Made by a program: the position numbers and the translations under genes. This document shows positions 1 to 27,779 of a DNA stretch of 27,779 bases, piece by piece (position 1 is the stretch's first letter; each line of letters begins with the position of its first letter). Below the pieces are notes generated by a model. The model was not told the origin of the DNA. It saw only the letters and a list, made by a program, of their open reading frames with translations, and did not search any database. The stretch spans positions 1 through 27,779 of IMG/VR virus record IMGVR_UViG_3300032738_000260; one strand, given 5' to 3'. This DNA is from a virus.

Positions 1-2
1 AT

Positions 3-908
3 GTAACTAAGAGAAAAAATGCATGGAGATTCTTTAAAATTGAAGGCACACAAATGGTAGACCGCAAAAGCGGTAAGATGACTAGATCAATATTAGAGGG
101 CATGAATAAAGAAACATTGGGTCTTACTCCTAAATTTCTTGACTATAGTGATAAACTTCGTACTGGCGTAATGGAAGGATTACCAAAGGAGTTAAAAGCT
201 GAATATGATAAGATTAAGAAAAGATATCCAAATACCAAGATACTTGTGTCCGTAAAATCAAAAGAAGAAATAAAGAAAACTGGTAAGAACAAATACTCCA
301 AGGTGAAAAATGAATATCCTGCAAAATATTATGACATGCATGATGAGGTTAGATTGTACTCGAGAGATTATGGTATCCGTGACAAATTACTAGATGCTGG
401 GATTACTAGTGTATTTAAAGATGAAATAGCTGGACTAAAGAGATACGGAGAAACTGGTGATGGCAAATATTTATCAAACAGAATTTATGATGCATTTGAA
501 GAGATGTATATGTTGACAAAAAGGCCAGGAACCACAAAATCTAAATCTGGAGAAAAATCAATTGAGATGAAAACTTTGGAAGGTGATATTATAGACATGA
601 AAGACTTACCAGTAATACAAAGCAGAAGAGATTTTGGGGAAGAAGCCCACAGCATGATTTCCTACGTATTGCATCCACTTACAACAAACAAAAATCTCAC
701 AGAAAAACAAATTAGTGCAATAGCTGAAGACATAATACCGATGCTTGGAGAAGAGATAAAAAAAGCTGCCAATCTAAAAGGATATAATCAACCAGGAAAA
801 ACAACAAAAAAATGGGAACTTGGAGGTTCACCATTACTTGCTTTAATGTTATCTGTGCTTGGTATAACTGCTACGGCTTCTGTGCCAGCAAAATCTCAAC
901 CTGAATAG
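3..908 (+). CDS. Hypothetical phage protein, 5'-truncated by the window edge
   Basis: The reading frame is open to the left edge, so the gene very likely begins outside the window. An internal ATG at 54 exists, but nothing marks it as the true start. The visible part is lysine- and glutamate-rich, soluble-looking and mostly helical, and it matches no family I recognise. The last 30 residues contain a hydrophobic stretch (LLALMLSVLGITATA) and end in a short polar tail, so a C-terminal membrane anchor or a buried helix is possible. It is the only plus-strand gene in the left half. It meets the minus-strand zinc-ribbon gene tail to tail with a 38-nt overlap and is followed by a strong intrinsic terminator at 964-993. 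It could be the end of a structural or large polyvalent protein; that is a guess from position only. Confidence 0.7.
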   Translation, partial: VTKRKNAWRFFKIEGTQMVDRKSGKMTRSILEGMNKETLGLTPKFLDYSDKLRTGVMEGLPKELKAEYDKIKKRYPNTKILVSVKSKEEIKKTGKNKYSKVKNEYPAKYYDMHDEVRLYSRDYGIRDKLLDAGITSVFKDEIAGLKRYGETGDGKYLSNRIYDAFEEMYMLTKRPGTTKSKSGEKSIEMKTLEGDIIDMKDLPVIQSRRDFGEEAHSMISYVLHPLTTNKNLTEKQISAIAEDIIPMLGEEIKKAANLKGYNQPGKTTKKWELGGSPLLALMLSVLGITATASVPAKSQPE

Positions 909-1188
909 ACTGAGAAAACTTATAATTCTTCACATCTTGTTCTGGACATGCTTCAGAAAAACAATGGGGGCACTTAAAGTGCTCCCATTTTTTAGTATTG
1001 GCCTTTGGAAAGAAATTCAATTTAGTTCTCATACCACAATTGTTGCATATGTAGTTTGGATAATCTTTTATTTTCATTCTCTGAGACGAGTAGAACACTA
1101 AGTAACACCTCCTGCAACAAAATACATGGCGTGGGGAGTTTTTAGTGAAAACTTCACTACAAATTGGACAAACTATTATTTCTTCCAT
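871..1188 (-). CDS. Small double zinc-ribbon protein
   Basis: A 105-residue protein with two clear metal-binding units. The first has Cys7, Cys10, Cys24/25 and Cys28. The second has Cys48-x2-Cys51 and Cys73-x2-Cys76. The spacing suits two treble-clef or zinc-ribbon knuckles, typical of phage nucleic-acid-binding or host-takeover proteins. No catalytic motif is seen. Its 3' end overlaps the convergent plus-strand gene by 38 nt, and its codons also form that gene's terminator hairpin. It is the last gene of the leftward arm visible here. The function is unknown. Confidence 0.8.
   Translation of the reverse strand: MEEIIVCPICSEVFTKNSPRHVFCCRRCYLVFYSSQRMKIKDYPNYICNNCGMRTKLNFFPKANTKKWEHFKCPHCFSEACPEQDVKNYKFSQSIQVEILLAQKP
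964..993 (+). terminator. Intrinsic terminator of the left-edge plus-strand gene
   Basis: ATGGGGGCACT (964-974) pairs with AGTGCTCCCAT (978-988) in an 11-bp stem with a TAA loop, followed by five more T (989-993). The single non-Watson-Crick pair is G969-T983. It is a G-U wobble on the plus strand but would be an A-C mismatch on the minus strand, so the element is tuned for plus-strand transcripts. It lies inside the coding sequence of the opposing zinc-ribbon gene. A5 precedes the stem, so weak bidirectional activity is possible. Confidence 0.85.
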
Positions 1189-1214
1189 TTAAGCAGTGTG
1201 TGGGCTGCTATTTG

Positions 1215-1592
1215 TTAAATTGAACTGACGTGTGAATATTCATTACTGATCCCCTTTTGGAGTGCTTTTAATGCGTTAATGCACTGTTCGACATTTTGCA
1301 AATTAATCTTAGCTGCATAATTCGCAGCATATTCTGGTGTAGCCTTTGCCATAACATCAGCTTTTGCAACACTGATCATTTTTCCAGTACCTTCATCAAC
1401 CTTATCACCAAGTTCTGCCATAACCTTATTAAATCTTTGGTCAGTTTTACCAAGTAACATGTTTTGACTACAGAAGTATTGAGCTAGCATGGCTATTGTA
1501 GCTCCGACAACTTCTGCACTTGTTTGACCGACGTTATAGTCAGCCATAAACTCTTCGTATACTTCTACGTATGTTTTTTCTTTGTTTGGCAT
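1215..1592 (-). CDS. Hypothetical helical protein (125 aa)
   Basis: No family recognised. The sequence is alanine-rich, mostly amphipathic helix, with no signal peptide and no cysteine cluster. The start ATG at 1592 is preceded only by an AT-rich leader without a Shine-Dalgarno sequence, as for many genes in this window. It lies 24 nt downstream of the 158-aa gene and 26 nt before the zinc-ribbon gene, so it is part of the leftward operon. Confidence 0.75.
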   Translation of the reverse strand: MPNKEKTYVEVYEEFMADYNVGQTSAEVVGATIAMLAQYFCSQNMLLGKTDQRFNKVMAELGDKVDEGTGKMISVAKADVMAKATPEYAANYAAKINLQNVEQCINALKALQKGISNEYSHVSSI

Positions 1593-1616
1593 ATTGTTTT
1601 ATTTTAATTATTATAA

Positions 1617-2093
1617 TTAAACGGTTGTATGTACATGTTGATCTATTTTCTTAATAATTCTTTTTAATGATGTCTTGTCACTTACAGTTAGAACTTCAGA
1701 GAATTCATCCTCTATATATGTTAGATTATTAATATATGATTTTAGATTATTACTTCTATTTTGTTCTTCTATTTTTGGACTTTCTTCTGCTACAATAAAT
1801 TCTATTTTCTTTGGTTCTGAATTGTCATTTAATTTAAATCTATGTCCAAACTTAACTTCTTTCATTAATCTATCTACTCTAAAAAACCCAGCCCCAGTTG
1901 CAGCAATCCTATCATTTTTATATATTCTATGTATTCTTTCAAATGCAGTATCAAATTCATAGTCTAAAATAAGTTCTACTAATTCTTTCCCGAAAAAATG
2001 GTCATCATCATCTAAAAACTTTATTGAAAAAATATATACCTTCAAAGGAAGCTTTTTTGTCCTCTCAATCATGAGTTTTTTGTTTTCTACCAT
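1617..2093 (-). CDS. Hypothetical protein (158 aa)
   Basis: No family recognised. The protein is charged, with an acidic DDDD run near residue 30 and a central region that looks alpha/beta. The C-terminal third is probably helical. It sits 5 nt downstream of the HD-domain gene and is likely co-translated with it. No membrane segment or metal-binding cluster is visible. Confidence 0.75.
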   Translation of the reverse strand: MVENKKLMIERTKKLPLKVYIFSIKFLDDDDHFFGKELVELILDYEFDTAFERIHRIYKNDRIAATGAGFFRVDRLMKEVKFGHRFKLNDNSEPKKIEFIVAEESPKIEEQNRSNNLKSYINNLTYIEDEFSEVLTVSDKTSLKRIIKKIDQHVHTTV

Positions 2094-2098
2094 ATTCT

Positions 2099-2785
2099 TT
2101 ATGTTTTTAGTATCTTATCAGCTTCGTAATCAGCTGTAAATAGAATTGTTAATAGTTTACATTCATCAGCTGCTTTTCTAAATACATATCCAGAAGGATA
2201 ATCAAAGTGCACTCCAGCATCAAATGCAATCATATGCCATCGTATTGCCATAGCTTCATCGTCTGTTAAATCAATGAATTTTTGAATAATGAACATTGAT
2301 TTTTCACCATGTCCAATTGGTAATTGATCATTTACTTTCCATTCAGTCGTAAATTCTGGTTCTTCATCAACTGTCCCATTATTTTTATAGTGATCAATTA
2401 ATTTAGATGCGTAACGTTTTGTCAATTTTGAATTATTTGTTTGCCAATGTGGTGCCATTGAACACAAATATCTAAGTTGTGCGTCTGTTATTGGATCGCT
2501 ATCTGCCTTTTCGTAAAACCAACATTTACACGCGTCATGCAGTAATCCAGCTATAGCGATAGTTTCATCACTATATTCAAGTTTGTAATACTCATTTTTG
2601 TGTATCAGGTTTTTGTATACTTGTAACGAATGCTCAGCTAGTCCACCCTCATGCGAACTATGGAATGCTACTGAAGCTGGAGCTGTGAAATAGTCACTCT
2701 CTTCCAAGAACTTGATCAGCTTATCAACACCTTCGCGTTTAACATTATTATTTATTATTGTTAATATTGCTTCTTTTGTTGTCAT
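2099..2785 (-). CDS. HD-domain phosphohydrolase
   Basis: A metal-dependent HD-superfamily hydrolase, probably acting on a nucleotide or phosphodiester. Counting from the upstream Met at 2812, the metal ligands are visible as His51/His54 in an FHSSHEGGLAEHS block (with His61), the His91-Asp92 pair in GLLHDACK, and a later GHGEKS block near 168. This arrangement resembles HD proteins of Firmicutes phages and the HD part of YhaM-type nucleases. The substrate is not known. Two in-frame starts exist: 2812, which overlaps sbcC by 20 nt, and 2785. I chose 2785 because the family-like sequence begins there. The start region contains a tandem 11-bp duplication that also carries an out-of-frame ATG over the sbcC stop. 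Confidence 0.85.
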   Translation of the reverse strand: MTTKEAILTIINNNVKREGVDKLIKFLEESDYFTAPASVAFHSSHEGGLAEHSLQVYKNLIHKNEYYKLEYSDETIAIAGLLHDACKCWFYEKADSDPITDAQLRYLCSMAPHWQTNNSKLTKRYASKLIDHYKNNGTVDEEPEFTTEWKVNDQLPIGHGEKSMFIIQKFIDLTDDEAMAIRWHMIAFDAGVHFDYPSGYVFRKAADECKLLTILFTADYEADKILKT

Positions 2786-2803
2786 ATTGTTGTCATATTG
2801 TTG
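2776..2803. repeat. 11-bp tandem repeat at the sbcC/HD gene junction
   Basis: TTGTTGTCATA occurs at 2776-2786 and again at 2787-2797, followed by a partial third copy. On the minus strand each full copy supplies an ATG. The one at 2785 is in frame with the HD gene. The one at 2796 overlaps the sbcC stop and reads only four codons before a stop. The duplication looks like replication slippage and may affect translational coupling. Confidence 0.7.
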
Positions 2804-4901
2804 ATATACCATTAATTTTTTTAACTTCTATTTTCTTGTCGAACATGTCCTTGATGTTTCGAAGATGAGAAATGCAGAACAACTGCTCGAACCTTTCCTG
2901 TAATGCTGCCATTACGTCAGCAAACTTTTCAGTTGATTCTTCGTCCAGTCCAATAAATAGTTCATCCAACACTCTGAAACCAATATTTTGTATTTCAGCC
3001 AGTGCTTCTGAGATTGCGACCACTATCTTAAGTCGCTCGCCGCCACTATACGATGAAAAATCGAAAGACTCATTCTGTTCATTGTATATAGTGATGAAAA
3101 GACCCTCTATGGTAGAATCTCCTTTGGCAGATGATTTCTGGGTGTCTAGGCATACACTGAAAGAAGATAGCTTGCTTAAGATGTCATTTATTCTATCTTC
3201 TAGTCTTGGTATGATGTAATCAATAACAATAGATTTGATCCCATTATTACCAAATGCTTCTTTTAATAGCTTTAATATCCTTACTGCTTCTTCTGCTTTT
3301 TCCATTGACTTTTTTACTTCTTTGATTTTCTTTTTATTTTTTTCTGTTCTTTTTTCTGCCATTTTAACAGCGCTAATCTTTTCGTTGATTAAGTTAAGTT
3401 TTGGAGTAAGATCTCCTCTGATATTTGATTCTATTGATATCATTCTATCCCTAAGTTCATCATGTTCTTTCAATAATTCAGCAGCTCCAGCTATATCATT
3501 TTCTAGTTCGGTGATTGACTTAGTCACTTCACACAATCTTTTATTACTAGTCTCTAATGTATTTATTAAAATCGTCTTGTTTGCTTTGCTGGAACTTTTT
3601 AACTCATTTAATTCTATCTCTATAGCTTGCATCTTCTCTACTTGGCCTGCAACCAAATATTTTGACCCAGAATCAACCTCTGGCTGTTGACCTAGTTCTG
3701 CTATCTTTTGTTCGTAAACAATCTGATCTTTAATGAACTTTTCTTTTTCTTTTTGTTTGTTGGCTAGATTATCACCTAATCGTTTAATACTTTCATTTTT
3801 ATCTTTTGAAAAATGTGGACATTCCTTGTTGATTTCTGGACACATGAATGTTTCTTTTTTCATTGTTGCTATTAATCTCTCATTCAGATATTCTATGTCT
3901 TCATCATAATTCATGTCGATTGGCTTATCCCTATTTGTAACTTCCATCATTTTCTTATTCCATTCTAAAGCGAGAGCTTCTGTCTCAGCTATCTTTTTCA
4001 TGTCTTCTTTAAATTTTGGAAGTTGTTCGATGCTGTTTTCTAGCTCTTGTATTTTAGAATCATCAAGTTCAATTAATTTCTGGTTTATATCAGATATTGC
4101 ACTATTTAATTCATTAAATTCTACTTTACTAGATGACAACGTTGTTTTATGAGAATCACACTTTGATTGTATAGCTATATATCCCTTTTCGGTTTCTCTT
4201 AGATTAGCGACTACTTTTTCAAGTTTTTCGATTTCTAATTCAGTTTCTTTTTTAGATTTGCTTAGTTCATCAATCGGTACAACATACATCTTATCTTCTT
4301 CAATTACACTATTCAAAGTAAGTATAGTTGAATTACCTTCTATTAAAGTTGTCTGGCATTCATTAATTGTTTTTTTTGTTTTTTCTAAATATTCATCATA
4401 GTCACTAACATTGGCTATTTCTAGAATTACATCCTTACGTTTCGCAGCTGTTTGTTTCACGAAACTTTCTATGTTGTCTTGTGGATAAACTATTGAATTG
4501 ATAAACAATAAATAGGAAGAGCGAAGCAATTCTTTTTCGATGTAGCTTTGGACAGCTTTATTCCCACTAATTTTAACTGGCAAATAATTACCTTTAGGTG
4601 TTTTCTTTCCGACAGTTAGAGAACTCTTGCCTTTATTATTTGTTTTTCGTTCTATTCTATATTCATCATTATCATCATAAAGAACTATCTCAACAGACAT
4701 TTTTGTTGCGCCATTACGTATCAGTGAACGGCTATCAACTCTTCCCTTGCCATACAATACCCAAATAATAGCTTCTACAATCGAAGACTTTCCAGAGCCT
4801 GATATCCCATCTATTAACATCTTTTCCTTTTTCTTGAACTTAAGCTCTGTATCCTTGTGGCTCAGAAAGCTGGATAATTTTAAATTTTTTATGTTGAGCA
4901 T
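2793..4901 (-). CDS. sbcC: SbcC/Rad50-like (T4 gp46-type) recombination ATPase
   Basis: This is the ATPase arm of the SbcCD/Mre11-Rad50 nuclease, which opens and processes double-strand ends in phage recombination and replication. A Walker A motif (GISGSGKS, residues 32-39) opens the protein. Long coiled-coil arms follow, interrupted near residues 353-360 by CPEINKECPH, which sits where the zinc hook is expected although the two cysteines are six residues apart rather than two. The ABC signature SGGER is near 618, Walker B with the D-loop (LDELFIGLDEE) near 645, and an H-loop (ISHLR) near the end. At 702 residues it is short for bacterial SbcC and closer to phage gp46 proteins. Its nuclease partner is the gene at 9245-10261, separated by eight genes. 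It overlaps the RmlA gene by 13 nt. Confidence 0.95.
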   Translation of the reverse strand: MLNIKNLKLSSFLSHKDTELKFKKKEKMLIDGISGSGKSSIVEAIIWVLYGKGRVDSRSLIRNGATKMSVEIVLYDDNDEYRIERKTNNKGKSSLTVGKKTPKGNYLPVKISGNKAVQSYIEKELLRSSYLLFINSIVYPQDNIESFVKQTAAKRKDVILEIANVSDYDEYLEKTKKTINECQTTLIEGNSTILTLNSVIEEDKMYVVPIDELSKSKKETELEIEKLEKVVANLRETEKGYIAIQSKCDSHKTTLSSSKVEFNELNSAISDINQKLIELDDSKIQELENSIEQLPKFKEDMKKIAETEALALEWNKKMMEVTNRDKPIDMNYDEDIEYLNERLIATMKKETFMCPEINKECPHFSKDKNESIKRLGDNLANKQKEKEKFIKDQIVYEQKIAELGQQPEVDSGSKYLVAGQVEKMQAIEIELNELKSSSKANKTILINTLETSNKRLCEVTKSITELENDIAGAAELLKEHDELRDRMISIESNIRGDLTPKLNLINEKISAVKMAEKRTEKNKKKIKEVKKSMEKAEEAVRILKLLKEAFGNNGIKSIVIDYIIPRLEDRINDILSKLSSFSVCLDTQKSSAKGDSTIEGLFITIYNEQNESFDFSSYSGGERLKIVVAISEALAEIQNIGFRVLDELFIGLDEESTEKFADVMAALQERFEQLFCISHLRNIKDMFDKKIEVKKINGISTI

Positions 4902-5626
4902 AATCCGTTATGATTCATGGCATATGTGCTAGCCTTATATAAACTGTATGGTTGGCCAGCGTCTGACCAAAACCCTTCTAGTATTTCATGACGCATCATT
5001 CCGTTTTGTATATACCAATTATTAACGTCCGAAATTTCCTGTTCACCACGTGCTGATGGTTCAAGACGTCTGATAACATCCCAAACTAATTTATTATAAA
5101 AGTATAATCCAGTCACAGCAAAGTTTGTCTTTGGATTTTTTGGTTTCTCTTCTATTTCTGTTATCACATCATTCACTATCGTAGCAACTCCGAATCTTTC
5201 TGGATCATCTACTGAGCTTAAAAATACCTTGGCTTTATCTGAATCTTTAACATATGAATCTACTCTGTCTTTTATATTGTCTCCGAATATATTATCACCA
5301 AGTATAACTGCAATAGGGTCATCTTGTGCAAAGTCTTTACATAACCATAGAGCTGCTGCAATCCCACCAGCTTCTTGCTGTGTGCGGTATGTGAAGTTAG
5401 CTCCAAAATTACTACCATCGCCAAGCAAATTGATAAAGTCTCCAGCGTGTTCTTTACCAGTGACTATCATTATGTCTTTTATCCCAGCTGATACCAATGT
5501 ATTGATAGGATAGTAAATCATCGGATTATCATAAACTGGTAAAAGATGCTTGTTCGTAGTAAGTGTCATAGGAAGCAACCTTGTTCCATTTCCTCCTGCC
5601 AAAATAACTCCTCTACATTTTGTCAT
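4889..5626 (-). CDS. rmlA: Glucose-1-phosphate thymidylyltransferase-like nucleotidyltransferase
   Basis: A sugar nucleotidyltransferase that joins a sugar 1-phosphate to a nucleoside triphosphate; dTTP plus glucose-1-phosphate is the usual reaction of this family. The signature GGNGTRLLPMT lies at residues 11-21, with Lys26 in NKHLLP and the metal-binding Asp111 in LGDN. EEKPKNP and a late FWSDAGQPYSL block match the family. At 245 residues it is shorter than typical RmlA (about 290), lacking the C-terminal extension, so substrate choice is uncertain. It lies 4 nt from the RmlD-like gene, and together they form a nucleotide-sugar cassette. The enzyme would act in the cytoplasm of the infected cell. 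Confidence 0.9.
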   Translation of the reverse strand: MTKCRGVILAGGNGTRLLPMTLTTNKHLLPVYDNPMIYYPINTLVSAGIKDIMIVTGKEHAGDFINLLGDGSNFGANFTYRTQQEAGGIAAALWLCKDFAQDDPIAVILGDNIFGDNIKDRVDSYVKDSDKAKVFLSSVDDPERFGVATIVNDVITEIEEKPKNPKTNFAVTGLYFYNKLVWDVIRRLEPSARGEQEISDVNNWYIQNGMMRHEILEGFWSDAGQPYSLYKASTYAMNHNGLCST

Positions 5627-5630
5627 ATAA

Positions 5631-6449
5631 TTATTGAATTTGTTTATTAATCGCGTATTGAACTAACAGATCTTCCATTGATTCTTTGACATTTCTCATG
5701 TCCAAACTAGAGGCCAATATATTATTTGATCTAGTCTTTTTCGCTAATCTACTATTAACTAATTCGTCTGCTGTAATCCATTCTTTTTTTATACTAGCAT
5801 CAACATATATCTTATATAGATCAATAATCTCTCTGTGTGTTATTGATCCAGAGTTCACCACATGATATATACCAGACATCTTTTTTAGCATTAGTTCATA
5901 AAACATATCTATCATGTCGCTAACAATTGTTATACTATTTTCAACATCAACTATTTTGTCATAGCTAATTAGCTTATCAATTAAGTTGCCTGGATGTGGT
6001 ATGTGGTCAACTGGCATTCTAATTCTTGCTATGCCGACATTTGGCATTGTCTGTAGCACTAGGTCTGCTGCATATTTGGTTCTGGTATAAGTTGCTATGG
6101 GATTTGCATAATCACACTCTTTCCAACCACCATCTTTATATCCGTAATAAATACAACCAGTACCAATATGCAGCATATACACACCTTTCTTATTACATGC
6201 TTCAGCTGCCATTACTGGTATGATTGTATTTCCTTTAAAAGTTTCGTATTGATTATCCTCGCACCAATCTACATTTGGCTTGCCAACAATCCCAGCTGCG
6301 TTTAATACTGCGTCTGGTTTATAACGATCAATTTCATCAGTAACACTTTTTACAGATGTAATTCTTTCTCCAGACATTATTGCTTTGTCTCCCCATGTGG
6401 CAAGACAACGTTTACCTAGCCAACCATTTCCAAATATTAAAATACGCAT
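5631..6449 (-). CDS. RmlD-like dTDP-sugar reductase/epimerase (SDR family)
   Basis: An extended short-chain dehydrogenase with a Rossmann motif GxGxxG (residues 7-12), an NAAG segment at 50-53 and a catalytic Tyr121-x3-Lys125 pair. The GTGCIYY block followed by YTRTKYAAD resembles dTDP-4-keto-rhamnose reductases of the RmlD and plant RHM/UER type. It would reduce or epimerise the keto-sugar made from the RmlA product. No dehydratase (RmlB) or 3,5-epimerase (RmlC) is present in this window, so the pathway depends on host enzymes or genes outside it. The gene ends 4 nt upstream of rmlA. Confidence 0.85.
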   Translation of the reverse strand: MRILIFGNGWLGKRCLATWGDKAIMSGERITSVKSVTDEIDRYKPDAVLNAAGIVGKPNVDWCEDNQYETFKGNTIIPVMAAEACNKKGVYMLHIGTGCIYYGYKDGGWKECDYANPIATYTRTKYAADLVLQTMPNVGIARIRMPVDHIPHPGNLIDKLISYDKIVDVENSITIVSDMIDMFYELMLKKMSGIYHVVNSGSITHREIIDLYKIYVDASIKKEWITADELVNSRLAKKTRSNNILASSLDMRNVKESMEDLLVQYAINKQIQ

Positions 6450-6451
6450 AT

Positions 6452-6748
6452 TTATAGTGATGGTTTTGAGCTTTGATCTTTAAGCTGTTTAATAATCCCT
6501 TGTACCTCTGCTGGGCCAAAAAGTGTCTGTTCATCATTTAACCATTTTAACATTTCACCTTTTTCATCCGCACTTATATCCATCTTTTCCATCTCAACTT
6601 TTACCTTATTCTTTGCCCTGTCTAAATCTTCACGTTTCAATACCCACTCTATAATTGGTGTGAATATTCTATGCGCCATCATAATCTCTTTACTACAATG
6701 AGGACACATCGATGGTACTATAATTTTAATTACTTTTTGTTCTTCCAT
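6452..6748 (-). CDS. Small CxxC zinc-binding protein
   Basis: An unrecognised protein of 98 residues from the preferred start at 6748. A start at 6796 would add 16 residues and overlap the upstream gene by 41 nt. Near the N-terminus is CPHC within a short hydrophobic-basic segment, one half of a possible zinc knuckle. No second Cys pair is visible, so metal binding may need dimerisation. The rest is charged helix. It stops 2 nt before the RmlD-like gene. Confidence 0.7.
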   Translation of the reverse strand: MEEQKVIKIIVPSMCPHCSKEIMMAHRIFTPIIEWVLKREDLDRAKNKVKVEMEKMDISADEKGEMLKWLNDEQTLFGPAEVQGIIKQLKDQSSKPSL

Positions 6749-6755
6749 ACTATAA

Positions 6756-7076
6756 TTATTTAAAGAATTCTCGCATTTGTTCTTTTGTTGCTTCAAGTAT
6801 TAATGCTCTATTTATACTATTAATCATTTCGTCACAACTTTCACTCATCCCATTTCTTATAGCATCTTTTATCTCATGTGGAGCATCTTCTAATGCTGAA
6901 TAAGCATTTTCCATAACTGTTTTTTTCATAATTTTAATTTGCCATTCTGTTAAGACACTAACTTCAACAGCTTTGATGGCTTTTTCCATGTTGACGCCTT
7001 TTGATGGTTGTACTTTTTTCTTGGTCTTTGTTGTTTTTGCTTTTTCTACTTTTGCTTTTGTGTTAGTTTTTTTCAT
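6756..7076 (-). CDS. Hypothetical protein with lysine-rich N-terminus (106 aa)
   Basis: The first 30 residues are mainly Lys, Thr and Ala, a basic disordered tail suited to nucleic-acid contact. The remainder is a compact helical domain. An internal Met30 could be an alternative start that removes the tail. No family recognised. The 5' end overlaps the RuvC-like gene by 14 nt, showing tight coupling in the leftward operon. Confidence 0.7.
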   Translation of the reverse strand: MKKTNTKAKVEKAKTTKTKKKVQPSKGVNMEKAIKAVEVSVLTEWQIKIMKKTVMENAYSALEDAPHEIKDAIRNGMSESCDEMINSINRALILEATKEQMREFFK

Positions 7077-7596
7077 AATATTGATATTTTATTTTATCTA
7101 TTACTTCCACTTGGAATTTGGTTAATTTTATATTTTTATCCAATAATGCCTCTCCACATTTTGCAAGCCCGAATGCATCACACAAGTTATTGTCACTGAA
7201 AGATATGCCATATCTTTTATAAGTTTCTAATAACATTAGATCCTTATGACAATTGCCTTTTCCAGTGACAAACTTTTTTAACGTAGTGGGAGGCACTATG
7301 ACAAAGTTAATTTTTTGGTTTAGCAATTCATGTCGTATCAGATACTGTAAACCAGCTAATTTTGTTAGTGCCCCCGTGTTCCTTGCCATAAAAGCAAGGC
7401 CTTCTATTACAGCTAGATCAACATTAACTGACAACCTTGCAACCTCGTTAGCTATTGTCTCGAGCCTTTTTTGTTCATCTATCGGGCTAGGTCCAGTTGG
7501 TTTGCTTTTAATCAATATAGATTTTATCATTTTTCCGTCCTTTAATGTAACACAACCTGTGCCAGTTAAGGATTGATCTATACCAATTACATGCAT
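7063..7596 (-). CDS. ruvC: RuvC-like Holliday junction resolvase
   Basis: A 177-residue RNase H-fold resolvase, close to the usual RuvC length of about 170. Acidic catalytic residues are seen at Asp7 (GIDQSLTGTG), Glu65 (VIEGLAF) and Asp140 (LCDAFGLA). The PPTTLKKFVTGKGNCHKD segment is the typical RuvC loop before the last strand. It would cleave four-way junctions formed during phage recombination or before packaging, working with the SbcC/SbcD pair and SNF2 helicase in the same arm. No RuvA or RuvB is present, as is normal for phage resolvases. Confidence 0.92.
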   Translation of the reverse strand: MHVIGIDQSLTGTGCVTLKDGKMIKSILIKSKPTGPSPIDEQKRLETIANEVARLSVNVDLAVIEGLAFMARNTGALTKLAGLQYLIRHELLNQKINFVIVPPTTLKKFVTGKGNCHKDLMLLETYKRYGISFSDNNLCDAFGLAKCGEALLDKNIKLTKFQVEVIDKIKYQYYEKN

Positions 7597-7597
7597 A

Positions 7598-7879
7598 CTA
7601 TTGTTTAATCAAGTCGTCAAAACTCTTTAGTTTCCCGATTGCAATATTTTCACTATTTTTATTATCTTCAATCTTTTCTATTTCACTGGCTATTTTCTTT
7701 ATTGTTATACTGTCATTTAATATCATTGTGAAACTATCTTTTTTATATTCATTATCATTCTCCAATCTTTTTTCTATATTATCCAACACATCTTCTAAAT
7801 CACCACCAGTAGTTGTTTCTAGTGTATGCCACTTTGATCCGTTTTTAATATATGATCCATATACGCTATATACTTTCAT
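7598..7879 (-). CDS. Hypothetical protein (93 aa)
   Basis: No family recognised. The N-terminal half looks like a small alpha/beta domain with several aromatic residues, followed by an acidic and lysine-rich helix. It has no cysteines and no membrane segment. It is packed between the SPFH gene (1 nt away) and the RuvC-like gene (1 nt away). Confidence 0.7.
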   Translation of the reverse strand: MKVYSVYGSYIKNGSKWHTLETTTGGDLEDVLDNIEKRLENDNEYKKDSFTMILNDSITIKKIASEIEKIEDNKNSENIAIGKLKSFDDLIKQ

Positions 7880-7880
7880 A

Positions 7881-9203
7881 TTATACGTTTAATGATTTTT
7901 GTTTATCGTTCACCTTATCAGTGTTAGTAACCTTACTGATGATATTCTTTATATCACCCAAGTCTAAACCTTCCATCATTTGACCTAAGTCTCCACCAGT
8001 TTCAGCATTCATTGGAATGCCAAGTATTGAAGCACCTTTACCAGAGTTAACAACTTTGATCTCAGCATTTTTAGCAACCATCCCGTAAGCTGCCCATTCT
8101 GCTTTTTTAACTTCAATATAAGCGCGAATCTTTTCAACATTGGTAGCTGCGTCGTTAAACTTCTTCATAGCTTCAGCCATCTTATCCTTTGCTATAGCTT
8201 CAGCTTCTCCGTTTGCTCTAACAACATCAGCGCTAGCCTGACCTCTAAGTTTTATTACATCAGCTTCTTTTTCACCTTTCACAAGGTATGCTTGCGCTTC
8301 TCCATTGGCTACTTCAACTGTTGCCTCTTTTTGGACACTAGCTTTACCAACTTCCAAAGTTCTAAGTGCTGAAACCTTTTGTGCATTTGCTAATTCTTCT
8401 TGTTTAGCAACGTCCATTACTTGTTCTTGTTCTGAGATACCAATCTGTTTATCTTTTTCAATTTGACGTTTTCGCAAAGCTTCTTCTGCTTCAGCTGTAG
8501 CAACTTCTGCAGCTCTATGATTCTCTTGTTCTACCTCAATTGCTTCTCTGTCCATCACTGAATTTTTCTTTCTGGCATCAGTGTTTATTTTTACTTTTCT
8601 AATGCTTTCGTAATCAGCGATAACTCTTGAATTTTTAGAGTCATCATCTTTGATGTCAATTACTTCAAGGTTAATTAATTTTACTCCCCATTCTGACAAT
8701 GTTTCATCTACCACAGAGCTAACTGATTCTGAGAAAGTTTTACGGTCTCTCAAGATTTCTAATATCTCTTGTTTCATTGCAGCTTCTCGAGATGTAGCGT
8801 GTACGATACTCTCCAAATCTTCACTTAATGAACCGAATACACCTCTAGGATGATCCACATTAAGACGTTCAGAAGCCATAATTGGGTCGTCGATACGTAT
8901 CCATGAAATTACATCACAAATAAATGGAGCAACTTCTTGGTCTTTTAACTGAATATTAGCTATACTCATCTTTACATTCGTTAACGGTAATATCTGTCTT
9001 GTCATTAGCCTTGGGATGAAAAAGTAACTAGTTTTACCACTAACATCTTCTCTACCTGCTAACTTTGGAGCATACACCTTCCTACCACTTCCCATGCGCA
9101 CAACTATATGAGCCTCATTTGGGTCTACTACTTTATATATAGCTAGGAATATAACTACTACTAGTAACAATCCTGCTAATATACTTGGAATCAATATAAT
9201 CAT
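7881..9203 (-). CDS. Flotillin-like SPFH/band 7 membrane protein
   Basis: An N-terminal membrane anchor (about residues 5-24, LLLVVVIFLAIY) is followed by a band 7/SPFH domain to about residue 200. A long Ala/Glu-rich coiled coil of flotillin type follows (about 210-345, many EA repeats), then a short C-terminal tail. Flotillins form large membrane-associated cages and organise membrane patches; the family is normally a cellular gene. At 440 residues the protein is full-length and intact. It lies in the recombination operon, between sbcD and the RuvC-like gene. In a phage it could anchor replication complexes, guard against membrane damage or block superinfection; these roles are inference. 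Confidence 0.93.
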   Translation of the reverse strand: MIILIPSILAGLLLVVVIFLAIYKVVDPNEAHIVVRMGSGRKVYAPKLAGREDVSGKTSYFFIPRLMTRQILPLTNVKMSIANIQLKDQEVAPFICDVISWIRIDDPIMASERLNVDHPRGVFGSLSEDLESIVHATSREAAMKQEILEILRDRKTFSESVSSVVDETLSEWGVKLINLEVIDIKDDDSKNSRVIADYESIRKVKINTDARKKNSVMDREAIEVEQENHRAAEVATAEAEEALRKRQIEKDKQIGISEQEQVMDVAKQEELANAQKVSALRTLEVGKASVQKEATVEVANGEAQAYLVKGEKEADVIKLRGQASADVVRANGEAEAIAKDKMAEAMKKFNDAATNVEKIRAYIEVKKAEWAAYGMVAKNAEIKVVNSGKGASILGIPMNAETGGDLGQMMEGLDLGDIKNIISKVTNTDKVNDKQKSLNV

Positions 9204-9244
9204 ATATATTTCATTGTTTAATAATTTATTTTTTTTTCGACCTT

Positions 9245-10261
9245 TTATTGTATTAATGACCAGGCTGAAAGTAAATCTTTCTCTGGCATCTTTTTTTGCT
9301 TAGCGTATGTCTTTAATAGCTCTTCAATATTAAAGTCTATCATCGTACCTTCTTCGAAATGTATTTTTTTTCTTTCATTTGGATATCGTTCCATTAGGAT
9401 GTATGCATCGAAATCTTTCTTTAGTTTATTTTTTATGCTCTCTATTTTCGGAGCTGTTTGCTTTTTTGTTAGAACTACTTTAACGATGTTGCCCTTTGGA
9501 ATATCTGCCAAAGATTCCACAGTAGGATTTTCTTCATTGAATATCTTTCTTCCTGGTAGTGGTATACGTTCATGGGTCAGTTTCTTCTCGTCTATTTTCC
9601 ATATGTCTTTGCCCAACTCTCCAATTTCAGAGTTGAAGATGCTCCCAGTTACTATTAAATTTCCATCAGACTGTGGTGTGTGAATGTGCCCTCCAACTAT
9701 TAATTTGTATTTTTTATCTAACTTTACTCGTGGCAATACAATTTCATCGAATAAATCTGCTGTGCTTCCTGCACTAGTTATTGTTCCACTAACTGCATGA
9801 TGATGAAACAATATATCAGCTGGGATTAGCTTATCCAATAGCTTCTTACATGCTTTGTCGTTATCATCAGTTCCTAATTCTACTTTGTAATGGTATGGAC
9901 AGAATGTCATATTGCCAACATTAACTACTTCATTTGTATAAATATGCCAGTTCGGATTATTTATTTCTTTCAGGAAGTCTATTGCAGTTTTGCCATCGGC
10001 TTTTTTGCAGTGATTGCCAGCGAGCATGTGTATTTCCTTACTTTCAAATCTCTCAATGAATTCAACGAACTCTCTAATAACTTCTGATGTATTATTTTTG
10101 CTGTTAAGTTGATCTCCCATGAATACAATTTTGTCGCAATCCTTGAAGCTGGTTACAATAAAATCTAGTATCTCTTTTTTTTCTGCAACACGTTGATCAG
10201 GAATGAAATCTGCATACCCGAGTTTTTCTTTAAAATGTAAATCTCCGATTACGCCGATCAT
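9245..10261 (-). CDS. sbcD: SbcD/Mre11-like (T4 gp47-type) nuclease
   Basis: A calcineurin-fold metallophosphoesterase that partners the SbcC-like ATPase. The five phosphoesterase motifs are in order: GDLHF (Asp7, His9), FMGDQ, LAGNH, FHHH and GGHIHTPQS. A C-terminal cap region follows, which in Mre11 proteins binds the ATPase arms. At 338 residues it has phage gp47 length. It is separated from sbcC by eight genes, including the SPFH gene and the sugar cassette. A gap of 1 nt separates it from the 81-aa gene upstream. Confidence 0.93.
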   Translation of the reverse strand: MIGVIGDLHFKEKLGYADFIPDQRVAEKKEILDFIVTSFKDCDKIVFMGDQLNSKNNTSEVIREFVEFIERFESKEIHMLAGNHCKKADGKTAIDFLKEINNPNWHIYTNEVVNVGNMTFCPYHYKVELGTDDNDKACKKLLDKLIPADILFHHHAVSGTITSAGSTADLFDEIVLPRVKLDKKYKLIVGGHIHTPQSDGNLIVTGSIFNSEIGELGKDIWKIDEKKLTHERIPLPGRKIFNEENPTVESLADIPKGNIVKVVLTKKQTAPKIESIKNKLKKDFDAYILMERYPNERKKIHFEEGTMIDFNIEELLKTYAKQKKMPEKDLLSAWSLIQ

Positions 10262-10262
10262 A

Positions 10263-10508
10263 TTATCTTTTTTTTAATAAATATATTATTTGTCTCATGT
10301 TCATCATGATTTTTTCTCTCAATGCATCTGACTCTCCTTTTGATGCTCTCCATTGTTTTAGATTTTTCTTCAATTTTCCTATTTCAGCTATAGTTTTTAT
10401 GTGTGGTTCATATCCAAACACAAATCTAGTCTTCTTCAGCTCTTCATTATATTCTTTTTCAACTTTTCTGAAGTTATCTTTTATTCTTAATTGACTTATT
10501 AGTGCCAT
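10263..10508 (-). CDS. Hypothetical basic protein (81 aa)
   Basis: A small, Lys/Arg-rich, helical protein with no recognised domain. It is the first gene after the long structured non-coding region, so that region may be its 5' leader. The ATG at 10508 has only a weak GGA about 8 nt upstream. It stops 1 nt before sbcD and is probably co-translated with it. Confidence 0.7.
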   Translation of the reverse strand: MALISQLRIKDNFRKVEKEYNEELKKTRFVFGYEPHIKTIAEIGKLKKNLKQWRASKGESDALREKIMMNMRQIIYLLKKR

Positions 10509-10528
10509 AGTATTCCATTAATATTATC

Positions 10529-10827
10529 TCTATAGACTCTGCAGTGTGACAGCTTTGCTAGACGTTATATTGACATCCTAATCGGTTGACTTTATAACTA
10601 TCCACCTTAGGTTTAGCCGTGGAGAGGTCCGAAGACCTCACTGCAAAGCCTATAGAAAAAACATTTATTTACTATATGTAGGGGACGAAAATCTCTTTTC
10701 GTCACCTGGATTTTATAACGTTTACGCGTAAGACTGCATTAGTCTTCGAAGAAGCTGTGCCAGCTCTGGTAACCGTCACCGTTGGCATCCTGACCAGTCC
10801 TATTAAGGTGGTCACTAATCCCTACAT
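10529..10827 (-). ncRNA. Candidate two-domain structured RNA
   Basis: This is most of the only gene-free stretch over 300 nt (10509-10920), and no convincing ORF lies in it. Read on the minus strand it folds into two closed domains. Domain A (10827-10676) is closed by ATGTAGGG/CCCTACAT. It holds TGACCA/TGGTCA with a CCT/AGG inner stem, TGCCA/TGGCA enclosing GGTGA/TTACC, AAGACT/AGTCTT, and an 8-bp hairpin with a GAGA (GNRA) loop stacked on the closing helix. Domain B (10656-10529) is closed by TCTATAG/CTATAGA and TGCAGTG/CACTGCA. It holds a hairpin with a C(UUCG)G loop, TCCAC/GTGGA and GTTATA/TATAAC. The tetraloops have RNA-type sequences only on the minus strand. No riboswitch, RNase P, tmRNA or group I/II core motif was recognised. 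Confidence 0.72.
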
Positions 10828-10865
10828 GTAATAAATAAATTTAATATAACTATTACGCCATTATT

Positions 10866-10914
10866 GGGTTAAAAATTAATCCCCTCCTAGCACTAGTAGA
10901 TGGCGAGCCTACTA
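10866..10914 (-). other. Hairpins and orphan Shine-Dalgarno 3' of the HNH gene
   Basis: Directly after the HNH stop, minus-strand TAGTAG/CTACTA (10914-10909 with 10899-10894) forms a hairpin without a U-run. AGGAGG (10888-10883) follows; it matches a perfect Shine-Dalgarno sequence but no start codon lies at a usable distance. A GGG-TTAA / TTAA-CCC stem (10884-10866) with a one-base bulge comes next. These may be the 5' part of the structured RNA at 10529-10827. The interval 10828-10865 holds nothing I can name. Confidence 0.45.
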
Positions 10915-10920
10915 ATGTAC

Positions 10921-11442
10921 TTATATATTCAATATTGATTTAAGTTTTCGTTTTACTACGCCCCGATTAACTTTATCGATTGAAATAGCTTTGTCAGTTA
11001 GTCTAGTATACCATTCTTCACCTCTTCGCTTTGTTATTGCTTCAATGAAATCAAGTATTGTTTTGTGTGCTGATAATTTACTACTTATTATGTGATGTGT
11101 TGAACAAACCAGTGAGCAATTTTCTATGTCCCACCTTACCGCCATATTGGAACGGCCTATTATGTGATGTGCGTTTAATTCTCTTTTGATACCGCATATT
11201 TCGCATTTTCCTTTATAATATTTCCTGGCAGCTTTGCTCCATAATGTATCTAGCTCACTATTTGTATTCTTGGTTGTGCTATTAACAAACTTAACTTTTT
11301 TCTTTTTACCACCTTGTTTCATCAAATTCTTAGCGTACCTTTGTTCGTTCAAGCATTTATTACAAAATCTCGATTTTTTAATTCCATTCATAAAAAAAAG
11401 AGTAAATTCTTCGTTACATTGTGGACATACATCAGCAACCAT
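10921..11442 (-). CDS. NinG-like HNH endonuclease with N-terminal zinc ribbon
   Basis: From the start at 11442 the protein has 173 residues. A zinc ribbon (Cys6, Cys9, Cys27, Cys30) is followed by a basic linker. An HNH nuclease domain comes next: Cys80-x2-Cys83, His92-His93, Asn108, Cys113 and His116-His117. The C-terminal block with RRGEEWYTRL is typical of phage NinG/Rap-type recombination endonucleases, which act on branched DNA; a homing or nicking HNH enzyme is the alternative. The start at 11442 is chosen over 11478 because AGAGAGGAG lies 5 nt upstream, one of the few strong ribosome sites in the window. The gene is flanked on both sides by structured non-coding sequence. Confidence 0.88.
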   Translation of the reverse strand: MVADVCPQCNEEFTLFFMNGIKKSRFCNKCLNEQRYAKNLMKQGGKKKKVKFVNSTTKNTNSELDTLWSKAARKYYKGKCEICGIKRELNAHHIIGRSNMAVRWDIENCSLVCSTHHIISSKLSAHKTILDFIEAITKRRGEEWYTRLTDKAISIDKVNRGVVKRKLKSILNI

Positions 11443-11447
11443 ATTTA

Positions 11448-11456
11448 CTCCTCTCT
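11448..11456 (-). promoter_or_regulatory. Strong ribosome binding site fixing the HNH start
   Basis: Minus-strand AGAGAGGAG ends 5 nt before the ATG at 11442. It decides against the upstream in-frame ATG at 11478. It stands out because most genes here have AT-rich leaders with no such site. Confidence 0.75.
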
Positions 11457-11484
11457 TTCTTTTAAAATTAATCACCACCTAAAT

Positions 11485-11573
11485 GGTATATCTCGAGAAT
11501 TGTGATTACAAGGCCATTTACAAACCTTATAAAATTTAGAGACATACCATCCAGGCGGCGAACCGCCATGGAT
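11485..11573 (-). ncRNA. Structured leader between the OB-like gene and the HNH gene
   Basis: Two helices are visible on the minus strand. First, GGCGG/CCGCC with a UUCG loop, extended by ATCCA/TGGAT across one bulged base (11549-11573), starts just after the stop of the upstream gene. No U-run follows, so it is not a standard terminator. Second, a 10-bp helix, GGTATGTCTC/GAGATATACC (11548-11539 with 11494-11485), encloses an AAGG/CCTT stem. Its single G-U pair forms only on the minus strand, supporting an RNA role. It may protect mRNA ends or belong with the downstream structured RNA. Confidence 0.55.
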
Positions 11574-11574
11574 C

Positions 11575-12267
11575 TTATTTTTTAAGGAACTCTAGAATTT
11601 GAGGATAGTTAGATTCTAGGAATGCTAACTTTGTTTCTTCCATTACTTTGTTTTTTGCCGCATCTTCATCATCTAGGCTATATTTTACCTTTGCTAGGTC
11701 TATAATCTCTTTCAGGGCTGCTTCTGGGCTACTAGGAGCCTCTACAGGAGCTGTTGGGGGTGTTGGGGGTGTTGGGGGTGTTTCTGGTGATTGAGTGCCA
11801 CTTACTGGTGTAGACGGTGCTACAGGCTCATTAAATGAATCTTTGATATCATTCATTTCCAACCATTCCGCATCAACCATTTTCTTATCTTGATACAATT
11901 GAATGATGTGGGTTGGATTGGCTGTGGTATTTTCTTTTGTCCCTTCAAATACCAAAGCTATAATTTGACCTAATTTTGCATTGGTCATCTGGCTATCAAT
12001 TAATGATTTGCCTTCAGCTTTGCCCCAAACTATGTATTTCTCGTCTTCTTCAGCTGCTGTTGATACTCCATCAGATATGATTGTTTGCCCTTTTGGTACT
12101 TTAATCTCATATACCATTTTATCTTCCATCTCTGTGCTCATATATTTTTTAGCAGTAGCCATTCTCTTGTCTACTAATGTACCTTCGATTTTGTCTCCTA
12201 TTTTTTTAAATTTCATGGTTGTTCCAAAACCAGAAACTTTGTTTTTATCGTTTATTACTGACTGCAT
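11575..12267 (-). CDS. Possible OB-fold single-strand DNA-binding protein with Pro-rich linker
   Basis: The N-terminal 130 residues have a beta-rich pattern (GDKIEGTLVDKR, then YEIKV, YIVWGK and IIALVFEG) that suits an OB-like fold such as phage single-strand DNA-binding proteins; this is a pattern judgement, not a family match. A Thr/Pro-rich linker (about residues 155-180) contains three TPP repeats. A helical C-terminal domain of about 50 residues follows. It is the first gene after a consensus promoter (12335-12363) and is therefore probably made in quantity, as expected for a DNA-binding protein. Stem-loops follow its stop. Confidence 0.75.
   Translation of the reverse strand: MQSVINDKNKVSGFGTTMKFKKIGDKIEGTLVDKRMATAKKYMSTEMEDKMVYEIKVPKGQTIISDGVSTAAEEDEKYIVWGKAEGKSLIDSQMTNAKLGQIIALVFEGTKENTTANPTHIIQLYQDKKMVDAEWLEMNDIKDSFNEPVAPSTPVSGTQSPETPPTPPTPPTAPVEAPSSPEAALKEIIDLAKVKYSLDDEDAAKNKVMEETKLAFLESNYPQILEFLKK
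11752..11778. repeat. Triple 9-bp tandem repeat in the Pro-rich linker
   Basis: TGTTGGGGG is repeated exactly three times (11752-11760, 11761-11769, 11770-11778) on the plus strand and encodes the TPP repeats of the minus-strand gene. It puts three G5 runs in a row, one short of a simple G-quadruplex, on the non-coding-RNA-like plus strand. It is probably a slippage-prone linker. Confidence 0.85.
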
Positions 12268-12334
12268 ATTATATTTTGTATTATGTATTAATCTTATGTA
12301 TTATGTATCGACCTTTATATAAGGAACTTCCGTT

Positions 12335-12363
12335 ATTATACCATACTTCTTTATACTTGTCAA
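12335..12363 (-). promoter_or_regulatory. Sigma-70-type promoter with ACTTGACAAGT operator (leftward, third)
   Basis: Minus-strand TTGACA (12363-12358), a 17-nt spacer and TATAAT (12340-12335) are a perfect consensus. The -35 box sits inside the palindrome ACTTG-A-CAAGT. The spacer contains AGAAGTATGG, shared with the promoters at 16041, 17534 and 21975. It starts the OB-like/HNH/RNA/sbcD/SPFH/sbcC unit about 60 nt before the ATG at 12267. Confidence 0.93.
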
Positions 12364-12367
12364 GTGC

Positions 12368-14059
12368 TTATCTTTTTTCCTTGTACGTTTTTAGCACATC
12401 ATTCATTAAATTCACTTTTTTTGTATTTCTACCTAGTTTTTTACCATCTATTAATTGTTCAAACAACTCTTTCTTTTTTTCTAGTATTTCCTGTATTTTT
12501 TCATCAATGGTGTTTTTCGAATAGAGTTGATAAATTGAAACGCTCCCTGCTTTTTGACCAATACGATGGATTCTATCTGCAGCTTGCCAATGATCGGCTG
12601 GTACAAATGAATAATCGATGAATAACACATTTGAAGCCGCGGTTAAAGTTATTCCAGCTCCTGCACTTTTCATTCCGCCTAAGAATACTTTCTTGTCTGG
12701 GTTATTCTGAAAATCATTAATTATATCTCTTCTTTCTTCATTTCCTGTACTTCCAATTATCATTACAGCTTGTTCTCCAAAATATTCTTTTAATTGTTTT
12801 AATGGTTCGTTGTATACAGAGAACACAACTATCTTCTGACCACTATCTAGTACTTCATTAATCAAGTCTTTAGCTGCATATATTTTTCCTCTAGAGCAAA
12901 TTTGCCGTAGTTCATTTAGTTTTACCAACACACCTGCTTGTTGGCTGCTGGTTATCTTTTTACCTTTTATTTCTCTTAGGTAATCAACAAAAGATTCCTC
13001 CGCAAAATCATAATTCTTGGCACTTTCTTTATCTAGCATTACTGGTCTATCGATGAATTGTTTTGGTGGCAATTCTGTCAATACATCACTCTTTTTTCTG
13101 CGGAGAAAATAATGAGATATTTTTTCTTGTAGCTCTTCTATATTTGTTGCACGTGAAGTATCAAGACCAAACCTAGTCCGTTTAGCTCCGCAATAACGCA
13201 ATACATATCCGTACCAATCATTCCAAGTCGTAGGATCAATTAGATTTAAACCATTAAATAATTCAACGGGTCTATTTAGGATTGGTGTTCCGCTCAACAA
13301 TAGAATTGATTGAATTTCTTTTGCTATTTTTTTTACTTCTTTCGTACGCTTGGCTGCTGTGTTTTTAATGTAATGAAACTCATCTGCAATTAGACAGTTC
13401 CATTTTCTACTGGTAATCAAATCTGAAAATTTTACCAATATATCATAGTTAATAATAAATATATCATTAGTGTGATAAGCTTCATCGCTTAATGCTTCTT
13501 TGTCTTTACTGTCTATCACAGAAGATTTTAATGATGTCCATTTCTTTACTTCGCTTTCCCATGCATATTTTACACTTGCTGGACATATTACTAATGTCTT
13601 TTTTTTATTTGTGTGAACTGCATATGCAAGAGCCTGAAAACTCTTTCCAATTCCCATATCATCTGTTAGCATAGCCCGTCCATTATTATTAACAAAAAAC
13701 TCCACCCCAACTTTTTGGTATGGATATAGTTCACCTTTTATTCCTTCAATTTTAATATCTGAATCTGTAGATTCTTTGATTTCTTTTGCTTTTATTATCC
13801 TAGACGCCATTTCTTTTTTTGTGCGCTCAAACATCTCGGCATCTTCTTGCATACTGACGTGTATTGATGCATGTGGATATTCTTTCACAATATCATTCAT
13901 AATATTCATATCATTGAATCTCCACTTACGCTCGTTGTAATTGATATTCGCATATCCATATTTAATCTTGAGCGTACGCATGTAATTCAGATATTCATAA
14001 TTGAAGTTAAAGTCTATTGCGTATTTATATTTTATATTTTGTGCTTTGTATATTATCAT
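12368..14059 (-). CDS. SNF2-family DNA helicase/translocase (SMARCAL1-like layout)
   Basis: A two-lobed SF2 ATPase. Walker A is DDMGIGKS (133-140), the DEAH-like box is DEFH (226-229), motif III is SGTP (256-259), and a C-terminal QAADRIHRIGQ motif VI lies near 495. The N-terminal 100 residues, ending before the helicase core, resemble the HARP-type substrate-recognition region of fork-remodelling enzymes; that part is inference. It would anneal or regress DNA forks, or move along duplex DNA during phage replication and recombination. At 563 residues it is compact, as phage versions are. The promoter of the next unit begins 10 nt before its stop and reads away from it. Confidence 0.92.
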   Translation of the reverse strand: MIIYKAQNIKYKYAIDFNFNYEYLNYMRTLKIKYGYANINYNERKWRFNDMNIMNDIVKEYPHASIHVSMQEDAEMFERTKKEMASRIIKAKEIKESTDSDIKIEGIKGELYPYQKVGVEFFVNNNGRAMLTDDMGIGKSFQALAYAVHTNKKKTLVICPASVKYAWESEVKKWTSLKSSVIDSKDKEALSDEAYHTNDIFIINYDILVKFSDLITSRKWNCLIADEFHYIKNTAAKRTKEVKKIAKEIQSILLLSGTPILNRPVELFNGLNLIDPTTWNDWYGYVLRYCGAKRTRFGLDTSRATNIEELQEKISHYFLRRKKSDVLTELPPKQFIDRPVMLDKESAKNYDFAEESFVDYLREIKGKKITSSQQAGVLVKLNELRQICSRGKIYAAKDLINEVLDSGQKIVVFSVYNEPLKQLKEYFGEQAVMIIGSTGNEERRDIINDFQNNPDKKVFLGGMKSAGAGITLTAASNVLFIDYSFVPADHWQAADRIHRIGQKAGSVSIYQLYSKNTIDEKIQEILEKKKELFEQLIDGKKLGRNTKKVNLMNDVLKTYKEKR

Positions 14060-14067
14060 TTTATATG

Positions 14068-14289
14068 TTATATTTTTGATTTCATTTTTTTCAAGGTTAA
14101 ACCTTCCTTTTTCATCTCACCTATTTTTTTCATTTGTTTTAATACCTCGTCTTTATTAAAAATCAATGTTTTACCAAAAGTTAGAACAGGCTTTAAAAGG
14201 CCCATAGAAACATAATAATGTAACTTTGATTTATTACACTTCAGTTGTTTTGACAACTTTGTTAGTGTCATTTGGTTGTTCGTCTGCAT
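14068..14289 (-). CDS. MerR-like helix-turn-helix protein
   Basis: A 73-residue protein consisting almost only of a winged helix-turn-helix of MerR/excisionase type. It has a TLTKLSKQLKC recognition unit, then YYVSMGLLKP and the wing GKTLIF, followed by a basic helix with a LTLKKMK block. It has no effector domain. It could be a small transcription regulator or an excisionase-like DNA-bending protein. It overlaps the upstream 127-aa gene by 56 nt; an internal Met at 14271 would shorten the overlap to 38 nt. Confidence 0.82.
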   Translation of the reverse strand: MQTNNQMTLTKLSKQLKCNKSKLHYYVSMGLLKPVLTFGKTLIFNKDEVLKQMKKIGEMKKEGLTLKKMKSKI

Positions 14290-14617
14290 ACTGTTTGTTT
14301 TTTAATTTAGTCCAGTAATCTACGACTGAATCTAAATAATCTCGTAAGTCGGTTAGTTGTTTTGTCTTTAACATTACACCGTTATTTTTGTGTTCTCCAT
14401 GGATTATGATATTCCAAGCTGCTTTTAATCTATCCCACAAGCTTTCATATCGACTATTGATGATGCTTACATATAATTCATCGGTCTCATCACCATTTTC
14501 TTCATCAACATTGCGTTCATAGCAAATCATTTGAAAAAATTCATGGTCATTCCAACAGCATTCTGTTGTGAACTTTAGCTCTGGTTCGTAATGATTTAAT
14601 TGTTGTAATTCAGTCAT
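14234..14617 (-). CDS. Hypothetical protein (127 aa)
   Basis: No family is assigned with confidence. The central FFQMICYER and LYVSIINSR strands and a WDRLKAAWNII helix look like a small alpha/beta protein, followed by a polar tail. It resembles short phage proteins found beside replication genes, but I cannot name one. It lies 4 nt downstream of the glycosyltransferase gene and overlaps the MerR-like gene. Confidence 0.72.
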   Translation of the reverse strand: MTELQQLNHYEPELKFTTECCWNDHEFFQMICYERNVDEENGDETDELYVSIINSRYESLWDRLKAAWNIIIHGEHKNNGVMLKTKQLTDLRDYLDSVVDYWTKLKNKQYADEQPNDTNKVVKTTEV

Positions 14618-14621
14618 AAAA

Positions 14622-15431
14622 TTAATTATTTTTTCTTATTTTACGTTTTTCCTCCAAATATTCTCTATTTTTTTCTGTATACTTTTTTCTATCTTTTACT
14701 TTACCAATGGTCATATTCCCTTGATGAAAAACACGAGTGTTGTGGGTCCTATAGGTTTCTAGACCAAGCAGTCTAATCCGATCCCACAAATCTCTATCCT
14801 CTCCCATCCCAAGTTTGAAATCTTCATCAAATACGTAACCATCTTTTTCTATCAACTTATCTAATATTTCTTTTTTTGCCATCCATAATGATCCGAATTC
14901 CCCAACTCCGAATTTATTTTTATTTGTAGTCAGGTCTATCTCTTTTAGTTTCAATGCTTCATTTGCATTACCTGTTTGTTTCATTAAAGCTGGCATTGAA
15001 ACTCCAGTTTTTGGCTCAATCCAGTCCAAGTTGAATGGTTCTATCATCGCATCCAACCAACCGTCCCACACAAGCACATCATTATTCATACAACAAATGT
15101 ATTCGCCTCTTGCTAAGGCAAAAGCTTGATTGCAAGATGGAGCGAACCCTAAATTGTTTTGGTTCCTAATTAGAACATCTGCTTTACTCCAATATTTTTC
15201 AATAGGAAAATCAGTCAAAGACTCAGCTTCGCTCAAGTCTTTAGTTTCTAATGTACTTCCATTATCAACTATTATCAATTCATATTGATCACGTGGAGTT
15301 ACTTCTTGTAAACGTAATATACAAGCCACCGCGAACCAATAGGTTTCGTGGTGGCCGTACTTTCCATTTTGTCCAAATTCAAACCAACTAGGTATTACTA
15401 TACTAACTAACGGTTTTTCTCTTTTTTTCAT
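14622..15431 (-). CDS. Family 2 glycosyltransferase (GT-A fold)
   Basis: A nucleotide-sugar-dependent glycosyltransferase. The N-terminal strand VSIVIPSW, the IIVDNGS block near residue 55, LGFAPSCNQAF and the metal-site equivalent MNNDV near 117 are characteristic of GT2. The later GEFGSLWMAKK and GEDRDLWDRIRLLG segments form the acceptor side (D-x-D/E-D-x-x-W class). It has no membrane segment, so it acts in the cytoplasm. It is a candidate user of the nucleotide sugar made by the RmlA/RmlD-like pair 8 kb away, with DNA, a virion protein or a cell-surface precursor as acceptor. The acceptor cannot be told from sequence. Confidence 0.9.
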   Translation of the reverse strand: MKKREKPLVSIVIPSWFEFGQNGKYGHHETYWFAVACILRLQEVTPRDQYELIIVDNGSTLETKDLSEAESLTDFPIEKYWSKADVLIRNQNNLGFAPSCNQAFALARGEYICCMNNDVLVWDGWLDAMIEPFNLDWIEPKTGVSMPALMKQTGNANEALKLKEIDLTTNKNKFGVGEFGSLWMAKKEILDKLIEKDGYVFDEDFKLGMGEDRDLWDRIRLLGLETYRTHNTRVFHQGNMTIGKVKDRKKYTEKNREYLEEKRKIRKNN

Positions 15432-15434
15432 GTC

Positions 15435-15941
15435 TTATTTTAATGAGAAAAAATTATCTTTAATTTCTTCTGGCTGTGTATTAGTGCTACCAAAATTTTG
15501 TGCTTGACTTTTCCTTTTATTAATAAATCTTTGCACAGGCTTTGGCGTGTATTTGTAGTTGTCTGGATTTCTAAAGAAGAACAATCTTGAAGCGATTGCT
15601 TTCTGAGAATGACGCTTTTTCAAAAAAGAATTATTGAAAAATGCGGTTTTTTCACCTTTTTCAATGTTAACAGCAAGAAACTCATGTTCTTCTTCTGTCC
15701 ATGTTAATTTATTTGATGATCTTCTTATTTTTTCAGGATCTTGTGTAGTAGTTATTGCTTTTATTGTACCTTTAGCACCTTCTAAACTAGATACGCTAGG
15801 CTTATCAGCTGGCACTGCTAGATATCCACTTTTGTCTAGTCTAGCTACGACGTTAAATAAACGCATGGCCTGAGCTTCTGAATCGAATCCACTTACTTTT
15901 GTACCGTTTGGCAATACAAATGTTATTTCATTTTTATTCAT
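15435..15941 (-). CDS. Myb/SANT-like DNA-binding protein
   Basis: A 168-residue protein with a short beta-rich N-terminus, then a Ser/Thr linker. A helical block beginning LTWTEEEHEFLAVNIEKG and ending SQKAIASRLFFFR has the W-T-x-E-E start and the recognition-helix pattern of Myb/SANT-type domains. The C-terminus is basic and disordered. It is the first gene after a consensus promoter, with a leader of about 95 nt carrying an AGGAGG too far from the start to serve it. A role in phage transcription or DNA organisation is inferred. Confidence 0.78.
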   Translation of the reverse strand: MNKNEITFVLPNGTKVSGFDSEAQAMRLFNVVARLDKSGYLAVPADKPSVSSLEGAKGTIKAITTTQDPEKIRRSSNKLTWTEEEHEFLAVNIEKGEKTAFFNNSFLKKRHSQKAIASRLFFFRNPDNYKYTPKPVQRFINKRKSQAQNFGSTNTQPEEIKDNFFSLK

Positions 15942-15966
15942 ATATTATTATATATTTTATTTAAGT

Positions 15967-15972
15967 CCTCCT
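15967..15972 (-). promoter_or_regulatory. Orphan Shine-Dalgarno in the leader of the Myb-like gene
   Basis: Minus-strand AGGAGG lies 25 nt before the ATG at 15941, with no start codon at 5-10 nt. Either it is folded closer to the start, it acts as a ribosome standby site, or it is a remnant of a lost leader peptide. Confidence 0.5.
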
Positions 15973-16040
15973 ACTCACAAAAGAAAACGCTATAGATAAT
16001 TCATAATATTTTTATTTAATAATTAAACCTAACTATCTTA

Positions 16041-16069
16041 ATTATATTATACTTCTTAATACTTGTCAA
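16041..16069 (-). promoter_or_regulatory. Sigma-70-type promoter with ACTTGACAAGT operator (leftward, second)
   Basis: TTGACA (16069-16064), a 17-nt spacer and TATAAT (16046-16041) on the minus strand. The palindrome around the -35 box and the AGAAGTAT spacer block match the other class-A promoters. It drives the Myb-like, glycosyltransferase, MerR-like and SNF2 genes. CACTTAGCACTT just upstream repeats half of the operator. Confidence 0.92.
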
Positions 16070-16084
16070 GTGCTAAGTGATATA

Positions 16085-17047
16085 TTATTTTACAATCTCT
16101 CCTTCTATTATATTTGGAAGCTTTGTTATTTCTTTTTTCTTTAGCCAATCATTTATACATCCTATAGTTATCTTTGCCCCCATGGACAAATGAGTGGAGT
16201 GTATTTTTCCAATGCTCTCTATCGGATTTTCTTTTAACCACTTGCAAAGTTCTATCATTAATTCAGAACCTAAATTTGGAGTTTTCTCTGCATCTCTAAG
16301 CTTCTGATGAATAGGTTTAAGCCTAGGTGAAATTTCTGCTAATTTGAATCCAACTTCTATTGGGTTTAAATTTTTATATTCTTTTTTAAGAATTTTATTT
16401 CCTAAGTCTGGATTATTTTTAATAGCTGAAGCTATTGCCATAGCTCCATCCCTACTTGTTATTTCTCCTTTAACTATTTTCTTTTCTAATCTTTTTTTGA
16501 ATTTCTCTGGCACTTGATTTAATGCTCTGATATTTGTATAAGTTACACCCTCATTAACAGCTTTCTTGAAACTTTCTGACTGCTTAAGTAAATCTAAATA
16601 TTCTCTAACCTTTGTCTCGCTTATTCCTATTTTATCAGCTAGCCATCGTTGCCCTTCATTTGGTCTACCGCCTGTATGTATCTTCCCAACCGCACCAGGT
16701 GCGGTTGGCTTTTTAGCTTGTTTTAGTAATTTTTTGAAGGCCTCTGCTGTATCAATTGGGCTCATTGTGTTGTGGTGGATGTTCTCAATTAACTGCCTAA
16801 GAAAACGTTCATCCTTATTAATTTTAAGAACTTTACAATCCATCTTTTTTAACCCTGCTAACTTAGCAGCTCTCCATCTCCTCTCACCAGTTACAATGAT
16901 ATTTTTTTCATCAACTTCTATACAATTGATTACTCCTGCTGTTTTCATACTCTTTGACATTTCTATAATAGACTCTGTTTTAATAACCTTGCGCGGTTGA
17001 TTTGGGTCTGGTTTAATATCGGTTATTTTAATTACTTTAATTATCAT
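16085..17047 (-). CDS. parB: ParB-like nuclease/partition-family protein
   Basis: From the start at 17047 the protein has 320 residues. The ParB N-terminal fold shows PDPNQPRK (13-20), the arginine box GERRWRAA (54-61) and ENIHHNTMSPID (about 87-98). A helix-turn-helix region follows, then a long C-terminal domain. No ParA is in the window, so plasmid-like segregation is not shown; phage ParB-family proteins often act as transcription or replication factors. The longer start at 17086 would overlap the upstream gene by 38 nt and adds residues unlike the family. A Pro/Gly-rich insertion around residues 110-130 coincides with a GC-rich palindrome in the DNA. Confidence 0.9.
   Translation of the reverse strand: MIIKVIKITDIKPDPNQPRKVIKTESIIEMSKSMKTAGVINCIEVDEKNIIVTGERRWRAAKLAGLKKMDCKVLKINKDERFLRQLIENIHHNTMSPIDTAEAFKKLLKQAKKPTAPGAVGKIHTGGRPNEGQRWLADKIGISETKVREYLDLLKQSESFKKAVNEGVTYTNIRALNQVPEKFKKRLEKKIVKGEITSRDGAMAIASAIKNNPDLGNKILKKEYKNLNPIEVGFKLAEISPRLKPIHQKLRDAEKTPNLGSELMIELCKWLKENPIESIGKIHSTHLSMGAKITIGCINDWLKKKEITKLPNIIEGEIVK
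16686..16708. repeat. 23-bp GC-rich perfect palindrome inside parB
   Basis: CCAACCGCACC (16686-16696), one central A, then GGTGCGGTTGG (16698-16708). Both arms are exact and far richer in G+C than the surrounding gene. CTTTTT follows on the plus strand, giving an antisense terminator-like look. It encodes a PTAPGAVG segment between the N-terminal and helix-turn-helix parts of ParB. Possible roles are a centromere or operator site, or a palindromic insert; no second copy was seen in the window. Confidence 0.9.
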
Positions 17048-17048
17048 A

Positions 17049-17501
17049 CTATGAATTATTAGACTTGTCATTATTGTATATAGCATCTTGAGCTTCGATT
17101 AATTTTACCTCGAAACTGTTTATGCTATGCCTCATGTCTGGAATTAATTCTGGATGTAATTCTGCCATTTTTAATTGAGTTGATAAAAATCTGTTTAAGG
17201 TTGGCATGCTATAATTTCTTTTATACCTATCCATTGACTCTAAGAATGATAATTTATCATTCGTTATTAACATATATTTTCCTTCTTCTAATTTTCTACC
17301 ATTAATTTTCGATGGTACAGAGAAGATACAATGACCACTTTTTCTTAGTGAGTAAATTGCCTTTCTTACTGACTTAGGAATTGCGTTAAGCATCATAGAC
17401 AATTGGCTTACTGTTAACTCTCTTCCTTCTTCCACAAGAAGTTGACGGATCTGATATGGAAGCCTCCCAACATGCAACGACGAACCTTTTGTTTCCTTCA
17501 T
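17049..17501 (-). CDS. Winged-helix putative regulator
   Basis: A 150-residue protein. Its N-terminal 75 residues read as a winged helix-turn-helix (LPYQIRQLLVEEG, then TVSQLSMMLN, PKSVRKAIYSLRKSG and the wing KYMLI). The C-terminal half is helical and may dimerise. It is the first leftward gene beside the divergent control region and precedes parB, which suits an early regulator; it is one candidate for the protein that reads the ACTTGACAAGT operators. No catalytic motif is present. The ATG at 17501 has no clear Shine-Dalgarno. Confidence 0.78.
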   Translation of the reverse strand: MKETKGSSLHVGRLPYQIRQLLVEEGRELTVSQLSMMLNAIPKSVRKAIYSLRKSGHCIFSVPSKINGRKLEEGKYMLITNDKLSFLESMDRYKRNYSMPTLNRFLSTQLKMAELHPELIPDMRHSINSFEVKLIEAQDAIYNNDKSNNS

Positions 17502-17533
17502 ATATTTTATTTATTTATTTAGCGTCTGAATTA

Positions 17534-17562
17534 ATTATACCATACTTCTTAATACTTGTCAA
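17534..17562 (-). promoter_or_regulatory. Sigma-70-type promoter with ACTTGACAAGT operator (leftward, first)
   Basis: TTGACA (17562-17557), a 17-nt spacer and TATAAT (17539-17534) on the minus strand, with the same palindrome and spacer block as the other class-A promoters. A second TTGACA-like half overlaps upstream (TTGACACTTGACA). It drives the winged-helix gene and parB, and lies back to back with the rightward promoter at 17608. Confidence 0.93.
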
Positions 17563-17584
17563 GTGTCAACCAACTACCCCGCTA

Positions 17585-17613
17585 TTCAAGTAAATGTTGA
17601 TTTATGATATAAT
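17585..17613 (+). promoter_or_regulatory. Extended -10 promoter of the divergent control region (rightward)
   Basis: TATAAT (17608-17613) preceded by TGA gives an extended -10. The -35 position (TTCAAG, 17585-17590) is poor. The flanks GCTATT and TATGATATAATATATT are shared with the promoter at 17983-18011, so the two look like a duplicated class-B pair. It drives the 99-aa gene. Confidence 0.8.
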
Positions 17614-17649
17614 ATATTGAAATAATAATAAATATAATAAATAATATAT

Positions 17650-17949
17650 ATGGAAGAAATACAAAAAACTTTCTCCACCAGGGATTTGTACTTGGCAGCT
17701 GCTATATTTACTGAAAAATTTGATTTGGTAGATATCGAATACCAGTACGAAGGGACAAAACAATATCCAGTTGGATATTTCAAGTTTGAATTAACGCCAG
17801 AACTAGCTGAATTTGAGAAAAAATACTGGTTAGGTGAAGTTCTAATGGAACCACGAACATTAATGAGCAATGTGTGGAACTTAAAGAGTCGAGTGGTTAA
17901 CACGCAGAAAAATCCTACCGATGGAAACAAGGGCTACAAACGAATCTAA
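17650..17949 (+). CDS. Small hypothetical protein, DUF5659-like
   Basis: A 99-residue protein beginning with a TFSTRDLYLAAAI block and carrying a later FEKKYWLGEVLMEPRTLM segment. The pattern recalls the DUF5659 group of small proteins from uncultivated bacteria and their phages; the match is from memory. It contains no known catalytic motif. It is the first rightward gene, transcribed alone from the extended -10 promoter and followed by a stem-loop, which suits an early phage protein or regulator. Confidence 0.8.
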   Translation: MEEIQKTFSTRDLYLAAAIFTEKFDLVDIEYQYEGTKQYPVGYFKFELTPELAEFEKKYWLGEVLMEPRTLMSNVWNLKSRVVNTQKNPTDGNKGYKRI

Positions 17950-17957
17950 CAATCAAG

Positions 17958-17978
17958 GCCGTCATAATTGACGGCTTT
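17958..17978 (+). terminator. Stem-loop after the first rightward gene
   Basis: GCCGTCA (17958-17964) pairs with TGACGGC (17969-17975) around a TAAT loop, followed by only three T. It lies 9 nt after the stop and just before the next promoter. The stem is strong but the U-run is short, so termination may be partial. Confidence 0.65.
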
Positions 17979-17982
17979 GCTA

Positions 17983-18011
17983 TTGACAAATAAATCAAAG
18001 TATGATATAAT
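17983..18011 (+). promoter_or_regulatory. Strong sigma-70-type promoter before the structured RNA
   Basis: TTGACA (17983-17988), a 17-nt spacer and TATAAT (18006-18011), with TGA as an extended -10. All elements are at consensus. Transcription would start near 18018. Unlike the class-A promoters it lacks the ACTTGACAAGT palindrome, and it shares its flanks with the promoter at 17608. Confidence 0.93.
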
Positions 18012-18052
18012 ATATTTGCACTTTAAAATTATTCCGAAACTAAAAAAACTTT

Positions 18053-18166
18053 ATGCTAAAAATAACCCAAAATTATTATCCCCTATGGATATCTGGGCTT
18101 CTCTTCTCGTTAACTGCGGGAGTGTTGTTTTCTAGCATAGAATCAGCATCGGAAGGAGCAGACTAG
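18053..18166 (+). CDS. Possible 37-aa membrane or leader peptide
   Basis: An ORF of 37 codons inside the structured transcript. The predicted peptide has a short polar N-terminus, a hydrophobic centre (PLWISGLLFSLTAGVLF) long enough for one membrane pass, and an acidic tail. No Shine-Dalgarno precedes the ATG. The codons of residues 9-12 form one strand of the terminator-closing helix, so translation could change RNA folding, as in attenuation. It may equally be a chance ORF within a non-coding RNA. Confidence 0.4.
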   Translation: MLKITQNYYPLWISGLLFSLTAGVLFSSIESASEGAD

Positions 18167-18173
18167 ATATTTG

Positions 18174-18187
18174 TAGGGGATTTTTTT
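18174..18187 (+). terminator. Terminator closing the small structured RNA
   Basis: TAGGGGAT (18174-18181) is the 3' arm of the 8-bp closing helix, followed at once by a run of T (18181-18187). The 5' arm is 89 nt upstream, so this is a terminator formed by a whole domain rather than a local hairpin, as in many riboswitch and attenuator systems. Confidence 0.6.
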
Positions 18188-18206
18188 ATTTACCTAAATA
18201 TACAAT

Positions 18207-18515
18207 ATGGATTACGAAGAATTCGAGTCTAATCTAAACAACAGAACTGCCAAGTTTATGGCAAAATACATCTATGGACGTACACCAACCAAGATAGATG
18301 AAAAAGAGCTAAAAACAGAAGCTTTTGAGTACAGAATCAAACTGAAACCAGCCGCCAAACGGGCAAAACTGTCACATGAAATACGTAGAAATGTCATGTT
18401 TTTTAAGCGTATTGGGCTATTATTGGAACGCGGAAACAACACATATTTCAACAAAAAATTCATACCAAATAGCCAAAAATATGATAATAACAAATCACGC
18501 AAAAAGAAGGTTTAG
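18207..18515 (+). CDS. Hypothetical basic protein (102 aa)
   Basis: No family assigned. It is Lys/Arg-rich and mostly helical, with a LSHEIRRNVMFFKRIGLLLERG segment that could be part of a winged-helix DNA-binding fold. It is the first gene after the structured RNA and its terminator, so its expression would depend on read-through or an unseen promoter. Its 3' end overlaps the next gene by 35 nt. Confidence 0.72.
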   Translation: MDYEEFESNLNNRTAKFMAKYIYGRTPTKIDEKELKTEAFEYRIKLKPAAKRAKLSHEIRRNVMFFKRIGLLLERGNNTYFNKKFIPNSQKYDNNKSRKKKV

Positions 18516-18789
18516 GGACCGCTGGAAATACAGTGGATCATTAGAAAGTGTAGCAAACAAAGCGTTCAAAAAAGGTAAAGGATTAAGCCGTTCTCTGCTA
18601 AAAAACACTATATTGCTTGGTATTAAAGCCAATGGCACTGATAGCTCTTTGTACAGAGTATACAGGTATTTTCTGTTTATTTACGAGAGGAACGATAATG
18701 GGTACGTTTTAACCACACTTTTTCCTTTGAGCCACATAGAAAATAGGGCAAAACACAGGAGAAATAAGAGGTATAAAAGTAAAAAATAA
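18481..18789 (+). CDS. Small basic protein, possibly DUF4258/toxin-like
   Basis: A 102-residue protein from the ATG at 18481; an upstream ATG at 18376 only adds residues unlike any family and deepens the overlap. The N-terminus (ITNHAKRRFRDRW) and the C-terminal strands (YRVYRYFLFIYE, YVLTTLFPL) give a pattern like DUF4258 and related RelE-fold or BrnT-type proteins. No catalytic residues can be fixed, and no antitoxin is obvious beside it. The tail is strongly basic. The function is open. Confidence 0.7.
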   Translation: MIITNHAKRRFRDRWKYSGSLESVANKAFKKGKGLSRSLLKNTILLGIKANGTDSSLYRVYRYFLFIYERNDNGYVLTTLFPLSHIENRAKHRRNKRYKSKK

Positions 18790-18799
18790 TAACAATAAT

Positions 18800-18982
18800 A
18801 TGTATAATAGGGCAAAGCTTTTAACTAAGCATTTTGGAGTATACGGAAAGGGTAATTTTAGCCTAAACACATTTGAAATAAATACATTATTAGACATTCT
18901 AAACAAAAGAATAAATGAAAAAAAAGCAAAAAACTTATTAAAAGAATATTATGAAACACTCGAAAAAGAGAGGATGGGTTAG
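18800..18982 (+). CDS. Hypothetical protein (60 aa)
   Basis: A short, basic, helical protein with no recognised domain. It overlaps the start of the replication initiator gene by 32 nt, which is typical of coupled phage genes. No strong ribosome site precedes the ATG. Confidence 0.6.
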   Translation: MYNRAKLLTKHFGVYGKGNFSLNTFEINTLLDILNKRINEKKAKNLLKEYYETLEKERMG

Positions 18983-19724
18983 GTTACATCGTAAAATAGA
19001 TGAGAGTGAACTTTGGTTTCTAGAGCCATTTACAAAAGCTCAGGCTTGGGTAGATTTGTTTTTAAATGCCAACCATAAAGATGGTAGTATATCTATTAGA
19101 GGTAATATTATTGACATAAAAAGAGGTCAGATTGGATGGAGTGAATTGACTATGGCTAAAAGATGGACTTGGAGCAAAGGGAAGGTAAGACGCTTCCTAA
19201 AGTGGCTAGAAACGAAACAACAGACGATACAACAGAAAAGCTCATTAACTACAGTAATAACCATACTAAACTATGAAGAACACCAACAAGACGATACAAC
19301 AGACGATACAGCAGAAAGACAGCAGAAAGACAGCAGACGGTACACAAACAAGAATGAAAAGAATGAAAAGAATGAAAAGAAGAGAGAGGGCGCGCGAGCG
19401 CGCGCCTTCTCCCCCCCGACCCTTGAAATGGTTTCTAGCTATTGCAAAGCTAGAGAGAGCTGTGTAGACCCCCAACATTTTATCGATAGAAATATAGCCG
19501 TTGGTTGGAAAATCGGAAAAAATCCAATGAAGGATTGGAAAGGAGCTATACGTACGTGGGAGGCGCAAGAAAAAAAATGGGCAAAAGATAAACCGCAAGT
19601 TGATAAGCTTGAGCAGGAAGCTATAGCAATGGTAAAGGCCGACCCAGAGAATGCGATATTCGATTTCTCTAAAAAGTACGGCATGGAAGTAACGGCTAAA
19701 TATAAACACATACTTTGGACTTAA
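18951..19724 (+). CDS. Replication initiator / DnaD-like replisome organiser
   Basis: The N-terminal 105 residues begin GWVRLHRKIDESELW and contain FTKAQAWVDLFLNANHKDG, KRGQIGWSELTMAKRW and KVRRFLKWLE, the winged-helix DNA-binding domain of phage replication organisers. A polar linker of about 50 residues follows (TDDT, ERQQ, KNE repeats, then GARARAF). A C-terminal domain comes last, with a WKIGKNPMKDWKGAIRTWE segment typical of DnaD-type or phage O-type helicase-loading proteins. It would bind the origin and load the primase-helicase encoded 3 nt downstream. Its linker DNA carries iteron-like repeats and a GC palindrome, so the origin may lie inside the gene as in lambda O. Confidence 0.88.
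   Translation: MKHSKKRGWVRLHRKIDESELWFLEPFTKAQAWVDLFLNANHKDGSISIRGNIIDIKRGQIGWSELTMAKRWTWSKGKVRRFLKWLETKQQTIQQKSSLTTVITILNYEEHQQDDTTDDTAERQQKDSRRYTNKNEKNEKNEKKREGARARAFSPPTLEMVSSYCKARESCVDPQHFIDRNIAVGWKIGKNPMKDWKGAIRTWEAQEKKWAKDKPQVDKLEQEAIAMVKADPENAIFDFSKKYGMEVTAKYKHILWT
19223..19346 (+). repeat. Iteron-like repeats inside the initiator gene; candidate origin
   Basis: GACGATACAACAG occurs at 19223-19235 and 19290-19302. GACGATACAGCAG follows at 19302-19314, then GAAAGACAGCAG at 19314-19325 and 19325-19336, and a degenerate GACGGTACACA from 19336. The last five units are spaced 11-12 bp apart, about one helical turn. They encode a low-complexity linker, so the protein places little constraint on the DNA. 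The layout recalls the iterons in lambda O. Confidence 0.6.
19352..19378 (+). repeat. Three tandem copies of GAATGAAAA
   Basis: A 9-bp unit repeated exactly three times, encoding KNE repeats in the initiator linker. It follows the iteron-like block and precedes the GC palindrome. It is AT-rich on one strand (A/G only) and could melt easily, or it may be simple slippage. Confidence 0.85.
19384..19411. repeat. GC palindrome in the initiator linker
   Basis: GGCGCGCG (19389-19396), AG, then CGCGCGCC (19399-19406) is exact. Outward pairs (G88-T07 wobble, A-T, G-C, A-T, G-C) extend it to 13 bp. Seven C follow soon after. It encodes GARARAF. Such a stable hairpin is striking in an AT-rich gene and may pause transcription or form part of an origin. 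Confidence 0.85.
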
Positions 19725-19727
19725 AAT

Positions 19728-21686
19728 ATGAAAAAAGAAATATACGTTTTAATCGACGATAAAAAAAGGACTCCAGGAGCTAAGACATTTTATGATTTCA
19801 ACGAAAGTGAGTTCCGAGCTTTGAATAACGACGGATGGGGCATGTATTTTGCGGCTAACGAATTTGATGTCACCGAGAAGCAAATGTTAGCAATCGGAGC
19901 TAAAACAAAAAGGCATAACGATTTGGTGACAAAGCTTAGATACGTGTACGCTGATTTAGACATTGCAAAAGCAGGAGATGGAATGACAAGAAAAGGAAAA
20001 GAAGAAAAGAAACAAGTGCTAGTAAACAACCTAATCAAATTCTGCGAGCCAACTAAGATTATAAACACATCAAACGGAATCCAACCACTTTGGGAGCTTG
20101 AAGACATGGAATTGTCAGAAAAGAACAAAAAGCGATACGTAAAAGTTATCAAAGGAATTATCGAATGGAGCAAGAAGTATGGTTGCATGGCAGACGCAGT
20201 GCAAGACATAGCTCGGATTCTGAGACAACCAGGATTTTACCACCAAAAAGAAGAACCGTATTTGTGTGACGTGGTTTACAAATCAAAAATTAAATACACC
20301 CTAAACCAACTTGAAATAATATTTCCTTTTGAAGAAAAACCAGAATACGTTCCAAAACAAAATAACAGCTACAGCTTGAGTGTTGTTGACGAAGAAGTTA
20401 ATGCTGTTGATTTTCAAGATTTAGTAATAAGAGCTTTTGCTTCAACTGGACGGAGTGCTGAGTTTGATAAACAGAAAAGATTAATTCTTGACGGAAGGTT
20501 GACTGGAACATTTCAAGGTAAGACAGGTGACCAGAATTTTCTTGCTTCATCAAGTCACGAACCATACCAGGGAAATAGAATTACAGTTGTGGCAGACATT
20601 CTTTCAATCTCAAACAAAGAAGCTAGAAAATGGATTATGGAAGAATATAATATTCGATACAGTGAGTTAGTCCAGGATAAAGTGGTAGCAAAACAATTAG
20701 AAAAATTAAGAACTGGTTTGGAACAAAAATCAGATGTAAAAATAATATCAAAAAAAGATTACAAGTTACGATACACTTGGGGCACTCGTGATTTGGATAC
20801 GTCGTTTGCAATAATTAAACGCACGGACTTTATTGTGATTGGCGCAAAAAGATCAGCGGGCAAAACAATTTTCACTTATGACATGGCAATGAAGAATGCG
20901 TTGTTGGGTCACAAGATATTATATCTGTCGTTGGAGATGAATGAAAAAGATATTTTGGAAGACCTAGCCAGAAAAGCATCTGGTATTACTGTCGAGGAAG
21001 AATACGATTATAAAATTCCAGAAAAAAAACAATCAGACTTTGAAGAAAGAATTAAAGAAATTAAATCAGTTAAGAATTTAATGTTTGAAGGAATCAGACG
21101 TGGTGAAAATATTGTTTGGGATACAATTCTTGCTGTGATAAAAAAATATGAAGATTTAGATATGGTAATTATTGACAATTTGGATTTGATTGAATCTAAC
21201 GAAAAAGAACATGAATTAGAAAAACAAAAACGAATAGTAAAAAATATAATGAACTTCACAGCAATAAATAAAGTTCCAATAATATTAATTCATCATCATC
21301 GAAAATCAATGGCAGGTGGAAAAAGTCATGGCATGGATGAGCTAAGTGGAAGTGGAAAAATAGCAGATAGTGCTGACCGAGTTGTGAGTATAAAAAGATG
21401 TACAAAACCAAATGCAGAATATCCAGAAAAATATCGTAGTGTTATTGAGCTTCAAAAAAGTCGTGGGTACAGTGAGTGCATGAAAGATATTTATTTTATC
21501 AGAGGAACATTTGTTGATGTTCCACCACCAAGTTCAGAATATTATTACGGTGTGAAGGAAAAAAAAATAATAGTAAACGAAGACGCTTTAGAGATAGCTG
21601 ATGCGTTCGATGGTGAAGTTGTTGGAGGAGTGAAAAAACCAAAAAATTCTGAAGATAATATGCAGTTTATTCTGGATAATTTGTAA
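19728..21686 (+). CDS. Primase-helicase fusion (RepB-type AEP primase plus DnaB-like ATPase)
   Basis: A 652-residue bifunctional replication enzyme. The N-terminal part is an archaeo-eukaryotic-type primase: YADLD (Asp76, Asp78) is the metal-binding pair, and ARILRQPGFYHQK near 161 is the RepB-primase signature. After a linker, the C-terminal half is a RecA-fold replicative helicase: Walker A GAKRSAGKT (about 371-379), LSLEM, Walker B VIIDNLD (about 480), and ILIHHHRKS near 517. It would unwind DNA and lay primers at the fork, loaded by the initiator encoded immediately upstream. No DNA polymerase gene is visible in the window, so the host enzyme or a gene elsewhere is used. Confidence 0.92.
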   Translation: MKKEIYVLIDDKKRTPGAKTFYDFNESEFRALNNDGWGMYFAANEFDVTEKQMLAIGAKTKRHNDLVTKLRYVYADLDIAKAGDGMTRKGKEEKKQVLVNNLIKFCEPTKIINTSNGIQPLWELEDMELSEKNKKRYVKVIKGIIEWSKKYGCMADAVQDIARILRQPGFYHQKEEPYLCDVVYKSKIKYTLNQLEIIFPFEEKPEYVPKQNNSYSLSVVDEEVNAVDFQDLVIRAFASTGRSAEFDKQKRLILDGRLTGTFQGKTGDQNFLASSSHEPYQGNRITVVADILSISNKEARKWIMEEYNIRYSELVQDKVVAKQLEKLRTGLEQKSDVKIISKKDYKLRYTWGTRDLDTSFAIIKRTDFIVIGAKRSAGKTIFTYDMAMKNALLGHKILYLSLEMNEKDILEDLARKASGITVEEEYDYKIPEKKQSDFEERIKEIKSVKNLMFEGIRRGENIVWDTILAVIKKYEDLDMVIIDNLDLIESNEKEHELEKQKRIVKNIMNFTAINKVPIILIHHHRKSMAGGKSHGMDELSGSGKIADSADRVVSIKRCTKPNAEYPEKYRSVIELQKSRGYSECMKDIYFIRGTFVDVPPPSSEYYYGVKEKKIIVNEDALEIADAFDGEVVGGVKKPKNSEDNMQFILDNL

Positions 21687-21774
21687 ATAGGGGGTCTGAT
21701 TATAGTTGGAGGGTGCTCTAAAATACATTTTATGGTACCTAGGAGCGACTTTAACGCTCAAACCAGTAAAACAT

Positions 21775-21978
21775 ATGCCCGAAGAAGAAAAAACTCTTAG
21801 AAGCGAAATAAATGACGAAAAACAAGAGATAGAAAAAAAGTCGACCAATTTGGCTGATATTGCAATGGATAAAGTGTCAACAGAGCAATTATTAAGGTTA
21901 AAATATGATGAAGAAACTGACTACAGAAAAAAAGCATCAATAGCAGCCCGAATTATTAGTTTAGGACTTGATACTTGA
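21775..21978 (+). CDS. Small coiled-coil protein (67 aa)
   Basis: A Glu/Lys-rich helical protein with no known family. The ATG at 21775 is the conservative start. An in-frame TTG at 21706 would add 23 residues with a hydrophobic stretch (ALKYILWYLGATLTL) and would fill the gap after the primase-helicase. A GGGGG lies 12 nt before that TTG, so the longer form is possible. The stop codon overlaps the -35 box of the next promoter. A GAGCG/CGCTC hairpin lies between the two possible starts. Confidence 0.6.
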   Translation: MPEEEKTLRSEINDEKQEIEKKSTNLADIAMDKVSTEQLLRLKYDEETDYRKKASIAARIISLGLDT

Positions 21979-22003
21979 CAAGTGTTGAGAAGTGTGGTAT
22001 AAT
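21975..22003 (+). promoter_or_regulatory. Sigma-70-type promoter with ACTTGACAAGT operator (rightward)
   Basis: TTGACA (21975-21980), a 17-nt spacer and TATAAT (21998-22003). It shares the palindrome over the -35 box and the GAGAAGTGTGG spacer block with the three leftward class-A promoters. It starts the MucR-like gene and the small-gene cluster. The -35 box overlaps the preceding gene's stop. Confidence 0.93.
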
Positions 22004-22046
22004 ATATATATGAAAATAAACATGTAAAAAATTACACCCCTAGGTT

Positions 22047-22580
22047 ATGTGCATACAAAAAACAAAAACTGGCTGGAAAGTTGAAATTAGAACACAATGT
22101 AAAATATGTGGCGGTCCGCTTCCTAGTAATCGTCATCGTACTTATTGTTCTAAGAAGTGTAGTCAAAAAGAATATACACAACGGTACAAGGAAAAAAGAA
22201 CAAATTGGCAAAGAAAAAAAAGAGATAGAGAAGCAGCTAAATTTTCTCCATTGAAAGTACAATGTCTGGTGTGTGGAAAATATTATGTGCAGGTCTGCAC
22301 ACATGTATTACAGGTTCACAAAATTACAGCCAGAAGATATAAACAAGAGTTTGGACTTGATGTGAAAAAAGGAAGAGTTCCGAAATGGTATAGATTTAAG
22401 AAGGGGTTACAGGCCATTGAAAATGAAACGTATCTTAATCTAAAAAGTGGAGAAAAGTATTGGTTCAAAAAAGGAGATAAAGAAGTTGGAAAATATGAAC
22501 GTAGCAATGAAACAATGGAAAGATTAAAAGTATTATATAAATTAACCGAAGCTTATGCCAAACGAAAAGTGGAAAGATGA
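22047..22580 (+). CDS. MucR/Ros-like zinc-finger regulator
   Basis: A 177-residue protein with two metal sites. The first is a treble-clef-like ribbon (CKICGGPL, then YCSKKCSQ). The second, VQCLVCGKYYVQVCTHVLQVH followed by KITARRYKQEFGL, has the C-x2-C...H-x4-H layout of Ros/MucR transcription factors. The C-terminus is basic. It is the first gene after a class-A promoter and is therefore a second candidate, beside the winged-helix protein, for the regulator of those promoters. Some phage proteins of this type are HNH-associated or structural, so the regulatory role is inferred. Confidence 0.85.
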   Translation: MCIQKTKTGWKVEIRTQCKICGGPLPSNRHRTYCSKKCSQKEYTQRYKEKRTNWQRKKRDREAAKFSPLKVQCLVCGKYYVQVCTHVLQVHKITARRYKQEFGLDVKKGRVPKWYRFKKGLQAIENETYLNLKSGEKYWFKKGDKEVGKYERSNETMERLKVLYKLTEAYAKRKVER

Positions 22581-22725
22581 ACCAGAGCACGCGCCAGGAT
22601 TAGTTTCCAATCTTGCTTGTATTAATTGTGGCAAGGCAGTGGGAGCTAAAACAATCGAGAAATTAAAATGTGAACATTGCGGTCAATCAATTAAAATAAA
22701 AAACTATGAAAGTAAAAAAATTTAA
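22555..22725 (+). CDS. Micro zinc-ribbon protein (56 aa)
   Basis: A short ORF with a four-cysteine ribbon: CINCG, then CEHCG 16 residues later, in a small basic protein. It overlaps the MucR-like gene by 26 nt and the next gene by 20 nt. The intact Cys spacing supports a real gene despite its size. It is probably a nucleic-acid or RNA-polymerase-binding ribbon; no family is assigned. Confidence 0.7.
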   Translation: MPNEKWKDEPEHAPGLVSNLACINCGKAVGAKTIEKLKCEHCGQSIKIKNYESKKI

Positions 22726-22921
22726 AACTAAAGAAGAATATTTAAATTGTAAAAATTGTGGTAGAAAAGAAAATCTATTAAGTAGTGTTAAAATAACCAC
22801 TACAAATATTAATCATAAATATAAGGAAAGTAATATAGCTTGGAGAAATGTTCATTCAATGAAATTATGTAAAAAATGTTTCAATTCATTTGAAACACAA
22901 TTAATAAATATAGAAATATGA
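22706..22921 (+). CDS. Small zinc-ribbon protein (71 aa)
   Basis: Two Cys pairs (CKNCGRKE and LCKKCF) separated by about 35 residues define a zinc ribbon with a polar insert. No family recognised. It overlaps the lipoprotein gene by 4 nt (ATGA junction), a sign of coupled translation. Confidence 0.72.
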   Translation: MKVKKFKTKEEYLNCKNCGRKENLLSSVKITTTNINHKYKESNIAWRNVHSMKLCKKCFNSFETQLINIEI

Positions 22922-23310
22922 AAAAAATAATAATGTTAGGAGCCGTGCTTTCAATGTTGATCACAATGGGGGCTGGGTGTGTTTTTGACTCCGATGCAAA
23001 TGTTGCATCTCACAATTTATCGAAGGCAGCCGATCAATTTGAAATAAATAGACGCATAGTATTCTACAATGGAATTAACGGAGAATATATGTTAACGATT
23101 GAAGGATTCTGCTCACTTGGGAATTACGATTCACTAAAAGAATTGACTGTTACTTGTAAAATTAGCAATGAATATAAAAAACATTTCCTTGGTTTATCCG
23201 ACAATGTTACTTATTTTGTAGAGCAGATAGATTCAGCCAATGTTAGTAAAGACCATTACAAAGTCATATTCAAGCCATCAGTAATCATTCCAGATATTGA
23301 TTTAAAATAA
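22918..23310 (+). CDS. Phage lipoprotein of the beta-sandwich type
   Basis: A signal peptide (KK, hydrophobic core, then GAGC) ends in a lipobox-like cysteine at residue 21, predicting a membrane-anchored lipoprotein on the outside of the cytoplasmic membrane. The mature part contains blocks such as NLSKAADQFEINRRIVFYNG, HFLGLSDNVTYFVEQ and KVIFKPS, which I recall as a conserved phage and prophage lipoprotein family with a beta-sandwich fold. Its role is not established; superinfection exclusion is a reasonable guess for a phage surface lipoprotein. It has no disulfide partner pattern beyond two cysteines. Confidence 0.85.
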   Translation: MKKIIMLGAVLSMLITMGAGCVFDSDANVASHNLSKAADQFEINRRIVFYNGINGEYMLTIEGFCSLGNYDSLKELTVTCKISNEYKKHFLGLSDNVTYFVEQIDSANVSKDHYKVIFKPSVIIPDIDLK

Positions 23311-23312
23311 TT

Positions 23313-23663
23313 ATGAAAACTGCGCTGTTAGTAAAATTATCAAGAGATATCATTAAGACGTGGCGTATCAATGGCCTTGGAGTTGTTGGCGATGTTTTCG
23401 ATATCGGTACAGAGGAACCAGATTTATCAAATGTTGAAACTTTGGCAGATATGTTCTATATAAATCTTGCATATTATTCTGGTAATATTAACATTGAAGA
23501 GTATGAATTATATCTTAAGCTTATTTCATTAAATATTGAGCGTAGTATGTGGAATAAGTTTAAAGCGATTAAAAATAATCCTAGAGTAAGATCAATGCCA
23601 TTAACGGAGAAAAAAGAGTTGATGGAATTGATTGATGAAGTAAAGCAGGGGATTAAAAAATAA
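23313..23663 (+). CDS. Hypothetical protein (116 aa)
   Basis: A soluble helical protein, acidic in the centre and basic at the end, with no recognised domain. It lies 2 nt after the lipoprotein gene and 2 nt before a micro zinc-ribbon gene, so it is part of the same operon. Confidence 0.72.
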   Translation: MKTALLVKLSRDIIKTWRINGLGVVGDVFDIGTEEPDLSNVETLADMFYINLAYYSGNINIEEYELYLKLISLNIERSMWNKFKAIKNNPRVRSMPLTEKKELMELIDEVKQGIKK

Positions 23664-23665
23664 TT

Positions 23666-23809
23666 ATGACAATCAAAGAATGCAAAAAGTGTAAGGTAAA
23701 ATATAATTTAGATTCAGTTGATGAATGTCCACAGTGTAAATTTGAAAAAAAGTTTACCAATATGAAGTTCAAAAGAAATAATACAAAAACTAGTAAATAT
23801 GATAGGTAA
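23666..23809 (+). CDS. Micro zinc-ribbon protein (47 aa)
   Basis: Two Cys pairs, CKKC near residue 6 and CPQC near residue 21, followed by a basic tail. The compact C-x2-C...C-x2-C layout is typical of a rubredoxin-like or zinc-ribbon knuckle. The context of tightly packed small genes supports it. Confidence 0.7.
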   Translation: MTIKECKKCKVKYNLDSVDECPQCKFEKKFTNMKFKRNNTKTSKYDR

Positions 23810-23821
23810 ATAAAAAATAAT

Positions 23822-24136
23822 ATGGAATACAAAAAATTTAAAGAGTTCGTTGATGAAATAGTTACAATCAAATCTATTTTAGATGAGCTGAATACTGTTC
23901 TAAAGAAATTTGATAATGATTTTAATTACATATCACTTGGTAGATATGAAACTCTAGCACTTGATATTTTAAAAGAAGCTATGGACGACAAATATGATTG
24001 GGCGTCGTATTGGCTTTACGACTTGGAAAATGGAACTAAAGCCAAAAAAGGAACTGTTACATCTGTTGATGGTAAGAATATCCCAATTAAAACTGTTAAA
24101 GATTTATATAATATAATTAAAAATAAAGAGGTATGA
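23822..24136 (+). CDS. Hypothetical phage protein (104 aa)
   Basis: An acidic protein with a helical N-terminal half, then DWASYWLYDLENG and a final NIPIKTVKDLYNII segment. I recall this pattern from small proteins of unknown function in Gram-positive and metagenomic phages, but cannot name the family. It overlaps a possible upstream start of the next gene at an ATGA junction. Confidence 0.72.
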   Translation: MEYKKFKEFVDEIVTIKSILDELNTVLKKFDNDFNYISLGRYETLALDILKEAMDDKYDWASYWLYDLENGTKAKKGTVTSVDGKNIPIKTVKDLYNIIKNKEV

Positions 24137-24141
24137 GGTTA

Positions 24142-24453
24142 ATGACAAAAAAACTTGAAGCTAGATTCAAGAAAATTGGCACACAAGATGATGCAGAAGA
24201 TCCAATCATGGTGGCTAAGTTCTTTAACCCCATCGGAGCTGGTGACTGGTTTGCGAGCGGATACAATCCGAAGACAAAAATATTCTTCGGATATGTGTCC
24301 ATCTTCAGAGACCATTGCGATGAGTGGGGAAGTTTTAGCCTAGAGGAGCTAGAAAGTATCAGATTAAAATTTGAACTTAAAATTGAGCGTGACATTAGTT
24401 TTAAAGAAAAACCTTTTAGTGAGGTTAAAAAAGAATTGTATGGCAAATCATAG
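24142..24453 (+). CDS. DUF2958-family protein
   Basis: The sequence order DPIMVAKFFNP, then GYNPKTKIFFGYV, then GSFSLEELESIR and IERDI matches DUF2958, a small family common in phages and plasmids with no known function. I chose the ATG at 24142 because GAGG lies at usable spacing upstream. An ATG at 24133 adds three residues and overlaps the preceding stop. Confidence 0.85.
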   Translation: MTKKLEARFKKIGTQDDAEDPIMVAKFFNPIGAGDWFASGYNPKTKIFFGYVSIFRDHCDEWGSFSLEELESIRLKFELKIERDISFKEKPFSEVKKELYGKS

Positions 24454-24763
24454 TCAAGAGGTAAAAGCGGAAGCTACTCGCCTGTTACAAGAAGCTGTTA
24501 ATAGCCCTGACAAAAATAAAATTGAAGGGTGGGATTATTATTTGGTCAAAGCTGAGAAAAGTTTGCGCAAAGAAGTAGTGGTAGATAAATACAGGGAAAA
24601 ATTAGAAAAAGAATTGGAGAAGTTCAAAACAGCGTGCTTAGCTAAATATGAAAAAGGAAGAGAGGAGCACAAAGAAGACTTGGCAGAGCTAGATATAGAT
24701 AAGGAAATCTATGATGAAATGCTAGATATAATTAATTATACGTTGATTAAGAAAATAGTATGA
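24440..24763 (+). CDS. Hypothetical coiled-coil protein (107 aa)
   Basis: A Lys/Glu-rich helical protein beginning at the ATG at 24440. A frame-extended start at 24371 lies within the previous gene and adds an unlikely sequence. It has no known domain. It overlaps the DUF2958 gene by 14 nt and the homing endonuclease gene by 4 nt. Confidence 0.7.
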   Translation: MANHSQEVKAEATRLLQEAVNSPDKNKIEGWDYYLVKAEKSLRKEVVVDKYREKLEKELEKFKTACLAKYEKGREEHKEDLAELDIDKEIYDEMLDIINYTLIKKIV

Positions 24764-25422
24764 AAGCAAGAGAATTTGTACTTGGAGACAAAGGTACCGA
24801 AATAATTTTAGGCAGTTTACTTGGAGATGGTTGTATTCCAAAAAGAACTGGTAGAGCAAAAAGCTTTACCCTTTCTTGGGAACATAGTTTAAAACAAGAA
24901 GAATACGCTATATGGAAAGCTGAAAAATCTAAAATAGAATATAACATATATAAAAGAAGTCGTCTTGATAAAAGGACTAATAAAACATATCATTCTATAA
25001 CTGTATATAGTACTGGAATAGATTTTAAAGAATTTCGTAACTTGATATATCCATTAGGTATTAAAATAGCACCAAAAAAAGTTTTAGATATGTTAACACC
25101 ACTAAGTATAGCTGTTTGGTTTTGTGATGATGGTAGTATGTATTATAACGGTAATAATTGTCATCTTTCTTTAGGTATTAATTATTTCAAAAATAAAAAA
25201 GAAATTATTGATTATTTTAAAAAGAGGTGGGGATTAAATTTTAAACTATCTTGCGGAGCTATAAGACTAACATCTATTAAAGAAGTAGATAAGTTTGAGA
25301 GATTATTTAGTAAATATTACCCACCAATGATGGAGTATAAAAAACTATCATTTAATAAGAAAAAATATGACAAAACACTCACAGATAAACAAAAAAATTA
25401 TAGAAACAAAAAATACAAATAG
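24760..25422 (+). CDS. LAGLIDADG homing endonuclease
   Basis: A 220-residue protein with two LAGLIDADG helices: ILGSLLGDGCI (residues 16-26) and LSIAVWFCDDGS (about 123-134). Each ends in the acidic metal-binding Asp (Asp23 and the Asp-Asp pair). It is a single-chain two-motif enzyme of the free-standing or intron/intein-derived class. It would cut a long DNA site and copy itself into genomes lacking it. The gene is not inside an intron or intein that I can see. Its 3' end runs 56 nt into the phosphatase gene, suggesting recent insertion at that junction. Confidence 0.93.
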   Translation: MKAREFVLGDKGTEIILGSLLGDGCIPKRTGRAKSFTLSWEHSLKQEEYAIWKAEKSKIEYNIYKRSRLDKRTNKTYHSITVYSTGIDFKEFRNLIYPLGIKIAPKKVLDMLTPLSIAVWFCDDGSMYYNGNNCHLSLGINYFKNKKEIIDYFKKRWGLNFKLSCGAIRLTSIKEVDKFERLFSKYYPPMMEYKKLSFNKKKYDKTLTDKQKNYRNKKYK

Positions 25423-26095
25423 GACTTTTGTGATTGCCGATGCACACGGAAGTTGTAGAGCCCTAAAACAATGCCTAGAGAGAAGTAAATTTGATTTTGA
25501 AAAGGATCGACTAATTTGTTTGGGGGATTTTTGTGATGGTTGGGTTGAAACTGTTGAATGTTTTGAGTTGCTTTTTACAATTAAAGATTTTGTATATGTA
25601 ATGGGAAATCACGATTTTTGGGCGATGGAGTGGCTTGTATGGGGTCGGAGACCTTATATATGGACCTCTCAGGGTGGTGAGAACACTATTAAGTCATATT
25701 TAAACAAACCAGAAGTAATGCATGCTCACGGCGAATTTCTAAAGAAAGCTAATTATTATTATATTGACGAAAAGAACAGATGCTTTGTGCATGGTGGTGT
25801 GAGCCAGAAAGGTGTACCGATTAGAGAATGTCATAAGGACTTTTTGAGTTGGGATAGAGATCTATGGGATGACAGGAAAGTATTAAAAAAAATACCAGAG
25901 TTCACTGAAGTGTACGTAGGCCACACATCAATTTGGAGAGAGTCAGAAACACCAGTTACAGTAGAGAATGTAACTTTTATGGACACGGGAGGCGGATTTG
26001 AAGGGAAATTGAGCCTCATGGATATTAATACGAAGGAGTTTTGGCAGTCTGATAAGGTGAGTGAGCTTTATCCAGAGGAGAGGGGGAGATATTAG
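25367..26095 (+). CDS. PPP-family serine/threonine (lambda-type) phosphatase
   Basis: A metallophosphoesterase of the phage lambda phosphatase type. Visible motifs: IADAHG (Asp and His, residues 23-28), LGDFCDG (in place of GDxVDRG, the Arg missing), MGNHD, CFVHGG and VGHTS. These supply the full set of metal ligands. At 242 residues it is close to lambda phosphatase (221). It could remove phosphates from proteins or act on dinucleoside polyphosphates as ApaH-like enzymes do. The first 18 codons overlap the homing endonuclease gene. Confidence 0.9.
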   Translation: MTKHSQINKKIIETKNTNRTFVIADAHGSCRALKQCLERSKFDFEKDRLICLGDFCDGWVETVECFELLFTIKDFVYVMGNHDFWAMEWLVWGRRPYIWTSQGGENTIKSYLNKPEVMHAHGEFLKKANYYYIDEKNRCFVHGGVSQKGVPIRECHKDFLSWDRDLWDDRKVLKKIPEFTEVYVGHTSIWRESETPVTVENVTFMDTGGGFEGKLSLMDINTKEFWQSDKVSELYPEERGRY

Positions 26096-26125
26096 TATGA
26101 AATAAAGTTTATTAATTAAATAAAT

Positions 26126-26359
26126 ATGATATTAAAATTTCTAGGTTATACAATTATCATTACCAGTAATAAATATAAATCACCTACTGGTGCAATTCGT
26201 GCAAAAAGATTGTATAGTAGAAGACGTAGAGATGGCTTATGTAAGCGTTGTAGAATAGTAATTACGGAAATCAATCCATGGACTAAAAAATTATATTCAA
26301 CTTGTTATAATTGTCGTCAAAAAGAAAATAAAAAAAAACAATTAATTAAATATATATGA
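26126..26359 (+). CDS. Basic zinc-binding protein (77 aa)
   Basis: A strongly basic protein with RLYSRRRRDGLCKRCRI and a later CYNCRQKE, forming a four-cysteine ribbon on an Arg/Lys-rich scaffold. It looks like a nucleic-acid-binding micro protein. It overlaps the membrane protein gene by 4 nt. Confidence 0.7.
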   Translation: MILKFLGYTIIITSNKYKSPTGAIRAKRLYSRRRRDGLCKRCRIVITEINPWTKKLYSTCYNCRQKENKKKQLIKYI

Positions 26360-26631
26360 AAAAAGCACTAGAACACATAGGATACGCAATAATGTTTACT
26401 GGTTTACTTTGGCTATCCTATTATCCATTTAATTGGGTAAATAAATTAGGTATTTTACTAAGAGGAAATATGATTGATTTAAGTGAAGATATACATGGTG
26501 TGATTGTTTTTCAAGATTGGTTTGATGAATGGTTATATGGCATATCTTCTCTCGGTGTAATTTTCTTTAGTATAACAATTTTTACGTTCATAATTTGGCT
26601 TGATGATAGTGATAAAAAAGACAAAGAATAA
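26356..26631 (+). CDS. Two-pass membrane protein
   Basis: A 91-residue protein with two hydrophobic segments (about residues 9-27 and 63-82), a polar amphipathic loop between, and an acidic-then-basic C-terminus. Size and topology resemble small holins or superinfection-exclusion proteins, but no endolysin gene is next to it, so the role is open. Confidence 0.72.
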   Translation: MKKALEHIGYAIMFTGLLWLSYYPFNWVNKLGILLRGNMIDLSEDIHGVIVFQDWFDEWLYGISSLGVIFFSITIFTFIIWLDDSDKKDKE

Positions 26632-26635
26632 ATAT

Positions 26636-26869
26636 ATGACTAGAACACCAATCGGCGTTACACAGTGGAAAAACGAAGGAAAGAAGTTTGGGTATTGGGA
26701 TTATTTTAAGCGAGAAGTATTGGATGAAGTGATAAAGTTGATGCCTGACGAAACTAGTGGAGTAGACAAAGACGCTCCGCTTGATAAAGATTTTATTGCT
26801 GGCAAACAAGCTGGCTGGAATGAGTGTCGCAAACAGATGATAAATAAGCTAACTAAAATAAGCATATGA
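26636..26869 (+). CDS. Hypothetical protein (77 aa)
   Basis: The start at 26636 is preferred over 26600, which would lie inside the membrane protein gene. The protein is soluble with several aromatic residues (WDYF, GWNE), mostly helical. No family recognised. It overlaps the next gene by 4 nt. Confidence 0.68.
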   Translation: MTRTPIGVTQWKNEGKKFGYWDYFKREVLDEVIKLMPDETSGVDKDAPLDKDFIAGKQAGWNECRKQMINKLTKISI

Positions 26870-27081
26870 AGATAACAATAAAAGCAGATGGTGAAAGAGA
26901 CAACGACACCAACATTATTTTAACTAACGAAACCTTAGATAATCCTAACTATGTTGAATTGGTAATTGGCGAGACAGAATATATGGTAAACATAAAAGAA
27001 CTCTATCAATCTACCAAAGTATTTGAAAGTCTAAGATTAGGAGAAGTTGAATTAACTAAATATATATATGGGAATAAATAA
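26866..27081 (+). CDS. Hypothetical beta-rich protein (71 aa)
   Basis: A short acidic protein with alternating hydrophobic residues (VELVIGE, EYMVNI) suggesting a small beta fold. No family recognised. It starts on an ATGA junction with the previous gene. Confidence 0.65.
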   Translation: MKITIKADGERDNDTNIILTNETLDNPNYVELVIGETEYMVNIKELYQSTKVFESLRLGEVELTKYIYGNK

Positions 27082-27217
27082 AGAAATGGCAAATAAAGCT
27101 GAGCTAATAGCAAGAGAAATTTCAATCGAAAGAACTGGAAATGATAGCCTGTGGGAGATATTTTTAACTGAAGTCTATGAGGATCTAATAGAAAAGATTA
27201 AGAATGAAGATAACTAA
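27068..27217 (+). CDS. Hypothetical protein (49 aa)
   Basis: A short ORF overlapping the preceding gene by 14 nt, with an acidic helical sequence (ELIAREISIER, LWEIFLTEVYEDLIEKI). The amphipathic pattern supports a real gene, but the size leaves doubt. A possible internal start at Met7 exists. Confidence 0.5.
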   Translation: MGINKEMANKAELIAREISIERTGNDSLWEIFLTEVYEDLIEKIKNEDN

Positions 27218-27262
27218 CCTAATAGCGTAGGTAGGGCTATCAATAAACTAAAATAAATAAAT

Positions 27263-27523
27263 ATGAAGAAATTGCATAAAATATATTATGAGGTTGACTA
27301 TATTCCCAATAAAACAGCTATTGAGATAAGCCACATGATGTCTAAATTAGATTTAGGAATTGATGAAATATTTATTACAGACGAATTTATTATTATAACC
27401 ACAACTAAAATAACTAAAAAATATATTGAAAAAATGAAGAAAGCATTGTGGGAAGCGATTATATATGCAGGCGGAAAACCTATTAAAATTACTTATAAAT
27501 ATGTCCATACTAGCCAGCTATAA
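27263..27523 (+). CDS. Hypothetical protein (86 aa)
   Basis: A basic alpha/beta protein with a pattern of two strands (IFITDEFIIITTT) and a long helix (KKYIEKMKKALWEAII). No family recognised. It overlaps the next gene by 23 nt. Confidence 0.68.
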   Translation: MKKLHKIYYEVDYIPNKTAIEISHMMSKLDLGIDEIFITDEFIIITTTKITKKYIEKMKKALWEAIIYAGGKPIKITYKYVHTSQL

Positions 27524-27677
27524 AAAACAAAGAGAAAAAAAAGAAGAAGGTAAAAAGAAAGAGGACAAACTCTTGACTTGTGATTGTGGAAAGAAAATGC
27601 AAGATTACAGCTACATGCGCGGAAGTAGAAAAGCAGGATGGTATAGTTGTGATTGTGGCAGAAAAATAATTTTTTAG
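27501..27677 (+). CDS. Small zinc-ribbon protein (58 aa)
   Basis: A lysine-rich N-terminus followed by CDCGKK and, 20 residues later, CDCGRK, a four-cysteine ribbon with Cys-Asp-Cys pairs. The ATG at 27501 is preferred over 27465, which lies deeper in the previous gene. Probably a nucleic-acid or metal-binding micro protein. Confidence 0.7.
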   Translation: MSILASYKKQREKKEEGKKKEDKLLTCDCGKKMQDYSYMRGSRKAGWYSCDCGRKIIF

Positions 27678-27697
27678 ATAAATAAACTTAAATAAAT

Positions 27698-27779
27698 ATG
27701 GATAAATTCTTGGCAGTAGTATTATTAATAATGTTAATTGGTGGAATAATTAAATTTACTTGGGATAAAATACAAGTAA
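27698..27779 (+). CDS. Small membrane protein, 3'-truncated by the window edge
   Basis: Twenty-seven codons are visible. Residues 4-19 are hydrophobic (FLAVVLLIMLIGGII), giving a single N-terminal membrane pass, followed by a basic start of a soluble part. It continues beyond the right edge. Confidence 0.55.
   Translation, partial: MDKFLAVVLLIMLIGGIIKFTWDKIQV

Follow-up and report, generated by a model that had tools for sequence, protein, structure and literature searches.

What is the large folded RNA that lies between two genes of a phage recombination operon, and does it belong there? The question arises in IMG/VR record IMGVR_UViG_3300032738_000260, a linear sequence of 27.8 kb and 33% G+C, analyzed here over its full 27,779 nt ("the window"). 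Genes in the left part of the window, including recombination and sugar genes, lie on the minus strand and are read leftward, and those in the right part are read rightward. The RNA occupies the longest non-coding stretch, a gap of 412 nt (10509-10920); a preliminary description had called this the only long one, but gaps of 276, 181, and 161 nt are also present. No ORFs of at least 38 aa overlap the RNA. As argued below, it probably belongs to a small, intron-like mobile element and is not an independent virus gene.

Fold and architecture of the RNA

The minus strand of 10529-10827 has a minimum free energy of -102.1 kcal/mol, compared to -72.3 ± 5.0 for shuffled sequences (z -5.9; 0 of 200 shuffles reached this value). 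On its plus strand the same stretch folds less strongly (-93.1 kcal/mol, z -5.1), and the entire gap (10505-10924, minus strand) gives a z of -6.5. When the minus strand was scanned across the window in 198 non-overlapping 140-nt tiles (mean z -0.4, sd 1.3), the lowest value, -6.8, was that of the second of the two domains described below. The UUCG and GNRA loops have the correct reading on the minus (transcribed) strand only. The elaborate folded structure is genuine, and the fold z-scores, strand bias, and loop identities confirm its earlier assignment to the minus strand, which is that of the operon.

The gap (10509-10920) holds two domains, each closed by a stem of about 20 bp, together with an upstream hairpin. 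All of the helices in the preliminary description are present on the minus strand, including the two closing helices; these were given as 7-8 bp, but the actual stems are longer, about 20 bp in each domain. In Domain 1 (10663-10840, minus strand), the 8-bp inner closing helix, AUGUAGGG/CCCUACAU (10827-10820/10683-10676), is continued outward by a 12-bp AU stem (10840-10829/10674-10663). Across the domain, most pairs have a probability of at least 0.9. Its interior includes a UGACCA/UGGUCA hairpin; a three-way arm, with GAGCUG/CAGCUU and CGAAGACU/AGUCUUACG hairpins; and a hairpin with an 8-bp stem, GACGAAAA/UUUUCGUC (10703-10696/10691-10684), and a GAGA (GNRA) loop. This last abuts the closing helix directly (the hairpin, 10703-10684, ends where the helix starts, at 10683), in agreement with the stacking proposed for it.

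Domain 2 (10527-10658, minus strand) is closed by a continuous 20-bp stem (10658-10639/10546-10527), of which the UCUAUAG/CUAUAGA pairing named earlier is a part. It carries a C(UUCG)G hairpin, GAGGUC-UUCG-GACCUC (10639-10624), and an inner arm, ACGGCU/AGCUGU (10620-10615/10554-10549), whose GUUAUA/UAUAAC tip is less certainly paired. On the other side of Domain 1, a 10-bp hairpin (10891-10917, minus strand) follows the stop codon of an HNH endonuclease gene; a possible pseudoknot would join its loop, CGCCAU (10905-10900), to AUGGCG (10861-10856). The structure was suspected of reaching past 10827, and does so: it extends to 10917, and resumes beyond the HNH gene.

The HNH gene and its operon

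On the operon strand the order is SSB-like gene, RNA, HNH gene, RNA, and then an 81-aa ORF and sbcD. The SSB-like gene (P0003; 11575-12267, minus strand) has a full-length homologue in a related contig, L171 (40% identity in the alignment); the sbcD-like nuclease gene (9245-10261, minus strand) is the downstream flank of the insertion site. The 81-aa ORF between the RNA and sbcD (10263-10508, minus strand) has no Shine-Dalgarno sequence, gave no result in a homologue search, and is missing in both relatives with this gene order (L171 and L189, below). An operon promoter with 12 of 12 consensus matches (TTGACA, 17 nt, TATAAT; 12335-12363, minus strand) reads into the RNA-HNH-RNA segment. Since there is no strong promoter or terminator inside this segment, all of its parts should share one operon transcript. 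The same operon includes a gene for an SPFH/Band 7 protein (7881-9203), with a similar protein encoded in the related contig L008 (10654-11556).

The window has four near-identical promoter blocks (12325-12368, 16031-16074, 17524-17567, and 21957-22010), with a TTGACAAG-type -35 and a TATAAT -10, which appear to be a set of regulated promoters belonging to the phage itself. The last is inverted (plus strand) and drives the rightward genes; beside it is a weak HNH/ROS_MUCR-like gene (22047-22580), with a related short match in L008 (1761-1865).

The HNH gene itself (10921-11442, minus strand; 173 aa from the ATG at 11442) encodes a protein with an N-terminal zinc-finger-like CPQC...CNKC motif and a NinG/Rap-like HNH core. 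It has a Shine-Dalgarno AGGAG (11448-11452, minus strand), the only one among 38 genes examined; its start context, AAAGAAAGAGAGGAGTAAAT-ATG, has an energy of -11.3 kcal/mol to the anti-Shine-Dalgarno sequence, where the mean is -0.5 (sd 2.7; 1 of 38 genes). The remaining genes start behind A-rich leaders. As the owner of the sole Shine-Dalgarno sequence, the HNH gene looks imported from another host background, and the RNA around it would by inference have come from there as well. The phage genes are nearly all without Shine-Dalgarno sequences, yet their promoters follow the sigma-70 consensus. The nearest relatives are in Neomarinimicrobiota and Ignavibacteriales MAGs.

The RNA upstream of the HNH gene (11470-11574, minus strand; z -6.6) begins directly after the SSB-like stop codon. 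It forms a 23-bp stem, UCGCCGCCUGGAUGGUAUGUCUC (11561-11539) with GAGAUAUACCAUUUAGGUGGUGA (11494-11472), or alternatively a short hairpin, GGCGG-UUCG-CCGCC (11567-11554). Pairing between this 5′ stretch and the 3′ RNA is no better than in shuffles (65 of 300 and 24 of 300), and the two fold as separate arms; a single RNA joining them by base pairing was rejected, shuffled sequences pairing equally well. The earlier proposal of a phage RNA of about 300 nt stands as to structure, lack of coding, and strand bias, but not as to self-containment, the RNA being one side of an RNA-HNH-RNA insertion.

The gene junction in relatives and searches for homologues

Alignment of the SNF2 helicase led to four related contigs: two viral (L008 and L009), one from a Neomarinimicrobiota MAG (L171), and one from an Ignavibacteriales MAG (L172). 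The first MAG contig, L171, is syntenic with the window, with a helicase (48%), an SSB-like gene, sbcD (45%), a RuvC-like resolvase (47%), and sbcC (38%). A mere 57 bp separate its SSB-like stop codon from the start of sbcD, and this interval contains no HNH gene, RNA, or small ORF. The SSB-like C-terminus in the window coincides with the L171 end; from this match, the SSB-like gene of the window is uninterrupted, and the element begins after its stop codon. On L189, which is the contig of L008, an sbcD homologue (39%) also follows the SSB-like gene, and exactly between the two (1922-2491) there is a homing endonuclease gene of the NUMOD4-HNH_3 kind, a different family from that of the window's HNH gene.

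A homing element should have relatives in which its site is without it, and here one relative lacks the element and the other has a different HNH gene in its place. An insertion at the SSB-like/sbcD junction is therefore well supported; because L189 holds a homing gene at the same junction, it appears to take such genes recurrently and, judging from these gene orders, to be a place where they come and go. The preliminary description had set lack of conservation against its proposal of an undescribed phage RNA, and the region is indeed missing in both syntenic relatives.

The SNF2 helicase has an intein-like interruption near Walker A in L172 (1174-3495) and L171 (8521-11278). In L171 the interruption is LAGLIDADG-bearing, and the helicase copy is divided between two frames at a run of Ns. 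The helicase of the window has no such interruption. In the rightward operon of the window there is a LAGLIDADG_2 endonuclease gene (24760-25422), with no structured RNA noted around it. In L009, GroEL- and GroES-like genes (5466-7076 and 7698-7973) adjoin the helicase.

The RNA is at present an orphan, represented as an RNA class by a single sequence. Rfam gave no match at gathering level and none credible up to E = 10, in keeping with the earlier impression that no known class was represented. A search of related contigs, also proposed earlier, yielded no homologue of the RNA in cultured phages, plasmids, selected loci, or about 640 distinct bacterial genomes. By blastn, 50,697 phage and 72,556 plasmid records returned short AU-rich or chance pieces only. 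Covariance models, each built from the single sequence of one domain, matched just the window itself in viral and bacterial loci totaling about 1.05 Mb; the Domain 1 model had no credible match in 244 Neomarinimicrobiota genomes, where blastn of the RNA also found none, nor the Domain 2 model in 396 genomes of L172's phylum. Exact 16-mers, one from each domain, had only chance matches in viral contigs, the best apparently within a reading frame.

Searches with the proteins gave a similar picture. Scans of viral contigs with the HNH, sbcD, or DnaB protein alone found no relative. An HNH motif scan picked out 3 loci and an HNH alignment 13, all of them NinG-like genes; in viral contigs the nearest proteins are free-standing and NinG/Rap-like, with up to 47% identity over the core. 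The RNA was not matched in the flanks of these loci, two of which, when folded, had z-scores of -2.1 and -1.7. Neomarinimicrobiota and L172's phylum yielded nothing beyond weak HNH matches, one of them in a false frame; neither there nor in the viral contigs did the full HNH protein have a close homologue.

A proposed homing element and its alternatives

The explanation we tentatively prefer, at a little under an even chance, is that the RNA forms the non-coding portion of a homing-type RNA-HNH-RNA element that was acquired horizontally, is spread by its HNH protein, and is tolerated by virtue of its RNA. An element of about 1.05 kb (roughly 11574-10520) would have been inserted between the SSB-like gene and sbcD, with RNA and HNH gene forming one mobile unit. 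The HNH protein, made from its own strong ribosome site, would cut an element-free copy of the junction, and repair would then copy the element in. Within the operon transcript the folded RNA would keep the insertion tolerable, most likely through its own excision, whether by self-splicing or by processing, or at the least by keeping the cistrons insulated from one another. This reading draws on the strong RNA folds to both sides of the HNH gene, the empty L171 junction and the other homing gene in L189, the foreign Shine-Dalgarno sequence, the intact frame of the host gene, and the minus-strand UUCG and GNRA loops, as well as on the established clustering of homing genes near essential phage genes (PMC10448857). 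Against it, the element boundaries rest on one copy, as the searches turned up neither an RNA homologue nor a close relative of the complete HNH protein; no canonical group I core could be put together from its RNA, and Rfam is blank where two known phage introns score; it is located between genes, where an intron need not splice; its 5′ and 3′ RNAs pair only at shuffle level; and its HNH core is nearest to free-standing NinG/Rap-type proteins without such RNA.

Two kinds of known element resemble it in part. Like HNH-bearing phage group I introns (I-HmuI of Bacillus phage SPO1 gene 31), it has structured RNA surrounding an HNH gene that carries a ribosome site of its own, and is inserted beside phage replication/recombination genes; unlike them, it showed no canonical group I core, is between genes instead of within one, and has just about 105 nt of RNA ahead of the HNH gene. 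Free-standing homing endonuclease gene islands (PMC10448857) also place a foreign gene between operon members, as the NUMOD4-HNH gene at the junction in the relative does, but the HNH gene studied here has strongly folded RNA both before and after it.

As a second possibility, though a doubtful one, the RNA might represent a new class of ornate, free-standing non-coding RNA that is released from the operon transcript by processing and acts in trans, with the HNH gene a mere neighbor. It has two large many-armed domains, GNRA and UUCG loops, and no coding potential, and there is a precedent in GOLLD and ROOL, phage-borne ornate RNAs of unknown function (PMC12286853). Compared to these it is smaller, is known from a single example in all of the collections searched, has no tRNA genes nearby, and has no sequence or covariance-model match (at the gathering threshold or with E up to 10), the GOLLD and ROOL models included. 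It is also without its own promoter or terminator, and a free-standing RNA would leave the other structured stretch, beyond the HNH gene, to be accounted for.

It is unlikely, thirdly, that the RNA is simply a cis-acting element of the operon mRNA, its long stems serving as ribonuclease sites, stability elements, or an attenuator to uncouple the SSB-like, HNH, and sbcD genes. Its position in an operon mRNA behind one promoter would suit such a role; the 20-bp and 23-bp stems are plausible sites for double-strand-specific processing, and about 18 nt separate the end of the Domain 2 stem from the point where the 81-aa ORF begins. However, the RNA is much more elaborate than this role needs, and the relatives have the same operon without any such element.

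Self-excision could also be imagined in a stronger form, in which the two RNA stretches are one catalytic RNA of an undescribed kind, neither group I nor group II, that excises itself around the HNH homing gene; we consider this quite unlikely.

Phage introns have this same arrangement, with structured RNA around an HNH gene, and a divergent or decayed group I intron missed by the Rfam model would be a more familiar form of self-excising RNA. The RNA has R-like (GACUAAUG, approximately 10744-10737) and S-like (AUAUAGU, approximately 10677-10671) stretches, but their pairing would be without the guanosine-site G-C pair. The group I model (RF00028) had no match in 10480-11620 up to E = 10; with the same permissive settings, the T4 nrdD intron scored 105 bits and the HNH-bearing SPO1 gene 31 intron 25.6 bits, the latter below the gathering score and with only part of the intron recognized, a point in favor of an intron that the model misses. 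Enumeration of contiguous helices gave no P3-P7-P8 core with a G-C guanosine site that was compatible with the dominant stems, and the best combination puts a G-U there and disrupts the 20-bp stem. A canonical group I intron was rejected on these grounds, and a divergent one is improbable, although the element may still function like a group I intron. Rfam also had no match to group II intron models or domain V.

Use of the RNA by the adjoining HNH nuclease as a scaffold or guide, like the OMEGA RNAs of IscB and IsrB, is very improbable: the HEARO RNA of IsrB is of comparable size (343 nt; PMC12286853) and likewise lies beside an HNH-containing nuclease gene, but its model is unmatched here, the HNH protein was found to have no RuvC-like or PLMP parts, the RNA is on both sides of the gene, and a search for transposon ends or repeats found none.

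If the RNA is free-standing after all, the few large phage RNAs whose function is unknown gain one more member, without a match among them. If, as in the homing-element reading preferred here, the RNA and HNH gene move together, they would make up a homing element whose RNA is outside the known intron types. The SSB-like/sbcD junction is also a clear case of a phage gene junction that differs among three lineages, one having it empty, another with a plain homing gene, and the window with a homing gene wrapped in RNA.
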